NCBI RefSeq assembly: GCF_037126435.1 | Contig: NZ_CP147020.1 | Coordinates: 1,263,001-1,327,000, forward strand | Reading direction: 5' to 3' | From: Bernardetia sp. ABR2-2B | Lineage (GTDB): Bacteria > Bacteroidota > Bacteroidia > Cytophagales > Bernardetiaceae | Length of the DNA: 64,000 nt | Shown here: piece after piece, positions 1 to 64,000 of the stretch | Layout of the letters: each line of letters opens with the position of its first letter | Position numbering within the stretch: the first letter of the stretch is position 1 | Notes under the pieces: model-generated | Database searches by the model: none | Told to the model about the DNA's origin: nothing | Seen by the model: the letters and a program-made list of their open reading frames with translations, nothing else | Position numbers and translations under genes: made by a program

Positions 1-19
1 TAACTAATTATGAAGCAAT

Positions 20-1492
20 CTAATTACGTAAAAAGTCAGAAATAGGTTGTACAAAACGGTCGATATTTCCTGCACCAATTGTCAATAAAATTTCTACTTC
101 ATTTTTATTGATTTTATTTTCAATACAACTAAGTAGTTCATTATCAGAGAGTAGCGTTTTATTCTTAGCTTTAGTCTTCTGTAAAATAATATCTGAAGTA
201 ATTCCTTCAATTGGTAATTCTCTTGCTGGATAAATATTGAGCAAAATCAGTTCATCATTTGGACTCTCTAAGCTCAAACTCTGAGCAAACTCTTCTTGAA
301 AATCTCGTGTTCTTGAGAATAAATGAGGCTGAAAAATAGCAGTTATTTTTTTATTCGGGTATAAATGTTTGATAGAAGAAAACAAAGCCGAAATTTCAGT
401 TGGGTGATGGGCATAATCATCAATATAAGTAATTTTCTCACTTCTAAAGACATACTCAAAACGCCTTTTGACACCCTTAAAACTTGCCACAGCATTTTTA
501 ATACTCTCTTCTGAAATCTCTAGTTTTCTAGCAACAGCAATGGCAGCACACATATTTTCTACATTATGAAACCCTGGCATAAAGAGTTGTAGATTATTTA
601 TATGTTCATTTTTTAGTGTATCTAAAAAATCAAAACGACAAGAATCTTTTTGTTTTTCATCTAAACGAATATTTGTAGCATAAATCTGTGTTTTTTTATC
701 ATTGTTTTGAAGTGAACTATAATTTATCAATTCTATATTTTCATTTTTGGTAATAGAATCTTTGACCGAATCGGCTATTTCATTTTGAGCGAATAAGAGT
801 CCATTTTCTTTTATCTGACTTACAAAATCGCCAAACGACTTTTCTAATTCTGTTTTTTCTCCATAAATATCCAAGTGGTCGGCATCGGTAGAAGTAACTA
901 TGGCAATTGTTGGATACAAATGCAAAAAGGAACGGTCAAATTCATCAGCTTCCACAACTGCCCAAACCTCACCTGTATTATTTATATCATTGACTACCAA
1001 GTTTGAATTAAAATTAGCCGAAATTCCACCCAAAAAAGCTGTACAGTTTATTCCACTTTCTTTTAAAAGATGGGCTACCATTGTCGAAGTGGTAGTTTTT
1101 CCATGTGTTCCTGCGACAGCAACTGTTTTTAAAGAGCGTGTTAGAAGTCCCAAAACAGCAGCACGTTTGAGAATGGTATAGCCGTTTCTTTGAAAGAATA
1201 ACAGTTCAGAATGTGAACTAGGAACGGCTGGTGTAATTACAATAAGGGTTTCATCTGGAAATTCTCTTACTTCTTGTGGAATTTGGTCGACATTATCTTC
1301 AAAATGAATTTTGATGCCTTCTTTTTCAAGATTTTGAGTGAGAGGAGTTTGAGTTTTGTCGTAACCTGCTACCATTTTTTGATTGTGAGCAAACCAACGA
1401 GCCAGTGCGCTCATTCCAATTCCACCAATTCCGATGAAATAAACGTATTTTATAGTTTCTAGTTGTATGTTTTCTATGCTAGGAGAAGTCAT
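20..1492 (-). CDS. murC: UDP-N-acetylmuramate--L-alanine ligase
   Basis: Cytoplasmic Mur ligase that uses ATP to add L-alanine to UDP-MurNAc, the first step of the peptidoglycan stem peptide. Seen: the N-terminal nucleotide-fold motif GIGGIGMS (residues 21-28), the Mur-ligase ATP loop GTHGKTTT near residue 130, and DDYAHHPTE near residue 355, which together are diagnostic of MurC. At 490 residues it is close to the family's usual length. I chose the Met at 1492. In-frame Met codons at 1513 and 1558 would put an intergenic-type palindrome (1513-1537) inside the coding region. No other mur genes are in the window. The TPR operon upstream ends 87 bases away on the same strand, so cotranscription is possible. 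Confidence 0.95.
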   Translation of the reverse strand: MTSPSIENIQLETIKYVYFIGIGGIGMSALARWFAHNQKMVAGYDKTQTPLTQNLEKEGIKIHFEDNVDQIPQEVREFPDETLIVITPAVPSSHSELLFFQRNGYTILKRAAVLGLLTRSLKTVAVAGTHGKTTTSTMVAHLLKESGINCTAFLGGISANFNSNLVVNDINNTGEVWAVVEADEFDRSFLHLYPTIAIVTSTDADHLDIYGEKTELEKSFGDFVSQIKENGLLFAQNEIADSVKDSITKNENIELINYSSLQNNDKKTQIYATNIRLDEKQKDSCRFDFLDTLKNEHINNLQLFMPGFHNVENMCAAIAVARKLEISEESIKNAVASFKGVKRRFEYVFRSEKITYIDDYAHHPTEISALFSSIKHLYPNKKITAIFQPHLFSRTRDFQEEFAQSLSLESPNDELILLNIYPARELPIEGITSDIILQKTKAKNKTLLSDNELLSCIENKINKNEVEILLTIGAGNIDRFVQPISDFLRN

Positions 1493-1512
1493 TTTTTCTA
1501 TTAGATTAACCA

Positions 1513-1537
1513 TCAACGAGCTTAAAAGCGTCGTTGA
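1513..1537. repeat. Intergenic palindrome upstream of murC
   Basis: Imperfect inverted repeat with arms TCAACGAGCTT (1513-1523) and AAGCGTCGTTGA (1526-1537), the right arm carrying one or two extra bases. A palindrome with the same CGTTGA and GGCTT/AAGC parts lies at 8926-8953, so this looks like a dispersed element. It could form an RNA hairpin just before the murC start. Confidence 0.6.
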
Positions 1538-1579
1538 GGGTGTTGATATTTTACACAAAAAACGATAAGAAATTTTAGA

Positions 1580-2542
1580 TTAGCAAGTAGAACATTTTTC
1601 TTTACGCTTTTCCTTTTCCTTCTCATCTTCTTTATATCCGTATTCTATAGCAAGTTTCCAGTCTTCACAGGCTGCTTCTTTGTTTCCTAGTTTGTTTTGA
1701 ATTGAACCTCTTTTATAGATAGCTTGATTAAACTTCTTATCTATTTCTAAGGTTTCCTCTATTATTATTAAGGCTTCTTGATAGCGTTCTAATCCTGATA
1801 AAGCATAGACTTTTCCGTAAAGAGAATATGCTTTTTCATAATCTGTTTCTATACATACTTCAAAGTCTTCTAAAGAAAGTTCATGTTTTTTTAAGGCTGC
1901 ACGAACTGCACCCCTATAATAATGAACTTTTGTAGATTTCATAAATGAGTAATGAAAGTAAAGAGCTATTACTCTACTAGCTATTGGTATAAACCATTTT
2001 ATAGCTTTGAAAAGATAAGTAAAAACTGACTTTATCATAAAAAAGGGACTTTCTAATTCTTTTTGTTGTGGTCTTCCTTCAAAAAGATATTTCCATTCTT
2101 TAGTCATTTCTTCTGACTTCTTCTTATCAATATTATCTTTTACTTTTCGATTCCTTTCTTCTAATAACTCTAAAGATTCTGTCAAATAACTTTCTACTTT
2201 CTGTAATTCTAAAGTTGATTTTTCTTGCTCATTTTTGGAAGCTTTGTAAAAAATATGATAAACAGCCTTACTAAAAATATATTTCTTTAAAGCTACTACA
2301 CGATCTTTTTCAAGATGATTTTTGAGTAAATTATACGCTATTTTTGGATTAAAATAAATGCTAATTCTTGCTGCCGTAATTCTGAAATTATAAATCAACC
2401 ATACAATTAAAAGTCCACCCAAAACACTAAAAAAAACAGGAAACTGAATAATGATTGTATAGGCTTTGTACGCAAAAAAACAGAGTACACCCAACCCAAT
2501 TAATCCTCCTATAATCTCTAAAATTTCTTGATGTCGTTTCAT
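1580..2542 (-). CDS. TPR-repeat membrane protein
   Basis: Function unknown. Seen: two closely spaced hydrophobic segments near the N-terminus (about residues 12-50, ending in LLIVWLIYNF), a charged central region rich in Glu and Lys, another hydrophobic stretch around residues 175-200, and two or three C-terminal TPR-like units, the last ending ACEDWKLAIEYG. TPR repeats mediate protein-protein contacts. The protein ends in a Lys/Glu-rich tail with CSTC. It starts 12 bases after the stop of the preceding TPR membrane gene, has the same architecture, and is probably its diverged paralogue in one operon. Confidence 0.7.
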   Translation of the reverse strand: MKRHQEILEIIGGLIGLGVLCFFAYKAYTIIIQFPVFFSVLGGLLIVWLIYNFRITAARISIYFNPKIAYNLLKNHLEKDRVVALKKYIFSKAVYHIFYKASKNEQEKSTLELQKVESYLTESLELLEERNRKVKDNIDKKKSEEMTKEWKYLFEGRPQQKELESPFFMIKSVFTYLFKAIKWFIPIASRVIALYFHYSFMKSTKVHYYRGAVRAALKKHELSLEDFEVCIETDYEKAYSLYGKVYALSGLERYQEALIIIEETLEIDKKFNQAIYKRGSIQNKLGNKEAACEDWKLAIEYGYKEDEKEKEKRKEKCSTC

Positions 2543-2554
2543 AGATTTTTTAGT

Positions 2555-3535
2555 TTATGATTCCTTACAATTCTCATCATACATTTTCTGACTAAACTCT
2601 ACATCTCCCAGTTCTATTCCACGTTGCCAATCTTTACAAGCCAAATCTGTTTCTCCTAATTTGTGATAGGCACAACCACGAACGTATAATAATCGCCATA
2701 GAATAGTTTGATTGGTGCTTTTTTCTACAATGTCTATAATTTCATGGCTTATTTCTAGTGCTTTTTCATAGTAGGCATATTCGTTATATTCTAGCATTAA
2801 TTTAGCTTCGATGCAGCGAAAATCAATTGAGTTTTTGGAAAAATTTTCATTTATTTCATTTTTTGTCTCAGTATTCAAACTTTCTTTAAAACATTTTTTA
2901 TTTTCATCAAAATCGTGTAGAAAATCATAGTTTGAGGAAATTATTTTTCTTGTTTTGATAAAATAAATAATAGGGTCTTTTCCAAGTGTAATTCCGTCAA
3001 AGCCAATAGTAAAAAAAGTGTAAGCTTTTGATAAATAAAGCTTAAATGATTTCAAGAAAGCTATAAAGTCATTATTGTTTTTGTAAAAGTTTTCTATGTC
3101 TTCTTCTATACCAAATTGTTCGGCTGCTGATTTAGATTCCCCAGAGTTTGGTTCTATTTTCAAAATAGCAATTTTGTAAAAGTAGGCTTCCATCGCTCTA
3201 TCAAAATATTTTTCTGTTTTTTTATAACCTTCTTTATCAAAATAATATCTACCCAAGTAATAATACTTTGTGATGTCAAAACTGCTTCTAGCTTTTCTTT
3301 CTTTGAAAAAACGAGGAATTAATTCTAGGTTGTATAACACAGCATATTTTCCCAAAAAGAATCGCCAAGATATACTTATGAATATAGCAAACGCAAATAT
3401 TCCAAAAATAACTTCTACTTTAACATACCACTTATCTGAATAAAATAATGCCCAAATAATACTAGCTATATTCAGAATAATAAATAAGGTAAAAAATGCT
3501 ATTTCTTTAAACTTTAGTTTTTGTTCTTTCTTCAT
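2555..3535 (-). CDS. TPR-repeat membrane protein
   Basis: Function unknown. Seen: two N-terminal membrane helices (roughly residues 10-33 and 37-60), then a helical soluble region whose C-terminus carries TPR-like units (YVRGCAYHKLGETDLACKDW and the following helix). The closing ACKDWQRGIELG matches the ending of the neighbour at 1580-2542, supporting paralogy. The soluble part may face the cytoplasm or periplasm; I cannot tell which. It lies between the FecR-like gene (38 bases upstream) and its paralogue (12 bases downstream), forming a likely three-gene operon. Confidence 0.7.
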   Translation of the reverse strand: MKKEQKLKFKEIAFFTLFIILNIASIIWALFYSDKWYVKVEVIFGIFAFAIFISISWRFFLGKYAVLYNLELIPRFFKERKARSSFDITKYYYLGRYYFDKEGYKKTEKYFDRAMEAYFYKIAILKIEPNSGESKSAAEQFGIEEDIENFYKNNNDFIAFLKSFKLYLSKAYTFFTIGFDGITLGKDPIIYFIKTRKIISSNYDFLHDFDENKKCFKESLNTETKNEINENFSKNSIDFRCIEAKLMLEYNEYAYYEKALEISHEIIDIVEKSTNQTILWRLLYVRGCAYHKLGETDLACKDWQRGIELGDVEFSQKMYDENCKES

Positions 3536-3573
3536 TTTAAAATTAATTAAATAAAAAACTCATTTCCCAATAT

Positions 3574-4476
3574 CTAATCCCTAATCTCCTTCACTTCCCA
3601 CTTTCTCACTTTTGGATAATAACGCAATAATTGATTTTCTTTCAATCTTGCCAACGTATCAGAAATGGTATAAACAGTAACTTCGCCTTTCTTGACAAAA
3701 ACAAACAAGCTATCTTGACTAGATACGTTAAAAATGGCTTCTTTGGTTTGGACTCTGAAACTTCCTGCATCAAGAATAAAAGAAATCAAATTTGGTTTTA
3801 CGTCTAACTCTGCCAAACCAACAAGCTGAACGGCTCTTTCATCACTTCTAAATTCAGTCGGGAAAACAAAACGAGAATCTGTCGTATAACGTACTTTTGA
3901 GCTATCTGAAAGAATTTTTGTTTTCCAATCTTTAGGCAAACTATCTACATAATCGTTTAGATATTGCAGACCAACTCCCAAAGCAACAGCAAAAACCATC
4001 ACAACAGCAAAAGCAAACCAACCGTTTTTTGATTTTCGTTTCTTTAATCGTTTTTCAAATTCAGATTCTTCAAACTCTTCGTATTCTTTTCGTTCTGATA
4101 AAGCTGTGGCTGATGGAATGGCTCTATTTTGTGTTGAGTTTTGCGTTACTTTTTTCTTTTCCTTTTTAGATTTTTCTGTTTTATCATTTTCTACGTTCTC
4201 AAAACCTAGTTTTTGATTGATTTGAGTTACAATTTCTTCAAAAGACAGACTTGTATTTTTTGTGTTTTTATCAAAATCAAGATTCGGAATTTCTAAGGCT
4301 GTTCGTTGCCAAACTTCTTCCCACGCTAATATTTTTTGAGGAGGTAATTTTGCATTATTTACGTCTTCTTCGTCCTCACTTTCTTCAATGACACGCATCA
4401 AAATAGTTCGCTCGTAAGGCGATAATATTCCTTGAAGATGTTTTAATAATAACTGTTCGCTTTCTGTAACTTTCAT
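3574..4476 (-). CDS. FecR-like single-pass membrane protein
   Basis: Seen: an acidic N-terminal cytoplasmic part containing LAWEEVWQRT (near residue 50), a Lys-rich linker, one membrane helix (about residues 152-172) and a C-terminal beta-rich domain of about 110 residues with FecR-like features (VRYTTDSRFVFPTEF, then EAIFNVSSQDSLFVFVKKGEVTVYT). In the FecR family such proteins are anti-sigma factors: the periplasmic domain senses a receptor and the cytoplasmic part holds an ECF sigma factor. No sigma gene lies next to this one, so that role is only inferred. It heads an operon with two TPR membrane proteins. It could instead be a structural cell-envelope protein. Confidence 0.55.
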   Translation of the reverse strand: MKVTESEQLLLKHLQGILSPYERTILMRVIEESEDEEDVNNAKLPPQKILAWEEVWQRTALEIPNLDFDKNTKNTSLSFEEIVTQINQKLGFENVENDKTEKSKKEKKKVTQNSTQNRAIPSATALSERKEYEEFEESEFEKRLKKRKSKNGWFAFAVVMVFAVALGVGLQYLNDYVDSLPKDWKTKILSDSSKVRYTTDSRFVFPTEFRSDERAVQLVGLAELDVKPNLISFILDAGSFRVQTKEAIFNVSSQDSLFVFVKKGEVTVYTISDTLARLKENQLLRYYPKVRKWEVKEIRD

Positions 4477-4555
4477 AAGGCAAGAATCAATTACGAATTA
4501 CGATGATAACTAATTGATTGTAAATAATTTTTAGAATTTAAAGATAGAACATAAT

Positions 4556-4572
4556 ACAGACTGGAAGTCTGT
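4556..4572. repeat. Short palindrome with 3-base centre
   Basis: Perfect arms ACAGACT and AGTCTGT around GGA. It sits between divergent genes. The design of 6-9 base arms around a 3-base centre recurs at 26471, 26517, 62174 and 62314. Confidence 0.6.
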
Positions 4573-4677
4573 TATACAGTTACGAAGGTAAAAAACTTAT
4601 TCTGATTATTTAAAAATAGCATTTTTTTTGTGTAAATTATAAATTATCTTTTTAGAGAATAATAAAAACGCTTACTT

Positions 4678-5256
4678 ATGAACCGTCGCAAATTTTTAAA
4701 AATAGGAGCAATTACATCAGGAGCTGTTTTGGTGGGAGGCGTAGGAGGACATTTTGCTCTTGACCATAGATTATCTACCAAAAACGAAGTATTGCGTAAC
4801 CTTTCTTTTTCATCATTGAAAGAGGCACAAGAAGAGTTGGATAGATTGGAAAAAATAGTTTTATTAGACCCTAATAAAATTCAGCTTTTAGGAGATTGGT
4901 CGTTGCATCAAAACTTGATTCATTGCGCCCAAAGTATAGAGTATTCTTTGATAGGTTATCCAAAACATCGTCCAAAAATCATTCAGAATACAATAGGAAA
5001 AATTGTTTTTGAAAAATTTGGTACACAAGGCTATATGAGCCACGATAGAAACGACCCTATTCCAGATGCTACACCAATAGAAAAAGAAGGCGATTTGCAA
5101 ATTGCTTTTAATAGAGTACGAAAATCTATTTCAGATTTTGAGAATTATGGAAAAGCATATGAACCTCATTTTATGTATGGAAAGCTTTCTAAGTCAGAGT
5201 ACGAAAAAGCGCATTATTTACACCTTGCTGACCATCTTTCGGCAATGAAAGGATAG
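4678..5256 (+). CDS. Tat-exported DUF1569 protein
   Basis: Seen: an N-terminal twin-arginine motif, NRRKFLKIG, followed by a hydrophobic Gly/Ala/Val-rich segment, so export in folded form by the Tat system is likely. The mature part matches my recollection of the DUF1569 family, which is related to the DinB four-helix bundle: LLGDWSLHQNLIHCAQSIEYS followed by the helix around RVRKSISDFENYG and a C-terminal H-x3-D-H (HLADHL). DinB-like folds often bind a metal through His residues; several His are present, but no reaction can be assigned. The gene stands alone, divergent from the FecR-like gene. Confidence 0.7.
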   Translation: MNRRKFLKIGAITSGAVLVGGVGGHFALDHRLSTKNEVLRNLSFSSLKEAQEELDRLEKIVLLDPNKIQLLGDWSLHQNLIHCAQSIEYSLIGYPKHRPKIIQNTIGKIVFEKFGTQGYMSHDRNDPIPDATPIEKEGDLQIAFNRVRKSISDFENYGKAYEPHFMYGKLSKSEYEKAHYLHLADHLSAMKG

Positions 5257-5376
5257 TAAAAAAATGAAATCTTACTTTTCTAAACAGTAATTTTAGATAT
5301 TTTGATGCTCTACTACTGACTATACATTCAGATAAAACCAAAAACTAAAAACCTCTGTTTCACTTCTGATGTTAAT

Positions 5377-5411
5377 TTGTCTGAAAACTCCACCGATTTT
5401 TGTTACTTTCG
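5377..5411 (+). promoter_or_regulatory. Candidate promoter of the DUF4837 lipoprotein gene
   Basis: TTG at 5377-5379 and TACTTTCG at 5404-5411 resemble the Bacteroidota -33/-7 elements, with one mismatch in the -7 box and a slightly long 24-base spacer. Transcription would begin about 80 bases before the start codon at 5499. Confidence 0.45.
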
Positions 5412-5498
5412 TGGTGTGTTAGCATTCTCTATTTGAACTTTAAGGCTTCTCAGAGTTCAGAAATTAATCTAGACTTACAAAACAATTCAATATATTCA

Positions 5499-6614
5499 AT
5501 GAAATTTCAGACAATAACCAAATTTGCCTTTTTAACCTTTTTTCTACTTACAGGTCTTTTTTTATTCTCTTGTTCAAGTGATAATAAAGACGAAAAAGTA
5601 TTTTCATACAGAGATTTCTTGCCTCCTGCAAAGGGTGGACGTAGCGAAATTTTACTTCAAATGGACTCTAGCAAATGGGAAGGAGATTTAGGGGCTGCCG
5701 TTCGTGAGCTTTATATGGCACCAATGCCTGGTTTTCCACAACCTGCCGAGCCTATTTTCAAACTCTATTATGCTCCACCAAAGAAAGTAAATGATTTGTT
5801 GGAAGAATATCATTCTATGTTTATAGTTCTTTCATTGGAAAGCAAGTCTTATGATAGTGATATTTTACGCAAAAAATTTGCAAAAGAAAGTTTGGACAGA
5901 ATTGCAGCCGATACAACTCCTTATCTGATTGTAAAAAAAGATGTAAATGCTAAAAATCAGCAAGTTATTTATCTTATCGGAAAAAATGACGAACAGCTTA
6001 TCAAACATTTGAAAGCAAACGAAGAAAAATTACGTGAAATTTTCTACAAAACAGAGCGTCAGCGTTCACACTTGGTTGCCTTTAGAGGTGGAAAGCAGAC
6101 AGGAAGAATGGAACGCTACAAAAAAGAACACGGTTTTTCAATAGGGATTCCTGAAGGCTATCAAGAAGCGAGAGATATAAATGAGAAAGATTCTGGCTTT
6201 GTGTTTTTACGTATGATAGACAATGCCAACGGACGAGATAGGAATGTTTTTGTCGCTTACAAACCTTATACTTCACAAGGGCAATTAGATGCTGATAGTG
6301 TATTGGCGTGGCGAAGAGAGTTAGGCGAAAAGTATATGAAAGACCCCGATAGAGGTTCTTTTGTTACTGACCAAACCGATGTTGTACCTTATTTTTCAAA
6401 AGAGATTAACTTTAAAGGTCATTATGCTATCGAAATTCGTGCGCTTTGGAAACTAACTTCAAATACTTCTGGAGGTCCTTTTTTGGGTTATTTGATTGTT
6501 GATGAAGAGAAAAATAGACTTTATTATATTGAAGGATTTATTTTTGCTCCTACTTCCAAAAAGCGTGATTATATTCGTGAAGTAGAAAGTATTTTATGGA
6601 CTTTTAAACCTTAA
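5499..6614 (+). CDS. DUF4837 family lipoprotein
   Basis: Predicted lipoprotein of 371 residues: a short basic N-terminus, a hydrophobic stretch, then the lipobox LFSC with CSSD after it. The body (DSSKWEGDLGAAVRELY, LPQPAEPIFKLYY-type region, later VFVAYKPY and GYLIVDEEKNRLYYIEGF) fits DUF4837, a family I know only from Bacteroidota and whose function is undefined. Acidic or Ser residues right after the lipid Cys are compatible with surface display in this phylum, but that is inference. The Met at 5499 is chosen because an upstream in-frame start would bury the lipobox and overlap the promoter. A strong hairpin terminator follows. Confidence 0.8.
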   Translation: MKFQTITKFAFLTFFLLTGLFLFSCSSDNKDEKVFSYRDFLPPAKGGRSEILLQMDSSKWEGDLGAAVRELYMAPMPGFPQPAEPIFKLYYAPPKKVNDLLEEYHSMFIVLSLESKSYDSDILRKKFAKESLDRIAADTTPYLIVKKDVNAKNQQVIYLIGKNDEQLIKHLKANEEKLREIFYKTERQRSHLVAFRGGKQTGRMERYKKEHGFSIGIPEGYQEARDINEKDSGFVFLRMIDNANGRDRNVFVAYKPYTSQGQLDADSVLAWRRELGEKYMKDPDRGSFVTDQTDVVPYFSKEINFKGHYAIEIRALWKLTSNTSGGPFLGYLIVDEEKNRLYYIEGFIFAPTSKKRDYIREVESILWTFKP

Positions 6615-6650
6615 TTTAGTGCTTAGTTTTTAGTGATTAATTATTAATGG

Positions 6651-6692
6651 AAATACCAATTACAATGATTAAAATTGTAGTTGGTATTTTTT
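6651..6692 (+). terminator. Intrinsic terminator after the DUF4837 gene
   Basis: Sixteen-base arms (6651-6666 and 6674-6689, one G-U pair) around a 7-base loop, followed by T residues. Because it ends just before 6717, it also argues that the next gene starts at 6717 and not further upstream. Confidence 0.85.
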
Positions 6693-6716
6693 AGTAAAAT
6701 AATATTTTATACAAAA

Positions 6717-7469
6717 ATGCCCCATTCCCAAAAACACAGAGGAGCAAATCCAAAAGATTACGCAGCCTTTGCTGAAAAAAATATTAGTAATCTAAAACTA
6801 GCTACTTCTGATTTGTCTTGGCTTTTATCAAATGGATATTCACAAAAAGCATCTTTAAAACTGGTAGGCGATAAGTTTTCTCTTACAGACCGTCAAAGAA
6901 AAGCCATAAATGCAGCAAGTGCAGAAAAAGAAAGTTTAGAGTTAAGAAAGAGAAGCGAGATAGAAATTAATTTAGATGTTAATTCTGACTTCAAAAATCT
7001 AAATTCTACATTGGTTATTGACGGTTATAATTTGCTTATCACAACTGAATGTGCTTTATCGAATGCGCCTCTTTTTATTGGTTTGGATGGTTGTATGCGT
7101 GATATTGCCAGTATTCATTCGACCTATCGAAAAGTAGAAGAAACGATTCCTGCACTAGAACTTATTGGAAAAGTAATTGAAGAACTTGAAATAAAAGAAA
7201 CAATTTGGGTCTTGGATTCGCCCATCTCAAATAGTGGAAGGCTTAAAAAAATTATGGAAGACTTGGCAGAAGAAAAAAAATGGAATTGGAAAGTTCTCTT
7301 AGAAAAACATGCTGATAAAGCGATTGTAGAATTGAGTCAGAATGAAAACCATATTGTTGCTTCTTGTGATGCTTGGATTACAATAAATGCTTCAAGCTGG
7401 ATAAATCTGTGTAGCTTTATTGTAAAAAATTATGTTCCTTCGGCTTGGGTATTGGATTTTAGGAAATAG
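6717..7469 (+). CDS. DUF434 domain protein
   Basis: 250 residues, no signal peptide, predicted cytoplasmic. Seen: an N-terminal helical part typical of DUF434 (HRGANPKDYAAFAEKN, then DLSWLLSNGYSQKASLKLVGD and LTDRQRKAINAAS), followed by a C-terminal domain starting TLVIDGYNLLITTE and later IWVLDSPISNSGRL and VASCDAWI. The DGYN and D-x-P-x-S-N-S-G segments look like a PIN/NYN or DUF5616-type acidic site, so a nuclease-like fold is possible. No biochemical role is established that I know of. The gene stands between a terminator and a new promoter, so it is probably monocistronic. Confidence 0.75.
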   Translation: MPHSQKHRGANPKDYAAFAEKNISNLKLATSDLSWLLSNGYSQKASLKLVGDKFSLTDRQRKAINAASAEKESLELRKRSEIEINLDVNSDFKNLNSTLVIDGYNLLITTECALSNAPLFIGLDGCMRDIASIHSTYRKVEETIPALELIGKVIEELEIKETIWVLDSPISNSGRLKKIMEDLAEEKKWNWKVLLEKHADKAIVELSQNENHIVASCDAWITINASSWINLCSFIVKNYVPSAWVLDFRK

Positions 7470-7516
7470 AATTATAATTAAAAAGGAAAAAATAACAATT
7501 CTAACTCACTTTTGCG

Positions 7517-7524
7517 TAAATTTG
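7517..7524 (+). promoter_or_regulatory. Candidate -7 promoter element
   Basis: TAAATTTG fits the Bacteroidota -7 consensus TAnnTTTG and lies 45 bases before the start codon at 7569. No well-spaced TTG was found upstream. Confidence 0.4.
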
Positions 7525-7568
7525 TAATCTATAAAATTTATACGTCATTTTTTGTCTTATCATTTGCC

Positions 7569-8870
7569 ATGAACATCATTTTTTTTGATTCTTCTTCTCT
7601 AAGAACTCATTTATTGCCTTTCACTTTCACTCGTCCTGTGGCTGACCTGCGTGTCGGAATTCTGACAATTAAAGAGAAATTCGAAACATATTTTAATCAA
7701 TATGTAAAAAATTCGACAGAAAATACAAATCATTCAGAAATTGCAAGTCATACTTTTTCATTTCTGACACAAGATTATTTACAAGAAAAATTTCCTATTC
7801 ATTTCGAAGAAAAAGAAACTGTAAATCTATATATCAATGGTGCAGTTTTGCCAAATTTAGAGTTTTTCGAAAAACTAGAGATGCTTCCATTAGAAACGGC
7901 TATTTTTTCAGATACAAAAGATGGAAGTGAGCTGATTGCCTTCAAAACCTTTACACAATTCAAGAGTGTAGAAAAGTTTTATGATTTTGCTTTGAAAGTG
8001 GCTAAACAAAAGACAGAAAAAATAAGTATTCGGTTTTTGGAAAGAACATGGGATATTTTCCGAGCAAACAAACAAGAAATTGAAAAAGATTTTGATTTGA
8101 TTACAACAGGACGTAAAAGTGAAGCAATTACAGACAAATACACCGTTTTATATAATGAAGAACGTATTTTTGTAGAAGAAGGAGTAACTATAAGAGCTGC
8201 TATTTTGAACGCAGAAAAAGGCTCAATTTATATTGGGAAAAATGCAAGTATCGAAGAAGGAGCAACCATTCGTGGTTCGTTTGCGCTTGGAGAAGGTTCG
8301 GTAATCAATACGGGTTCAAATATGCGAGGCGATACAACTATCGGAAAATTCTGTAAAGTAGGTGGAGAAGTAAGCAACTGTGTGTTTTTTGGGTACTCAA
8401 ATAAAGGACACGATGGGTTCTTAGGAAATGCAGTTATTGGCGAATGGTGTAATTTAGGTGCAGCTACTAACTGCTCAAACCTCAAAAATAATTATGGAAC
8501 AGTTCGTATTTGGAACTATGCAGAAGAAAATTATGAAAAAACAGAACTTCAGTTTTGTGGACTTTTAATGGGTGACCATAGTAAATCTGGAATTTGTACC
8601 ATGTTCAATACAGCAACCGTTGTAGGAACTGGTGCAAATGTTTTTGGAGAAGGCTTTCCACCAAAATTTATTCCTTCTTTTGCATGGGGAAACGGCAACC
8701 ACCAAACCAAATTTGTAACGACACATATTGATGCACTTTTCAAGACAGCAGAGCGAATGATGGTGCGTAGAGACGTAGAGTTTACAGAAGTAGAAAGAAA
8801 ATTGCTAACCAAGGTATTTGAAGAAACTGATAATTATAGATTTTGGGAGTCTAATCCGATGTTTAGTTGA
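7569..8870 (+). CDS. GlmU-like sugar-1-phosphate nucleotidyl/acetyltransferase
   Basis: 433 residues. The N-terminus (NIIFFDSSSLRTHLLPFTFTRPV, then ADLRVGILTIKEK) is characteristic of the alternative bacterial GlmU-like family (TIGR03991 as I recall), proposed to make UDP-GlcNAc from glucosamine-1-phosphate in bacteria lacking classical GlmU. The C-terminal half is a left-handed beta-helix built of hexapeptides (IYIGKNASIEEGATIRG, GSVINTGSNMRGDTTIGKFCKVGGEV), as in acyltransferases. UDP-GlcNAc feeds peptidoglycan, so this complements murC in the same window. The exact substrate is inferred from the family. An upstream in-frame Met at 7512 is less likely because it precedes the candidate promoter element. 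Confidence 0.8.
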   Translation: MNIIFFDSSSLRTHLLPFTFTRPVADLRVGILTIKEKFETYFNQYVKNSTENTNHSEIASHTFSFLTQDYLQEKFPIHFEEKETVNLYINGAVLPNLEFFEKLEMLPLETAIFSDTKDGSELIAFKTFTQFKSVEKFYDFALKVAKQKTEKISIRFLERTWDIFRANKQEIEKDFDLITTGRKSEAITDKYTVLYNEERIFVEEGVTIRAAILNAEKGSIYIGKNASIEEGATIRGSFALGEGSVINTGSNMRGDTTIGKFCKVGGEVSNCVFFGYSNKGHDGFLGNAVIGEWCNLGAATNCSNLKNNYGTVRIWNYAEENYEKTELQFCGLLMGDHSKSGICTMFNTATVVGTGANVFGEGFPPKFIPSFAWGNGNHQTKFVTTHIDALFKTAERMMVRRDVEFTEVERKLLTKVFEETDNYRFWESNPMFS

Positions 8871-8925
8871 TATTGGGAAATGGATATTTAGGAAATAGGG
8901 AATTACAAATACAAATTAAATACCT

Positions 8926-8953
8926 CGTTGACGGCTTCATTTGAGCCTCAACG
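8926..8953. repeat. Intergenic palindrome before the DEAD helicase
   Basis: Arms CGTTGACGGCTT (8926-8937) and GAGCCTCAACG (8943-8953), imperfect. It shares its sequence theme with the element at 1513-1537 upstream of murC. Confidence 0.6.
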
Positions 8954-8974
8954 ACGGTTAAAAAAAGACTAAAA

Positions 8975-10288
8975 ATGACGTTTGAAGATTTTAAATTAAA
9001 TAGACAATTATTAAATGCCATTGAAGAAGCAGGGTATGAAAAACCTAGTCCAATTCAAGAACAAGCTATCCCTTTGCTTTTGGCAGGACATGATGTAATT
9101 GGAGTAGCACAAACAGGAACAGGAAAAACGGCTGCTTTTATGTTGCCTCTTTTGATGAAACTAAAATATGCACAGGGCGAAAATCCTCGTGCGCTGATTC
9201 TTGCGCCTACTCGTGAACTCGTTATTCAGATTCATGAGCATTTTGAGATGCTTAGTAAATATACAGATTTACGTGCCGTTGCTTTGTATGGAGGGAGTGG
9301 AAGCATTAAAAGACAGCTTGAGCAGGTTCGTGAAGGGATGGATTTGATTATCGCAACACCAGGGAGATTACTGGATATTTATGAGCGAAATGAACTGAAT
9401 TTACGCCAAATAAAGACGATGATAATGGATGAAGCAGACCGTATTTTGGATATGGGTTTTATGCCACAAATCAATCGACTACTTGAAATTATTTCTAGTA
9501 AAAAACGTCAGAACGCTCTTTTTTCGGCTACTATGCCAGAGAAAGTAGTGAAATTGACCCACGATTTTTTAGAGTTTCCTGAAGAGATAAATATTTCGCC
9601 TATTTCAGTTACAGCAGAGACGGTTGAACAAAAATATTATGAAGTTCCTAATTTTAGAACCAAAATTAACTTATTAGATTATTTATTGAAAGACAAAGAA
9701 GTTTTTAATAAAGTAATTGTCTTTACAAGAACAAAAGATGTAGCCAATAATGTCTATAAATTTTTGGGTAGAAAGGTAGATGATAGCGTAAAAGTAATTC
9801 ATAGTAACAAAGACCAAAATACACGAAGTAATGCCTTTAGTGATTTTAAAAATGGAGATATTCGAATTTTGGTAGCGACTGATGTAGCTGCACGAGGATT
9901 AGATGTAAGTGATGTAAGCCACGTAATTAATTTTGAAGTTCCGAAGCAGTACGATGATTATGTACACAGGATTGGACGTACAGGACGAGCAGAAAAAGAA
10001 GGAATTGCGATTACGTTTGCTAATGTTTTGGATGTTCATCATATCAAAAAAATAGAAAAATTAATTGGAAAGAAAATTCCAAATGAGAGAATACCAACAG
10101 AAGTAGAAATTACTCAAACGCCCTTTGAAGAAAATCAAAAACTAATAAAAGCATTGGATTTTATAAAACAGAGAGAAGACCCAACTTACAAAGGAGCTTT
10201 TCACCATAAGAAAAGATACTTAAATCCGAAAGATGCAGGAAAAAAGAAAACTAGAAGCACTTCGAAGAGAAAGCCTAAAAAGAGGTAA
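8975..10288 (+). CDS. RhlE-type DEAD-box RNA helicase
   Basis: ATP-dependent RNA helicase acting on RNA structure, for example in ribosome assembly or mRNA turnover. All core motifs are visible in order: Q motif (PSPIQEQAIP), motif I AQTGTGKT near residue 46, PTRELVIQ, TPGRLLD, DEAD in MDEADRILDMGF, SAT in LFSATMPEKV, then the second RecA domain with VIFTRTKDVA-like and ARGLDVSDVSHVINFE and the HRIGRTGRAEKEG motif. It closes with a basic tail ending in KRKPKKR, typical of RNA binding. Its stop codon directly abuts the stop of the convergent gene, with no intergenic bases. Confidence 0.92.
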   Translation: MTFEDFKLNRQLLNAIEEAGYEKPSPIQEQAIPLLLAGHDVIGVAQTGTGKTAAFMLPLLMKLKYAQGENPRALILAPTRELVIQIHEHFEMLSKYTDLRAVALYGGSGSIKRQLEQVREGMDLIIATPGRLLDIYERNELNLRQIKTMIMDEADRILDMGFMPQINRLLEIISSKKRQNALFSATMPEKVVKLTHDFLEFPEEINISPISVTAETVEQKYYEVPNFRTKINLLDYLLKDKEVFNKVIVFTRTKDVANNVYKFLGRKVDDSVKVIHSNKDQNTRSNAFSDFKNGDIRILVATDVAARGLDVSDVSHVINFEVPKQYDDYVHRIGRTGRAEKEGIAITFANVLDVHHIKKIEKLIGKKIPNERIPTEVEITQTPFEENQKLIKALDFIKQREDPTYKGAFHHKKRYLNPKDAGKKKTRSTSKRKPKKR

Positions 10289-10714
10289 TTACCTATACTC
10301 AACCTCAAAATCATTCTTTTCCAAAAAGCTCTGAATTTCCTTTTTATTACTCTTCGAAAAACCAAAATATTGAGTAGGTTCTTCTTCATTTTTAGATTCA
10401 ATTTGTAGAATGTAATTTCCTTTACGACGATAAAAAAATATTTTTTCTATATTCTCAAATTCTTTTATTTCATTTCTCAAAATTCTTTTTTGTTCAATAA
10501 TTAGTTTTTGATTATCTATTTTAAAAGTTGTCCAAAACAACAGAAAATAATAAATACCAAATAATAGCAAAGGAACTGCAATCATTACAAAATGAAAATA
10601 TTTGTTTGTGGCTTCGCCTTTCGGAAGAAAAAGAAATAAAGCGAAAATTCCACCCAAAAAAAAGGTATAAAAAATACTTAACCCAATTCCTGTACTGATT
10701 GAAAGCTGTGTCAT
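10289..10714 (-). CDS. Two-helix membrane protein with PH-like tail
   Basis: 141 residues, function unknown. Seen: two membrane helices (about residues 8-30 and 40-62) followed by a soluble beta-rich stretch (TTFKIDNQKLIIEQKRILRN, later IEKIFFYRRKGNYILQIES) that reads like a small bacterial PH-like domain. The same plan (helix pair plus PH-like tail) occurs in the C-terminal part of the RING-like family at 30-38 kb. It converges on the helicase gene, and the two stop codons are adjacent. Confidence 0.6.
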   Translation of the reverse strand: MTQLSISTGIGLSIFYTFFLGGIFALFLFLPKGEATNKYFHFVMIAVPLLLFGIYYFLLFWTTFKIDNQKLIIEQKRILRNEIKEFENIEKIFFYRRKGNYILQIESKNEEEPTQYFGFSKSNKKEIQSFLEKNDFEVEYR

Positions 10715-11065
10715 CTTATATTTTTAAGTCAATAAATAGTTTTTTTAAAAAAAGTTCAAACAGCTTTGTGATTTTAGCACTAACCAAGTAAAACTTCCTA
10801 AAAAAACAAAAATCCTAGACTCTATCAGACAAATAAACAAAATATTTTTTAGAGTTCTTTAAATTGTTCTCTCTTCAAAAAAATGTATATTTGTGAGAAG
10901 CTAATAGAAATTTTATTATAATAGTCTCAAGTAAACCCAAATTATAACGATACGATACATCTCTACTAAAAAACAATTGTTTTTATTTATTTTTTTAGTG
11001 TTTTCTTTGTTAATTCTTTGAACCAAAAATTAATAAAGAAAAAAATATATGATAAAACCTCCTTT
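10715..11065. other. Intergenic region upstream of porX
   Basis: Very AT-rich gap between divergent genes. It contains the porX promoter (10864-10893), giving a 5' leader of about 165 bases, and an AAACAGCTTT string near 10755 that recurs in other gaps. No further gene seen. Confidence 0.7.
10864..10893 (+). promoter_or_regulatory. Promoter of porX
   Basis: TTG at 10864-10866 and TATATTTG at 10886-10893 with a 19-base spacer, an exact match to the Bacteroidota TTG-N17-23-TAnnTTTG pattern. Confidence 0.7.
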
Positions 11066-12640
11066 ATGCAACGATATTCCATTCTTTGGGCAGATGATGA
11101 AATTGAATTTCTCAAACCTCATATTTTATTTTTAGAGAAAAAAGATTACGACGTAAAAGCTGTAAATAGTGGCGCAGATGCCCTTGAAGCTGTTGAAGAA
11201 CAAAATTTTGATATTGTATTTTTAGATGAAAATATGCCAGGAATGTCTGGTTTAGAAACTCTTACAGCCATAAAAACTATTCGCCCTTCTTTACCTGTTA
11301 TTATGATAACTAAAAGTGAAGAAGAGCATATTATGGAAGATGCCATCGGTGCAAAAATTGCCGATTATTTGATAAAGCCTGTTAATCCAAACCAGATTTT
11401 GCTTTCTATCAAAAAGATTTTAGATCAAAAAAGATTAGTTACAGAGAAAACAAATCTAAGTTATCAGCAAGATTTTAGAAATCTTTCCATGACTTTTCAA
11501 GATGATTTGGATTTTGATGAGTGGGTGGAAGCCTATAAGAAACTCATTTATTGGGAACTTGAAATTGAAGATACCGAAAATCAAAGTATGCAAGAGATTT
11601 TGGAGTCTCAAAAAGAAGAAGCCAATATTAGTTTTGCCAAATTTATCCAAAATAATTATGAGTATTGGCTAAATGATGCAGGAGATGATGAGTATCCAAT
11701 GATGTCGCACGATATTATGGGAGAGTGGGTTTTTCCACTTTTGGAAGATAAAAAACTAAATGAAGAGCGTCCTTTATTCTTTATTTTGATAGATAATTTG
11801 CGTTACGACCAGTGGAAAGTTGTCGAATCACTTTTGGCAGAATATTTTACAGTAAAAGAAGAGAAAGTATATTCTTCTATCTTGCCAACTACTACGGCAT
11901 ATGCTCGTAATGCTATTTTCTCAGGGCTTTTACCTTCCGAAATGGCAGAAGACCATCCAGACCTTTGGGTAGATGATCAAGAAGAGGGTGGAAAAAATAA
12001 CTTTGAAGATGAGTTTTTACGCAGACAAATGAAAGAATTTGGTTTTGGAGATACAAAAATGACCTACAATAAGATTCTTCGTAACCATCAAGGAAAACAA
12101 CTTGTAGAAAATTTTAATACGCTTCAACAAAACGAACTCAATGTCATTGTTTATAATTTTGTAGATATGCTCTCTCATGCTCGTACTGATACGGCTGTTG
12201 TTCGTGAACTTGCACCTGATGAAGCTGCTTATCGTTCAGTAACAAAATCGTGGTTTTTACACTCTCCTTTATGGGATATGTTGAAGAAAATTGCAGAAGT
12301 GAATAGTCGTTTGATTATCACAACTGACCACGGAACAATTCGTACGAAACGTCCTTATAAAATTATAGGAGACCGAAACACCAATACAAATTTGCGTTAT
12401 AAACAAGGAAAAAATCTAAACTATAACCCTAAAAACGTATTAGTAGCCAAAAACCCTGCAAAATTCTTTCTACCTCGTCAGAATGTTTCTACAAGTTTTG
12501 TATTTACGACAGAAGACTACTTCTTTGCATATCCAAATAATTATAATCATTACGTAAAATACTATAAAGATACATTTCAGCATGGAGGTATTTCATTAGA
12601 AGAAATGATAATTCCTTTTATAGAATTAGAAGCAAAATAG
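11066..12640 (+). CDS. porX: PorX, T9SS response regulator with PglZ/phosphatase domain
   Basis: 524 residues. The N-terminal receiver domain (ILWADDEIEFLKPHI, FDIVFLDENMPGMSG with the phospho-acceptor Asp, KPVNPNQI with the conserved Lys) is followed by a helical linker and a C-terminal PglZ/alkaline-phosphatase-type domain (FFILIDNLRYDQWKVVE, YSSILPTTTAYARNAIFSG, VDMLSHARTD, LIITTDHGTIR), whose Asp, Thr and His residues fit a metal-bound phosphodiesterase site. This architecture is PorX, which with the kinase PorY controls type IX secretion and gliding genes in Bacteroidota. PorY is not in the window, and orphan placement is usual. The Met at 11066 starts just before the receiver strand; an earlier in-frame Met at 11018 adds an atypical Lys-rich tail. 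Confidence 0.9.
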   Translation: MQRYSILWADDEIEFLKPHILFLEKKDYDVKAVNSGADALEAVEEQNFDIVFLDENMPGMSGLETLTAIKTIRPSLPVIMITKSEEEHIMEDAIGAKIADYLIKPVNPNQILLSIKKILDQKRLVTEKTNLSYQQDFRNLSMTFQDDLDFDEWVEAYKKLIYWELEIEDTENQSMQEILESQKEEANISFAKFIQNNYEYWLNDAGDDEYPMMSHDIMGEWVFPLLEDKKLNEERPLFFILIDNLRYDQWKVVESLLAEYFTVKEEKVYSSILPTTTAYARNAIFSGLLPSEMAEDHPDLWVDDQEEGGKNNFEDEFLRRQMKEFGFGDTKMTYNKILRNHQGKQLVENFNTLQQNELNVIVYNFVDMLSHARTDTAVVRELAPDEAAYRSVTKSWFLHSPLWDMLKKIAEVNSRLIITTDHGTIRTKRPYKIIGDRNTNTNLRYKQGKNLNYNPKNVLVAKNPAKFFLPRQNVSTSFVFTTEDYFFAYPNNYNHYVKYYKDTFQHGGISLEEMIIPFIELEAK

Positions 12641-12671
12641 TGTAGCAAGTATAAATAGAATAATTTGCATA

Positions 12672-12710
12672 AAAAAAGTCAGATAATCATTAAGATTGTC
12701 TGACTTTTTT
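12672..12710. terminator. Bidirectional terminator between porX and tRNA-Gly
   Basis: Sixteen-base arms (12672-12687 and 12695-12710, one G-U pair) flanked by A and T runs. It serves the two convergent transcripts, porX (plus) and tRNA-Gly (minus). Confidence 0.85.
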
Positions 12711-12776
12711 AATTTGTATCGCTTTTTTACGAATGACTTAAAAGAATTACTTCTCCATGCCTAGTCCGTAAAGTTG

Positions 12777-12849
12777 AGCGAAAGACGAGGCTCGAACTCG
12801 CGACCTCAACCTTGGCAAGGTTGCGCTCTACCAACTGAGCTACTTTCGC
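12777..12849 (-). tRNA. tRNA-Gly (GCC)
   Basis: Complete cloverleaf of 73 bases including the discriminator. Acceptor arms GCGAAAG and CTTTCGC, anticodon loop TTGCCAA giving anticodon GCC, and a standard TTCGAGC T-loop. The discriminator is U, as usual for bacterial tRNA-Gly. The CCA end is not encoded. Confidence 0.97.
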
Positions 12850-12933
12850 TTTTTTTGACTTTAGGTAAGCTAATATTTATATTTTACCTCTTTATTTAAG
12901 ATGTAAATCACATACCTTGCGTCTTTGTGATGA

Positions 12934-12963
12934 CAAAGGTAATACTTTTTTTAAAAACACCAA
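12934..12963 (-). promoter_or_regulatory. Promoter of tRNA-Gly
   Basis: Read on the minus strand: TTG (12961-12963), 19 bases, TACCTTTG (12934-12941). This is an exact fit to the phylum consensus, about 85 bases upstream of the tRNA. Confidence 0.7.
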
Positions 12964-13074
12964 AACTTATCGATAGATTTTCATAAAAAAACAACTTCGA
13001 AGTAATAAACAGTAAAATTTGATTACTTACTCTACAATCTATCATTAATAAAATTATACTCTCAAAATAAATCT

Positions 13075-13695
13075 ATGCAATCAAAACCCAATTTAGAATC
13101 TAATATTGAAATCCAAACTCAGAATGAGGGCTTAATTAAAGATAAATATGAGGCTTTATTGAAGGAGACTCAAAGTATTATTTCTATCTTTTACATTCTT
13201 GCTGTGGCTATTGGAATGCTTTTTAATTATCAAAAATACTCTGAGTTTGGAATAAATATCTTTGATTATGCAGATATATTTGAGTTTTTGGTAGCTCCTT
13301 TTTCTGATGTGATTATTTTATTTTTCACTTTTGGTTCTTGTATATTTGGATATTCATTTTTTAAGTTTGATACGTGGTTAATGCAAAAGTTTCCTAAATT
13401 TTATAGTGTACTAGCTTTTGGCTGGGATAAGAAAAAGTGGTATGGTACTTATAGATATATGATATTTCTGATGGTTTTCTTTTCTTTTTTATACTTTTCA
13501 GCAGATTTTTATGGCGAATTAGCAGCAGAAAAGACGAAAGAAAAATCTCCAATTTCATTACGATTTTCAGATAATGAAATTAAAAAAGGAGTTATTATAG
13601 GCAACACAAAACAAGTAATATTTTTTTTAGAGGGTAAAAAAGTAAAAGCAATTCCATTTACAGCACTTGTAAAAGAGTTTGAAGTCAAAAAATAG
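13075..13695 (+). CDS. Membrane protein of unknown function
   Basis: 206 residues, not recognised. Seen: a polar N-terminus, three membrane helices (about residues 36-55, 72-98 and 124-146) and a soluble C-terminal part of about 55 residues with a short beta-rich pattern (EIKKGVIIGNTKQVIFFLEGKKVKAIPF). It stands alone between the tRNA promoter region and a convergent acetyltransferase gene 10 bases away. Nothing in the context suggests a job. Confidence 0.6.
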   Translation: MQSKPNLESNIEIQTQNEGLIKDKYEALLKETQSIISIFYILAVAIGMLFNYQKYSEFGINIFDYADIFEFLVAPFSDVIILFFTFGSCIFGYSFFKFDTWLMQKFPKFYSVLAFGWDKKKWYGTYRYMIFLMVFFSFLYFSADFYGELAAEKTKEKSPISLRFSDNEIKKGVIIGNTKQVIFFLEGKKVKAIPFTALVKEFEVKK

Positions 13696-13705
13696 ACTTC
13701 ATTCT

Positions 13706-14212
13706 TTAAAAAATTAATCTATAGGTTTCTAACTGAATTTGGTAATCAGTATTAAAATCAGTTTTCAAAAATTGAAATCCTAATTTTTTAAGCAAAGTTT
13801 GTGAAGTGATATTTCCTTCCATTATTAAACCAAAAATTTGTTGATGTTTCAGTTCATTTTTGACAAAATCAATGACTTTTTCACCTAATTCGGTAGCGAA
13901 TCCTTTTCCTTGAAAGTCTTTTGAGATACGAAATCCAATATGAAAAGTAGCATCAGAACCCAAATAAGGCATAACTCCCATTGTTCCGATATATTTTTCA
14001 GTTTTCTTTTCTCTAACTACCCAGTAGTAAAGATGTTGATTCTCAGAAAGTATTCTTTTGTTCTCTAAAAAATTGGTGTACTCACTATTAGATAAATTTT
14101 GAAGATGTTTTATGTATTTTACAGCATTTTCTTCTCTAAAAGAGGCAATAATTTCTTTAAAATCTTTTTTCTGAATTAAATTTAATTCTGTTCTTTCTGT
14201 GGTAAGTTTCAT
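13706..14212 (-). CDS. GNAT acetyltransferase, RimJ/RimL-like
   Basis: 168 residues, cytoplasmic. The RimJ/L-type pattern is clear: TTERTELNLIQKKD at the start, then YIGTMGVMPY, HIGFRISKDFQGKGFATELGEKVI with the acetyl-CoA loop Q-G-K-G-x-A, and NITSQTLLKKLGF near the end. Such enzymes transfer acetyl from acetyl-CoA to protein N-termini or small amines; the substrate is unknown. The start is set at 14212 because the longer frame (Met at 14251) runs into the hairpin terminator of the upstream arsenic operon. Confidence 0.8.
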   Translation of the reverse strand: MKLTTERTELNLIQKKDFKEIIASFREENAVKYIKHLQNLSNSEYTNFLENKRILSENQHLYYWVVREKKTEKYIGTMGVMPYLGSDATFHIGFRISKDFQGKGFATELGEKVIDFVKNELKHQQIFGLIMEGNITSQTLLKKLGFQFLKTDFNTDYQIQLETYRLIF

Positions 14213-14251
14213 TATTTGAAATTGATTGTGGTAGTAAAAATATAATTTCAT

Positions 14252-14289
14252 AAAAAAGCATTTTGCTTTCTAAAAAACAAAATGCTTTT
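14252..14289 (-). terminator. Terminator of the arsenic operon
   Basis: Arms AAAAGCATTTTG (14254-14265) and CAAAATGCTTTT (14278-14289); on the minus strand the hairpin ends in a T run. It lies 23 bases past the end of the phosphatase-like gene. Confidence 0.8.
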
Positions 14290-14311
14290 CTAATAATGCT
14301 AAAATAAAATA

Positions 14312-15058
14312 TTACTCTCTATTCAATTTGGTTTTGACATAATCCATTATAAAGAAAAACTCTGTTCCTATTTGTTTGCACCTTTCATCATAAGTTTGGG
14401 CTTCTTTGTCTGTTCCATCAGATATTTTTGGGTCTTTAAATGGAATAGCAAAACGAGCATCTGCTCCCATAACTAAAGGACAGTTTTTGTCAGCATCACT
14501 ACAAACCATAATAGCAGCAAAATCTTTTTGAGGATTCTGTTTGTGTGAATATTTCTTTGAAAACATAAATAGCTCTTTTTCAAACTTTTCTCCTACTGAC
14601 ATCAAATAAATAGGATTTTTCCCTTCTTTATCAACAGAACCTACTTTTTCTAACTTTATCCCTGTTCTTTGCAGTGCAGCAACGGCTCTAGGATTAAAAG
14701 CAGTCGATTCTGTTCCTCCAGAAAAAGTAGTTATTCCTTCAATATTATAATAATAGGCTGCAATTTGTAACCAAGCCTGTCCAAAATGACTTCTACGTGA
14801 ATTATGGGTACAGATTATGGTCATATCAATTTGTTTCTTATCCATTTTTTTATTGATAATATAATCTCCAATTTTCTTTAGTTTTATTTTCCGTTCTTCA
14901 TCAATAGTTTCAAAATTAGAAGCTAAGTTTTTAGAGTAATTTTGAAGTTTAGGATACAACTTATTTTTTTCCACTTTAGATAAAGAAGTAAAAGATGAGA
15001 AATTAAAAATCAAGAAAGGAATAATGCATAAAGATAGAAATACATTTGAAGTTTTCAT
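14312..15058 (-). CDS. Exported ArsC/low-molecular-weight phosphatase-like protein
   Basis: 248 residues. The core is the low-molecular-weight tyrosine phosphatase/arsenate reductase fold: the P-loop CTHNSRRS (C-x5-R-S) near residue 83, FSGGTESTAFNPRAVAAL, and VCSDADKNCP, which supplies extra Cys residues as in thioredoxin-coupled ArsC. In that class arsenate is reduced to arsenite through Cys relays. Unusually, the protein begins with a signal-peptide-like segment (MKTSNVFLSLCIIPFLIF), suggesting periplasmic location, away from the cytoplasmic arsenate pool. It is the last gene of an arsR-arsM operon. Arsenate reduction is inferred from context; a phosphatase role remains possible. Confidence 0.7.
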   Translation of the reverse strand: MKTSNVFLSLCIIPFLIFNFSSFTSLSKVEKNKLYPKLQNYSKNLASNFETIDEERKIKLKKIGDYIINKKMDKKQIDMTIICTHNSRRSHFGQAWLQIAAYYYNIEGITTFSGGTESTAFNPRAVAALQRTGIKLEKVGSVDKEGKNPIYLMSVGEKFEKELFMFSKKYSHKQNPQKDFAAIMVCSDADKNCPLVMGADARFAIPFKDPKISDGTDKEAQTYDERCKQIGTEFFFIMDYVKTKLNRE

Positions 15059-15144
15059 TTTTGTAATGTTTAATGAAAAGTGATTAAGGTAAATATTTAA
15101 AGCTTTGAAAAATGAAATCCATAACTAAAGTTATGGGTAAAAAA

Positions 15145-16068
15145 TTAACAACAGCCACTACTTGGACTACACACACTTTTTTGTTCTTGAATAATTTCTT
15201 TTTTTATAGACTCAGAAGAAGGATTTTTTTGAGCAAAAACAGTAATACTAAAAACACCTGTTTGTCCATTTCTGAATTCTCTTATTTCGCTTTCAGATAG
15301 ATATTTTTGAAGAATATCATCAGGGATAAAAATAGCTTTCTCTTTTTGTAGGGTAATATTTTCAAAACCAACTTCTTTGATAAAATTGAGATAGTCTTCT
15401 TTCTGAATCGCTCCAGAAACACAACCTGCATACATTTCTGCATCTTCTTGTAAAGCTTTTGGAAGATTACCCAAAAGCACAATATCTGAAATGCTAAAAT
15501 GTCCATCATCTTTCAAAGTTCTGTACATTTCTTTAAAAACAGCTTTTTTATTGGGTACAAGATTCAGCACACAATTACTCACAATTACATCAACAGAATT
15601 ATCAGAAATAGGCATTGTTTCGATATCTCCTTCTCTAAACTCCACGTTATTATAACCTAACTTATCAGCATTCTGACGAGCTTTTTTGAGCATTGTAGGA
15701 GAAAAATCTATTCCGATTACTTTTCCTGTTTCGCCTGTTTCTGCTCGTGCCACAAAACAGTCGTTTCCTGCACCAGAACCTAAATCAAGAACTGTATCGC
15801 CTTTTGTAATTTGAGCAAATTGTGTAGGAAGTCCACAACCTAAGCCTAAATCTGCATCAGAATTATAACCATTTAGATTATCATATTTTTCTGACATAAT
15901 ATTGTAAACTTCTGTTGAAGAGTTTGTAGTTCCACAGCATGAAGAAGCATTGAGAGCTTTATCTTGTAGAGCTACCTTTTCATATTTCTGACGAACCATA
16001 TTTTTGATTTCTTGTTCTGTTTGAGATTCGTTTTGTAATGTGTTTGAAGTTTGAATTGAATTTTTCAT
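15145..16068 (-). CDS. arsM: Arsenite S-adenosylmethionine methyltransferase
   Basis: 307 residues. It uses SAM to methylate As(III) to methylated, partly volatile arsenicals. Seen: the SAM-binding motif VLDLGSGAGNDCFVA, then VIGIDFSPTML, GDIETMPI, and the three Cys contexts typical of ArsM that bind As(III): GLGCGLP, SNCVLNLV and YAGCVSG. Extra Cys pairs occur near the N-terminus (SSCCGTT) and at the C-terminus (CSPSSGCC), which may add metalloid binding. The Met at 16068 is preferred over 16089. It lies between arsR (76 bases upstream) and the phosphatase-like gene (86 bases downstream). Confidence 0.9.
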   Translation of the reverse strand: MKNSIQTSNTLQNESQTEQEIKNMVRQKYEKVALQDKALNASSCCGTTNSSTEVYNIMSEKYDNLNGYNSDADLGLGCGLPTQFAQITKGDTVLDLGSGAGNDCFVARAETGETGKVIGIDFSPTMLKKARQNADKLGYNNVEFREGDIETMPISDNSVDVIVSNCVLNLVPNKKAVFKEMYRTLKDDGHFSISDIVLLGNLPKALQEDAEMYAGCVSGAIQKEDYLNFIKEVGFENITLQKEKAIFIPDDILQKYLSESEIREFRNGQTGVFSITVFAQKNPSSESIKKEIIQEQKSVCSPSSGCC

Positions 16069-16144
16069 TTGTTTATTGCAATTTAACAATTAATAGTAAT
16101 TTAAAAAAAGAAAGCTTACGCTAGGTTTAATCTAAGGTTTTGTC

Positions 16145-16483
16145 TTAACAGCACGAATTAGAATCAATTTTTGAAGTAAAATCAGTAAAAAAAGTATTGA
16201 AAAGAGTTTGTATGTCTTTCCAATTTTGAGGATTGATACAATAACAAACGCTTGTTCCTTCGATAGTTCCTTGAATGATTCCTACTTTTTTGAGTTCTCT
16301 AAGATGTTGTGAGATAGTGGGTTGTGCCAATCCAATTTCGTTTACCAAATCTCCTCCAATACATGTATTTACTTTTATCAAGTGTTGCAAAATTGCTATT
16401 CGTGCAGGATGTCCCAATACTTTTGCAAGGTTTGCAAGTTCGTTTTGTTTTTCAGTAAAAATATCAGATTTGGTAAGTCCCAT
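16145..16483 (-). CDS. arsR: ArsR-family metalloid-responsive repressor
   Basis: 112 residues, winged helix-turn-helix. Seen: LAKVLGHPARIAILQHLIK, then the recognition region GLAQPTISQHLRELKKVGII and the wing EGTSVCYCIN. Cys residues at NTCIGG, SVCYC and the terminal SNSCC could bind As(III), releasing DNA. The classical ELCVCDL motif is not present, so the sensing site is a variant. It leads the arsR-arsM-phosphatase operon and most likely represses it; As(III) binding is inferred from Cys content and context. Confidence 0.85.
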   Translation of the reverse strand: MGLTKSDIFTEKQNELANLAKVLGHPARIAILQHLIKVNTCIGGDLVNEIGLAQPTISQHLRELKKVGIIQGTIEGTSVCYCINPQNWKDIQTLFNTFFTDFTSKIDSNSCC

Positions 16484-16592
16484 TTTGAGTAAAATTGATT
16501 TTTGATTAATCCTTATATTGCAATATTACGATAAATAAATTTATTAGTTCAATCGTATTAGTTTATTTAACTTTTTTTAAGTATAAATAATG

Positions 16593-16946
16593 TTATACAG
16601 ATAATTTTGGTTTGAGGTAAACTGAAATTTCCCAAAACATAGCCGAAAGAACAATCAGAACAAAAGCATTATTTCCTAGAGAAAATTGCGTTGAGCCAAA
16701 ATGTAAACAACCAAACTGTTGTACATTATCTACATAATACACTTGAAAAGCAGCTAGTAAAGTTGTAAAGCTGCTTATTACAAAAAAGTACATCTTTCCT
16801 TTTTTGAAATCTTCAAGTATTCGTAAATTAAAGAGGAGAGGCAAGAAAATAAATAATGCTCCTGCTGAAATATAAACAAGTAGAGAAACTAAAAAGCCAT
16901 TCAAAAAATAGCTTTTTAGACGAGAATTGATAGTATTTTTCTTCAT
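16593..16946 (-). CDS. Small membrane protein
   Basis: 117 residues, not recognised. Seen: four hydrophobic segments (about residues 14-37, 50-68, 86-100 and a shorter one between), a basic N-terminus and a Lys-containing C-terminus, so an inner-membrane protein. It lies on the same strand upstream of arsR, with 109 bases between that include AT-rich promoter-like sequence, so it is probably a separate unit. It follows pyrH by 86 bases. Confidence 0.55.
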   Translation of the reverse strand: MKKNTINSRLKSYFLNGFLVSLLVYISAGALFIFLPLLFNLRILEDFKKGKMYFFVISSFTTLLAAFQVYYVDNVQQFGCLHFGSTQFSLGNNAFVLIVLSAMFWEISVYLKPKLSV

Positions 16947-17032
16947 TTAGTCTAAATTTTCTTAAAAAAAACGAATTACAAAAAATAGTATTTTCCGTAA
17001 TCCGTAATTTTTAATTCGTAATTGAAAAGTTT

Positions 17033-17770
17033 CTAATATTCTGTTATCAATGTTCCGATTTCGTCTCCGTGTACTACTTTCAATAAATTACCTTCTTCAT
17101 TCATATCAAAAACAATAATTGGTAAATTATTTTCTCTACAAAGCGTAAATGCTGTCATATCCATAATATTTAAGCCTTTATTATAAACCTCTTGGAAAGA
17201 AAGGTTTGAATAACGAACAGCCTCTGGATTTTTCTCTGGGTCTTCCGAATAAACACCATCTACTCGTGTTCCCTTCAAAACTACATCAGCACCAATTTCG
17301 ATAGCACGAAGCGAAGCAGCAGAATCAGTTGTGAAATAAGGGCTTCCCAAACCTGCCACAAAAATAACTACACGTCCTTTTTCTAAGTGACGAATCGCTC
17401 GACGACGTACATAAGGCTCACAAATTTGTTCCATTTTAATACCTGAAAGCAAACGAGTATAAACACCAACTTGCTCAAGAGCAGACTGCAATGCCATTCC
17501 GTTGATAGAAGTAGCAAGCATTCCCATATAATCTCCTTGAACTCTATCAATACCTATTTTGGGAGATTGCATTCCTCTAAAAATATTTCCTCCTCCAATT
17601 ACGATAGCTACCTGTAAGCCTTCATCAACAGCTTTTTTTACTTCTAATGCGTATTGTTCTAATCTTTCAGCATCGATTCCGAACTGCTGTTTTCCCATAA
17701 GAGCCTCACCACTTAGTTTTAATAAAATGCGACGATAGCGATAATTTGAAGCGTTATTTGAGTTATACAT
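17033..17770 (-). CDS. pyrH: UMP kinase
   Basis: 245 residues, cytoplasmic. It phosphorylates UMP to UDP with ATP in pyrimidine nucleotide synthesis and is normally a UTP-inhibited hexamer. Seen: [13 protein letters not shown] at the start, [48 protein letters not shown] and [12 protein letters not shown], the standard amino-acid-kinase-fold pattern of bacterial PyrH. Full length. The usual downstream partner frr is absent here. The 440-base upstream region holds small ORFs and a rho-independent terminator 120 bases before the start, suggesting control by transcription attenuation. Confidence 0.95.
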
Positions 17771-17889
17771 AAGAGTTTGTAGTATGAAATGTGGGGAAGT
17801 GAAAATTGATTTTTTATTGGGTAATTGCTTTCTTGCGTTTTATGAATTTTTTATTTTGAGAACTTGAAAAAACACCAAATCAAATTCCA

Positions 17890-17927
17890 TAAAAAAACCG
17901 TTTATCTTTAAAAAAAAGTAAACGGTT
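17890..17927 (-). terminator. Intrinsic terminator in the pyrH leader
   Basis: On the minus strand: arm AACCGTTTA (17919-17927), loop of 13 bases, arm TAAACGGTT (17897-17905), then seven T residues. No full gene ends upstream of it on this strand (the next gene is divergent), so it most likely acts as an attenuator between the pyrH promoter and pyrH, or ends a small RNA. Confidence 0.75.
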
Positions 17928-18039
17928 AGTAAATAGTGTAACTATTTTTATTGAAAATAGAAAAAGTAGAAACTACTAAAGTTTCCTGTTTCCATGTTTT
18001 GTGCTTTGAGCTAATTAGATGTGTTTTTGAAATTTTCAT
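17926..18039 (-). other. Candidate 37-codon leader ORF of pyrH
   Basis: An ATG at 18039 opens a 37-codon frame whose TAA stop (17926-17928) overlaps the first base pairs of the attenuator-like hairpin. A second ATG at 17995 in another frame opens a 15-codon ORF (ending 17948) reading METGNFSSFYFFYFQ, with seven aromatic codons on a U-rich message. Either could couple ribosome position to terminator folding, as the pyrBI leader of E. coli does with U-rich message. Function is inference from layout only. Confidence 0.4.
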
Positions 18040-18084
18040 AAACGACAATTTATTAGAAATTGATATTTTTTAATTGCATTGCTA

Positions 18085-18092
18085 CAAAAATA
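18085..18092 (-). promoter_or_regulatory. Candidate -7 element for the pyrH leader transcript
   Basis: On the minus strand TATTTTTG, matching TAnnTTTG, about 45 bases upstream of the leader ATG at 18039. The nearest TTG-type -33 candidate is too close (11 bases), so this is only a partial match. A divergent element TAATTTTG lies at 18136-18143 for the plus-strand gene. Confidence 0.4.
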
Positions 18093-18209
18093 CGATTTTT
18101 TATCAAAAATCTATAATCTAGTAAAGAGAAATTTGTAATTTTGTATTACAAACACACAATAACACTCTTGACAGTTGGGAGCTGTTACTTACTTTTAAAA
18201 TAAGTTTTA

Positions 18210-18872
18210 ATGAATACTTCTTCTACTTCTTTTGATACTGCTTACTGGCAAAATCGTTATAAAGATTCAGATACTCCTTGGGATATTGGTTATGCTAGTC
18301 CTCCTTTAGTAGCTTATTTTGATAAATTAATTGAAAAATCAAAAGAAAATAAGAATTTAAAAATTCTTATTCCAGGGGCAGGAAGTAGCCACGAAGCTGA
18401 ATATCTGCATAAAAAAGGTTTTAAGAATATTTTTGTGATTGATTTGGCTGTATCACCCTTAGAAGAGTTTGCAAAACGTTGCCCTACTTTTCCAAAAGAA
18501 CATTTGATTCAAGATGATTTTTTTCAATTTGAAGGACAAAATTCAGAATACTTTAACTTCTTTGATTTGATTGTCGAACAAACTTTTTTTTGTGCCTTAG
18601 ACCCACGTTTGAGAGGAGATTATGCAAAACAAATGAGTCAGCTTTTGAAAAAAGGAGGAAAACTAATCGGACTTTTATTTGATTTTCCAATCAGAGAAGA
18701 ACAAGACAGTCCACCTTTTGGGGGAAGTGCAAACGAATACAGAGAGATTTTTGAACCTTATTTTGAAATAAAAAACCTCAAAAGATGTTACAATAGTATC
18801 AAACCAAGACAAGGAACAGAACTCTTTGTTGAAATGATGAAAGAAGTTGGGGAACTGGGAGTTAGGAAATAG
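18210..18872 (+). CDS. TPMT-like SAM-dependent methyltransferase
   Basis: 220 residues, cytoplasmic. The start (FDTAYWQNRYKDSDTPWDIGYASPPL) and the SAM loop ILIPGAGSSHEAEYLHKKGF followed by VIDLAVSPLEEFAKR match the thiopurine S-methyltransferase family (TPMT/DUF-type SAM enzymes). VEQTFFCALDPRLRGDYAKQM and LLFDFP complete the pattern. In bacteria these act on thiols or metalloids such as selenium and tellurium compounds; the true substrate is unknown. A palindrome lies about 25 bases upstream. The gene is probably separate from the small gene downstream. Confidence 0.85.
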   Translation: MNTSSTSFDTAYWQNRYKDSDTPWDIGYASPPLVAYFDKLIEKSKENKNLKILIPGAGSSHEAEYLHKKGFKNIFVIDLAVSPLEEFAKRCPTFPKEHLIQDDFFQFEGQNSEYFNFFDLIVEQTFFCALDPRLRGDYAKQMSQLLKKGGKLIGLLFDFPIREEQDSPPFGGSANEYREIFEPYFEIKNLKRCYNSIKPRQGTELFVEMMKEVGELGVRK

Positions 18873-18982
18873 AAACTTGACGCTAAAAACTCTGCTTTTA
18901 GGCAAGTAATTCTAACAAAAAATTAAAACAAAACATTTTCAAAGTAAAATATTGAAAATTTACACTTTAAAAATATATAGTT

Positions 18983-19150
18983 ATGAGTAGTAAAATGGCA
19001 TTGATTGCATTTATCTTAGTAATGTCTGTGCTTTTTCCAGCAGCAGGTTATTTTATGGATTATATGCGCCACCGAAAATATAGAACGCTTGAAAAAGATG
19101 ATGTTCGTAATAATATGACTAAAGAGGAAATGGAATTGGCAAAAAAATAA
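18983..19150 (+). CDS. 55-residue single-pass membrane protein
   Basis: Not recognised. Seen: an N-terminal membrane helix (about residues 5-24, ALIAFILVMSVLFPAAGYF) followed by a charged cytoplasmic-type tail (MRHRKYRTLEKDDV and a Lys/Glu-rich end). It is supported as a real gene by its good start, by its position in a gap otherwise without ORFs, and by the strong terminator 5 bases after its stop. It may be an accessory subunit of a membrane complex, but nothing shows which. Confidence 0.6.
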   Translation: MSSKMALIAFILVMSVLFPAAGYFMDYMRHRKYRTLEKDDVRNNMTKEEMELAKK

Positions 19151-19154
19151 ATAG

Positions 19155-19190
19155 AAAACCGTTTTTAGTAGTATGCTAAGAACGGTTTTT
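19155..19190. terminator. Bidirectional terminator
   Basis: Fourteen-base arms (19155-19168 and 19176-19189, one G-U pair) with flanking A and T runs, between the small membrane gene and the convergent DUF368 gene. Confidence 0.85.
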
Positions 19191-19209
19191 ACTTTTGTAA
19201 TGAGTTTGT

Positions 19210-20151
19210 TTATCTTAACTCCTTATTTCCGAAATATTCAATAGAAGCTACTAAAATAGCACCAATAAGCATAAGCCCAAGAGCCATAAAAAAATGTGTG
19301 TCTATTTCTGGAATGTAGCGCATTGTTTCCAAAACTTTCTCTTTTCCATGTATTATTTCAGTTCTCAAAACTTTTTTCCAAGGATAAATAATGGAGAGTG
19401 AACCCAACACAAAGCCTGTCAGGACAGCTAAAAGAGAGTTTTCATAGTTATCAAAAAGCCAAGAAAGCACTTTTGCAAAAGTCAAGATTCCTGTAACAGC
19501 ACCTAAAGCAAAGGGAACAATAATCCAAAGACCTGCCATAATTCCGTCTATATCAAATCGTAGAAGAGCAGACGGCAAATCACTAATTGCACCAATAATA
19601 AGAGCGTAATTTCCCAAAAGCAAAAGTACAAAAGAACCCGAAACACCTGGTAAAATCATACTACAAATAGCAATAAAGCCACACAAAAAGAGATAAAAAG
19701 GATTACTACTTCCATCTACTTGTCCACTAAAAGAAATTCCGATAGCTAATGTTGCACCAATCAAAAACCAAATAATTGCCAAAATATTCCATTCTTTTAT
19801 TCTTCTTCCCACTACCCAAACGGTTGCTATGATAAGTCCGAAGAAAAAAGACATTGTCAATATTTCATAAGTAGCTAACAGATATTTGAACAGTTTGGCA
19901 AAGCTAATAATGCTTGTTGCTATTCCTGCAAAGAGAGCAATTAAGAACAATAAATCTGTTTCTTCTGCAAATTCTTTAAATTTTCCCTTAAAAAACAAAC
20001 GTAAAGTGGGTATGGAAAAACTCCCAATGGCTTCTAAAAGGCGTTCATAAATTCCCATCAAGAAAGCAATCGTACCCCCAGAAACTCCTGGAACTACATC
20101 GGCTGCTCCCATTGCCATTCCTTTCAAATACCATAAAATTGGATTTTGCAT
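19210..20151 (-). CDS. DUF368 membrane protein, putative undecaprenyl-phosphate carrier
   Basis: 313 residues with about eight membrane helices. The start (LKGMAMGAADVVPGVSGGTIAFLMGIYERLL) and the second Gly-rich repeat (ICSMILPGVSGSFVLLLLGNY) are the two internally repeated signature motifs of DUF368. A member of this family (PopT of Vibrio) has been shown to recycle undecaprenyl phosphate across the inner membrane, so a role in returning the lipid carrier for cell-wall synthesis is likely by family. Length is normal. It is alone in its unit, followed by a terminator. Confidence 0.85.
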   Translation of the reverse strand: MQNPILWYLKGMAMGAADVVPGVSGGTIAFLMGIYERLLEAIGSFSIPTLRLFFKGKFKEFAEETDLLFLIALFAGIATSIISFAKLFKYLLATYEILTMSFFFGLIIATVWVVGRRIKEWNILAIIWFLIGATLAIGISFSGQVDGSSNPFYLFLCGFIAICSMILPGVSGSFVLLLLGNYALIIGAISDLPSALLRFDIDGIMAGLWIIVPFALGAVTGILTFAKVLSWLFDNYENSLLAVLTGFVLGSLSIIYPWKKVLRTEIIHGKEKVLETMRYIPEIDTHFFMALGLMLIGAILVASIEYFGNKELR

Positions 20152-20264
20152 AAAATTAAATCAGTTATCAGTAAATAGTTACCAGCAATCAGTGAATTTC
20201 AATTTCATTCTCTGCGATCTCTGTAACTCTGTGTTTGAAAAAGAAATTCGTAATTTAAAATAAA

Positions 20265-21461
20265 TTATTTCCTAAGCCATTTTTCAGGGTTTAGTTTTTC
20301 TTGATGCCTCCATATTTGAAATTCAATTTCATAGGTATCATCTTTATAGCTTCCTGCTGTTCCGATAGGCTGTTTTGCGCTTATTTTTTCGCCAGTTTTT
20401 ATTTTGACAGACTTCAAACGAGAATAAACTGTGAAATAATCTCCATGTTGAATAATGACTAAGTAACCTCGCCCAGCAATTTCACTTACATCAACAACTT
20501 TTCCTGCAAAAACAGAACGTACAGGTTCGTTAGGTTGCGTTTGAATATCAATTCCTAGTTTTTCAATTTTTACAACAGGTTTTCCTTTTTCTTCTGGCAA
20601 ATAGGGCTGAACACCAAAATGAGCTGAAATAAATCCATTCTTGACAGGCCAAACTATTCTACCTTTTGACTTTGCAAAAGAAGTAGAAGTCATTTTTTCA
20701 CTGGAAGATAGACTTGCCGAAAACTCTGAATTATTGATAGTCTTACTAATCAAATTATCAACTTCTTTTAATATTTTTCGTTCTTTATTGAGGTCTGCAC
20801 GTAATTTTGATTCTTTTACTTTAAATTTCTGTAATATTTGTTTTTGTTTTATTCTTAGAGCTGCGAGTTCTTTTTCTTCTTTTGTTTGGACTTTTAGAAG
20901 CGATTGCTTTTCCATTTTATTTTCTTGAAGTTGAGACGTTCGTTTACTCAAATTTTGTTTGACATATTCTATTTGCTTGATTTGTTCTCTTCGAAGTAGG
21001 TTATATTTTTGAAAGTAACGCAAACGAGCCAAAAGTTCATTGATAGAATTAGATGCTAAAAGTAGAGAAAGTTTTTCGTAGCGACTATTATTTTTGTAAG
21101 CTAAATAAAGCATAATACCATATTCGTGCTTTAGTTCAGCTAAATCTTTTTCTAATGATTCTACAATGTTTTGATTTTCTCTTATTGATTCGTCTAATAA
21201 TTTGAGTTCTTTTCCAATTACACGAACAAGTTGTTTGCGCTGGTTTATCTGTCCATTTATTGCAGAAAGCGAACTGATGGTAGTTTTCTTTTCCTTTTGA
21301 GTTCGTTTTAAGATTCGATTTGTATTTGTTATCCGACTCAAAATAGTAGATCGCTCTTTTTCAAGCTGCTTTTTTCGTTGAGAAAAACTCTCATTGATAT
21401 TCAAAAGCAGAAAAGATAAAGAAAATAGAAATACAAAAAATAGTTTAGATAAGTTTCTCAA
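20265..21461 (-). CDS. EnvC-like murein hydrolase activator
   Basis: 398 residues. Seen: a signal peptide (LFFVFLFSLSFLLLNINESFS), a long coiled coil of about 200 residues rich in Lys, Glu and Gln, and a C-terminal LytM/M23 domain (GRIVWPVKNGFISAHFG through GIDIQTQPNEPVRSVFAGKVV and YLVIIQHGDYFTVYSRL). The metal ligands are not conserved: the His four residues before the Asp of GID is Lys, and the usual H-L of Y-x-H-L is R-L. Like EnvC of E. coli, it should therefore bind and activate an amidase during cell division instead of cutting peptidoglycan. No amidase gene is adjacent. Confidence 0.85.
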   Translation of the reverse strand: MRNLSKLFFVFLFSLSFLLLNINESFSQRKKQLEKERSTILSRITNTNRILKRTQKEKKTTISSLSAINGQINQRKQLVRVIGKELKLLDESIRENQNIVESLEKDLAELKHEYGIMLYLAYKNNSRYEKLSLLLASNSINELLARLRYFQKYNLLRREQIKQIEYVKQNLSKRTSQLQENKMEKQSLLKVQTKEEKELAALRIKQKQILQKFKVKESKLRADLNKERKILKEVDNLISKTINNSEFSASLSSSEKMTSTSFAKSKGRIVWPVKNGFISAHFGVQPYLPEEKGKPVVKIEKLGIDIQTQPNEPVRSVFAGKVVDVSEIAGRGYLVIIQHGDYFTVYSRLKSVKIKTGEKISAKQPIGTAGSYKDDTYEIEFQIWRHQEKLNPEKWLRK

Positions 21462-22150
21462 ACTAAAAAGATGATTATGATATAAATAATTGGTACTATA
21501 TGAAATCTTCAGTTCTACCTCTTTTGTAAAATGAAAGGTTTATATGAAGCTGTTTTAGCTCAAAAGTCTTTTTTTTAATAAAAAATCACTAACTTTACTA
21601 CAAAGTTACACATTTTTCTTTTGTATGATTGTAATTATTTAAGTTTTCAACTTTAAAGAATTTTTTATTAAAGTTTTATTCATTTTTTGGCAAGAAAAAC
21701 AAAAGTCTAACGTTATAATTAAAGATAGAAGTCTAAACCAATACTCCATAAAAAAACTATAATCTTTGTTGAGTTAAATTACAATATGACAAAGGTTATT
21801 CATGGCACATGGTTTGCAAACTAATTATTAAAACAATCTATTAGTAACGAAACTATCTTAGTTTCTTCAAACAGCTTTAATGCTTTTGATAAATAATATG
21901 TTGTATTTTTAAAAAAAATCATTAAATAATTTTCAAATAAAAGGCTTTGTATTTGTCTAATTTACAGTCCTTTACTATATTGGTAAGAAATTTAATAACT
22001 TTGGAATAAGTTAGTATAAATTTTAATTCTTATTTGTATTCAATTAATAACCTGTTGTTTTTTATGAAAATACAAAGTAATATTATATGATTTATTCTCT
22101 TTATTAAAAAATCTTACCTATTCTATTTCGTTACATAAAACGGTGTCAAT
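21462..22150. other. Long AT-rich intergenic region with regulatory sites
   Basis: 689 bases between divergent genes and the longest gap in the window. It contains a sigma-54-type promoter (21803-21818), a -7-like box TAACTTTG (21996-22003), and a GAAGCTGTTTT string near 21546 with its inverted counterpart CAAACAGCTTT near 21867. I see no coding frame. Confidence 0.7.
21803..21818 (+). promoter_or_regulatory. Sigma-54 (RpoN) promoter
   Basis: TGGCAC at 21803-21808, then five bases, then TTGCA at 21814-21818, which puts GG and GC at the obligatory -24/-12 spacing. The consensus TGGCACGNNNNTTGCA is matched except for A at the seventh base. It would start a message about 320 bases upstream of the TPR gene. 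Confidence 0.65.
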
Positions 22151-23521
22151 ATGAAATTTAAATTACTCTTAGTACCTATTCTATTTATAGGCTTATTATT
22201 TACAAATGGTGCTAGTTATGCACAGTCTGGAGAAGCTCTTGACGCTTTTGTAAAGGGCGAAAATTTTCGCAAACAAAAGCAATGGAAGACGGCTCTTGCA
22301 CAGTTTGATATTGCAGTAGTAAAAGACCCTACTGTTTATAAATATCATTATAATAAAGCACTTTGTCATTTAGTGCTTCGTGAAGCTGACCCTGCAATTG
22401 CTTCTTTAGAAAAAACAGTTTCTATCAAAAAGGATTTTGTAGATGCTCATGAGCGTTTGGCTCGTCTTTATAAAATTACGGGAAAATACGACCAGTCAAT
22501 TGCATCTTATCAAAATGCTTTTAAGTATGATACTGATGCTAAAAGAAAAACAGATTATAAACTCAATATTGTTTTGATTTTGGATAGAACAAAACGTTTG
22601 GAAGAAGCTGGGGCGCATATCGCAGACCTCAAAAAACTTGCTCCAGATGACTTGAATGTTCTTTACTATGAAGCTAAATATAGTAATTCAACAGGAAAGT
22701 ATGAACAAGCAAAAACAGCAATGTTGAAAGCTACTGAAATGTTGGCTACTGATAATCCAAAAGAAATTGCTCGTTATTATTTTGAGCTTGGCTATGCTTA
22801 TCATCACTTAAAAATGTATGATGAAAAAGAGAAAGCTCTTAATCATGCTAAAGTAGGTCCTTTTATGGCTCGTATTACTAAGTTAATGCCTCAATATTAT
22901 CATGCAATTGCTCTTTCTTACTTCAAAGTATATGATTTAGACAAGAGTAAAGAATTGGTAGAGAAAGCATTAGAAATGCGTAAAGATTTTCCACAAGCTC
23001 ATGACCTTTTAGTAAAAATTGCTGCTTCTGCAACTGATAAATCTGCTGTTATAGAACACCAATCATCTTCTATTCAGACAGAGCCTAATGCAGTGAAACG
23101 TTCTCAAAAATTTGCAGACCTTGCAGAGCTTCAATTAGAATCTCGTAAGTATGAAGGTGCTATAAAATCTGCTGATGAATGTTTGGCTTCTCAACCAAAA
23201 AATTATGCTGTAGTATTTATCAAAGCTATTGCACAGCATAAAATGGGAAGCACACAAGATGCCATCAAAACATTGGAAGATTTGCTTCAATTCCCTGGTA
23301 TAGATTCTGAAACAAAGGCTCAATATAATTTTGCTCTCGGAATGTTTTATCAAAAATTAAATCAAGCAGAACCAGCTGTTGGTGCTTTTACTCGTGCAAA
23401 ATACGGTTCTTATAAGTATGCTGCTTATGAGGAACTAGAAAAATTCAAGAAAAGTGATAATGAAGAAGAAGAAGAAAAATTAGAAGACGTAGCTGATGGT
23501 GCAGATACAGATGGAGAATAA
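22151..23521 (+). CDS. Exported TPR-repeat protein
   Basis: 456 residues. Seen: a signal peptide (MKFKLLLVPILFIGLLFTNG then ASYAQ), followed by around eight TPR-type helical pairs across residues 30-435 (for example YKYHYNKALCHLVLREADPA, DAHERLARLYKITGKYDQSIA, YYFELGYAYHHLKMYDEKEK) and a very acidic tail (NEEEEEKLEDVADGADTDGE). It is probably a periplasmic or outer-membrane-associated scaffold; no partner is known. The upstream region has a sigma-54 site and a -7-like box, so its expression may respond to a special signal. A perfect 25-base-pair terminator follows. Confidence 0.8.
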   Translation: MKFKLLLVPILFIGLLFTNGASYAQSGEALDAFVKGENFRKQKQWKTALAQFDIAVVKDPTVYKYHYNKALCHLVLREADPAIASLEKTVSIKKDFVDAHERLARLYKITGKYDQSIASYQNAFKYDTDAKRKTDYKLNIVLILDRTKRLEEAGAHIADLKKLAPDDLNVLYYEAKYSNSTGKYEQAKTAMLKATEMLATDNPKEIARYYFELGYAYHHLKMYDEKEKALNHAKVGPFMARITKLMPQYYHAIALSYFKVYDLDKSKELVEKALEMRKDFPQAHDLLVKIAASATDKSAVIEHQSSSIQTEPNAVKRSQKFADLAELQLESRKYEGAIKSADECLASQPKNYAVVFIKAIAQHKMGSTQDAIKTLEDLLQFPGIDSETKAQYNFALGMFYQKLNQAEPAVGAFTRAKYGSYKYAAYEELEKFKKSDNEEEEEKLEDVADGADTDGE

Positions 23522-23544
23522 TTTCTACTTCACTTATAGATAAT

Positions 23545-23596
23545 TATAAAAGCAAAACCCTTTCTAAAACATTTTAGAAAGGGTTTTGCTTTTATA
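23545..23596. terminator. Very strong bidirectional terminator
   Basis: Perfect 25-base arms (23545-23569 and 23572-23596) with only two bases strictly between them, between the TPR gene and the convergent acetyltransferase gene. Confidence 0.9.
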
Positions 23597-23608
23597 GCTA
23601 ATGCTTTC

Positions 23609-24217
23609 CTATTTATCCCACTCCTTCATCCAAAACGTTAGGGTATGAAATTCCTCTTCTTCTTTTCCTATTTCTTTCCAAGAAATTTGAGTTTGTAGGC
23701 TTGGTTTCTTTTCATACTGTCTGTGCTTCCAAAAATCTTCTAATGATTGATAATTCTTAGGTCGTAATTGGTGGTCATCTGGACGATTAATTCCACAAAA
23801 GGCTGTAAATCTTCCATCAGTAATATTTTTTTTTTTGAAATAACTAGCTGCCCATTTTTCTCGCTCTTCAAAAAAACGAACTCCTATTCCTTGTTTTCTA
23901 TATTCCTTTCTCAGCACCGATTCTTCAAAATACACTCCCTTGCTCACTTCATATCCTTTTGCAATAAATGGGAACTGAATAAACGTGTCTGCCTCTTCTA
24001 AGGCAATACAGGTAGAAGCTCCAATAACATCTTTTCCATCAAAAGCCAAAACTACGGCTGCATATTTCGCATGAATATATGAGTATAAATATACTTGTTC
24101 ATAGTCAAAATTACCGTCGTATAAGTAAGGATATTCTCTAAATACCTCAATTCTAAGTCCTGCTAAATTTCGAATATAAGGCTGTATGGCATCCCCTGTA
24201 AATAATTGTACGTGCAT
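23609..24217 (-). CDS. GNAT-family acetyltransferase
   Basis: 202 residues, cytoplasmic. Seen: YLYDGNFDYEQVYLYSYIHAKYAAVVLAFDGKDVIGASTCIALE as the central strands, then VYFEESVLRKEYRKQGIGVRFFEERE, containing the acetyl-CoA loop R-x2-x-G-I-G. A downstream FTAFCGINRPDDH forms the later part of the fold. The family acetylates amines using acetyl-CoA; the substrate is unknown. I judge it a conserved stand-alone GNAT. It lies downstream of a hairpin that separates it from the response regulator gene. Confidence 0.8.
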   Translation of the reverse strand: MHVQLFTGDAIQPYIRNLAGLRIEVFREYPYLYDGNFDYEQVYLYSYIHAKYAAVVLAFDGKDVIGASTCIALEEADTFIQFPFIAKGYEVSKGVYFEESVLRKEYRKQGIGVRFFEEREKWAASYFKKKNITDGRFTAFCGINRPDDHQLRPKNYQSLEDFWKHRQYEKKPSLQTQISWKEIGKEEEEFHTLTFWMKEWDK

Positions 24218-24265
24218 GAAAAAATAGTAGGAAGTTGTTGAGTACTATGAAAATAGATAGATAAC

Positions 24266-24316
24266 AAAAACTGTTCTTCCAATTACACAAAAATGTAACT
24301 AAAAAAACAGTTTTTT
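24266..24316 (-). terminator. Probable terminator after the response regulator gene
   Basis: Arms AAAAACTGTT (24266-24275) and AACAGTTTTT (24306-24315) with a long loop; on the minus strand it ends in T residues. Confidence 0.5.
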
Positions 24317-24348
24317 GAATCAATAAAATAATTTGAAAAATGTATTTA

Positions 24349-24765
24349 TTACACTTCTAACTCTCTCAATGTTTCGTGAGTTAGAGGTTTATTGATGTAT
24401 TTACGTACAAAATTATAATTCTTTGCCTTACTCATATCTTTTGGATTAATAGAAGAAGTGAGCATCACAATTTTACAATAATTTTGAGTAAAATCAGAAA
24501 GCGTGTTGAATTGGTCTAAGAACTGAAACCCATCCATGAGAGGCATATCAATATCTAAAAAGATAACTTGTGGAAGAACTTTATTATTAGGCATATCTTG
24601 TGCAATTTTTTCTACATTACGTAGAAATTCAATTGCACTTTTTGCACCTGAATGTGTATAAATTTTATCACAAATTTCTGCTGTCTGAATCATTTTCTGA
24701 TTAATAAGATTGTCGATTTCATTGTCGTCAATCAACATTACTGCATAATATTTTTTATCTGTCAT
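24349..24765 (-). CDS. Single-domain response regulator
   Basis: 138 residues, a receiver domain with no output domain. Seen: VMLIDDNEIDNLIN with the acidic pair, VIFLDIDMPLMDGFQFL with the phospho-acceptor Asp, IVMLTSSINPKDM with the switch Thr/Ser, and INKPLTHETLREL with the conserved Lys. It belongs to the Bacteroidota group of CheY-like proteins with a DDN-E-I-D start that usually work with hybrid kinases. No kinase gene is adjacent, so its partner is unknown. On the minus strand a -7-like TATTTTTG box lies at 24812-24819. Confidence 0.85.
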   Translation of the reverse strand: MTDKKYYAVMLIDDNEIDNLINQKMIQTAEICDKIYTHSGAKSAIEFLRNVEKIAQDMPNNKVLPQVIFLDIDMPLMDGFQFLDQFNTLSDFTQNYCKIVMLTSSINPKDMSKAKNYNFVRKYINKPLTHETLRELEV

Positions 24766-25231
24766 ACGAATAAATTTAATTCTGAGTTAGGGTGCGAACT
24801 AATTAAACGAACAAAAATAACTAAACTAAATCAAATAATTTTTGAACGATAAGTAATGATAAGTGAAAAATAAAATTATTTAACTAATAACTAGCAATAT
24901 TTTATCTAGTAATTTACTTTATGTTTATAATAAATCTTATTTCTTTTAATTAAAGCCTTCTAATAAAAATAGAGTTGATAAGCACAAGTATTTATGATAC
25001 AATCTATATAAATTTACTCAAAGAAAAAAATAATCTTTTACTATATCAAATCTACACGCAAAATAGACTGTATTTTTATAAATAGATTTTGATAAAACGC
25101 TGTTTTCTAATAAAAAAATCTTTTTTGAACTATTTTTTTTTATTTATACTTGTAGATGTACAAATTCTTTCTTAGATTTGCATTCCCTTTCAGACAAAGG
25201 GCTTCTCTTTTATTCAAAATAAATAGAGAAT
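24766..25231. other. Intergenic region before the CAU tRNA
   Basis: AT-rich gap between divergent units holding a candidate -7 box for the response regulator (24812-24819, minus strand) and a consensus tRNA promoter (25150-25180, plus strand). No gene seen. Confidence 0.65.
25150..25180 (+). promoter_or_regulatory. Promoter of the CAU tRNA
   Basis: TTG (25150-25152), 20 bases, TAGATTTG (25173-25180): an exact Bacteroidota consensus about 50 bases before the tRNA. Confidence 0.75.
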
Positions 25232-25305
25232 GGGCCCATAGCTCAGTTGGTTAGAGCACCTGACTCATAATCAGGTGGTCCTAGGTTCGAGCCCTAGTGG
25301 GCCCA
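25232..25305 (+). tRNA. tRNA with CAT anticodon (Met elongator or Ile2)
   Basis: 74-base cloverleaf. Acceptor arms GGGCCCA and TGGGCCC, D-arm GCTC/GAGC, anticodon loop CTCATAA giving CAT, T-loop TTCGAGC, discriminator A, no encoded CCA. CAT can be elongator Met, or Ile2 if the C is changed to lysidine; bases alone do not settle this. It lacks the mismatched first acceptor pair of an initiator tRNA. Confidence 0.95.
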
Positions 25306-25324
25306 CAGAAGTCGTAACAGGCAA

Positions 25325-25366
25325 TAAAAAGGTAATTTCTAATTTATTTTAGAAATTACCTTTTTT
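25325..25366. terminator. Terminator after the tRNA
   Basis: Hairpin with arms AAAGGTAATTTCTAA (25328-25342) and TTAGAAATTACCTTT (25349-25363), followed by T residues. The A run on its left side makes it usable by the convergent lipoprotein gene too. Confidence 0.85.
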
Positions 25367-25389
25367 ACATTTAAAGGTAAGCTAGGTCA

Positions 25390-26349
25390 TTATTTTACTT
25401 TTACTTGTAAGCCTCTAAGTCCCATATCAACTACTTGTTCTGTTACTTGATTTCCCACATTAATATCCCATTTTCCATTTGAATTTGTATCTTTCCATTC
25501 AAAACTATCTTTGATAGAAAAAGAAAGAACAACCGTAATATCTTCTGTCTCCTTTCCTGTGATGGTCAAAGCATTATCAAAAGAACCTGTAATTACACAC
25601 GAACCAGCAGGAACAGGCGAAGTTGCAGCTAAAGGATTAACAACCGTAGTTCCTGCTGATTGTCCTTGACTTACATCAGTAGATGTATAACCATATTGAG
25701 GAAGTGAAATCATTGTTTCGAAGGCCCAAAACCCTTGTTTTTTGTCATCGTTTATAGAAATCGTTTTATCTTTTACTGTAAAATCATTGATTCTTGTGTT
25801 ATAGCCAATAAACCCTGCGATTGTTCCTTCTTGATTTGGTAGATTGATATTATCATTTCCAACTTGAATATTATTCAAATCGTAGTTGATAGAAAGGTTT
25901 TGATAAGCTACTGAAGCACGTACCCACTCGTATTTTCCTGCTGCAATATCTTTTATGGGAACATCTAAAAATACCTCTCCTTCTGGACTTATAATAGCTT
26001 TTGAAAAATCAATAGCCGTAGTAAATCCATTTTTAGATGAGCTTACTTCTTCATTTTTGTATAAAATTTGTCCTTCTCCAAGTTGTGTAGTGGCAGAAGG
26101 AGCAAATTCAATATAATGAACGCTCATAGCATTAAAAATTGGAGTTTGTGCAGCATTTCCTGTTGCTATTCCAATGGGTTGAGCCAAATTATCAAGGCGT
26201 TCTTGATTTGGGTCAAATCTAAACTCAAATCTAACTTTTGCTGTGCTTTCAGATGGGTTTGGCGTGTCTTTTTCAGTCTCACAAGATGAAAGAAAGCCTA
26301 CTAGTAATAGAAATAAGAAAAGCGTTGATTTATTTGATAGATTATTCAT
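25390..26349 (-). CDS. Bacteroidota lipoprotein, possibly MbnP-like
   Basis: 319 residues. Seen: a signal segment ending in the lipobox FLSSC, then a beta-rich body with VRFEFRFDPNQERLDN, FNAMSVHYIEFAPSA, FTTAIDFSKAI and YEWVRASVAYQNL, and near the end DTNSNGKWDINVG, which looks like a calcium-binding loop. The order of motifs recalls MbnP-type periplasmic proteins, partners of copper or MauG-like enzymes, but the match is loose and no such enzyme is adjacent. Outer-membrane anchoring is likely. The exact role is unknown. Confidence 0.55.
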   Translation of the reverse strand: MNNLSNKSTLFLFLLLVGFLSSCETEKDTPNPSESTAKVRFEFRFDPNQERLDNLAQPIGIATGNAAQTPIFNAMSVHYIEFAPSATTQLGEGQILYKNEEVSSSKNGFTTAIDFSKAIISPEGEVFLDVPIKDIAAGKYEWVRASVAYQNLSINYDLNNIQVGNDNINLPNQEGTIAGFIGYNTRINDFTVKDKTISINDDKKQGFWAFETMISLPQYGYTSTDVSQGQSAGTTVVNPLAATSPVPAGSCVITGSFDNALTITGKETEDITVVLSFSIKDSFEWKDTNSNGKWDINVGNQVTEQVVDMGLRGLQVKVK

Positions 26350-26470
26350 AGTTGTATAAATTTGATTAATCAGAGTAATTAATTAGCTTATCTAATTTCA
26401 TACAAATTTCTAACCTATTTTACTCAAAACCATCACTTTCTATTACAAGGTTATCACGGTTATTTTTGTA

Positions 26471-26491
26471 TAACAGTCTTCCAGACTGTTA
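26471..26491. repeat. Short palindrome with 3-base centre
   Basis: Perfect 9-base arms TAACAGTCT and AGACTGTTA around TCC, upstream of the lipoprotein gene. Confidence 0.65.
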
Positions 26492-26516
26492 GATAGAATA
26501 AAATACTACTTTTTAT

Positions 26517-26537
26517 GTTCAGACAAGATGTCTGAAC
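26517..26537. repeat. Short palindrome with 3-base centre
   Basis: Perfect 9-base arms GTTCAGACA and TGTCTGAAC around AGA, 26 bases from the preceding palindrome and just after the end of aroA. Confidence 0.65.
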
Positions 26538-26563
26538 TACCTTAATACAAACCGTGATAAGGT

Positions 26564-27889
26564 TTATTTTACTCTAAAACCCATCTTTTGCATATCTTCC
26601 CAAAAAGTAGGATAAGATTTTTGTACTACCTCTGGACTTTCAATTGTAATTGGGAAAAGCAAAGCCAAAGGAGCAAAAGCCATCGCCATACGGTGGTCGT
26701 GATAGGTATGCAAAGGTTCAGTAGGTTCGTGAAGCTGACAAACAGGAATATGAAGTTCATTATCATTAATAATTTCTATTTCTGCACCAAATTTAGCAAG
26801 TTCTATTTTAAGAGCTGTAAGCCTATCTGTTTCTTTTATTTTCAGACTATGAAGCCCTGTCATATGTGCCTCTACTCCCAAAGCTGCACACAAAACAGCC
26901 ATTGTTTGTGCCAAATCTGGACAAGGAGTAAAATCATATTTAAAGGGAGAACGCTTAGAAGATGTTTTTTGTAAACGAACACCTTCTTTTTCATAATGAG
27001 TTTTGATTCCTAACCCTTTCATCATTTTTGCAATTCTATTATCTCCTTGCCACGACTGTTCTCTAAGTCCCTTTAAAAACAATTCAGACTTTGAACAAAT
27101 TGCAGCCATACTATACCAATAACTAGCAGCTGACCAATCCGATTCTATTTTATACTGATTAGGGCTATATTGTTGATGAGGAATAATAATTCTGTTTTCT
27201 GTCCAAGAATGTAAAATACCAAAATGTTGCATTAATTCTAAAGTCATTTTAATATAAGGTTCAGAAGAAACAGGAGGAATAATTTCTAATAAAATTCCTT
27301 TAGGTAGAAGAGGAGCAATCATCAAAACAGCCGAAATATACTGACTGCTTATATTTCCTTGAATAGAAATATTCTGTTGCTGTGACTCTGGACTAAAACC
27401 GTGTATAAAAAGTGGAGGAAAACCATCGTTTTTTTCATATGTTATCTGTGCGCCTAATTCACGAAGAGCCAAAACTAACTCTTTTATTGGTCGCTCGTGC
27501 ATTCTGTCTGTTCCCTTCAAAAGAGTAGGATGATTTTTTATCGTACAAAAAGCTGTCAAGAATCGCATTGTCGTTCCTGCATCTTGAACGTCTAAAGTCA
27601 AATCTAAAGAAATATTATCAGCCGTTCTTCCTTTTGCATTACTTCTAATATTTTCTTCTTGTTCTTCAATATCTCTAAACTTAGTTAATAATTGTTGGAG
27701 GATTTTTGTATCTCTAGCAGCCGAAAGGTTTATTAGAGAACATTTTTTTTCACAAAGAGCTTCTATAATTAAGGCTCGGTTGCTTTCACTTTTAGAAGAA
27801 GGCAAAGCAATTTCTCCATCAAGGATAATTTTTGGAGAGGAAATATCTAAAGAAGGCGAAACAAGAAAGGGAGAAGGCGAAACAGACAT
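26564..27889 (-). CDS. aroA: 3-phosphoshikimate 1-carboxyvinyltransferase
   Basis: 441 residues (EPSP synthase). It joins shikimate-3-phosphate and phosphoenolpyruvate in the shikimate pathway to aromatic amino acids. Seen: LPSSKSESNRALI at the start, DAGTTMRFLTAF, RMHERPIKELV, SSQYISAVLMIAPLL, KETDRLTALKIELAKFGAEI and YHDHRMAMAFAPLAL, all standard motifs. The Met at 27889 is preferred; one at 27916 would add nine residues. The gene stands alone between palindromic elements and a divergent OmpA-like gene. Confidence 0.94.
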   Translation of the reverse strand: MSVSPSPFLVSPSLDISSPKIILDGEIALPSSKSESNRALIIEALCEKKCSLINLSAARDTKILQQLLTKFRDIEEQEENIRSNAKGRTADNISLDLTLDVQDAGTTMRFLTAFCTIKNHPTLLKGTDRMHERPIKELVLALRELGAQITYEKNDGFPPLFIHGFSPESQQQNISIQGNISSQYISAVLMIAPLLPKGILLEIIPPVSSEPYIKMTLELMQHFGILHSWTENRIIIPHQQYSPNQYKIESDWSAASYWYSMAAICSKSELFLKGLREQSWQGDNRIAKMMKGLGIKTHYEKEGVRLQKTSSKRSPFKYDFTPCPDLAQTMAVLCAALGVEAHMTGLHSLKIKETDRLTALKIELAKFGAEIEIINDNELHIPVCQLHEPTEPLHTYHDHRMAMAFAPLALLFPITIESPEVVQKSYPTFWEDMQKMGFRVK

Positions 27890-28309
27890 ATAATTACTAG
27901 TTGTTAGTATAAGCAAGTCAATTTTTTAATGAAATTGTAATAGCGATTTTAATACAAAATAGTATAGAAATTTACTATAAATAAAATTCTCTTTTATACG
28001 AATACTGATTACAAAATCGTTTTTACTAGTTTGGGTAGGATTTTTATTATAATATAATACAAATAAAGTTCCTAAATTTTAGAGAAACAAGAACTCTGTT
28101 GTTTTTACTGGCTTTTGATAGAAAATATTTCTTTATTCTATGTCTATGTCTTGTCATTTTTTAGATTGACCTTTAAACAAATTGGCTCGTTTTGTGTTCT
28201 ACTAAGATATGATTTCAATCCAAAAGCAAATAGTTGTTTTTGTTATTTTAACTACATAAGAAATCATCATTTTTTTAACCTATTTTTTTATCAAACTTCA
28301 TTATTATTT
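27890..28309. other. Intergenic region between aroA and the OmpA-like gene
   Basis: 420 AT-rich bases. A candidate promoter for the plus-strand gene is TTG at 28166-28168, 18 bases, TCGTTTTG at 28187-28194 (one mismatch to TAnnTTTG). An open frame running into the next gene from 28115 has no coding character. Nothing else seen. Confidence 0.5.
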
Positions 28310-28999
28310 ATGAAAAACATTCAAACAAAATTTCAATCTGTATTAATTTATACACTTATTTTAGCTATTGCTTCATTTACGCTTCCTTCTTGTGCTTCTT
28401 GGAGTAATGCAGGTAAAGGTGCAGCTATTGGTGGTGCAGCAGGTGGTACGATTGGTGGTGTAGCTTCTAAGAAGAATCCAGCAGCAGGAGTTATTATTGG
28501 TGCAGTAGTTGGTGGTGCAGCAGGTGCAGCCATTGGCGCATATATGGACAAACAAGCAAAAGATATTGAAGAAGAAGTAGAAGGTGCTAAAGTTGAGCGT
28601 ATAGAAGAAGGCATTGATGTTACTTTTGATTCGGGTATTTTATTTGGTTTTGATAAATCTGATTTGAACAGTAACGCAAAAGAAAACATCGCAAAGTTAG
28701 GTAGAATATTAAATGAATATCCTGATACTCGTCTTACTATTCAAGGACATACAGATAATAAAGGTGATGACAATTACAATAGACAACTTTCTGCTAAGAG
28801 AGCTGATGCAGTTCGTGATTACTTGATTGCAAATGGCGTAAAAGGAGGTAGATTAAGCACTACTGCTTATGGAGAATCTGCTCCTGTTGCAACTAATGAA
28901 ACAGAAGCAGGAAGAGCGCAAAACCGTCGTGTTGAAGTTGTTATTGTAGCAAATAATGAATTGAAACGTAAAGCTGAAAAAGGAGAATTAGACAACTAA
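28310..28999 (+). CDS. OmpA-family lipoprotein with glycine zipper
   Basis: 229 residues. Seen: a signal segment with lipobox LPSC, then a Gly/Ala-rich glycine-zipper stretch (GAAIGGAAGGTIGGVASKK and GVIIGAVVGGAAGAAIGA), then a C-terminal OmpA peptidoglycan-binding domain (GILFGFDKSDLNSNA, LTIQGHTDNKGDD, NRQLSAKRADAVRDYL, NRRVEVVI). It is an outer-membrane lipoprotein that clamps the envelope to the cell wall. The start is set at 28310 because the lipobox then falls at the right distance. A hairpin follows. Confidence 0.88.
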   Translation: MKNIQTKFQSVLIYTLILAIASFTLPSCASWSNAGKGAAIGGAAGGTIGGVASKKNPAAGVIIGAVVGGAAGAAIGAYMDKQAKDIEEEVEGAKVERIEEGIDVTFDSGILFGFDKSDLNSNAKENIAKLGRILNEYPDTRLTIQGHTDNKGDDNYNRQLSAKRADAVRDYLIANGVKGGRLSTTAYGESAPVATNETEAGRAQNRRVEVVIVANNELKRKAEKGELDN

Positions 29000-29020
29000 T
29001 TTCCTTTATTTCATTGAAAG

Positions 29021-29069
29021 TAAAAACACTATTTTATCAATATAATTTTTGATAGAGTGGTGTTTTTTT
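29021..29069 (+). terminator. Probable terminator of the OmpA-like gene
   Basis: Imperfect hairpin: AAAAACAC plus TTTTATCA on the left (29022-29039) against TGATAGAGTGGTGTTTTT on the right (29050-29068), ending in a T run. Confidence 0.6.
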
Positions 29070-29233
29070 ATGTCTAATGAGTTATTAAAATATTATTTTA
29101 TCTTAATATTTGTATTTATTATCAAAATTTTTAACAAAATTAATTATACTTAAACTTTGATAGTTGCAATTTTAATAAAGTAAAGACTACATTTGATTTC
29201 AAATCAATTTACAATTTAACCCAATTTATTTAC

Positions 29234-29887
29234 ATGTTACGTATCAATTCAAACTTTGTGTCTTTTGCTTTATTTTTTATTTCAATGTTTATTTGCTCAT
29301 CTTCTTTCGGACAGTTAGATAAAGGGACTTTCATAATAAATGAAAGCTTTACTTTTGATACTGATAATACTGAATATAATATAGATGATTACTCCTCCGA
29401 CAATAAAAGCATAAGATATAATTCAACGACTTTATTTGGTTATGTATTCAAAGAAAATCAAGAAGTAGGAATACTATTATCTTTAGAAATGCAAAAGCAT
29501 CTACGTGAAACGAGTTTTCAAGATAATACGACAAAGGAAGAGCGTATTACCAAAGGCTATGGAATAGGAGTTTATTATAAAAAGTATATACGTATAATGG
29601 AAAAACTTTCGTTTTTTGTATCTCCTCAATTAGACTATTTAAAAAGGAATTCAAAGACAGAAGACGAACGCTCTAATCCACAAATAAGTGAATCTAATTC
29701 ACATAAATTAGGTGCAAATATTTATACAGGACTTTTGTATCATCCTACCAAACGATTTGGGTTAAGTATGAACTTAATTGGAACAGGTATCAATTATTAT
29801 TCGACTAGAGAAGCAAATAGGAAAGACAATTCACTTAACACATATAGCATTGCTAGTCCTAATTTAGGAATACAATTTATGTTTTAA
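29234..29887 (+). CDS. Outer-membrane beta-barrel protein
   Basis: 217 residues, not assigned to a named family. Seen: a signal peptide (FVSFALFFISMFICSSSFGQ), then alternating amphipathic strands (for example KSIRYNSTTLFGYVFKENQ, GIGVYYKKYIRIM, KLGANIYTGLLYHPTKRFG) and the final strand ending LGIQFMF with a terminal Phe, which is the usual end of a barrel recognised by the BAM complex. About eight strands would fit the size. It probably has its own promoter, as a hairpin separates it from the OmpA-type gene. Confidence 0.7.
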   Translation: MLRINSNFVSFALFFISMFICSSSFGQLDKGTFIINESFTFDTDNTEYNIDDYSSDNKSIRYNSTTLFGYVFKENQEVGILLSLEMQKHLRETSFQDNTTKEERITKGYGIGVYYKKYIRIMEKLSFFVSPQLDYLKRNSKTEDERSNPQISESNSHKLGANIYTGLLYHPTKRFGLSMNLIGTGINYYSTREANRKDNSLNTYSIASPNLGIQFMF

Positions 29888-29905
29888 GAAAAATTATTAA
29901 AAAAG

Positions 29906-29947
29906 AAAAAACCATTCTATCAATTATTTTGAATAGAATGGTTTTTT
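29906..29947 (+). terminator. Intrinsic terminator of the beta-barrel gene
   Basis: Perfect 15-base arms (29906-29920 and 29933-29947) with a 12-base loop and a final T run. Confidence 0.85.
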
Positions 29948-30004
29948 GATTTTGAGTATTTTTAAAACAATGCTAGTCTAAAAAAGTAGGTTAAAATTTT
30001 ATTT

Positions 30005-30838
30005 TTAGTCTGTGTTTTCTATTTGGAGATAATTTTTTCTAGCTAAAATTTTCCCTGTATAATTTCTTTCTATACTTTTTGCAATTCCTATTTCTTTTTT
30101 GTCTTTGGTATAATAATGTATTTCTGTAAATTGTGCAGCCCAAGCAAGGGCAAAAAGAAAGGGTTTGGTGTTTTCATAGGATTTAGAAGCTAGTTCTTGT
30201 TTTATAATTTCTCCGTTCTTCAAATGAAGATTCAAACATAAATCTGTTTGTTTGAAAGAAAAATCTAAGTTTTTTTTCTTGATATATTCTATTTTTTGTA
30301 TTTCGTAATAGGAATAAAATTTATCGTTTTGTAATTCAATTCCTGTTTCTAATACTTTTACAGTATTTTTATAAACTCTTAAAAATTTTCTAATCAACTT
30401 ACTTTCTTCTAATTTTTCAATAACAGTAAATAAAACAATACCAGACATAGGAACAGCTAAAAAAACTAAACCTCCAATCCAATTATTTATATTTATACTC
30501 AATGTAAACAGAACAACTGGAATGATAAAAAGTAAGTACAAAAAATTAATATTACTATTTCCAATTTCAAAAATTAATTTGTCATCACTATTCTTTCCTC
30601 TTACTTTCTTTTTAGCTCTTAAAGTTGGAATAGGAGTAGGGACAAATCCCAATGTTTCTCTCTGATTGCAATGCTGTGTGTCCATATACTCCCAGCTTTC
30701 CTTCAAAAAAACAGACTGACAAGCACTACAAAAAATAACCTCATCATTTGATTTTATTGTATCGCCTGTAACGGAATCTTGTCTTCCTATGATGTGGGAG
30801 TGATTCTTTGGGTTTAATTTGTGGGTGTTGTAGTTCAT
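30005..30838 (-). CDS. RING/U-box-like zinc-finger membrane protein (paralogue 1)
   Basis: 277 residues, no named family known to me. Seen in order: a head of about 60 residues with D21-x2-T-G-D, DEVIFC37-x2-C40, W49 and H56-C57, reading like a prokaryotic RING/U-box treble clef whose first Cys pair is replaced by D and T/G; two membrane helices (about residues 95-145); and a soluble tail (VKVLETGIELQNDKFYSYYEIQKIEYI) that looks PH-like. The array order on the minus strand is paralogue 3, 2, 1; this is the last gene, 9 bases after paralogue 2. A signalling or membrane quality-control role is possible but unproven. Confidence 0.65.
   Translation of the reverse strand: MNYNTHKLNPKNHSHIIGRQDSVTGDTIKSNDEVIFCSACQSVFLKESWEYMDTQHCNQRETLGFVPTPIPTLRAKKKVRGKNSDDKLIFEIGNSNINFLYLLFIIPVVLFTLSININNWIGGLVFLAVPMSGIVLFTVIEKLEESKLIRKFLRVYKNTVKVLETGIELQNDKFYSYYEIQKIEYIKKKNLDFSFKQTDLCLNLHLKNGEIIKQELASKSYENTKPFLFALAWAAQFTEIHYYTKDKKEIGIAKSIERNYTGKILARKNYLQIENTD
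30650..30838 (-). repeat. Conserved 5' module, copy 1
   Basis: The first 190 or so bases of this gene are nearly identical to those at 31480-31675 and 32300-32493, including most synonymous sites, while the rest of each gene is strongly diverged. Confidence 0.7.
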
Positions 30839-30847
30839 GTATCTTTT

Positions 30848-31675
30848 TTAATAAAAAGGTATTTTATCAGTTAAAATTATATTTCCTTCGTATTTTCTTA
30901 TCTCTTCTTTCAAAAACTGATGTTCTTTTACATCCTCCAAATAAAAAATGACTTCTGTAAACTTTGAAGCTTTCATTAAACTATCCAAAAACTCAACATT
31001 ATGAGAATAGTTGATTTTTAAATCTAAATCGATTTCTTTTAAGTTATTGTGTAAATAAATTCGAATTTTATTAGAGGTGTTTGAATTAGATAAAAATGGA
31101 ATAAATTTCTTATTTGCTTTATAAATTATGCTAGTGATTTCTTTCCATTTATAAACCTGACCAAATAAAACCAATTTATCTTCATAAATCTGAATCATTT
31201 TTGTAGTAGTATTCTGCTTTTTTAGCTTTACAATTATGACAGACATTGCAACTACAAATCCTACTTCTAAGATACTTAAAATAGTTATTATAATTCTTAA
31301 CTCTTTTGTTCCTATTTTTAAATTGAATAACTCAGATATACAAAATCCAAAAAAAATAAGACTAAAAATGATAAGGTAAGATAATATGAATAAAGTTTTA
31401 CGCACCTTTCTATGTTTAGCAATCTCAAAAAGTAAAGCATTTCTTTTTCTAGCCTTAATTATTTCGTCTTGAACAGGAACAAACTTAAGCGTTTCACTCT
31501 GATTGCAATGTTCTTTGTTCATATACTCCCAACTTTCCTTCAAAAAAACAGACTGACAAGCACTACAAAAAACAACCTCATCATTTGATTTTATTGTATC
31601 GCCTGTAACGGAATCTTGTCTTCCTATTATGTGGGAGTGATTTTGAGAGTTTAATTTGTGGGTGTTGTAGTTCAT
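30848..31675 (-). CDS. RING/U-box-like zinc-finger membrane protein (paralogue 2)
   Basis: 275 residues with the same plan as its neighbours. The head differs from paralogue 1 by only a few residues (C37-x2-C40, W49, H56-C57 kept), followed by a Lys-rich linker, two membrane helices (about residues 88-145) and a soluble tail with LVLFGQVYKWKEITSIIYK, resembling the start of a PH-like sheet. Its ATG overlaps the stop of paralogue 3 by one base (TAATG arrangement), implying translational coupling. The tail shares little identity with paralogue 1, so the head and the rest have different histories or constraints. Confidence 0.65.
   Translation of the reverse strand: MNYNTHKLNSQNHSHIIGRQDSVTGDTIKSNDEVVFCSACQSVFLKESWEYMNKEHCNQSETLKFVPVQDEIIKARKRNALLFEIAKHRKVRKTLFILSYLIIFSLIFFGFCISELFNLKIGTKELRIIITILSILEVGFVVAMSVIIVKLKKQNTTTKMIQIYEDKLVLFGQVYKWKEITSIIYKANKKFIPFLSNSNTSNKIRIYLHNNLKEIDLDLKINYSHNVEFLDSLMKASKFTEVIFYLEDVKEHQFLKEEIRKYEGNIILTDKIPFY
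31480..31675 (-). repeat. Conserved 5' module, copy 2
   Basis: Near-identical DNA to copies 1 and 3 over the coding start of the gene, compatible with recent duplication or gene conversion. Confidence 0.7.
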
Positions 31676-32493
31676 TAGTTATACTTAATTAAGAGTGATT
31701 TTGTCAAAACTACGTTTCCTGTAGATTCTTTTTTCTTCTCTTCTATAAATTTATATTCCTTCTCATCATTAGTACAAAAAGTAACTTTCGTAAGCTCAGA
31801 AACCTGTATTAAATTTTCTAGAAAGTCTATATTATCAGGATAACGGTTTGTTGATTCTAGTGAAAAGTGTCGCTCTAAGTCATTTACATGGATACGAATA
31901 TTATTAATATAATCTCTTTGATAAGGATTTCCTTTAAGGTTGCTCTCTGATTTATAAACTACATATTCTACTTCCGTCCATTTGTATCTCGTTTTATAGA
32001 GTGCAAACCCATTTTTTTGTAACTCAAGCCACGCATTTTTCTTCATTGACTTTCTCTGTATGTTTAACAAAAATATCAAAGTGCCAAAAAACATTTCAAA
32101 CCCTAGCATAACTAGCACCAAATCTAAATCCCAATTTTTTAAAAGCTCATTAACCATAAAACTACCAAAGAAAACACACAAGCAAGAAAGCATAAACATT
32201 ATACCTATAATATTAAGTGTTTGCTCGGCTGGAAATGGAATGCGAAGAAAGGAATCCTCTTTCTTTTTAGCCTTAATTTCTTTTGCTTGAACAGGAACAA
32301 ACCCCAATGTTTCTCTCTGATTGCAATGCTGTGTGTCCATATACTTCCAGCTTTCCACCAAAAAAACAGACTGACAAGCACTACAAAAAACAACTTCATC
32401 ATTTGCTTTTATTGTATCGCCTGTAATAGAATCTTGCCTTCCTATGATGTGGGAGTGATTCTTTGGGTTTAATTTGTGGCTGTTGTAGTTCAT
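31675..32493 (-). CDS. RING/U-box-like zinc-finger membrane protein (paralogue 3)
   Basis: 272 residues, first gene of the three-gene array. Head as in the others (D21, T24-G25-D26, C37-x2-C40, W49, H56-C57), two membrane helices (about residues 90-145), and the PH-like tail FALYKTRYKWTEVEYVVYK. The start at 32493 is chosen because the paralogues begin with the same MNYN; an in-frame Met 39 bases upstream lacks support. A fourth, more distant paralogue lies at 37705-38607, beyond the TonB receptor and thyA. Confidence 0.65.
   Translation of the reverse strand: MNYNSHKLNPKNHSHIIGRQDSITGDTIKANDEVVFCSACQSVFLVESWKYMDTQHCNQRETLGFVPVQAKEIKAKKKEDSFLRIPFPAEQTLNIIGIMFMLSCLCVFFGSFMVNELLKNWDLDLVLVMLGFEMFFGTLIFLLNIQRKSMKKNAWLELQKNGFALYKTRYKWTEVEYVVYKSESNLKGNPYQRDYINNIRIHVNDLERHFSLESTNRYPDNIDFLENLIQVSELTKVTFCTNDEKEYKFIEEKKKESTGNVVLTKSLLIKYN
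32300..32493 (-). repeat. Conserved 5' module, copy 3
   Basis: Third near-identical copy, with slightly more differences (for example AATTTGTGGC for AATTTGTGGG near the start). Confidence 0.7.
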
Positions 32494-32633
32494 TGAAAGA
32501 AAAATAATGAGATTTTTGAAGTTTGAAATCAAATATAGTTTGAATATTTGTTTTCACGTTAAAATCAAATAAAAGATTTCTAAATCCTGTTTTTTATAGC
32601 GAAATTTGCAAAAAACGCATAAAATACCAGCAA

Positions 32634-35057
32634 ATGAAAACCTGTATTCTAAAAACAACCTTGATACTTTTCAGTATCTTTTTTTTTACTCAAAATAATG
32701 TCTATTCTCAGTTTATTGAAGTCTTAGATGCTTCTACTTTGCAGCCTTTAGAGGGTGTTTCTATTTATAATAAAGAACAACAATCTGTCATTACTAACTT
32801 TCGTGGCAAAGCCAACTTGAATATTTTTGCTCCTACTGATACACTTTATCTTCGTTATTATGGCTATAACAATAAAAAAATAGCTAAAACTGATGCAGCA
32901 GGAATAATTCTCATTTCTGAAAAAATATTTGAAACCGAGCAAGTTGTAGTTTCGGCAAACAAATGGGAGCAAGACAAAAAAGAAATTCCGAACGAGATTG
33001 TAAAAGTTTCTCAAAAAGAAATTGCTTTTCAAAACCCTCAAACTTCAGCAGATTTATTAGCTCAAACAGGACAAGTCTATGTTCAGAAAAGCCAAATGGG
33101 TGGAGGAAGTCCGATGTTTAGAGGTTTCAATGCCAATTCAGTTCTGATTGTCGTTGATGGTGTTCGAATGAATAATGCCATTTATCGCTCTGGAAATCTT
33201 CAAAATATTATTAGTCTTGATGCAAGTGCAATGGAAGAGGTAGAAGTCATCTTTGGTCCAGGTTCAGTCATGTATGGAAGTGATGCACTTGGTGGCGTAA
33301 TGGATTTTCATACTAAAAAGGCTCGTTTTGCGACAGAAGAAAACCTACTTTTCGGTGGAAGTGGTTTTGTGCGTTATGGCTCTGCCAACGGAGAAAAAAC
33401 AGGAAATCTAACACTCAATATTGCAGGAAGAAAGTTAGCTAGTCTTACAACCTTTACTTTTACAGATTTTGATGACTTGCGTGTTGGAGGCATTCGTCTT
33501 GATGGAGAAGCTTATCAAAACTGGGGAAAAAGATTAGAGTACGTAGAAAGAATAAACGGAAAAGATAGCGTCGTTCGTAATTCAAATCCTCTTATTCAAA
33601 AACAATCTGGTTATTCGCAATGGAATTTAATGCAAAAACTGACCTATCAAATTTCAGATGATTTACAAGCAGAATATGCTTTTCATTACACTTCTTCGTC
33701 TGACATTCCTCGTTACGACCGTTTGATACAGAAGCGTGATGGCAAATTGCGTTTTGCAGAGTGGTATTATGGTCGTCAGTTTTGGATGATGAATTATGGA
33801 AAATTAACTTGGTATGCAAAAAAGAAAGCCTTTGATGCAATGCGTGTACTTGTTGCAAATCAGCAAGTAGAAGAATCTCGCCACAACCGTCGTTTTGGTA
33901 ATGACTGGCTAGGTTCTCGCACCGAAAATGTTAGTATGACTTCTTTTAATATTGATTTTGATAAAGACTTGAAAGACGATAAAAAACATCAAATTTTCTA
34001 CGGAATTGATTTTAATTATAATGATGTAAATTCTTCAGCAACACAAAAAAATATTGTCAATAATGAAGAACGTCCGTTAGATACTCGCTACCCAGATGGA
34101 GGAAGTACGATGGCAATGGCAGCTATTTATTTCAATTATAAATGGAATTTTTCAGAGAAAATGACAGCAACAGCAGGTGCACGTTATACACAGATTTGGA
34201 CAAGCGCAAAGTTTGATAATAAAGAGTTTTTCGACTTTCCTTTTGATGAAGCAAATGTAAATACAGGCGCATTGAATGGAAGTGTGGGGCTTACTTATCG
34301 CCCTGCTGATTCTTGGCAACTTAATGCAAATATTTCCTCTGGCTTTCGTGCGCCAAACGTAGATGACTTAGGAAAAGTATTTGATTCTCAACCGGGGTCT
34401 GTGGTTGTTCCTAATCCAAATCTTTCACCAGCTTACACGTATAATGCTGAAATTGGAGTTTCAAAGACATTTTTGGAGCGTGTCAGAGTTTCTGCAACAG
34501 GATATTATACCATATTAAACGATGCTATGGTTTTACGTCCTTCTACATTCAATGGACAAGATTCTATTGTTTATGATGGTCTTCTTAGTGGTGTAGTTTC
34601 TTATCAAAATACAGATATTGGTTATATTTATGGTCTTAGTTCGCAGATTGAAGCATCAATTACAGACAAATTCAAATTCAAAACTACCTTTAATTATGTT
34701 TATGGATTTGATGATAAAGCTGAAATACGCCTTCCAGATACGCCTCCTTCTTTTGGTTTGGTTTCACTAAAATATCAATATAAGCGTTTCAAAGTAGAAG
34801 GATTTGTAAATTATCAATTCAAAAGTGTTGATTTTGATAAAATGTCGCCAGAAGACCAAGGAGATACTATTTTCTATCCTGAAAATTTTATTCCTTCGTG
34901 GTGGACTTTGAATCTTCGTTCTAGTTATCAAATCAATAAAACATTTAGTGCCAATCTAAGTGGAGAAAATATTTTAGATAAATACTATCAATCGTATGGT
35001 TCTGGAATTGGTGGTGCAGGAAGAAATTTTGTTTTAGCTTTGAGAGCTAATTTTTAA
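32634..35057 (+). CDS. TonB-dependent outer-membrane receptor
   Basis: 807 residues. Seen: a signal peptide, a CarboxypepD-regulatory-like beta domain (FIEVLDASTLQPLEGVSIYN, LRYYGYNNKKI), the plug domain (SADLLAQTGQVYVQKSQMGGG, RGFNANSVLIVVDGVRMNNAIYRSG, VEVIFGPGSVMYGSDALGG) and a long 22-strand-type barrel ending ENILDKYYQSYGSGIGGAGRNF and VLALRANF. It imports a large or scarce ligand across the outer membrane using TonB energy. The lack of a SusD partner nearby suggests a metal-chelate or cobalamin-type receptor more than a glycan system, but the ligand is unknown. A palindrome or terminator follows. Confidence 0.92.
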   Translation: MKTCILKTTLILFSIFFFTQNNVYSQFIEVLDASTLQPLEGVSIYNKEQQSVITNFRGKANLNIFAPTDTLYLRYYGYNNKKIAKTDAAGIILISEKIFETEQVVVSANKWEQDKKEIPNEIVKVSQKEIAFQNPQTSADLLAQTGQVYVQKSQMGGGSPMFRGFNANSVLIVVDGVRMNNAIYRSGNLQNIISLDASAMEEVEVIFGPGSVMYGSDALGGVMDFHTKKARFATEENLLFGGSGFVRYGSANGEKTGNLTLNIAGRKLASLTTFTFTDFDDLRVGGIRLDGEAYQNWGKRLEYVERINGKDSVVRNSNPLIQKQSGYSQWNLMQKLTYQISDDLQAEYAFHYTSSSDIPRYDRLIQKRDGKLRFAEWYYGRQFWMMNYGKLTWYAKKKAFDAMRVLVANQQVEESRHNRRFGNDWLGSRTENVSMTSFNIDFDKDLKDDKKHQIFYGIDFNYNDVNSSATQKNIVNNEERPLDTRYPDGGSTMAMAAIYFNYKWNFSEKMTATAGARYTQIWTSAKFDNKEFFDFPFDEANVNTGALNGSVGLTYRPADSWQLNANISSGFRAPNVDDLGKVFDSQPGSVVVPNPNLSPAYTYNAEIGVSKTFLERVRVSATGYYTILNDAMVLRPSTFNGQDSIVYDGLLSGVVSYQNTDIGYIYGLSSQIEASITDKFKFKTTFNYVYGFDDKAEIRLPDTPPSFGLVSLKYQYKRFKVEGFVNYQFKSVDFDKMSPEDQGDTIFYPENFIPSWWTLNLRSSYQINKTFSANLSGENILDKYYQSYGSGIGGAGRNFVLALRANF

Positions 35058-35074
35058 TTTGATTTTAATGATTT

Positions 35075-35107
35075 CTGGTTCAAGTGTCGCCGCTTGAACC
35101 AGTTTTT
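35075..35107 (+). terminator. Palindromic element and probable terminator of the TonB receptor gene
   Basis: Arms CTGGTTCAAGTG (35075-35086) and CGCTTGAACCAG (35091-35102) around TCGC, followed by five T. A related palindrome, TTCAAGCG-TCCT-CACTTGAA, occurs at 57127-57146, so this is also a member of a dispersed repeat set. Confidence 0.65.
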
Positions 35108-35140
35108 ATAAAAAAAGTGATTTATCTTAAAAATCTTCAA

Positions 35141-36313
35141 ATGGCAAAAAAAATAATCATATTTCTCGTAGCAATTCTCTGCAATATTCAATTAGCTACT
35201 GCACAAACAAAAGTAGAAAAAAAACTTAATTCAGATAGTTTAGCAAACTATGTTCAGAATATAATCAAAACTCACAACATGGTAGGCGTTCAAGTTGCTG
35301 TTACTTCTTCTACCGAAACAATAAATTTGGGAGCTTTTGGACTAAGAAGATTAGAAGGCGATTCTTTGAAAGTTTCTGATAAAATGCACTTGGGTTCTTG
35401 TGGAAAAGCAATGACAGGATATTTAGCAGGAATTTTGGTAAAAAAGAAAGTTTTGAGATGGGATTCTACATTAGAAGAAGTTTTTCCAGAACTAGTCAAA
35501 ACAATGAATAAAAAGTTTAGAAAAGTTACTTTTAGTGAACTTCTTTCTCATCAGAGCAAACTACCTCCTTTTTTTACAGATGAAGAATGGAAAACATTAA
35601 GCCGTTTTACAGAAGAAAACCCTCAAAAAAGAAGATACAGTTTTACAAAATGGGTGCTTTCTCAAAAACCAATACCTTTTAAGAGAGAAGATAGAAAAGC
35701 AGGTTTTAGATATTCAAATGCAGGTTATGGCGTGGCAGCAGCAATGATAGAAAAAATGGCAAACAAAGAGTGGGAAAAATTGATGCAAGAACAAGTTTTT
35801 TTACCTTTGCAAATGAATGTTACTTTTGGCTGGGCTGCTAGAGAAGATATACAACAACCTTGGGGACATACTTTTGATGAAGAAAAAAATGTACTAATTC
35901 CTCATAACCCGAATTCTGAATATCAAATGGATTCAATTTTATCCCCTGCTGGTAATATGAGTATGTCTATTATAGATTATACAAAATTTATTCAGAAGAA
36001 TTTATTAGGCTTAAACGGTTTGGATAAAGAACATAACAAAGAATTTTATGAATATCTGCATTATTTTAATATTGAGAATTCTGAGTATTCGATAGGTTGG
36101 TATTCTATACATCAATCTGATGAAAACAATCCGTTTGATGACATGGTAAGTACGCACTCGGGAAGTGCAGATACATTTTTTTGTATTAATTTTGTACTCC
36201 CAAAACATAACATTGCCATCTTAGTAATTGCTAATTCGGCAAACGAAGAAACTCAAACAGGACTAAAGAAAATTAGAAATTATCTTTTGCGTAATTACGT
36301 AGAAATGAAATAA
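35141..36313 (+). CDS. Serine hydrolase, class C beta-lactamase family
   Basis: 390 residues. Seen: a signal peptide (KKIIIFLVAILCNIQLATAQ), the catalytic S-x-x-K as GSCGKAMTGY, the Y-x-N as FRYSNAGYG, and the later THSGSADTFF in the place of the third (KTG-like, here HSG) motif. These enzymes cut or transfer acyl groups on peptides or esters; true beta-lactamase activity cannot be claimed. It is periplasmic. The Met at 35141 gives the proper signal peptide. It lies 84 bases after the TonB receptor, beyond a terminator-like hairpin. Confidence 0.85.
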   Translation: MAKKIIIFLVAILCNIQLATAQTKVEKKLNSDSLANYVQNIIKTHNMVGVQVAVTSSTETINLGAFGLRRLEGDSLKVSDKMHLGSCGKAMTGYLAGILVKKKVLRWDSTLEEVFPELVKTMNKKFRKVTFSELLSHQSKLPPFFTDEEWKTLSRFTEENPQKRRYSFTKWVLSQKPIPFKREDRKAGFRYSNAGYGVAAAMIEKMANKEWEKLMQEQVFLPLQMNVTFGWAAREDIQQPWGHTFDEEKNVLIPHNPNSEYQMDSILSPAGNMSMSIIDYTKFIQKNLLGLNGLDKEHNKEFYEYLHYFNIENSEYSIGWYSIHQSDENNPFDDMVSTHSGSADTFFCINFVLPKHNIAILVIANSANEETQTGLKKIRNYLLRNYVEMK

Positions 36314-36337
36314 ATAAAACTATTGCTTTTAAATTAT

Positions 36338-36670
36338 ATGATATATTTAAGATATGCTATTGGAGGGCTAATTGTTTTCACATTAATTTTTACAATTGGT
36401 ATTAATATTATCACTCATGATTCTGCTGCATTTGAGACGGCAGAAAAGTATATAAACTCTAGCAAATTGATTGAAGAAAAATTAAATACTCCTCCACCTT
36501 ATAGAACAAGTTTATCAAACACCAGTTCCTCAATGAGCTTCAAAGAAAACTCAAGAGAGAATAGGACTTATGAGATACATGTTGGAAGAGGTAAAAATAA
36601 AGTTTTTGTAGAAATCAAATTATATAAAAATGGCAAAGTATGGGTGGTTGATGAAATGATTTTTTTATAA
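36338..36670 (+). CDS. Small membrane-anchored protein, Coa1-like layout
   Basis: 110 residues, function unknown. Seen: one N-terminal membrane helix (about residues 4-25), then a helix (AAFETAEKYINSSKLIEEKLN), a polar low-complexity stretch and a C-terminal beta pattern (YEIHVGRGKNKVFVEIKLYKNGKVWVVDEM). Helix plus a KVFVEIKLYKNGKVW-type sheet recalls the cytochrome-oxidase assembly factor Coa1 family, but the resemblance is weak. It begins 24 bases after the serine hydrolase gene and 50 bases before thyA. Confidence 0.5.
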   Translation: MIYLRYAIGGLIVFTLIFTIGINIITHDSAAFETAEKYINSSKLIEEKLNTPPPYRTSLSNTSSSMSFKENSRENRTYEIHVGRGKNKVFVEIKLYKNGKVWVVDEMIFL

Positions 36671-36720
36671 AAATTGTAAATCTCAAATGCTTATAACATA
36701 CAAATTAAAAATAAAAAAAA

Positions 36721-37500
36721 ATGCAAAATTACCATACACTCTTAAAAACAATTTTAGAAGAAGGCGCAGACAAATCTGACCGAACAGGAACAGGAACACG
36801 TTCTATTTTTGGCTATCAAATGCGCTTTAATCTTCAAAAAGGTTTTCCTCTTCTTACAACAAAAAAAGTCCACTTTAAAAGTATTGTTCACGAGCTAATT
36901 TGGTTTTTGAAAGGAGATACAAATATTAAATATTTGAAAGATAATGGCGTTTCGATTTGGGACGAATGGGCAGATGAAAACGGAAATCTAGGAAGAGTTT
37001 ATGGCGCACAATGGAGAAATTTTGGAGGAATTGACCAAATAAATGACCTTCTCAATTCTTTAAAAAACAATCCAGATTCTCGTCGTATGATTGTTTCGGC
37101 TTGGAATCCTGTCGATGTGCCGAATATGGCTTTACCTCCTTGTCATACGCTTTGGCAATGTTATGTAGCTGATGGAAAACTGTCTTTGCAACTTTATCAA
37201 CGCAGCGCAGATGTATTTTTGGGTTTGCCTTTTAATATTGCTTCGTATGCGCTCCTTACACACATGTTGGCACAAGTAAGTGGCTTAGAAGTAGGCGATT
37301 TGATTATGACTTTGGGAGATGCACATTTATACAATAATCATTTTGAACAAGCAAATCTACAACTAACAAGAGAAGAAAAAGAACTTCCCACTTTAGAACT
37401 CAACAAAGAAGTAACTTCTATTTTTGATTTTAAATATGAAGATATTGTCGTCAAAAATTATAATCCACATCCTGCTATAAAAGCTCCTGTGGCTGTTTAA
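36721..37500 (+). CDS. thyA: Thymidylate synthase
   Basis: 259 residues. Methylates dUMP to dTMP with methylene-tetrahydrofolate. Seen: [61 protein letters not shown], the catalytic Cys in [32 protein letters not shown], and [12 protein letters not shown]. Length and motifs are fully standard. No folA (dihydrofolate reductase), its usual partner, lies next to it in this window. Confidence 0.97.
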
Positions 37501-37525
37501 ATTCAGAACTAGTAGTTTTACATTT

Positions 37526-37572
37526 AATCTACTCTCAAAATTACTTTTGTAGTTTTTAGGGTAGATTTTTTA
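37526..37572 (+). terminator. Probable terminator after thyA
   Basis: Arms AATCTACTCT (37526-37535) and AGGGTAGATT (37558-37567, with wobble pairs), followed by T residues; the loop is long. Confidence 0.5.
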
Positions 37573-37704
37573 TCAAAATTCATATTCAAAAAGAAGTACT
37601 TTATTGAAAAAAAAGTATTTTTTCTGAATTGCTTTATATGCAATTATCAGAAGTTCATTTGTGGGAAAATGAGAATAGATTTGAGTTTGTGCAAAAAATA
37701 AAAT

Positions 37705-38607
37705 CTATCTACCTGAAATAAGAAAATTAGAATTTCCTTCTGCAATCATTTTTTTTACATAATAAAGGGTATTTTCCTCACCACTTTCTATACGTACAGG
37801 TACATTATGAGAGATAGATAAGGTATTAAGGGCAGAAATAAGAGTGCTAGGATTATTAAAAAGATTACTATGTATCTTGAATTTTAATTTTTTTGGTCTT
37901 CCTTGTTCTTCATAATATACTTGACAATAACTATTGGATGAAAGATTATCTCTTTCATGAAATATAATTTCTTCTATGTCTTTTGCTAATAGTACACTCT
38001 CTCTGAGTCCATATTTACTAGCAAAACCAATCTCCTTTTTAGTGATATAAAATGTATTGTTTTTGAAATGTTGATAGGTAGATTCTACTTTATTTCCATA
38101 GTACCAGTCATGTAACCAAATAATTCCTTCTAATATAAAAGGAATAGAAATTAATGGAAAAAAAGAACTATTTGATTTTATAACAACCAATATATAAAAA
38201 GGTATAAAAGCTATAATTTTACCAAATCTCATAAAAGGATTGTGCAAGAAGTTTTGATAAGGAGATATATTCTGAGATTTCTTGAGCCAAGGTTCTTTTT
38301 TTACTTGTCTTGGGATATTTTTTTGAGATTTTCCTTTTTTAGGTAGAGAAGTATAGAATAATATCTCATCTTCTAATTTTAAAAATATTGCTTTCTCAAT
38401 AGGAAAATCTATCAACGTTTCAGATTGTTCACAATGCCTATTTCCTAGATACTCCCATGTATCACTTAAAAAAACTGATTTACAATCTGCACAGAAAACT
38501 ACCTCATCACCTTCTGAAATAGAATCACCTGTAATGGGATCTTTTCGGTTTTGAGCTAGGAAGTTATGGTGTTTTTGTGAAGTGGAATCTATTCTATGAA
38601 TGTGCAT
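37705..38607 (-). CDS. RING/U-box-like zinc-finger membrane protein (paralogue 4)
   Basis: 300 residues, a distant member of the 30-32 kb array. The head keeps D23-P-I-T-G-D, DEVVFC39-x2-C42, W51 and H58-C59, then has a longer Lys-rich linker, two membrane helices (about residues 120-155) and a soluble PH-like tail (NNTFYITKKEIGFASKYGL, SYCQVYYEEQGRPKKLKFK). The invariance of D, the Cys pair, W and H-C between distant copies argues for zinc binding and a maintained fold. A 140-base palindromic element lies immediately upstream, and a zinc-ribbon protein gene follows it at 38828. Confidence 0.65.
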   Translation of the reverse strand: MHIHRIDSTSQKHHNFLAQNRKDPITGDSISEGDEVVFCADCKSVFLSDTWEYLGNRHCEQSETLIDFPIEKAIFLKLEDEILFYTSLPKKGKSQKNIPRQVKKEPWLKKSQNISPYQNFLHNPFMRFGKIIAFIPFYILVVIKSNSSFFPLISIPFILEGIIWLHDWYYGNKVESTYQHFKNNTFYITKKEIGFASKYGLRESVLLAKDIEEIIFHERDNLSSNSYCQVYYEEQGRPKKLKFKIHSNLFNNPSTLISALNTLSISHNVPVRIESGEENTLYYVKKMIAEGNSNFLISGR

Positions 38608-38644
38608 CTAATGATATAATTGCGTCGCTATTTTTAATAATTTA

Positions 38645-38785
38645 TTGAAGTTGTTTAAGAATGGGGTTTAGGTGTGTTTGTTGGTGTCGCTTCGCTAAAA
38701 CACCAACAAAGGCAATGTTATTTTTCCTTAGAACTGGGTTTGCAACTCAATTCTAAGGAAAAATGAGTATTCTTAAACAGCTTCA
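38645..38785. repeat. Composite palindromic element
   Basis: Outer arms TGAAGTTGTTTAAGAAT (38645-38661) and its near-complement (38769-38785) enclose two inner palindromes: TTTGTTGGTGT/ACACCAACAAA (38677-38710) and CCTTAGAA/TTCTAAGG (38725-38758) centred on TGC. Related pieces lie at 42087, 43874, 57000 and 59252. Confidence 0.65.
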
Positions 38786-38827
38786 TTGTTTTTATTTGAA
38801 TTTGCAAAAAAATAAAATTGTAGTTTT

Positions 38828-39361
38828 CTAATCAAAATTCCATTCTGAATCTAAATCATTTCCACATACTTGACATTCAAAAATATGTTCTTTAATTAGG
38901 TTGATAGTTTGACAGTTTGTGCAAAATCTAAAATCAAAGTCGACTGTGAAATAATTTGGATATTCTATTTCTAGTTTGCTTAAAACTTCATTTACAAATT
39001 TCCAAGATTCAGGTTTTGGGCAGTAACCTGTTGATTGATTACTTATTTCGCTTATTGAAATTTTATCTTTCCCCTCAATTAGAAATGAAATTTCCCCTGC
39101 TGAAATAACATTTTTTCCACCTGCACATTGCACGTGTTCAGAATGCCTATCATTAATTAAAAGTTCATGATTTTCATTAATGATAAATGTTGCAATTACA
39201 CTATCGTTGATTAATTCTTGAGCTGTTTTTTTAATCCAATTTAGTATATCTTCACTTTTTGAAATTTTATAGCCAGTAAATTTTAAATCAACAGAATCAA
39301 ATACTTCTTGAGAACCAACATAAGAATAAAGCTGAATATTTTCTTTTTTGTTGTTATTCAT
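38828..39361 (-). CDS. Protein with C-terminal zinc ribbon
   Basis: 177 residues, function unknown. Seen: an N-terminal mixed alpha/beta part without a signal peptide (LYSYVGSQEVFDSVDLKFTGY, WIKKTAQELINDSVIATFIIN) and a C-terminal four-Cys ribbon, FCTNCQTINLIKEHIFECQVCG (C-x2-C, 15 residues, C-x2-C). The ribbon probably binds zinc and may contact nucleic acid or protein. Its ATG lies eight bases inside the end of the upstream gene at 39354-40526, so the two are translationally coupled. Confidence 0.6.
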   Translation of the reverse strand: MNNNKKENIQLYSYVGSQEVFDSVDLKFTGYKISKSEDILNWIKKTAQELINDSVIATFIINENHELLINDRHSEHVQCAGGKNVISAGEISFLIEGKDKISISEISNQSTGYCPKPESWKFVNEVLSKLEIEYPNYFTVDFDFRFCTNCQTINLIKEHIFECQVCGNDLDSEWNFD

Positions 39362-40526
39362 TTTCTCTCTCTATTTTTAAAGTAACAGATGTCGCAAATT
39401 GCACATTTGGAACAATATCATATCTGTATACATAGTCACTACAATCTAAAGAATTAATATTGAAATAGAAATTTGTATTTTTATTCAATTTTTTTATTTT
39501 GAATGTTTGAGTATCAATTACTAGTTGACCAGTAAAATCTTTAGAATAAATATTTGCTATAAAATATCTATTATCAGGTAAAAAAAAACCACCTTTAAAA
39601 TAATTTATTGTTCTGTTTGTATAATCACTATATCCAAATTGTCCATTTAAAAGCTGTATGGTTGTGTCTTTATTTTTATAATAAAGACCTATCTCATTAT
39701 GTATTATTGCAGTTGTAATTATACTATTCAAATCAAAGCTATTGTATTGAAAATCAGCCTTAAAATTATCATAGTTTACAAAAATACTATCTTCATTTAT
39801 ACCTTCTAGTTTTAAATTACTATTTTTAAAATGTTCTGAAATTACTGTTTTACTTATCAAATCAATTTTTTTTAAAGCTAAATCTCCTTTTTCAGTTGCA
39901 AACTCGTAATAGATATGATTTTCATTTGCATCGAATATAAAGTTATTTATTAATTCTTCTTCTAAATCTATAAGGGAATTAAAAGTATTATCTATTACTG
40001 AATATTTATAGATACTAGATTTATTATTTTCACTGTAATTACTATCCCATATTCTATCTTGTCCAATAATAAAATAATCAGAATTCTTACTCCATTGCAT
40101 TTGTGATATATTAAAACGCTTTGATTTTCTATATTCATCAACAAGGTGTAAATTAACATCTTCCAAATTGAAGAGTATAGTTCCTTTACTATCTATAAGA
40201 GTGAGTTTATTTGTGGAATCATCAAAAAGTAAAGCAAATTTACTATTGGGGGATATATAGGCTTTGTCAAATTTACCTTTCCATATAGGACTTATAGAAT
40301 AGTCTAGTTTTCCATCTTCAGCAAAATACAAAGAGCTATCGACTTTAAAATAAAAAGGTTTAGAAGATGTAAACTCAAAATTATCAAACTCAGTTCTTTC
40401 TATAATAGGCTTTATTACTTCTTTCTTGTTAGTGAAAATGTCTGAATATCTAAAGAATAAAATGAGTAGAAATATGATTAAAACGGAGGAGAATACAATG
40501 AATAGATTTTTTTTCTGCTTTGTCAT
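39354..40526 (-). CDS. Membrane-anchored propeller-like protein
   Basis: 390 residues, not recognised. Seen: one N-terminal membrane helix (LFIVFSSVLIIFLLILFF), then a series of strand-rich units with repeating patterns such as SKFALLFDDSTNKLTLIDSKG, SDYFIIGQDRIWDS and NHIYYEFATEKGDLALKKID, typical of a WD40- or TolB-like beta-propeller outside the membrane. Function unknown. It overlaps the next gene (zinc-ribbon protein) by eight bases, and the pair forms a two-gene operon. Confidence 0.6.
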   Translation of the reverse strand: MTKQKKNLFIVFSSVLIIFLLILFFRYSDIFTNKKEVIKPIIERTEFDNFEFTSSKPFYFKVDSSLYFAEDGKLDYSISPIWKGKFDKAYISPNSKFALLFDDSTNKLTLIDSKGTILFNLEDVNLHLVDEYRKSKRFNISQMQWSKNSDYFIIGQDRIWDSNYSENNKSSIYKYSVIDNTFNSLIDLEEELINNFIFDANENHIYYEFATEKGDLALKKIDLISKTVISEHFKNSNLKLEGINEDSIFVNYDNFKADFQYNSFDLNSIITTAIIHNEIGLYYKNKDTTIQLLNGQFGYSDYTNRTINYFKGGFFLPDNRYFIANIYSKDFTGQLVIDTQTFKIKKLNKNTNFYFNINSLDCSDYVYRYDIVPNVQFATSVTLKIERENE

Positions 40527-40656
40527 ATAATTAGTCTATTTTAAATTAATAATATTCTTATGAAGAATTATATTTTTTTAGAAGGGACAAGAAGAACCTC
40601 ATCCCTACAAACAAAACGGCAATTGCAATTAACTGGTTACTACTTACTGATGACTG

Positions 40657-42051
40657 CTAACTGTAAAGCTCACTTTTATCAATTTCAGTAATCTCTTCTT
40701 TAAAGATAATTCCATGATTTTCTAGTTCTGCCAAAACAGGTTCATAAATTTCTCTATGAATTGGAATCTGAACGCCTTTTAAATGTAAATTCCCAGTTAA
40801 ATATAACTTTGCTGCAATCGCTAAAGGAAGCCCAACAGTTTTTGCCATTGCTGTATGTTTGCTGTCATCTCCAAAAACGACAAGCGAAGAAGTAAGTTCT
40901 TTTGCTTTATTTTGATAGGTATATTTAATTCTGTGTTGCATCAAAATCATATCTTTGTCTTGTGGGTCTAACGTCCATTTTTCCTCTAAAAGATGTTGCA
41001 AGATTTGAGCAGGAGAAGCATTTGGAAGTGTTATTTTTTTATCTTCAAAGAAGCCTAAATATTCCCACTTTTTGAGTTCTGCATCACAAAAATTATACTT
41101 TTCTTTTAGTTTTTTTTCTAAGGATAAAAAAGGGTCATATTTGAAAAACATATTAGCAAACTGTCTGTAAGTCAGTTTATCCGAATGTTCAATTTTATAA
41201 GAATCATCTGTCATTCCTAATTGAATAAATGTATCCCAAGATTTGCAAAAACCATCTCTTCGAATCGTTCCTCTAAGCATTGTCGGAATATCATCTAGTC
41301 CATACGTAGAGCGATATTGCAATGAATCTCTATTTGGATAACCTTCAAATTTATAGTTCTCATCATCTTTATTTATTTGAGCAAATTCTTTTGATTCTAT
41401 TGGCTCACAATAAGAAAACAAACGATGATAAGGTGCATATTTATACTGATGATTCTGAATAAATTTTGCTGTCCCTTGTCCTGCCAAAACGACATTTCTA
41501 GGATTCCAAGTAAATTTATAATTCCAAGGATTATTGTCAGATTGAGGTGCTAAAAGTCCACCAGTAAAGGAACGAAAAGCCGTAATTTCTGCTTTTTCAG
41601 TTTCCGAACTATTATGCAAACGGATTCTATCCAAAACTTGCATTGCCGAAAGGTGGTCAATCCCAGGGTCAAGACCAATTTCGTTGAGCAGTAAAAGTCC
41701 TTTTTGTTTTGCTTCTCCGTCTAGCTCTTGCATTTGAGGAGAAACATAAGAAGCTGTAAAGATAGAAGTTGATTCTTGTACACAAACTTCTGCCACAGGG
41801 GCGTGTAAAAATGCAGGTAAAAGTGAAATAACTAAGCCTGCTCTTTGTGCTATTTTTCTACACGCTTCTACATCTGAAACATCAAACTGAAAAGCTGTTG
41901 CGTTTTGGTGGTTTTTTATTTTTTCTTGAGCTAATGAAATATCTAAATCTCCTACTTCAATTTGCCAATCATTCTCTATACTATGTTTTAATAAATAGCC
42001 GATGAGGGCATAGGATGAGCGTCCTGCGCCAAGTATTACTACGTTTTTCAT
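40657..42051 (-). CDS. Saccharopine dehydrogenase family oxidoreductase
   Basis: 464 residues, cytoplasmic. Seen: an N-terminal NAD(P)-binding GAGRSSYALIGYLLK, then VISLLPAFLHAPVAEVCVQ, NEIGLDPGIDHLSAMQVLDRI, FTGGLLAPQSDNNPWNYKFTW and PTMLRGTIRRDGFC, which are characteristic of saccharopine dehydrogenase (LYS9/AASS-like). The enzyme splits saccharopine to glutamate and aminoadipate semialdehyde, usually in lysine breakdown. No lysine-ketoglutarate reductase is adjacent, so the pathway is inferred. A palindromic element lies 36 bases upstream of its start. Confidence 0.85.
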   Translation of the reverse strand: MKNVVILGAGRSSYALIGYLLKHSIENDWQIEVGDLDISLAQEKIKNHQNATAFQFDVSDVEACRKIAQRAGLVISLLPAFLHAPVAEVCVQESTSIFTASYVSPQMQELDGEAKQKGLLLLNEIGLDPGIDHLSAMQVLDRIRLHNSSETEKAEITAFRSFTGGLLAPQSDNNPWNYKFTWNPRNVVLAGQGTAKFIQNHQYKYAPYHRLFSYCEPIESKEFAQINKDDENYKFEGYPNRDSLQYRSTYGLDDIPTMLRGTIRRDGFCKSWDTFIQLGMTDDSYKIEHSDKLTYRQFANMFFKYDPFLSLEKKLKEKYNFCDAELKKWEYLGFFEDKKITLPNASPAQILQHLLEEKWTLDPQDKDMILMQHRIKYTYQNKAKELTSSLVVFGDDSKHTAMAKTVGLPLAIAAKLYLTGNLHLKGVQIPIHREIYEPVLAELENHGIIFKEEITEIDKSELYS

Positions 42052-42382
42052 TGTTTGTTGTGTGTGTTGTTGTGTGTTATTTGATTTGAAGCTGTTTTAA
42101 GAATCCGTTTTTTTTGGTGTTACTTTGCTAGTTTAAGTAACTGTACAAAATTAAATATAAGTAATGACTGATTAGCGAGTGATTTGGCTTCGCCGAGCTA
42201 TCAGTTTTATGATTACTATGATAATTACAGGATAATACAAAATCGTATAATAAAATAATAAATTATATTTGAAATTGCATTTATCTTCATTTTATCTTAA
42301 AAATCATATAAATCATTTACCAATAAGTTACGGTATTTTAGTTATAACTCATTTACTTACAGTTCTTAAAAAGCTTCTATAT
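42052..42382. other. Intergenic region upstream of the saccharopine dehydrogenase gene
   Basis: 331 bases holding a variant of the dispersed element (TGAAGCTGTTTTAAGAAT at 42087-42104 and the hairpin GTTACTT/AAGTAAC at 42119-42141), then AT-rich sequence. No gene seen. Confidence 0.55.
42087..42141. repeat. Dispersed palindrome, variant copy
   Basis: Shares the TGAAGCTGTTTTAAGAAT arm with the 38645 element; its hairpin stem is changed to GTTACTT/AAGTAAC but stays fully paired. Confidence 0.5.
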
Positions 42383-43858
42383 TTATTCCTCTTTGTCTAA
42401 ATCTCTTTGACGTATTTTTTTTCCTACCAAAACACTCAAGCCTAAGACTAGAGCAAGTAGAAGAGCAATACCATTAATTCCATATTTTTCCCATTTTATT
42501 TCATTTTTACTTCTCAAGGTATTGCTTTCTTCATTAATTCTATCATAAAATGAACCCAAATCAGCATTTCCAATAGAAGCATTTTTTCTACTTTCTCCTG
42601 TTACCTTTAGTTTAATTTTTGAGGAAAGCGTGTCATAATCTTCCTTTTTAGTATTGAAAAATATATAACTAAAATAGTCTTTCATTTCATAAGTACCTGG
42701 TTCGTTTGGTATGATATAATAATTGAAATCTTTTTTTCCATAAACAGCATTATTATTTCGTCTTAGCATTTCGGAAATTGTAGGTTCATAAAAATCAAAA
42801 TTCCCTGTTTTTGGAAGGTTTGGTTTTTCTATAACAGACAGATTTCCCTCTCCTTCAATTCTGAATTGATACTGTACGCTTTCTCCTGTTTTTAAATCTT
42901 TACTTGCTATTTGCTCTTTCAAAATATAATTTCCTACTGGAACTTGGTCTTTGAGTGGGTGAGGAGGCAACGCTTTGACAGTCAATGAAACAGGTTCGCT
43001 GTAATACGTCTTTATATTTTCTTTCATTTGATTAAAAATACTCTGTGAATTGACAGCAACATCATATTTTACCATTTTGAAAGGAATAGCAGGAATAGAT
43101 ATTTCTTGAGGACTTAATGAATAAAAAACAGCTTGATAAACCTTATACTGTCGATATTCTTTACCTCTTATCTTGACCATTTCTGGAACAGGTTGAATGA
43201 TATTAAAATTTTCTTCAAGCGCATTTTTTGGTCTAATTTGCTTCAATATTTCTGCTTTTTGCTCTCCTAATTCATAGAAATTAAGTGTTGCACGATTCGA
43301 AACAGCTACATAAAAAGACATCGTAAGCGTAAACCCTTCACCAACATAAGGGTTTTGTTTGTTTGTTGTGATGGCAAAAAAAGCATCATCTTTTACCGAA
43401 ATATATTCTGTATTTTCCGTTTTTCCCCAAAAACTATCAAACGGATTTGTAGTCTTTGACCTACCTTTTACATCAATACTTGCACCTGCATGACGCACTT
43501 TTTCACCATTAACAGTCATATCAAAAGGACGTAAAAAGTATGTTCCCTGCCTAGAGGCTCTGTAACGTTGCGTAACTGCCTGTGTTTTGGAAACCTGTCC
43601 ATTTACAAAATTTATCGACTGAGAAGTATATATTTCAGCCTTATCCATTCCACTTATTTTAGGAAAATCAGAGTATTTTTTCAGCTCACCATCCTTTACC
43701 GTTACCGTAACTTCAAAGTCTTCATTCAAGCCAATGGTCGTAGTTCCTACTTGCAGCGTTATTTCTTGACAAAAAGCTACTTGAGGGATTATAATTCCTA
43801 TGAAAATTATAAACCAAATTATTTTTAAATTCAATCTATTTATCATCAATTTATTCAT
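42383..43858 (-). CDS. BatD-family protein
   Basis: 491 residues. Seen: a signal peptide (IWFIIFIGIIIPQVAFCQ), the N-terminal BatD pattern (ITLQVGTTTIGLNEDFEVTVTV, YSDFPKISGMDKAEIYTSQS, QRYRASRQGTYFLRPFDM, VNGEKVRHAG) and a C-terminal membrane helix (GIALLLALVLGLSVLVGKKIRQ). BatD is part of the Bat (Bacteroides aerotolerance) group, normally beside von Willebrand-domain BatA/B and MoxR genes. None are adjacent here, so this is an isolated copy and its role is uncertain. A dispersed palindrome begins 16 bases upstream of its start. Confidence 0.8.
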   Translation of the reverse strand: MNKLMINRLNLKIIWFIIFIGIIIPQVAFCQEITLQVGTTTIGLNEDFEVTVTVKDGELKKYSDFPKISGMDKAEIYTSQSINFVNGQVSKTQAVTQRYRASRQGTYFLRPFDMTVNGEKVRHAGASIDVKGRSKTTNPFDSFWGKTENTEYISVKDDAFFAITTNKQNPYVGEGFTLTMSFYVAVSNRATLNFYELGEQKAEILKQIRPKNALEENFNIIQPVPEMVKIRGKEYRQYKVYQAVFYSLSPQEISIPAIPFKMVKYDVAVNSQSIFNQMKENIKTYYSEPVSLTVKALPPHPLKDQVPVGNYILKEQIASKDLKTGESVQYQFRIEGEGNLSVIEKPNLPKTGNFDFYEPTISEMLRRNNNAVYGKKDFNYYIIPNEPGTYEMKDYFSYIFFNTKKEDYDTLSSKIKLKVTGESRKNASIGNADLGSFYDRINEESNTLRSKNEIKWEKYGINGIALLLALVLGLSVLVGKKIRQRDLDKEE

Positions 43859-43873
43859 TTTTATTTTATTTAT

Positions 43874-43926
43874 GATGAAGTTATTATGTATTTGCTTAGT
43901 GTTTTTTCGCTAAAATACTAAGTAAA
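43874..43926. repeat. Dispersed palindrome upstream of batD
   Basis: TGAAGTTATTATGTAT leads into arms TTTGCTTAGT and ACTAAGTAAA (43891-43926). The stem sequence differs from that at 38677, but pairing is maintained, apart from one position. Confidence 0.55.
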
Positions 43927-44032
43927 AGCTATGTTATTTTTTAAGATTATGAAAGTCTTGATTACAAATAACTCTTTTTTTTGTGTAAAAAGAAAGTCAG
44001 TAGATTTAGAATTTAGAAATATTATAATCTAT

Positions 44033-44070
44033 AAAAAAGCACTTATCAGAAAAAATCTAATAAGTGCTTT
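44033..44070 (-). terminator. Terminator after the Sel1 lipoprotein gene
   Basis: Arms AAAAGCACTTAT (44035-44046) and ATAAGTGCTTT (44060-44070); on the minus strand it ends in T residues, 32 bases after the stop. Confidence 0.75.
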
Positions 44071-44101
44071 CTCAAAATTATTTTCTTATTCTTGTTTTAT
44101 T

Positions 44102-46261
44102 TTAACGTATTCCTAAGTTTTGGTGCATTTCCAAAATGAAATAGCGAACAACAGCACGAATAGCATCTTTTTGAGAGTTAGAAGAAACATTATGTTTTCT
44201 TAGAAAATCATCTGAAAAAGATTTATCTCTATTAAGTGCCATATAACCCGTACAGACTGCATTTTCTAACTTATTTGTATTTGGCTTACATATTACTCTG
44301 AAAAAATCTGTCTTACTTTGTTTCCAACCATAGGTTTGATATTTTGCTCCAAAAATAGTAACATTATATCCTTCTACATCTCCAGATTCACTTCCTTTTT
44401 TTACCATCTTTTCAACTTCCAAATTGGTGCTATATGCGTTATTAGACCTATTATTTTTTATAGATTTTATTTCCATCAAGAAACGGTCAGAATCGCCAAA
44501 TCGTTTTACTTCATAAAAATACTGTGTACGAGTTTTGCTTACTTCTATGATTCCCGTAAACCAACTATCACTATTTCCCTTTAAGCCAACTGCCCATTCT
44601 CTACCTTCAGGAGCAAGCCAAGAATATCTTGGAACAGTTTTGTTAAGTTCTTCAATTTGTTTGATAGTAGGAGAGTCCCCATAAATATCTTCCAAAACTT
44701 TTACTTTTGCACGTTTCAAGAGAGCATTTTTGCGTGGCTCTTGTTTGGTAGGTTTTCTTGACCAACGACTTTTAGCAACTGGTTCTGGGTCAAGGTCATT
44801 GCGCCTAGATAAGTTTTCTATAAATTTTCTACCTTCTTCCAAATTATAAAAAGTAGTATTTTCCAAGCGTCCTTTTTCATATTCATACACTAAATCCTCC
44901 TGTACAAGTCCTTTTATATCTAAGCGTTTTTGAATAAGACTGTCCAAATAAGGCTTTGCTAATGGCTCAAAAAACTTATCTTTTTCCAATGCATTCTTAA
45001 AGCTGTAAAGCTCTGAAGGTGTATCTGCTTTACCAAAAATATCATCTACTTGCTCTAAAAGAGTTTGCTTGTATTTCTCAACGTTTGTAGGTGTCAGAAA
45101 TTCTATATTTTCAGGTGTTGTGATAGCATCTTTTACAGCTACTAAAGGACGAATATCTCCTTGATAATGCTGATAATATTTAGGCATTTCTAAAGGAATA
45201 TCAATAAACATTGGACGTTCTTTTGTAAGTTTTCCAAGTCCTGTAAGGGTTTCTAATTGATTTGCAATTTCTTTATACTCATCAATAGCATTATCCATAT
45301 ATGGAAACTGTTCTTCACTAAAGTTTTTGTTTTTGAGGGCATATAATTTACGAAAAGCAATAACATGGTCTTTTCCTTCTTGTACGAGAGCTGCTAAATA
45401 AGTAGCCTTCAATTGATGTTCTTTGTTAGCATATTTTGCCACAACAAAGTTGCGAAGTAGTTTTTCAGTCTCTTCTTTTACATTTTGTGGGTTTTCGGCT
45501 TGATGAACTAGATAATTAGCATATTCTAATTTAGCAAGTTCGCTTCCTTCCTCTGCAAAACGCTTCATTACTTGATGTGCTTTGTCTTTTTGATAAGCAA
45601 AAGCCATATCCTCTATAAAATCACTACGACGGTTTCTAAAAAACTGCCATTTTGCTTTCAGGTAATTTACATTTTGGCTATATCTTACGCTATCAGTAAC
45701 TGCAGCTTTGTCCAAAAACTTCATTCCTGTTACATAATCAATCTCAAATTCTAAGAAATAACGTGCTAATAAAAACTGACTTTCTGCACTTGCTTCTGTT
45801 TTCGTTGCTTCTTTATAGGTATCAAAAATATCCATAAGATAAAGGTCTGTATTGTCTTGGTAATACATGTGCAAATCCATACTATCTGCTACGATATTCA
45901 GCCACTTTCTAGCTGCCTCTAAATCTCTAGGAATATCTTCACTTCCAGTCATATAAATTTCGAAAAGCTCTCTAGCTGCTGGGACTTTTTGAGCAGAACT
46001 CGCTGCCATAGCTTCAGAATACCATTTTATAGCATTTTTGTAATCTCTGTATTCTCCACTCGTAAACATATCTCCCTTAAATGCATTTGCAATTTTGAGC
46101 ATAGCAGTAGAGTTACCCTCTTTTGCTTGTTTCTTATATACTTTATAGGTGTCTTTAGAGATAGTTTGGGGAACAGAGCCACAGCTTACCATCAAAAAAG
46201 ATAGCAGAAGAACTGAGAAGAAGAGTAGTAAGGGAGTGGTATATTTTTTTATATTTTTCAT
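44102..46261 (-). CDS. Large Sel1-repeat lipoprotein
   Basis: 719 residues. Seen: a lipoprotein signal (FLMVSC), then Sel1-like repeats (AKEGNSTAMLKIANAFKGD, YKNAIKWYSEAMAASS, DLEAARKWLNIVAD, ESQFLLARYFLEFE), a long helical middle, and a beta-rich C-terminus from about residue 560 (WLAPEGREWAVGLKGNSDSWFTG, RYFILEMHQNLG). Sel1/TPR-like repeats mediate protein contacts in envelope complexes. The Met at 46261 gives a proper signal; the longer frame starts 63 bases upstream. No named family beyond the repeats. Confidence 0.65.
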   Translation of the reverse strand: MKNIKKYTTPLLLFFSVLLLSFLMVSCGSVPQTISKDTYKVYKKQAKEGNSTAMLKIANAFKGDMFTSGEYRDYKNAIKWYSEAMAASSAQKVPAARELFEIYMTGSEDIPRDLEAARKWLNIVADSMDLHMYYQDNTDLYLMDIFDTYKEATKTEASAESQFLLARYFLEFEIDYVTGMKFLDKAAVTDSVRYSQNVNYLKAKWQFFRNRRSDFIEDMAFAYQKDKAHQVMKRFAEEGSELAKLEYANYLVHQAENPQNVKEETEKLLRNFVVAKYANKEHQLKATYLAALVQEGKDHVIAFRKLYALKNKNFSEEQFPYMDNAIDEYKEIANQLETLTGLGKLTKERPMFIDIPLEMPKYYQHYQGDIRPLVAVKDAITTPENIEFLTPTNVEKYKQTLLEQVDDIFGKADTPSELYSFKNALEKDKFFEPLAKPYLDSLIQKRLDIKGLVQEDLVYEYEKGRLENTTFYNLEEGRKFIENLSRRNDLDPEPVAKSRWSRKPTKQEPRKNALLKRAKVKVLEDIYGDSPTIKQIEELNKTVPRYSWLAPEGREWAVGLKGNSDSWFTGIIEVSKTRTQYFYEVKRFGDSDRFLMEIKSIKNNRSNNAYSTNLEVEKMVKKGSESGDVEGYNVTIFGAKYQTYGWKQSKTDFFRVICKPNTNKLENAVCTGYMALNRDKSFSDDFLRKHNVSSNSQKDAIRAVVRYFILEMHQNLGIR

Positions 46262-46555
46262 GAGAACTAGAATAATAATTTTTATGGATAGGAAAAAATG
46301 AGATGAAAGAAGAATAAAATTCAACTAAAAAAGTAGATAAAATTAATTTTAGAGTGCTAATTTAAGGGTTTTAGTAGAAAAAGATACATATTTTCTTAAA
46401 TTTATTCTAAATCAATTTATACAAGAGTTTAAAAAATAAAAGTTGGCTTCGCATTTGTTTTATTATGACATATAATAGATTTTATATTTCTATAACTTTT
46501 CAAATTCAGTTTTGTTATTTTGAGTAACAAGCATTTAATTCAAACAAAAAATATC
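46262..46555. other. Intergenic region between the Sel1 and thioredoxin-like genes
   Basis: 294 AT-rich bases between divergent genes. A weak sigma-54-like string, TGGCTTCGCATTTGTT near 46443, has GG but lacks the GC of the -12 box. Nothing firmer seen. Confidence 0.5.
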
Positions 46556-47056
46556 ATGAAAAAAACAACTTTATTTATTGCCCTCTTTTTCTGTTTTTCT
46601 GCTATAAGTGGTTTTACTTTTTTTTCCAAAAATGAAGTAAAAGACAAACAAGAAACAGCACAAACAATAAAGAAACCTAAGATCGAATGGCTTACTTTTG
46701 AAGAAGCGATGAAAAAATCAGCAGAAGATAAAAAACCCGTTTTTATAGATGTCTATACAGATTGGTGTGGCTGGTGCAAAAAAATGGATAAAAACACATT
46801 TCAAACGCAAGAAGTGGTAGAATATGTGGCTCAAAATTATCACGCCGTAAAATTAGATGCTGAAAGTGAAGATGCAACTTCATTTGACGGACAAAAACTA
46901 ACGTACAGGCAGCTCTCTGGAGGAGTATTTAAGATTACAGGTTATCCTTCTATTGTTTTGATAAATAGTAAAAAAGAGGTGGCTGTTGCTCCTGGTTATA
47001 GAGAAAAAGATGACTTTATAGATATGCTAAAGAAGTTTAAAGAAGATAGAAAATAG
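46556..47056 (+). CDS. Exported thioredoxin-like protein
   Basis: 166 residues. Seen: a signal peptide (KKTTLFIALFFCFSAISG) and a thioredoxin fold with the redox motif CGWC in VYTDWCGWCKKMDKNTF, followed by the cis-Pro region GYPSIVLINSKKEV. The WCGWCKKMDKNTF arrangement matches periplasmic DUF255/thioredoxin-like proteins of Bacteroidota, which reduce or form disulfides. Partner unknown. Start chosen at 46556 to give the signal peptide. Confidence 0.88.
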   Translation: MKKTTLFIALFFCFSAISGFTFFSKNEVKDKQETAQTIKKPKIEWLTFEEAMKKSAEDKKPVFIDVYTDWCGWCKKMDKNTFQTQEVVEYVAQNYHAVKLDAESEDATSFDGQKLTYRQLSGGVFKITGYPSIVLINSKKEVAVAPGYREKDDFIDMLKKFKEDRK

Positions 47057-47205
47057 TATTTATATGAACGCCAAAATCTGAATAGTTTTCTACTAAAGCT
47101 GCTAAATAACTATGAGTGTAATTTAGAAAACTGCTTTTTTTTGATTAATTTGGCATATCTGATTGTTAAATTTTCTTGTAATTTAATTTTTATTTGTACA
47201 GATGT

Positions 47206-48030
47206 ATGAAAAAAATAACATCCCTTTATTTGTCTAGTTTTTTGGTTATTCTAATTTCCTGTTTATCTATTAATTTTCTTCTTGCTCAAGATAACATTAA
47301 AGACAATACCAAGAGAGAATTAGTGATAAAAGGTGTTTATCATGGAACAAACTTATATATCCAAAACTCATCTACTTCGGATACAGAATATTGTGTAAAA
47401 GAAATATATGTTAATAATAAAGTAGTGAAATTCCCTGCCACTACAGCTTTTGATATTAATATGTCTTTTCTAAAGATTAATGATGAAGTGGTAGTTAAAA
47501 TCATTCATACAGGAAGCTGCACTCCAAAAATTCTTAATCCACAAGCTATTAAAGACAGGCTTCCTTTTCGTTTTTCGTCTATCAACGTAGATATGAATAC
47601 AATGATTTGGGTAACAAGGGGAGAGAAAAAATTTGGTCAATTCTTTATTCAAATCAAAAATAACCGTACTTGGATAGTTGAGAAGGTAATCAGTTGCAAG
47701 GGAAGCGCACAACAAAATGTATATACACTGCCTCTTACACATCGTGGAGGAGAAAATATTTATAGAATAAAATACTTAGACGTAACAGGGAAATATTATT
47801 ATTCTCCTGAAATTAAGTTTGTATCTGAGGGCGAACAACAAATCAGCTTTTATCCAAAAAGTGTAACAAGTCGTATCACTTTTTCTCGTTCGACTAATTA
47901 TCAAATCTTAGATAATAACGGAAAGTTAGTTTTACAAGGGGATGGACTTACAGTAGATTGCTCAAACTTGAGTTTGGGAGCTTATTATTTACTTTTTGAA
48001 GGACAAGAAGAGCGTTTTTTTAAAAAATAA
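47206..48030 (+). CDS. Secreted protein with type IX secretion tail
   Basis: 274 residues. Seen: a signal peptide (SLYLSSFLVILISCLSINFLLAQ minus its ends), a conserved middle (NLYIQNSSTSDTEYCVKEIYVN, DEVVVKIIHTGSCTPKILNP, TMIWVTRGEK) of a Bacteroidota family with no known role, and a C-terminal region that reads like the T9SS type A sorting domain: QISFYPKSVTSRITF, YQILDNNGKLVLQGDG, NLSLGAYYLLFEG and a final RFFKK. This links it to the porX-controlled secretion route. The Tyr-Pro of the domain is present although the usual Pro-Asn-Pro is YPKS. It converges on the TetR gene 9 bases away. Confidence 0.7.
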   Translation: MKKITSLYLSSFLVILISCLSINFLLAQDNIKDNTKRELVIKGVYHGTNLYIQNSSTSDTEYCVKEIYVNNKVVKFPATTAFDINMSFLKINDEVVVKIIHTGSCTPKILNPQAIKDRLPFRFSSINVDMNTMIWVTRGEKKFGQFFIQIKNNRTWIVEKVISCKGSAQQNVYTLPLTHRGGENIYRIKYLDVTGKYYYSPEIKFVSEGEQQISFYPKSVTSRITFSRSTNYQILDNNGKLVLQGDGLTVDCSNLSLGAYYLLFEGQEERFFKK

Positions 48031-48039
48031 ATCAAAAAA

Positions 48040-48615
48040 TTATAGCACAGAGAGTCCAACTTCGATAGTTTTTATTAACTCTTCTTTGTCTGGATTTGTC
48101 TTTCCAACTACTTTTAATCCACTATAAAACATAAATAAAAAAGAAGCCGTAGATTCTATGTTTTTTTGAGGATTTATTTCTCCATTCTCAACTCCTTTTT
48201 TAAGATATTCTATAAAAAAACCTTCAAACTCCTTCTTATTCTGTATAGCCATTTCTAATATATTCTCATTATTGGGAATGAGTTCGCTCATACAATTGAT
48301 AACAAAACAGCCTTTCTCTTGCACACTTTTTTCTCCCATGATAGCAAGTAAAAACAGATTTTTCAAACCTTCTTTTATAGAAGGTTGATTACTTAGAAAT
48401 GTTTGTACAGCTTCTTTACTCTGGTTTCTATAACTCTCTAATGCCTTATTGAATAGTTCTTCCTTTCCTCCAAAAGTATCATAAAGACTAGCTCTATTTA
48501 TCTTCAAATGATTGACCAAATCTTGAATAGAAGTAGCGTGAAAGCCTTGTTGCCAAAATAAATTTGTTGCTTTACTTAATATTTCTTGTTCTTCAAACTG
48601 TTTTTTTCGTGCCAT
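48040..48615 (-). CDS. TetR-family transcriptional regulator
   Basis: 191 residues. Seen: an N-terminal helix-turn-helix (ILSKATNLFWQQGFHATSIQDLVNHLKINRASLYDTFGGKEELFNKAL split across its helices) and a helical ligand-binding domain. The GKEELFNKALESY form is common in regulators next to SDR oxidoreductases. A perfect palindrome, GAACGATCGTTC, upstream of the SDR at 50314 is a plausible operator. The ligand is unknown. Confidence 0.85.
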   Translation of the reverse strand: MARKKQFEEQEILSKATNLFWQQGFHATSIQDLVNHLKINRASLYDTFGGKEELFNKALESYRNQSKEAVQTFLSNQPSIKEGLKNLFLLAIMGEKSVQEKGCFVINCMSELIPNNENILEMAIQNKKEFEGFFIEYLKKGVENGEINPQKNIESTASFLFMFYSGLKVVGKTNPDKEELIKTIEVGLSVL

Positions 48616-48667
48616 AATTATACTCAATTAATATATTTCCTTTTACATAAACCTTATAACCTTCTAC

Positions 48668-48699
48668 AAAAAAAGTTCCTATAGTATTAGTATAGGAAC
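48668..48699 (-). terminator. Terminator of the LVIVD lipoprotein gene
   Basis: Arms GTTCCTATA (48675-48683) and TATAGGAAC (48691-48699) with a 7-base loop; on the minus strand it ends in seven T, separating this gene from tetR. Confidence 0.85.
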
Positions 48700-48760
48700 G
48701 TCAAATCAATTCAAAAGTTTTTATCTACCAAAAAGTAATTCTTCACTTCAAAATGTATTT

Positions 48761-50011
48761 TTATTTTGTTTTGATACTACTCAATAGCTTCAAGTTTTGT
48801 GGATTTCGATAATCATATTGATACAAACCGTCTTTTCCTATCAACATCAAGATATTTTGATGAGCAATTACATCATATCCATGTATTGATTCATCCGAAG
48901 CCATTTCTTCCACATTTGATGGGTCAGTAACATTAAAAGCCTTCAAACCAGCATCTCCATCACATACAAAAAGTGTTTTACTTGTATAATTAGAAGCTAC
49001 TCCCAAACCATGTGGATTTGTCATGGCTTGTGTATTGATTAAAGAAGGGTTTGATAAATCAGAAATATCTATTAGATGCAGTTCGTTTACGCCATCTCTA
49101 CAATTTGTACCATTTCTAAGTGTTACATAAGCCGTAGTTTCAGAAACTACCACAGGGTCGCAGCTCGTAATATGCTCATAAGTAGAAACAAATCTAGGCT
49201 GATTAGGCTCATATAAATCATAAATATGCATTCCTCGTTGCGACCCAATAAATAAATTAGTTCCATAAGGAAAAAGTGTTTCTATTCCCCAGCCTAATTC
49301 TATTTCACTTTTCATTTGTGGAGACGTAGGATTAAGAATAGAATATGACTTTAGATTATCTCCATTTAATGTATAAAGATGATTTTGAGTAATGGCAAAA
49401 CGAGCCATCGAACCTGCAACTCCTGAATTTGCCCCTTGACGAGCTTGTTCTTGATAGGCTATATACTCATCATCATTACAATTATAGTTAGTTACGACTT
49501 CTGTTTGTTTCCAATCTACTACAATTCCATAATTAGGGTCTGCATAGCCGTTATTTCCAAAAATTTGATTTGAGAATGTGTTTTCTACTCTTTCAATAAG
49601 TTGAGGATTTGTAACTGTATTAATATCGATAACCAACAAATCGGTATAGCTATCAGCGTATAAAGTATTTCCAGAAATGGCTATATCTACATTTCCAGCA
49701 ATCGTTAGAAAACCAACTTGAAGTGGTGAAGCAGGATTTGAATTATCAATAATATGAACACCTTCATTTATTTCATTGATAAATAAGTAATCATTATAAA
49801 AATATATTTTACCTACTTCTTCTAAAGAACGAGGAGTTTTCAGCTCTACTGGAATACTTCTAAATTCGTCATAACTCATAAAGATAGGCTCATAGGAAAT
49901 ATAAGAGTAGTTACAATCATCTTGCTCACAACTAGATAAGAAAATGATGGAAAAGATAGATAAAAAAAAGAGCAGACTAGATAAACTAGACAAAGTAAAT
50001 TTGCGATACAT
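48761..50011 (-). CDS. LVIVD-repeat lipoprotein
   Basis: 416 residues. Seen: a lipoprotein signal (IIFLSSC, then EQDDC), followed by repeated units of the LVIVD type predicted to form a beta-propeller: LFINEINEGVHIIDNSNPASP, TLYADSYTDLLVIDINTVTNP, LFIGSQRGMHIYDLYEPNQP, AYVTLRNGTNCRDGVNELHLI, LFVCDGDAGLKAFNVTDPSNV and LMLIGKDGLYQYDYRNPQNL minus its ends. It is probably on the outer membrane; ligand unknown. It is divergent from the SDR gene and may share its operator region. Confidence 0.85.
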   Translation of the reverse strand: MYRKFTLSSLSSLLFFLSIFSIIFLSSCEQDDCNYSYISYEPIFMSYDEFRSIPVELKTPRSLEEVGKIYFYNDYLFINEINEGVHIIDNSNPASPLQVGFLTIAGNVDIAISGNTLYADSYTDLLVIDINTVTNPQLIERVENTFSNQIFGNNGYADPNYGIVVDWKQTEVVTNYNCNDDEYIAYQEQARQGANSGVAGSMARFAITQNHLYTLNGDNLKSYSILNPTSPQMKSEIELGWGIETLFPYGTNLFIGSQRGMHIYDLYEPNQPRFVSTYEHITSCDPVVVSETTAYVTLRNGTNCRDGVNELHLIDISDLSNPSLINTQAMTNPHGLGVASNYTSKTLFVCDGDAGLKAFNVTDPSNVEEMASDESIHGYDVIAHQNILMLIGKDGLYQYDYRNPQNLKLLSSIKTK

Positions 50012-50313
50012 AACTTTAAAGGGAAATTATAAAAGATGAATGAATGATAGTGTGTGTTTAATTATTTTTTTAAAAACTTATAAGGGTAAAAGAAAATTTA
50101 TTGAAAAATCCTTTCTGTTTGTCTATACGCAGAACTTCTTAAAAATGCTGCACTAGTAAAGTAGATTAATTAAAATAATCGTCGCCAAAATCAGAATTTA
50201 TATGTTAAGAAATAATAATAATAAACTAAAAGCAAACTTTATTTTGGAACGATCGTTCTAAAACTATCTTTCAAATCAAAATTTGTTTTATCATTCAATC
50301 AAATTCAAAAAAC
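50012..50313. other. Divergent promoter region of the LVIVD and SDR genes
   Basis: 302 bases holding the palindromic candidate operator at 50247-50258, directly next to a TATTTTG string (50240-50246) that resembles the -7 box with one base missing. No gene seen. Confidence 0.55.
50247..50258. promoter_or_regulatory. Candidate TetR operator
   Basis: Perfect 12-base palindrome GAACGATCGTTC about 55 bases before the SDR start, immediately downstream of a -7-like TATTTTG, so a bound protein would block transcription. The TetR gene lies 1.6 kb away. Pairing of regulator and site is inferred. Confidence 0.5.
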
Positions 50314-51066
50314 ATGAGCAATTCATTAACAGGAAAAATCGCAGTCATTACAGGTGGAAATAGTGGGATTGGCTATGCCACAGCAGAAGAGTTTTTAAAA
50401 CAAGGTGCAAAAGTAATTATTACAGGTAGGAATACTGAAAAAGTAGAAAAAGCTGCCAAAGAATTAGGTGCAGAAGGTATTGTAGCTGACCAAGCAAACC
50501 TTTCTCATCTTGATTCTTTAGTAGAGAAAGTAAAAAAAGCTCACGGTAAAATAGATATTTTGTTTGTCAATGCAGGTGTATTTTTTCCAACTCCTTTGGG
50601 ACAGATTTCAGAAGAATTATATGAAACGCAAATGAATATTAATCTAAAAGGTGCAATTTTTACACTTCAAAAGTTTTTACCAATTCTTAATGAAGGTGCA
50701 TCTGTTATTAATCTCTCTTCAATAAATGCTTATACAGGTTCGGCAGGAACGGCAATTTATGCTGCTACAAAAGCAGCTCTAAATTCTTTTACAAGAACAG
50801 CAGCAGCAGAACTAGCTTCTAAAAATATTCGTGTTAATGCTGTAAACCCAGGGCTTACAGAAACTCCAATTTTTGAAAAAGTAGGAATGAGTGATGAGCA
50901 AGTTGAAGGTTTTAAGGCTTCTATGGTATCCAATATTCCTCTTAAAAGAATTGGTACTTCAGAAGGAGTTGCTAAATTAGTTACCTTTTTAGCTTCTGAT
51001 GATGCTTCTTATATTACAGGTTCAGAATATACTATTGATGGTGGAATGACACTTATTGGTGCATAA
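50314..51066 (+). CDS. Short-chain dehydrogenase/reductase
   Basis: 250 residues, cytoplasmic NAD(P)-dependent oxidoreductase. Seen: the cofactor loop TGGNSGIG near residue 13, LFVNAGVFFP (the N-A-G element), the catalytic Ser in INLSSINAYTG, Y-x3-K in YAATKAALNSFTRTAAAELA, and VNPGLTETP, ending ITGSEYTIDGGMTLIGA. The substrate is unknown; the set-up suggests induction through a TetR regulator. A strong terminator follows. Confidence 0.9.
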   Translation: MSNSLTGKIAVITGGNSGIGYATAEEFLKQGAKVIITGRNTEKVEKAAKELGAEGIVADQANLSHLDSLVEKVKKAHGKIDILFVNAGVFFPTPLGQISEELYETQMNINLKGAIFTLQKFLPILNEGASVINLSSINAYTGSAGTAIYAATKAALNSFTRTAAAELASKNIRVNAVNPGLTETPIFEKVGMSDEQVEGFKASMVSNIPLKRIGTSEGVAKLVTFLASDDASYITGSEYTIDGGMTLIGA

Positions 51067-51073
51067 AGTTTTG

Positions 51074-51114
51074 AAGGTATTTGTTTGATATAAACAAACA
51101 AATACCTTTTTTTT
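51074..51114. terminator. Bidirectional terminator
   Basis: Perfect arms AAGGTATTTGTTTG (51074-51087) and CAAACAAATACCTT (51095-51108), then a T run, between the SDR and the convergent phosphoesterase gene. Confidence 0.85.
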
Positions 51115-51120
51115 GAGAAA

Positions 51121-52287
51121 TTACCATCTATCAGAATACAAAACTTCTCCATTCTGATTGTAATAATAAACAATTACTTTTCCATTTTTTAGATAATCCA
51201 AACGAGCAAAACCATAATTAGAATACGCAAAAAAAACTTTTTTATCTTTTCTATAATTTTTATTGATAAATGTTTTCTTCGAACCTGCTCCACTATTTAT
51301 TTGTCGCCAAACTTTTTTTGGACTTTTTTCATTGAATTTATGATATTGAAGCGTATGTTCGTGTCCACAAACGTAAACCAAACTTGGATGTTTCTCAAAA
51401 ATTGAAGAAAGGTTTTTCTTCAAATCTTGATATCTAGGATTCGAAATATCTTGTTCTGAAAAACCTGCTTTTCGCATCAAAACATAAGCTGTCCCCAAAA
51501 TAGGTAAAGGAATATATAATTTTTTATTAAAATCTACTAATGGAAAAAGGTGAGGTCGTAAGGGAAATTTACCTCCATGCGAACTTTCGCTCTCTAGTAG
51601 ATGATGCGCTGCAACAATTATTTTTTTATTTTTATTTGCCATAATTAGACTATCCAAACGAGTATAAATTTCTTGATTTGTTTCTAATTCACAATCAGAA
51701 GATTTATTTTTTTGGATTAAATATTGTGTATCTAGGCAAATCAAAATTATACTATCTGATAAATCAAGAACGGTTGGTGTGCTACAACTATTTTTAGGAA
51801 GATACTTATAACCTTTGTCTGTAATATAACCTTGCTCTTCACTTACAAAATCAGCTCTTTTATCTTCTCCCCAATCGTGATTTCCTGCTACAAAAATCAC
51901 ATTTTCTTTTTGATGATTTTCTACAATTTTAAGTTGTGAATCAATATGCTTTTCGGCTTCTTTCCTTTCTGCAATCAGTTTTTTATTTCCTTTTATTTCT
52001 TCCTTCGGAATCAAACCATACGGATAAATATTATCTCCCAAAAAAATCAAAGTAGCAGAAGGATTTTTAGCCAATTCTTTTTTCAGAGATAAAAAAATAG
52101 GCGTAAGCGAATCACTATTTCCTGCATCTCCTAGCAAAAAAACAGTTTTATCAATTTCTTTTTTGCTGTAATCAATAGAAAAATTAGAAAGAGGCGATAA
52201 CTGAGAAACACTTTTACAGGAAAAAATAAAATTACATAGAAAGAAGAAAAATAGAAGGGAAAAAAGACGCTTTAGAAGAAGTATCAT
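51121..52287 (-). CDS. Calcineurin-like metallophosphoesterase lipoprotein
   Basis: 388 residues. Seen: a lipoprotein signal with lipobox FIFSC and all metal-site motifs of the calcineurin fold: GDAGN, LGDNIYPYG, GNHDWG, AAHH and VCGHEHTLQYH. Two metal ions would be held to cleave a phosphate ester; the substrate is unknown. Sited on the outer membrane or periplasm by its lipid anchor. The Met at 52287 gives the lipoprotein signal; the longer frame adds 31 residues. Confidence 0.85.
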   Translation of the reverse strand: MILLLKRLFSLLFFFFLCNFIFSCKSVSQLSPLSNFSIDYSKKEIDKTVFLLGDAGNSDSLTPIFLSLKKELAKNPSATLIFLGDNIYPYGLIPKEEIKGNKKLIAERKEAEKHIDSQLKIVENHQKENVIFVAGNHDWGEDKRADFVSEEQGYITDKGYKYLPKNSCSTPTVLDLSDSIILICLDTQYLIQKNKSSDCELETNQEIYTRLDSLIMANKNKKIIVAAHHLLESESSHGGKFPLRPHLFPLVDFNKKLYIPLPILGTAYVLMRKAGFSEQDISNPRYQDLKKNLSSIFEKHPSLVYVCGHEHTLQYHKFNEKSPKKVWRQINSGAGSKKTFINKNYRKDKKVFFAYSNYGFARLDYLKNGKVIVYYYNQNGEVLYSDRW

Positions 52288-52509
52288 TTTTTTGATTTGA
52301 GACTTAGAAAATAGAATAGTGAAATCTACGTATTTTGATTTTGTTTTAAAATTCTTTTGGGCAAAAAGTTTTAATTTCAAAATTTAGTTAAGAATTTAAT
52401 CGAAAAGCATACAATACATTTGCTTTTTGTCAAAAAAATAGGAATATTGTTTATATAATCGTAATCACGACTTAAAAATAACCCACAACAAAAAATAAAT
52501 TATTGCATT

Positions 52510-54198
52510 ATGGAAGAAATTTGGAAACAGCATTATCCAAAAGGAGTACGAAAGGACATTAACCCAGACCAATATAGTTCATTGATAGAGTTGATTGAAG
52601 AGAGTATAGAAAAATATGGAGATAAAACTGCCTATGTTCATATGGGTGTTGAGATGACTTTCAAACAAATTGGTAATTATTCAGCTAATTTTGCAGCTTT
52701 TTTACAAAATGAAACGAACCTAAAAAAAGGAGATAGAATTGCGATACAGATGCCAAACGTAATGCAATATCCCATTGCTCTTTTTGGTGCTATTCGTGCT
52801 GGTTTGGTCGTCGTAAATACGAATCCACTTTATACAGTTCGTGAAATGGAACACCAATTTACAGACGCTGATGTAAAAGCTGTGGTAGTATTAGCAAACT
52901 TTGCTGATAGCATAGAAAAAGTATTGCCTCACACAAATATTGAAACTGTTATTGTTACAGAAGTGGGAGATATGATGGGAATGTTTAAGCGTTCCCTTAC
53001 CAATTTCGTTGTGAAACGTGTCAAAAAAATGGTTCCTTCTTACAGTCTTCCTCGTGCAATTCCTTTCCGTTATGTACTTGCAAAAGGCAGAAAATATCCA
53101 TTTACACCTGTAAAAGTAGAAAGTTCAGACAACGCATTTATTCAATATACAGGAGGAACAACAGGGGTAGCAAAAGGTGCAGAACTGACACACAGAAACG
53201 TAATTGCAAATGCCGAGCAGATAAAAGAATGGATGAAACCACTTGCTAGAGAAGGGCAAGAAGTAGTTTTGACTCCTTTGCCGATGTATCATATTTTCTC
53301 TTTAACTGTAAATACGTTTATTTTCTTTGCCTATGGTTGTAGTAATGTTCTGATTACCAATCCTAGAGATTTACCAGCTCTCATTAAAGAAATGGCAAGT
53401 AATAAAATTACGATAATGACAGGCGTAAATACGCTTTTCAATGGACTTGCAAACCATCCAGACATAAATACAGTAGATTTTACACGCCTAAAAATTGCTG
53501 TTGCTGGTGCGACTGCCGTACAAAGTGCTGTTGCCAAAAAATGGAAAGAAGTTACAGGAAATTCATTAGTTGAAGGCTTCGGACTTACAGAATGTTCGCC
53601 TGTGGTAAGTTGTAATCCTGTTGTTGGAGATGTACAAATCGGAACAATCGGAATGCCACTTCCAAGTACGGAAATCAAACTTATTGATGATGATGGAAAT
53701 GATGTAGAAGGATTTAATAATCCAGGTGAGCTTTGCGTGAAAGGACCTCAAGTAATGAAAGGATATTGGCAAAGAGCTGATGAAACTTCTAATTGTTTGG
53801 GAGCAGATGGATGGCTCAAAACAGGCGATGTAGCTATTTTACAAGAAGATGGTTTCCTTAAAATTGTTGATAGAAAGAAAGACATGATTTTGGTTTCTGG
53901 CTTTAATGTCTATCCAAATGATGTAGAAGATACAATTGCAATGTATCCAAAGGTAATGGAAGTAGCAGCCATCGGAATTGATGATGCAAAATCAGGAGAG
54001 GCTGTAAAAGTATTTATTGTCAAAAAAGATGAATCATTGACAGTAGATGAAATAAAGAAATACTGTAAAGAAAACATGACAGGTTATAAAGTTCCAAAAC
54101 ATTATGAGTTTAGAGAAGAACTTCCAAAGTCAAATGTAGGAAAAATATTGCGCCGTGTATTGAAAGATGCAGAAAAAGAAAAAATGGCAAATGTTTAG
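52510..54198 (+). CDS. fadD: Long-chain acyl-CoA synthetase
   Basis: 562 residues. Activates fatty acids to acyl-CoA with ATP through an acyl-AMP. Seen: the AMP-binding motif YTGGTTGVAKGAELTHRN, the adenylate region EGFGLTECSPVVSCNP, GWLKTGDVAILQEDGFLKIVDRKKDM and the C-terminal catalytic Lys context PKSNVGKILRRVL. The start EEIWKQHYPKGVRKDINPDQY is typical of the FadD group. It is a single gene here; the other beta-oxidation genes are not in the window. Confidence 0.92.
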   Translation: MEEIWKQHYPKGVRKDINPDQYSSLIELIEESIEKYGDKTAYVHMGVEMTFKQIGNYSANFAAFLQNETNLKKGDRIAIQMPNVMQYPIALFGAIRAGLVVVNTNPLYTVREMEHQFTDADVKAVVVLANFADSIEKVLPHTNIETVIVTEVGDMMGMFKRSLTNFVVKRVKKMVPSYSLPRAIPFRYVLAKGRKYPFTPVKVESSDNAFIQYTGGTTGVAKGAELTHRNVIANAEQIKEWMKPLAREGQEVVLTPLPMYHIFSLTVNTFIFFAYGCSNVLITNPRDLPALIKEMASNKITIMTGVNTLFNGLANHPDINTVDFTRLKIAVAGATAVQSAVAKKWKEVTGNSLVEGFGLTECSPVVSCNPVVGDVQIGTIGMPLPSTEIKLIDDDGNDVEGFNNPGELCVKGPQVMKGYWQRADETSNCLGADGWLKTGDVAILQEDGFLKIVDRKKDMILVSGFNVYPNDVEDTIAMYPKVMEVAAIGIDDAKSGEAVKVFIVKKDESLTVDEIKKYCKENMTGYKVPKHYEFREELPKSNVGKILRRVLKDAEKEKMANV

Positions 54199-54230
54199 TT
54201 TTTTCTCGTTCTGATTTATTCTGACCTTCT

Positions 54231-54264
54231 AAGCGATACAAATTTATTTTGTGTCGCTTTTTTT
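54231..54264. terminator. Terminator between fadD and the DUF4184 gene
   Basis: Arms AAGCGATACAAA (54231-54242) and TTTGTGTCGCTT (54248-54259, one G-U pair) then T residues. Its right arm overlaps the last codons of the convergent DUF4184 gene. Confidence 0.75.
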
Positions 54265-54987
54265 ATACACAGAATAAAAACTGCCTACTAGAATCAAAGA
54301 AAGCAACATTAGAGAAATTCCACTCACAATAAAATTACCTATATGAAAATTCTCTTGAAAGTAATACATAAAGAAAAAACGAATAGAAAATAAAAACACA
54401 AAACAACTGAACAAAGAAAGCCAATAATTGAGAGAAATAGAATGAACAGTTTTAGTATTTTGAGGTAATTTATAAACCCAAAAAGCAATACAAACCCCAC
54501 CTGAAAGCGTACTCAAATGCTGTAAAAACTTAAAAACAGGAATAGAATAGAAAATAGTTTTGGTCTGTAAAATAGGAAAAAGCTCTACAAAAAATCCGTC
54601 ATGATGCGTAAAACCGTCCCAAAAAAGATGAGAAAAAGCTCCTAAAAGCAAAGAGAAAATAATAACTAGAAAATGCTTTTTAAAATAATCAGTAAAATCA
54701 AAATCTAAGAAATCATTAAAACGAGTTTGCAGAAAAAAAGGCAGATTTTTGAAAAGTGTTTTTTTTACGAGCAAATGAAACACAAAACAAAGCATAACTC
54801 CTAAAGGTAAATCAAACCAAAAAATACCAAAAAGAGTATGAGAAAAATCACTACGCACCTTCAAACGCAAAAAATATTCAAAATCAGGTGTCATACTTCC
54901 AATAATGAGAGCTGTCAGAGAAAAATAACACTTCCCTAAAATTCCGAAAGGCAAAATGATTGCAGGATGAGAAAATGTAAAGGGCAT
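54244..54987 (-). CDS. DUF4184 membrane protein
   Basis: 247 residues. Seen: the opening MPFTFSHPAIILPFG and GSMTPDFEYFLRLK, then HLFWDGFTHHDGFFVE, which are the hallmark His- and Asp-containing segments of DUF4184, with about six membrane helices. The family resembles membrane-bound metal-dependent hydrolases (YdjM-like), since conserved His and Asp could bind a metal, but no activity is established. The 3' end is shared with the fadD terminator. Confidence 0.82.
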   Translation of the reverse strand: MPFTFSHPAIILPFGILGKCYFSLTALIIGSMTPDFEYFLRLKVRSDFSHTLFGIFWFDLPLGVMLCFVFHLLVKKTLFKNLPFFLQTRFNDFLDFDFTDYFKKHFLVIIFSLLLGAFSHLFWDGFTHHDGFFVELFPILQTKTIFYSIPVFKFLQHLSTLSGGVCIAFWVYKLPQNTKTVHSISLNYWLSLFSCFVFLFSIRFFFMYYFQENFHIGNFIVSGISLMLLSLILVGSFYSVYKKSDTK

Positions 54988-55061
54988 TTAAAAAAGTTAA
55001 TTGTAAGACTATTTTTTTTATTAATTTACACAAAAATACTAGAATTTGAATTTGCTCCTTT

Positions 55062-56354
55062 ATGCTCGTCTTACTACTTTTTGCTTGTCTTTTTGTCTTG
55101 CTTCTCAAAGGCTATCCTGTTTCCTTTACTTTGGGAGGAGTGGCTGTTCTGTTTGGAGTTTATCTTTTTGGATGGGATTTTTTCAATCTGCTTCCTCTTC
55201 GGATCTATGGAACGATGACAAATTTTGTCTTGATTTCTGTGCCTTTATTTGTTTATATGGGTGTAATGCTTGAAAAATCAGGGATTGCAGAACGTCTCTT
55301 GGAAACAATGGCTTTGCTTTTGGGTCGTTTGCGTGGTGGACTTGCCATTGCTGTTGTGATTGTGGGTGCGCTTTTGGCTGCTTCTACTGGCGTTGTCGGT
55401 GCAACAGTCGTAACGATGGGACTTTTGAGCCTTCCCACAATGCTAAAACGAGGTTACAAACCTGAACTAGCTACAGGAACAATCGCCAGTGCAGGAACGT
55501 TGGGACAAATTATTCCTCCTAGTGTTGTGCTTGTTTTGTTGGGAAGTGTAATGAATGTTTCGGTAGGCGACTTATTTATTGGTGCAATTATTCCCAGTAT
55601 TTTGCTTGTTACTCTATATATTCTATATATCTTTTTTACAGCATGGAAAAACCCAAAATCTGCTCCTGCTATTTCGAAAGAAGAACTAAAAGAATTTAAT
55701 GATAAACTTACTTTTGGGTTACTTTTTAAGGCATTTGTCTTGCCAATGGTTTTGATTTTATCTGTTTTGGGTTCTATTTTTTCTGGAATTGCCTCGCCTA
55801 CCGAAGCTGCTGGAGTGGGCGCATTAGTAGCTACTATATTGACAGCTTTTGAAGGAAAATTAAATCTCAAAATCATTAAAGAAGTCAATAAAGAAACAAT
55901 GTATCTGACCTGTATGGTTTTTATTATTTTAGTAGGAGCAACTGCTTTCGGACTTGTTTTTCGTGGAATGGGAGGCGATAAAATTCTGATTGATTTTATT
56001 GAAAGCTCAAATCTTAGTCCTTATGGATTTTTGGCTTTAGTAATGATTTTAGTTTTTGTAGCAGGATTTTTTATTGATTTTATAGAAATTGTCTTTATTT
56101 TTATGCCTGTCGTAACGCCTATTTTTGCAGCCTACGGAATGGATTTAGTTTGGATTGCTATTTTGATTTCTATGAATCTTCAAACTTCGTTTCTTACTCC
56201 TCCTTTTGGATTTTCACTTTTCTATCTCAAAGGTGTAGCTCCTCCAGAAATCAAAACAGGACATTTGTATCGTGGAATTATTCCTTTTATAATTATTCAA
56301 CTTCTGCTAATGACTTTAATTATTCTTTTTCCTCAATTAGTAAGGTTATTTTAG
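55062..56354 (+). CDS. TRAP transporter large permease (DctM-like)
   Basis: 430 residues, about twelve membrane helices. Seen: LRIYGTMTNFVLISVPLFVYMGVML, GALLAASTGVVGATVVTMGLLSLPTML, the signature GTIASAGTLGQIIPPSVVLVLLGSV, FSGIASPTEAAGVGALVATIL and a C-terminal FLTPPFGFSLFYLKGVAP. DctM is the ion-driven core of TRAP transporters, which need a small membrane subunit (DctQ) and a periplasmic binding protein (DctP). Neither is next to it, so it is an orphan here. Fused or remote partners are possible. Confidence 0.88.
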   Translation: MLVLLLFACLFVLLLKGYPVSFTLGGVAVLFGVYLFGWDFFNLLPLRIYGTMTNFVLISVPLFVYMGVMLEKSGIAERLLETMALLLGRLRGGLAIAVVIVGALLAASTGVVGATVVTMGLLSLPTMLKRGYKPELATGTIASAGTLGQIIPPSVVLVLLGSVMNVSVGDLFIGAIIPSILLVTLYILYIFFTAWKNPKSAPAISKEELKEFNDKLTFGLLFKAFVLPMVLILSVLGSIFSGIASPTEAAGVGALVATILTAFEGKLNLKIIKEVNKETMYLTCMVFIILVGATAFGLVFRGMGGDKILIDFIESSNLSPYGFLALVMILVFVAGFFIDFIEIVFIFMPVVTPIFAAYGMDLVWIAILISMNLQTSFLTPPFGFSLFYLKGVAPPEIKTGHLYRGIIPFIIIQLLLMTLIILFPQLVRLF

Positions 56355-56511
56355 AAATCTACACAAATAAGATAAAATGGAAAACCTAGACGAACATATT
56401 TTTGAGAGTAATAACATTAGGACGTTTGGGATAGCTTTGCAGAAATGTAAAGTATTTATTTTTGATTATTAATTAATCCTATCCTTCTATTTTAATGACA
56501 ACTATTTCATA

Positions 56512-56970
56512 ATGATAAAATTTACCAAAACGCATATAATCCCCTCTAGTAAATCTCAGCAAGAGCTAGAGTATATATTTGATTCTAGTGTACAAACTGT
56601 CGATGAGGTACAAATTATAAAAATGAGTAAGAACAGTTTTAAAGGAGTTTATACGAAGGGTTTTCAATGGGGGGAAAATATTTATTCTACTATCAAAATT
56701 GACAATAGTAATGTTATTTTAAGTAATACTTCTGATTTTAAGGGAGATTTTTTTCTTTTAATATTTTATGTGATTTTTTGGAGTGTAGGATTGGGTTTAA
56801 TTTTCAGCTCAGATACAGTATATGATTCAGCAACAATATATCATTTGATCATCTGTGTCTTCTTTCCTCTGTTTGGCAGTTTAGCACACAGAATAAATTT
56901 CTCTAGCCAAGAAGCAGCAGCAACTAAAATTTATAAATCAATTATAAAAAATGATTTTCCCATAAATTAG
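56512..56970 (+). CDS. Two-helix membrane protein
   Basis: 152 residues, not recognised. Seen: an N-terminal soluble part of about 80 residues with alternating strand patterns (THIIPSSKSQQELEYIF, NSFKGVYTKGFQWGENIY), then two membrane helices (about residues 84-104 and 116-133) and a short polar tail. The soluble part may be beta-rich, but I cannot name a family. It is flanked by an AT-rich gap upstream and a palindromic element downstream. Confidence 0.5.
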   Translation: MIKFTKTHIIPSSKSQQELEYIFDSSVQTVDEVQIIKMSKNSFKGVYTKGFQWGENIYSTIKIDNSNVILSNTSDFKGDFFLLIFYVIFWSVGLGLIFSSDTVYDSATIYHLIICVFFPLFGSLAHRINFSSQEAAATKIYKSIIKNDFPIN

Positions 56971-57224
56971 ATACTAATTAGTGCTGTTGTTGGTGTTTTA
57001 GGGATAGCAATACCAACAATCACAACTTGCAACATAGGTTTAGTCTGAAAAAAGACTTAAACAGTTTTCATAAGAAAAGCTTGTAAATAATAGGGCAAAT
57101 GCATGAAATTTTATTTTTAAAACTGGTTCAAGCGTCCTCACTTGAATTTAAAAACAAAAAAATATATCAGAAAGAGTATAAAATTACACATTTTATTTTC
57201 GTGCATTTGCTCTAGCTAAATAAA
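56971..57224. other. Intergenic region with palindromic elements
   Basis: 254 bases between convergent genes. It holds an inverted-orientation relative of the 38645 element (TGTTGGTG near 56987 and CCAACA near 57012, then GTTTAGTCTGA...AAGACTTAAAC near 57034-57064) and the palindrome at 57127-57146. No gene seen. Confidence 0.5.
57127..57146. repeat. Intergenic palindrome, TTCAAG type
   Basis: TTCAAGCG, then TCCT, then CACTTGAA (one wobble pair). It shares CTGGTTCAAG with the element at 35075. Confidence 0.55.
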
Positions 57225-59231
57225 TTACTTTTTCTCCAAAACAAGAACAATTTTATTAAAATCGGCTGCTGCATTAATGACTTTTCTGTATTCTTCAAAA
57301 TCTTCTAAGGGCAGATAAATTTCATAATAATATTCAAAAACATCAATTGTTACGGTATTTCCCTTTTGCTTATACTCTGAAATAAAACCACAATTTTTAC
57401 TATCATCTTTATCAAAAATAACATTTAGTTTCAAATCATCTAAATTTTTGACTTCATAACCCTTTGGAACTTCAAAAATTAATTTTCTTTTATAGATTCG
57501 ATTGTGTCCGTTTTCTACGGCTAATTTTCGCTCTTTTTCTTGATAAAGTTCAGATTGAGGTCCTATACACTTTCCAATTGTAAAGAGATATTTATTTCCT
57601 GCTTTTTCTATCCACGATTTAGATTCAAAGTTTGTTTTGATAGCAAACTCATTTTCTAAAAGGTCTGTATTCATCTTTTCATTTTCTAACTCAATATCTT
57701 TAAACTCTGCGTCTGATGAAAGCCCTCTCAAAACATTTTCTATCATTTGAGTACGTTTTTCTTCAGAGTAATAAGGAATAATCGCTTGAATAGGAAAAGC
57801 AGAGAGTCCACCAAAACCATATTTAAGCTCTGATTCTATGGCATCCATATCTTCATTAAATTTCATTTTCAAATGAATATTAGTGAAATTTTTATCGCCC
57901 TCTAATGGTTTTATTTCTCTGACTGTTCCCAATCCAAAAACCTCATCCCCAACTTTCATTTTGCGAATAAAAAGACCATCAGTAGCTGTCCACGTATCAG
58001 GCACAATTCCATAACGGTATAAAGGAACAGCAGGAACGAGGTATTTTTTTGTGTTTGGAAAATAAATCAAAAATCTACGCATATTTCCCCAGTAGTCAAA
58101 ATCGCCATCAAATCTGATTTCACTTCTATCAGAAGTCAAGACAAGCTCATAAGTTATATCAGCCATTTCTAACAAAGTCGTAAAAAGACGGACTAAACCA
58201 CGCTCATTCGCAATTTTTGTTTTTTCAATCTCTTCAATATTTGAGAAATTAGGTGCAGGAGATTCTGTTCCCTGTATCTTAACTTTTAAATAATTTTCAA
58301 TTTTACGGATTTTAGCTTCCTCTGTATACTTAGATTTTACTTCTATTTCCTTATATATTTTTTTGAGAGCTTTTGCTTCTTCTTTATCTCTTGTCTGACA
58401 AAAAACACTATAAATTTGTTTTGCAGCATCAGTAAATGTATAAAAACGCTGACGAGAATTAGCAGCCAAATTATAAGCTAATTTATAATCCACTCTCATT
58501 TTATTTGGGTCTGCATAGGCAAAAGGCTCTCCATTCAAAGGAGCAATACTATCAACTTCTATACGTTGGATTCGCTTTTCATTTTCGGTATCTTCTATAA
58601 GTTCTGCATCAGTCAAACCATTATAACTCTTTACTTCAAAATCTAAGTGAGAAGGCGTAATGAGTTCGAAAAGAACGTTTTTGGTGGGCGTACTGCTTTG
58701 TAAATATTGTCTTCCCTCTTGGTTTCCTCCCAAAACAGGTTCTTTTGTCGTATAAAAATATTCAATTTCGCTTCCTTTTTCTATTCCTTCAATAGCAAAC
58801 ATTTTGTAACCAAATCCAGACTCTTCATCTTTTATTTCCTTTAAATTATTTTGGTCAGAAATAACAACTTTTCCATCTGGCGAAATAGAACGGACTTTTA
58901 GTTTTTCTAGCGTTCCTTCTCCCAAAGGAATAAAAATCGCATTATAACGTTCCACAGCATCTGTACTTCCGAGCCAACGAATGATATGATGTGTCTTGTA
59001 GAGAAATATATTTTCCTCTTCTGCCAAATAAAAATATTCTACCATATTTTTATCTAAAAAAACTATTGAACCTACATCTTCCAAATGAGACGGAATTTCA
59101 TTTCTTTTTCGGTTTTCTTCCCAATTATAATCTGCGTATTGGTGTTTGTCGTTATCTGCCAAAACAGGCAAAGAAAAAACAAATAAAATACAGGAAACTA
59201 AGAAAAATATAGTTGGTTTAATTAAATTCAT
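57225..59231 (-). CDS. DUF3857 protein with transglutaminase-like domain
   Basis: 668 residues, exported (signal peptide IFFLVSCILFVFSLPVLA). Seen: an N-terminal DUF3857 domain (LAEEENIFLYKTHHIIRWLG, FIPLGEGTLEKLKVRSISPDGK), a transglutaminase-like middle (RGLVRLFTTLLEMADITYEL, SDRSEIRFDGDFDYWGN) and a C-terminal DUF3858-type part (KRKLIFEVPKGYEVKNL). At the position where active members have Cys (usually G-x-C-x-D), this one reads NERGLVRLF, so the enzyme is probably inactive and serves as a binding scaffold. Function unknown. A dispersed palindrome lies 21 bases upstream. Confidence 0.78.
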   Translation of the reverse strand: MNLIKPTIFFLVSCILFVFSLPVLADNDKHQYADYNWEENRKRNEIPSHLEDVGSIVFLDKNMVEYFYLAEEENIFLYKTHHIIRWLGSTDAVERYNAIFIPLGEGTLEKLKVRSISPDGKVVISDQNNLKEIKDEESGFGYKMFAIEGIEKGSEIEYFYTTKEPVLGGNQEGRQYLQSSTPTKNVLFELITPSHLDFEVKSYNGLTDAELIEDTENEKRIQRIEVDSIAPLNGEPFAYADPNKMRVDYKLAYNLAANSRQRFYTFTDAAKQIYSVFCQTRDKEEAKALKKIYKEIEVKSKYTEEAKIRKIENYLKVKIQGTESPAPNFSNIEEIEKTKIANERGLVRLFTTLLEMADITYELVLTSDRSEIRFDGDFDYWGNMRRFLIYFPNTKKYLVPAVPLYRYGIVPDTWTATDGLFIRKMKVGDEVFGLGTVREIKPLEGDKNFTNIHLKMKFNEDMDAIESELKYGFGGLSAFPIQAIIPYYSEEKRTQMIENVLRGLSSDAEFKDIELENEKMNTDLLENEFAIKTNFESKSWIEKAGNKYLFTIGKCIGPQSELYQEKERKLAVENGHNRIYKRKLIFEVPKGYEVKNLDDLKLNVIFDKDDSKNCGFISEYKQKGNTVTIDVFEYYYEIYLPLEDFEEYRKVINAAADFNKIVLVLEKK

Positions 59232-59251
59232 AGAAATAATAGTGAATTTTT

Positions 59252-59306
59252 AATTGAAATTATTGTGTATTTGTTGGTGTCGCTACACTAAAACACCAAC
59301 AAAGGC
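59252..59306. repeat. Dispersed palindrome, consensus-like copy
   Basis: TGAAATTATTGTGTAT leads into TTTGTTGGTGT and ACACCAACAAA arms separated by CGCTACACTAAA, closely matching the element at 38645. Confidence 0.6.
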
Positions 59307-59331
59307 TAAAAATATATGTTTTTAAAACAAG

Positions 59332-59402
59332 AAAAGCATTTTTCTTTTCGAAAAATGCTTTTTAATAAAAAACCTATAAGACGTTGAAAACCTTATAGGT
59401 TT
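59332..59402 (-). terminator. Terminator of the CBS gene plus a second hairpin
   Basis: AAACCTATAAG/CTTATAGGTTT (59370-59380 and 59392-59402) ends in T on the minus strand just after the CBS gene. A second hairpin, AAAAGCATTTTTC/GAAAAATGCTTTT, lies at 59332-59362. Confidence 0.75.
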
Positions 59403-59406
59403 GAGT

Positions 59407-60105
59407 TTAAATATCAAAATATCTAAAGAACATATCCAAACGTTCTTTTTGAATATCTGCATCAGGGTTTTCTTGAAACTTAGCAATGACACGATATTCA
59501 AAACGCTCTAGGGTTGCCAAAATAGGCATAAGTTCGGTTTTATCTAATTTTAAAGTAAGCTTAATAAGATTAGTGTCATATGGGTCAGTATCTACATAAC
59601 TACTCAAAATTTTGGTATTGTTTTCTTCTATCAAACGACTAATATGCGACAAAGAATAATCTCTATAATTCATTGACATAACCAAAATCGCACCTGCACT
59701 TTGATTAGCAAACGTACGAGCAAAGGCAGTTAAAGTATCTCTAACCGTAATTACTCCAACAAACATGTTGTTTAAATCTACAACAGCAATAATACGCAAA
59801 TTATGGTCAGTTGCCAAACGCATAACATCATAAAAATGCTGCTCTTCTCCTACAAAAACATCTTCATAAAGTGGCTCAATAGAATCAATATCTGCATCTG
59901 GATTATTTATCTCATAGAGCATATCCTCTGTAATGATACCTTTATAAACATTATTTTCGACAATAGGAAGCTGCGTAATTCTGAAAGCATCCATCCAGTT
60001 AAGTGCCTTTTTGACACTGTCATTACTCTTCAATGGAGGAATCATTTCATTTATAAGGTCAGCAGCGACCATAACAGAAGTAGTAGTATTATAGGTGTCG
60101 TTCAT
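59407..60105 (-). CDS. CBS-domain protein
   Basis: 232 residues, cytoplasmic. Seen: two CBS motifs, LNWMDAFRITQLPIVENNVYKGIITEDML and DHNLRIIAVVDLNNMFVGVITVRDTL, which together form a nucleotide-binding pair, followed by a C-terminal part with YVDTDPYDTNLIKLTLKLD that looks ACT-like. CBS pairs sense adenosine nucleotides and often control enzymes or channels. No partner gene is adjacent. Confidence 0.85.
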   Translation of the reverse strand: MNDTYNTTTSVMVAADLINEMIPPLKSNDSVKKALNWMDAFRITQLPIVENNVYKGIITEDMLYEINNPDADIDSIEPLYEDVFVGEEQHFYDVMRLATDHNLRIIAVVDLNNMFVGVITVRDTLTAFARTFANQSAGAILVMSMNYRDYSLSHISRLIEENNTKILSSYVDTDPYDTNLIKLTLKLDKTELMPILATLERFEYRVIAKFQENPDADIQKERLDMFFRYFDI

Positions 60106-60450
60106 AGTGGTTTATTTTGAATAAGGCAATAGGTCAGAAAACGTCTTTATTTTTAAGTAAATGTCAATAAGAAATGATAAATTGTGAATGATTAATGAAT
60201 ACAAACACCTTATTATCAAGTGAATTACAACATAGCAATTTATTTAATTTCAATGCCTAAAAATAAAATACAGTCCTTTCGCTATTATATAAGTAACAAT
60301 TTGTGTGCTAATTTGCTTAGAAAAGCTATTATTTTTAGTTAAACTATTATTTTTGAAAAACGATGTTTAACTAATATGTTTTCAGTCTGTATTCATCTAA
60401 CTCACTATTTTTTTACCTTTATTTAATCAATTATTTTATTTCAAAAGAAA
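60106..60450. other. Intergenic region upstream of the CBS gene
   Basis: 345 AT-rich bases upstream of the CBS gene and downstream of the alpha/beta hydrolase gene. No convincing promoter, RNA or ORF seen. Confidence 0.6.
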
Positions 60451-61230
60451 TTAGACCAAAGAAGTAGCTGTTTTTTCTAATGGATTCTTTTTCAAAAACT
60501 CATCAACATACGCATTAAAAATAGCCGAATGTTCCATCATAGGAGCGTGTCCACATTTATCAATAAAACGAAGGTCGCTATTTCTCAAAAGTCTATCAAA
60601 CTCGTGAGCAACTAAAGGTGGCGTAATTGTATCATTCAATCCCCAAACCAAAAGTGTTGGAATGTTTATTAATGGAATCTCTTTAGCCATATTATTGCGT
60701 TGCGCCGAACGAGCAATCGTAATCATTCGTAAGCACTTTGCATTATTATTAGTTACTTCGAAGACGTCATCTACTAGCTCTTTCGTTGCAACTTTTGGGT
60801 CATGAAATGTATATTGCACCTTTTCTTTGATATATTCATAGTTTCCACGCTTAGGAAAAGAACCTCCCATACCGTTCTCAAACAACCCTGAACTACCTGT
60901 CAAGACCATTCTTTTAGATATTTCTTTATTGCGAAGCATAAAAATAAGAGCCAAATGTCCTCCTAAAGAATTTCCTACTAAGGTCATATCTTTTAGGTCT
61001 TCCATCTGTACGAATCCTTCTACAAAATCGATAAGTCCTTCCAAATGCGCCTTTCTAAGAGAAATAGTATAAATGGGCATCATCGGAATCAAGACTCTGT
61101 AATTTTTGGAAAAATGCGCCACTACGCCCTCCCAATTACTCATCTCACCAAAAAGTCCGTGTAGAAGCAAAAGAACTTCTCCTTCGCCTTCATCTATATA
61201 TTCGTATCCTCCTTTTTCTTTGATTGTCAT
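60451..61230 (-). CDS. Alpha/beta hydrolase
   Basis: 259 residues, cytoplasmic. Seen: the oxyanion region LLLHGLFGEMSNWEGVV, the nucleophile elbow GNSLGG (Ser), the acid Asp in WGLNDTITPP and the catalytic His in KCGHAPMMEH. It is complete for an alpha/beta-hydrolase fold. It may be an esterase, haloperoxidase or C-C hydrolase; the substrate is unknown. The Met at 61230 gives a good start; an in-frame Met at 61281 adds a Phe/Leu-rich stretch without sense. Confidence 0.85.
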   Translation of the reverse strand: MTIKEKGGYEYIDEGEGEVLLLLHGLFGEMSNWEGVVAHFSKNYRVLIPMMPIYTISLRKAHLEGLIDFVEGFVQMEDLKDMTLVGNSLGGHLALIFMLRNKEISKRMVLTGSSGLFENGMGGSFPKRGNYEYIKEKVQYTFHDPKVATKELVDDVFEVTNNNAKCLRMITIARSAQRNNMAKEIPLINIPTLLVWGLNDTITPPLVAHEFDRLLRNSDLRFIDKCGHAPMMEHSAIFNAYVDEFLKKNPLEKTATSLV

Positions 61231-61390
61231 GCCTGTAAAGTTAAATCTTATAAATAAGTTGAGATATAATTTGAACGACAAATTTACAAAAAATATATAT
61301 CGTACCAGTCGCTATTTACAAACATAGCATATTTCTATTCATTATTCAACCTGTTTTTTTCTTTGTTTGCTATAATTTTTGAAAAATAAA

Positions 61391-61420
61391 AACCCTAGAA
61401 TTATAGAGAATTTTAGGGTT
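61391..61420 (-). terminator. Terminator of the YugP-like peptidase gene
   Basis: Arms AACCCTAGAATT and AATTTTAGGGTT (61391-61402 and 61409-61420); on the minus strand it ends in T residues, about 30 bases past the peptidase stop. Confidence 0.75.
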
Positions 61421-61449
61421 ATTAAATGAAAATATATTTTCAAAACAAA

Positions 61450-62136
61450 TTAATCTCTTCTATTCATTAGCATTGAAGCATAATAGAGAAGAGTAGCTAG
61501 AGAAGAAAGCGCAGCCACTACATAGGTCATGGCAGCCCAAGAAAGTGCACCTTTTGCCATCGAATATTCCTGTTGATTGACTATATTCTCATCTTTTATC
61601 CATTTCAAAGCCCTTCTACTTGCATCAAACTCAACTGGCAAAGTAATAAAACTAAACAGCGTAGAAACAGCTAATGCCAAAACACCAGCAGCCAAAACAT
61701 AGGGAATATTCGCAAAATAGAGTAAACCGATTCCAATCATAAGAAGAAAAGGCGTAAAACGGTTCGTAATATTCAAAACAGGCACCATTGCCGAACGAAA
61801 ACCTAAAAAGGCGTATGCTTTTGCATCTTGAACAGCGTGTCCACATTCGTGTGCAGCTACGGCAACGGCAGCAGCATTACGACCGTGATAAACAGCTTCA
61901 CTCAAGTTTACTGTTTTATCACTTGGGTTGTAGTGGTCTGTTAATCTACCAGCTACTGAAAGAATTTTTACTCCTCCTATTCCTCTATCGTTTAGCATTC
62001 TTTAAGCTACTTCTGCGCCACTCATATTTGAGGCCAAAGGAGTTTGAGAGTATTTTTTGAAACGATTTCTGAACATATATTGTACACCCATACTTAATAA
62101 GCCTACAACAATGATTAATATATAACCTCCATTCAT
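61450..62136 (-). pseudogene. YugP-type membrane zinc metallopeptidase interrupted by a stop
   Basis: 228 codons are expected for this family (neutral zinc metallopeptidase, YugP/DUF-type). The frame begins MNGGYILIIVVGLLSMGVQ at 62136 and continues through MSGAEVA, then meets a TAA at 62004-62002 (codon 45), then RMLNDRGIGGVKIL to the stop at 61450. Related proteins have Gln there, so one C-to-T change would explain it. The downstream part keeps the zinc motif HECGH and membrane helices, and an ATG two codons after the stop could restart a 182-residue protein lacking the first helix. Sequencing error, true nonsense mutation or readthrough cannot be told apart. Confidence 0.8.
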
Positions 62137-62173
62137 AATGATATAAAAAACTTAGTTTAAAAAATAATGTATA

Positions 62174-62190
62174 ACAGACACCCTGTCTGT
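62174..62190. repeat. Short palindrome with 3-base centre
   Basis: ACAGACA, CCC, TGTCTGT, between the peptidase gene and kbl. A degenerate neighbour, ACAAACT-AGGA-AGTCTGT, lies at 62211-62228. Confidence 0.65.
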
Positions 62191-62264
62191 CGAATTTGGA
62201 AATAATACACACAAACTAGGAAGTCTGTGATACATACTTAAATTCAAACGAAAATAAAGAAAAG

Positions 62265-62298
62265 TTGTTTACTTTGACAAATCAAATCACTAAATTTG
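62265..62298 (+). promoter_or_regulatory. Candidate promoter of kbl
   Basis: TTG (62265-62267), 23 bases, TAAATTTG (62291-62298); spacer at the long end of the allowed range. Confidence 0.5.
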
Positions 62299-62313
62299 AA
62301 TAAAAAGTAGGCG

Positions 62314-62328
62314 ACAGTTTCCAACTGT
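62314..62328. repeat. Short palindrome with 3-base centre
   Basis: ACAGTT, TCC, AACTGT, lying in the predicted 5' leader of kbl, where it would form a small RNA hairpin. Confidence 0.6.
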
Positions 62329-62404
62329 TGTAAATTAAAATAATTTCGAATTTTTCAAATGGCAATTAAAAACTGTCGACTACATATAAACCAACCAAAA
62401 ACAA

Positions 62405-63601
62405 ATGTACGATACACTTCAACCCTTTTTAGAAAAGGAATTACAAGAAATAAAAGATGCAGGACTTTACAAAAAAGAACGCATCATCACAACGCCACAA
62501 TCAGCAGCTATCAAAACGCAAAGCACAGGCGAAGTAATCAATTTTTGTGCAAATAATTATTTAGGGCTTTCCTCAAATCCTCGTGTTTTGGAAGCTGCAA
62601 AAAAAGCCATCGACACACACGGTTTCGGACTTTCTTCAGTTCGTTTTATTTGTGGAACGCAAGATTTACATAAAGAATTAGAACAAAAAACATCTGAGTT
62701 TTTGGGAATGGAAGACTGTATTTTGTATGCAGCAGCTTTTGATGCAAACGGTGGACTTTTCGAACCACTTTTAGGAGCAGATGATGCCATTATTTCTGAT
62801 GCTTTGAATCATGCTTCTATTATTGATGGTGTTCGTTTGTGTAAGGCAAAGCGTTTTCGTTACAAACACGATGATATGGAAGATCTTGAAAAACAACTTC
62901 AAGATGCTGATGCAGCAGGAGCAAAACAAAAAATGATTGTTACTGATGGTGTTTTTTCAATGGACGGAACGATTGCAAGATTGGATAAAATCTGTGAACT
63001 AGCAGAAAAATATAAAGCTCTTGTTATGGTAGATGAGTGTCATTCGTCTGGTTTTATAGGAAAGACAGGAAGGGGAACACACGAGTATAGAAATGTAATG
63101 GGCAAAATTGACATCATTACAGGAACGTATGGAAAAGCTCTTGGAGGTGCTTCAGGTGGATTTACGGCAGCAAAAAAGGAAATTGTAGATATGCTTCGTC
63201 AGCGTTCTCGTCCTTATTTGTTTTCAAATACGGTTGCGCCACCGATTGTAGGTGCTTCTATTGAGGTTTTGAATGTACTTATGGAATCTACTTCGCTTAG
63301 AGATAAGTTAGAAGAAAGCACAAAATATTTTAGAGAAAAAATGAGTGCAGCAGGTTTTGACCTTGTAAAAGGCGAACATCCGATTGTTCCTGTGATGCTT
63401 TATGATGCGCCACTTTCTCAAAAATTTGCTGACCGACTGTTAGAAGAAGGAATTTATGTAATTGGTTTCTATTATCCTGTTGTTCCAAAAGGAAAAGCTC
63501 GTATTCGTGTTCAAATTTCAGCTTTGCACGAACGTGAACATTTAGATAAAGCTATTGCAGCTTTTACAAAAGTAGGAAAAGAATTGGGAGTGATTTCTTA
63601 G
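62405..63601 (+). CDS. kbl: Glycine C-acetyltransferase (2-amino-3-ketobutyrate CoA ligase)
   Basis: 398 residues, PLP-dependent alpha-oxoamine synthase. It splits 2-amino-3-ketobutyrate with CoA to glycine and acetyl-CoA in threonine breakdown. Seen: [39 protein letters not shown], the PLP-binding Lys in [15 protein letters not shown], and [21 protein letters not shown] with the Asp and His of the site. Length and motifs match KBL well. Its partner threonine dehydrogenase (tdh) is not adjacent in the window. Confidence 0.94.
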
Positions 63602-63659
63602 AAAAAATTCACGAACGATTTGTTTTTTACTCTACAAAAAAAGGGTTCTTTATGAATTC

Positions 63660-63795
63660 GGTTGCAACTTTCATTTTTGATGGGTCTGTACTGAAAGTCT
63701 GACCTATCAAAAATAAGTATTTCGAATAGCTTATTTTGTTAAAGTCAGACCGTCGGTACAGACTTGAACAAAATACAAGTTAAGGTTTGCAACTA
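63660..63795. repeat. Large composite palindrome
   Basis: Outer parts GGTTGCAACT (63660-63669) and GGTTTGCAACT (63784-63794), and inner 20-base blocks GTCTGTACTGAAAGTCTGAC (63683-63702) and GTCAGACCGTCGGTACAGAC (63743-63762), nearly complementary, around a central AATAAG/CTTATT hairpin. Confidence 0.6.
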
Positions 63796-63810
63796 AAATC
63801 ATATAGAACC

Positions 63811-63853
63811 AAAAAAAGCTATTTCTATATTAATAATAGAAATAGCTTTTTTT
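63811..63853. terminator. Bidirectional terminator
   Basis: Perfect 18-base arms (63811-63828 and 63836-63853) with A and T flanks, between kbl and the minus-strand gene at the right edge. Confidence 0.85.
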
Positions 63854-63966
63854 ATTTATTCTCTTGAAAAAGTGATTCTTAGGAATAAGAATTAAACAAA
63901 CTACTTACTTTGAAATATTAAATCACTGATATTCAAATTATTACATTTGTAATTCGTAATTGTTCC

Positions 63967-64000
63967 TTACCAGTCAGAAAGTGTTCCACCTTCTACTTTT
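63967..64000 (-). CDS. C-terminus of a gene cut by the window edge
   Basis: On the minus strand the last ten codons before a TAA (63967-63969) read KVEGGTLSDW. The reading frame continues beyond the window. Too short to name; supported by the terminator and gap structure to its left. Confidence 0.45.
   Translation of the reverse strand, partial: KVEGGTLSDW

Follow-up and report, generated by a model that had tools for sequence, protein, structure and literature searches.

A large family of membrane-anchored, half-zinc RING-like proteins in Bernardetia with a probable E3-type role in an endogenous ubiquitin-like pathway

Prokaryotic RING fingers (Prok-RING_1, PF14446) were reportedly described by Burroughs, Iyer and Aravind in 2011. 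In the sections of the source cited here, the 'tri-ligase' prokaryotic ubiquitin-like (Ubl) systems are operons that include one RING-type component and are tied to conflict systems (PMC7159879). In Bil systems, the cited parts of the reports assign two Ubl domains to BilA, two adenylation domains to BilD and a CEHH motif to BilB (PMC11354881, PMC12687455). Expanded F-box/BTB families in the Chlamydiae have been proposed, in the cited portion of the report, to be secreted and to act as effectors in host cells (PMC4209131).

The window, a stretch of 64,000 nucleotides from Bernardetia sp. ABR2-2B, contains four genes whose proteins share a RING-like head that recurs throughout the genome. This head belongs to the same treble-clef line as Prok-RING_1 and aligned without gaps to a canonical member located beside Ubl and E1 genes in another genome (G180). 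Unlike Prok-RING_1, the heads tested were below the Pfam cut-off and one zinc site appears to be lost, and while Prok-RING is one component inside an operon, the heads are dispersed with 12-56 matches per Bernardetia genome and several kinds of membrane tail. Ubl, E1, E2, JAB and a putative RING-type E3 in one bacterium are features shared with the 'tri-ligase' systems as outlined in the cited sections, whereas here the core genes lie at separate chromosomal sites and are accompanied by approximately fifty heads (PMC7159879). The BilABCD and Bub operons likewise use a Ubl, an E1, an E2 and a JAB-type or other specific peptidase inside the bacterium, but no E3 is named in the parts of the reports cited (PMC11354881, PMC12687455). 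The Bil systems differ in that here there is one 84-aa Ubl, one ThiF domain in a 410-aa E1, an HPN...C E2 and separate loci, and the BilABCD combination of two-domain Ubl, two-domain E1, CEHH E2 and JAB in one operon was not found. As in the Chlamydiae, a large bacterial family of ubiquitination-related proteins is present, although Bernardetia itself encodes an E1, an E2 and a Ubl (PMC4209131, portion cited). Eukaryotic RING/U-box E3s (RNF38, RNF165, RNF13) resemble the head in predicted fold but are very remote in sequence, and the head keeps ligands for one zinc site rather than two or none. RING E3s beside Ubl operons are thus already known in prokaryotes, and it is the large dispersed repertoire that is new.

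The four genes and their genome-wide family

All four genes are on the reverse strand. Gene 1 of the tandem trio (30005-30838, 277 aa) was assigned a RING-like head, two transmembrane (TM) helices and a PH-like tail from its open reading frame, alignment, hydropathy and a BLASTP relationship between its tail and that of gene 2. Its head, delimited by alignment, spans residues 1-67 (30638-30838) and includes D21..T24, C37-x2-C40, W49 and H56-C57, while hydropathy placed the two helices in residues 97-139 (30422-30550). Gene 2 (30848-31675, 275 aa) has the same layout according to its open reading frame and predicted structure, with a head at residues 1-67 (31475-31675; head-only model and Foldseek) and a PH-like, predicted cytoplasmic tail at residues 155-275 (30851-31213; predicted structure and Foldseek). 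Gene 3 (31675-32493, 272 aa from the ATG at 32493) encodes a head at residues 1-67 (32293-32493, by alignment), two TM helices and a tail related to those of genes 1 and 2 (open reading frame, alignment, hydropathy and BLASTP), and its stop codon shares one base with the start of gene 2. A TTG at 32532 could also serve as the start of gene 3. Gene 4 (37705-38607, 300 aa) has a head at residues 1-69 (38401-38607, by alignment) and two TM helices, with a tail of another sequence cluster (open reading frame, alignment and hydropathy).

A first-pass annotation of the window had proposed that the trio and the fourth gene share a head followed by two membrane helices and a PH-like tail. The first two elements were borne out, as residues 1-67 aligned almost without gaps across all four genes with D21, T24, G25, D26, C37, C40, W49, H56 and C57 invariant in 4/4 heads, and a hydropathy scan found two helices after the head in each gene. 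The PH-like tail was upheld in part. For gene 2, a PH structure (3dcx) was ranked first by Foldseek with a probability of 0.97 and an E-value of 0.037 for this one protein, and the tails of genes 1 and 3 fell in the BLASTP cluster of gene 2, while the tail of gene 4 belongs to a different cluster with seven members genome-wide. Tails across the family were PH-like, RDD, TPR or of unknown kind. Among members with two helices, 31 of 33 had more K/R before the first helix and after the second than between them, and by this positive-inside charge count the head and tail would lie in the cytoplasm.

In the 5.4 Mb genome, 51 open frames contained a complete head, and a profile built from the four heads gave 51 strong matches (E 3.1e-124 to 3.7e-22) and two further weak ones (E 0.055 and 0.154); the cross-genome comparison described below counted 52 profile matches in the same genome. 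Chance resemblance of the four genes was therefore excluded. The head genes were clustered, with 22 neighbour pairs less than 3 kb apart against a mean of 1.9 and a maximum of 7 in 2000 random placements. Two of the 51 frames, at 139 and 155 aa, were short, and a stop codon lies within one profile match, so that not all 51 need be working genes. No family name was obtained above cut-off in Pfam, NCBIfam or PADLOC.

Zinc ligands and predicted fold of the head

The C-x2-C, W and HC positions of the 67-residue head were present in 51/51 members of the genome. In a wider set, where 231 matches were collapsed to 127 strings (four of them cut copies of others) and gapped rows were dropped per column, C37 and C40 were kept in 125/125 sequences with a letter at that position, C57 in 125/126 and H56 in 124/126. 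The initial reading depended on conserved Cys/His positions among homologues, and these were found within this set, which leaves out the first head of Kordia and the degenerate sequences from G064, G158 and G231. The Cys pair is absent from the latter three, with a degenerate C-x2-C in G064 and G158 and a head-like segment without any Cys in G231.

Relative to the canonical Prok-RING of G180, zinc ligand pairs 1 and 3 of the head are replaced by D, T and by F/L, S, respectively, while C-x2-C and HC are kept, which suggests that one complete zinc site was lost coherently and the other retained. The replacement of the first Cys pair by Asp and Thr had been recognised at the outset, to which the replacement of pair 3 is now added. 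The likeness to U-boxes proposed with it was not borne out, since a U-box is a RING fold without any zinc ligands and C37, C40, H56 and C57 are conserved; this label was rejected. The head ligands likewise do not provide the two cross-brace zinc sites of Prok-RING_1. Immediately ahead of the second ligand that is replaced, 124/124 heads had I or V, at a place where RINGs bear an E2-contact residue. A relationship to Prok-RING, as anticipated earlier, was recovered below threshold only, with PF14446 matching 35 of 51 members at E 0.05 (best E 0.00012, 22.4 bits) and the curated cut-off of 29.1 bits reached by none of the 51 members and in none of 11 genomes of the family Bernardetiaceae.

The RING-like treble clef of the initial reading was supported by predicted models. 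The head-only model of gene 2 had a pLDDT of 92.2, and its top 15 Foldseek matches were all RING E3 domain structures, with TM scores of 0.43-0.55 on the query, probabilities of 0.41-0.90 and weak E-values of 0.17-0.81. The matches of this search included RMR1 and the PA-TM-RING protein RNF13, which are both membrane E3s. In the whole model of gene 2 (pLDDT 88.2) the head matched the RNF38 RING at rank 27 with a probability of 0.84.

Ubiquitin-like conjugation genes and the proposed pathway

The genome has one E1, one E2, one Ubl and JAB peptidases, with all matches outside the window, and the suggested link of the heads to ubiquitin-like systems therefore stands at genome scale and not within the window. 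The core genes are dispersed on the chromosome as Ubl-E2-JAB1, E1 and JAB2, and the nearest heads are approximately 17 kb from E2/Ubl and 16 kb from E1. The Ubl is a single domain of YukD/ubiquitin-like type, and its profile matched ubiquitin among PDB sequences at E 0.003-0.006 for most single-ubiquitin entries. Among PDB sequences, too, the E1 was closest to Uba1 (1e-25) and ThiF, and the E2 to Rad6-type E2s (E 2.4e-6). Residue C194 and a G-rich loop were invariant in 10 E1s, H89-P90-N91 and C99 were kept in 12 E2s, and E69, H144, H146, S155 and D158 were kept in 9 JABs, such that the set looks intact from its residues. The E2 position that corresponds to Phe62 of UbcH5-type E2s is Q, I or R here, and a classical RING interface is therefore not assured.

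Across the 11 family genomes, heads were present in eight (52, 23, 17, 40, 56, 41, 12 and 8 matches), and these eight, but none of the other three, had one E2 each (three above the Pfam cut-off), one Ubl each, one or two JABs each and one close E1 each (51-58% identity to that of Kordia). One of the three genomes lacking heads had only a 26% ThiF relative. The survey of related genomes that had been called for thus gave agreement in presence and absence in 11/11 genomes, the eight positives being one clade and not eight independent events. In these eight genomes the heads are accompanied by a putatively cognate set of E1, E2 and Ubl. Proximity of heads to E1/E2 within the genus (G396, G397, G398, G400) was set aside as evidence because, with heads at about 30 sites in 5.3 Mb, neighbours within 10 kb are by visual estimate not rare.

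More distant genomes were searched with at most 14 head candidates scored per genome, so misses are possible. Among 397 genomes of a family taken to be that of Kordia (f8), G571 alone had heads at E 1e-4 and alone had an E1 at E 1e-35. Its E1 is located between its two heads, approximately 6 kb apart; one head is fused to TIR, and the cluster is surrounded by TIR, WYL and N6-methylase/HATPase genes. In 395 genomes of the phylum, E1 exceeded 200 bits in the Bernardetia genome, G064, G158 and G180, while heads at E 0.001 were found in the Bernardetia genome, G064, G158 and G231. A total of 91 of the 395, these four E1 genomes included, matched E1 at E 1e-20, and on the score gap alone the look-alikes at or below 106 bits were classed as MoeB/ThiF-like. 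In G064 and G158 the head is approximately 5 kb from E1 within one E1-Ubl-E2-JAB-head run. In G180 the Ubl, E1 and canonical Prok-RING (46.6 bits) are neighbours, with no E2 or JAB match to the seeds within the 20 kb taken, and G231 had no E1 match in the phylum search. Linkage of heads to genes of the Ubl pathway was seen in G064, G158, G571 and Kordia. The first Kordia head has no in-frame start codon of its own before it and adjoins a TIR-like frame; it may belong to a gene that has been damaged. A VWA...FHA protein with a degenerate head was also observed.

The best explanation of these results is a membrane-anchored bacterial Ubl system with one E1, one E2 and many E3s, with heads often homogenised and tails diversifying. 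For the four genes of the window, we assign a probability of roughly 0.6 to the reading that their proteins belong to a lineage-specific family of RING-like proteins, half-zinc and membrane-anchored, and act as E3-type adaptors of one endogenous Ubl conjugation pathway. The basis is the family, the predicted fold, the intact-looking set of E1, E2, Ubl and JAB, its strict co-occurrence with heads across the compared genomes, the charge-count topology and the head homogenisation in several arrays; from these we infer Ubl trimming, E2 binding, ligase activity and targets. Briefly, a JAB peptidase would trim the Ubl after its Gly (...ATDAG, before K), the single E1 would adenylate it and load it on Cys, and the single E2 (HPN, Cys99) would then receive it. 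Approximately fifty membrane proteins would each use a cytoplasmic head to dock the charged E2 and direct Ubl to targets chosen by the tail or by the place of the protein in the membrane, and JAB would reverse the mark.

The heads could instead act in the same pathway as receptors that bind Ubl or E2, or as favoured substrates, and so carry its output to membrane proteins, for example where a transporter-like RDD or PH protein is regulated by Ubl attached to its tail. Co-occurrence of the head with E1/E2/Ubl/JAB and the retention of a single zinc site fit this reading, and the TIR-head fusion and the VWA...FHA protein are consistent with recruited or regulated effectors. We consider it unlikely, as the best structural matches of the head are RING E3 domains, a canonical Prok-RING adjoins Ubl-E1 in G180 and the large excess of heads over E1 and E2 is the usual E3 ratio.

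It is improbable that this is a membrane-signalling family with the head as a structural or dimerisation module and the Ubl genes co-inherited by chance in a few lineages. According to a source that cites Burroughs et al. 2011, the B-box and other prokaryotic treble clefs contribute to the folding and stability of membrane proteins outside the ubiquitin system, and both the Cys-less stretch of G231 without E1 and the weak Foldseek E-values of the head are in keeping with such a role. Agreement of presence and absence in 11/11 family genomes and the 397 f8 genomes, together with the gene linkage in four genomes, argues against it, and the stand-alone signalling reading was demoted once the co-occurrence with E1/E2/Ubl/JAB had been seen.

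Head homogenisation, tail divergence and possible role

The heads of genes 3 and 1 differ by a synonymous divergence (dS) of only 0.15 while their tails are saturated. In six arrays, head dS was 0.12-0.6 in 24/35 pairs and tail dS was greater than 1 in 34/35 pairs, where tail values near 25% identity are unreliable beyond 'saturated'. The 4897k array had head dS of 0.58-1.14 and homogenisation was not seen. Judged from synonymous divergence, heads have been homogenised in several arrays, not in every array. Between genomes, one orthologue pair had a tail/head amino-acid identity of 0.95/0.85 and a tail/head dS of 0.155/0.682. A comparison starting from 31 gene references in other genomes (at least two genes twice) yielded 19 reciprocal-best pairs, of which head dS exceeded tail dS in six and head identity was below tail identity in two; head exchange is therefore not shown by most pairs. 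Under the E3-type reading, selection and gene conversion in several arrays would keep heads alike while the tails diversify, so that a single shared E2 could serve a wider range of targets or signals.

A conflict family of immunity proteins or phage sensors, in which a constant head ties to the Ubl pathway and a variable tail meets the foe, would account for the array divergence, the discordant orthologue pair and the TIR, WYL and N6-methylase/HATPase genes around the G571 cluster, but is very improbable, as no known toxin or immunity domain was found among the first 25 of the 40 Pfam families for the 51 members (E 0.05) and two heads without TIR matched no PADLOC model.

Our best guess at the purpose of the E3-type pathway is defence, from the TIR-head fusion in a relative, and uniform heads with diversifying tails could mark an immune repertoire. 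The head family and Ubl pathway together look like a bacterial counterpart of the large eukaryotic E3 ligase families. We tentatively put forward a eukaryote-style hierarchy in Bernardetia, where one E1, one E2 and a highly conserved Ubl would feed 12-56 membrane-bound RING-like E3s, with heads made uniform by gene conversion, sensor or substrate tails diversifying and possibly an innate immune repertoire as the outcome. If true, this would be, to our knowledge, the first case of a large E3 family that operates within a bacterium on the bacterium's own Ubl. Approximately fifty E3-like heads with a single E1, E2 and Ubl make the proposal testable, as loss of E1 should silence the whole layer. 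Bernardetia litoralis, a named species of the genus listed in the taxonomy, is in culture. The family also offers naturally occurring half-zinc RINGs that are intermediate between RINGs and U-boxes. Bacterial Ubl pathways are known mostly as compact operons, and if one of them has acquired a wide set of E3s for selecting targets, E3 expansion would not be only a eukaryotic invention.

The family and its RING-like head

Four minus-strand genes of the window, three side by side (30005-30838, 30848-31675, 31675-32493) and one further on (37705-38607), are built alike: a head of some 67 residues, two hydrophobic helices and, at the C-terminus, a tail. The head has the pattern R-x-D-x-[IV]-T-G-[DE]...V-x-[FI]-C-x2-C-x-S-x-F-x3-[ST]-W-x-Y...H-C-x-Q-x2-T-L-x3-P. 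Directly upstream of the fourth gene, the frame at 38828-39361 (minus strand) encodes 177 aa, carries zinc-ribbon-like C-x2-C pairs near its C-terminus and has only sub-threshold matches, to NRDD and DZR.

A total of 51 open frames with a complete head were identified in the genome, where a head-only profile search gave 52 matches, and C-x2-C...W...HC was kept in all 51. The open frames are 139-476 aa long, with possible truncation of the two shortest. All 51 together form 29 clusters (gap <3 kb) including ten with 2 to 5 genes, and 22 adjacent pairs lay less than 3 kb apart, compared to 1.9 on average when the genes were placed at random. Tails were divided into seven groups of related sequence and nine singletons, with Pfam matches to RDD (five members), FERM_C/PH-like (five members, weak, best E 0.0039), DUF2207_C (three) and TPR (one). 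Among the 33 members in which the two-helix hairpin is clear, positive-inside counts placed both head and tail in the cytoplasm for 31.

The Prok-RING_1 profile matched 35 of the 51 members, none above the cut-off. A Foldseek search with the predicted model of the head alone (pLDDT 92.2) returned RING E3 domain structures in the first 15 places (TM 0.43-0.55, E at least 0.17) including RNF38, RMR1, RNF165/Ark2C and RNF13, several of them complexes with E2 and Ub. The head was read as RING-like because these matches agree with each other, no single score sufficing. For the full-length model of the protein encoded at 30848-31675, the top match was the PH domain 3dcx, to the tail (probability 0.97, E 0.037); RNF38 matched the head at rank 27 (probability 0.84) in a list interspersed with unrelated proteins.

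The canonical Prok-RING of comparison genome G180 (46.6 bits against a cut-off of 29.1) aligned with the head without gaps over 24 residues around C-x2-C and W (BLASTP 2e-4), and hhalign gave 4.5e-4 at a probability of only 33%. Read on this alignment, the four ligands of one zinc site (C1, C2, H, C) correspond to D, T, F/L and S in the head, which retains the C-x2-C of the hairpin and the last pair of ligands towards the C-terminus. Conservation was counted over rows with a letter at the position in 127 head strings collapsed from 231 matches, a set that included four cut copies and excluded G064, G158 and G231, whose heads are degenerate. C37 and C40 (125/125), W49 (126/126) and D21 and T24 (124/124) were invariant, position 23 was I or V in 124/124, and the last pair was nearly invariant (H56 in 124/126, C57 in 125/126), with one HY and two CC (Kordia and G571) as the exceptions.

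Divergence of heads and tails

Of the 35 head pairs compared within six arrays, 24 had a dS of 0.12-0.6, nine were higher and two were saturated, while 34 of the 35 tail pairs had dS >1 at 20-41% amino-acid identity and the remaining one was 67% identical (dS 0.70). Little homogenisation was seen in the 4897k array (head dS 0.58-1.14). The head of the first window gene differed from its neighbours by a dS of 0.15 and 0.30 and from its orthologue at locus L031, the tail of which was 68% identical, by 0.83. In the L053/L046 pair the tail was 95% identical (dS 0.155) and the head 85% (dS 0.68). Such a trace would be expected if heads underwent gene conversion or if tails were moved from one head to another. 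Head dS exceeded tail dS in 6 of 19 orthologue pairs, so the other orthologue pairs show no such pattern.

The accompanying ubiquitin-like pathway

Heads were found in eight of the 11 genomes of the taxonomic family (52, 23, 17, 40, 56, 41, 12 and 8 matches). The same eight each had one E1 (51-58% identity to the E1 of Kordia), one UQ_con E2 (over the cut-off in 3 of the 11), one ubiquitin-like protein (Ubl) and JAB peptidases, two each in seven genomes and one in G401. The three headless genomes gave no match to E2, Ubl or JAB; a ThiF relative was seen in just one and is distant (26%). In the genome of the window, JAB1, E2 and Ubl are together at C1:193,481-195,769 with a gene between JAB1 and E2 that we take to be DinB-like (L146:9115-9681, minus strand), and E1 and JAB2 are elsewhere.

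The glycine-rich loop and C194 of E1 were invariant (n=10), C194 being by its position the likely catalytic residue, as were H89-P90-N91 and C99 of E2 (n=12), whose best PDB matches were Rad6-type E2s (E 2.4e-6), and E69, H144, H146, S155 and D158 of JAB (n=9). The Ubl was assigned to the YukD family barely over the cut-off (28 against 27 bits), and among the best 60 of 277 matches its profile hit most single-ubiquitin entries at E 0.003-0.006, reaching the last residues. It ends in ATDAG followed by K, R or a short extension. Compared with six further genomes of the genus it was 95-100% identical, above the values for E1 (93% in three genomes) and for E2 (89-94%), although such conservation is not unique as a 729-aa neighbour was at 98%.

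A Kordia locus (L050) first pointed to this pathway: two heads flank a run in which Ubl genes and three JAB genes accompany E1 (ThiF, E 1.2e-52) and E2 (UQ_con, 2.7e-8). The first head frame (7899-8573, plus strand) is without its own in-frame start codon and overlaps, in a different frame, a frame at 7489-7926 termed TIR-like from its likeness to a G571 protein only; the two stand where G571 has a single TIR-head gene. Two Ubl genes were observed (L050:10886-11161 and 12359-12901), one of which encodes a pair of Ubl-like units and ends in ATSGC. In 397 sampled genomes of f8, which is taken to be the family of Kordia, both heads (E 1e-4) and E1 (E 1e-35) occurred in G571 only, with the E1 between its two heads. 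There a TIR_2 domain (E 1.8e-7) is fused to a head (L200:6547-7287, plus strand) 1.4 kb upstream of E1-Ubl-E2-JAB-JAB-head, and the locus includes a second TIR_2 protein (L200:51-527), a WYL regulator (L200:13899-14906) and an N6-methylase with HATPase (L200:14975-17479).

Against 395 genomes of the phylum the E1 scored 948 bits to itself, 203-206 bits in G064, G158 and G180, and at most 106 bits thereafter. Heads (E 0.001) were found in four, namely the genome of the window, G064, G158 and G231, and since at most 14 candidates per genome were scored in the phylum and f8 searches head absence is uncertain. In G064 and G158 the head, with a degenerate Cys pair, belongs to a five-gene run E1-Ubl-E2-JAB-head protein ending in a VWA, degenerate head and FHA protein (L188:14346-16727 in G064, L189:14324-16669; Pfam for the L188 copy only, plus head search). 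Just upstream of the G064 run are a PAAR-motif protein (L188:7178-7693) and a 1766-aa eCIS_core protein (L188:1159-6456), both on the minus strand. The neighbours in G180 are Ubl-E1-canonical Prok-RING, with no E2 or JAB match to the seeds used within 20 kb. Evidence against a link between head and Ubl came from G231, where a 662-aa frame (L075:61-2046, minus strand) has a head-like stretch retaining DPFTG...ETW with no Cys and the genome has no E1 match; the stretch is possibly a zinc-free end state of the head domain.

Putative E3-type adaptors

RING E3s within prokaryotic Ubl operons were predicted in 2011 by Burroughs et al., as related in citing papers. Complete tri-ligase systems are described in conflict systems (PMC7159879), and Bil/Bub operons are already characterised (PMC11354881, PMC12687455). 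By title or abstract start, none of the matches listed described a bacterium that has both its own Ubl and an enlarged family of E3s, a weak negative with subscription papers mostly uncovered. The nearest among them was the F-box/BTB expansion of Chlamydiae (PMC4209131). RING E3s in prokaryotic Ubl operons are thus known already, and the variant here is the large family of heads.

The TIR-head fusion of G571 and the genes near it (WYL, N6-methylase, HATPase), together with the VWA...FHA protein of G064, point towards conflict or defence. One E1, one E2 and one Ubl, alongside 12-56 RING-like heads on the cytoplasmic side of membrane proteins, have the shape of an E1-E2-E3 pyramid. The heads would dock E2 at these membrane proteins as putative E3-type adaptors, a reading to which we assign a probability of roughly 0.6.
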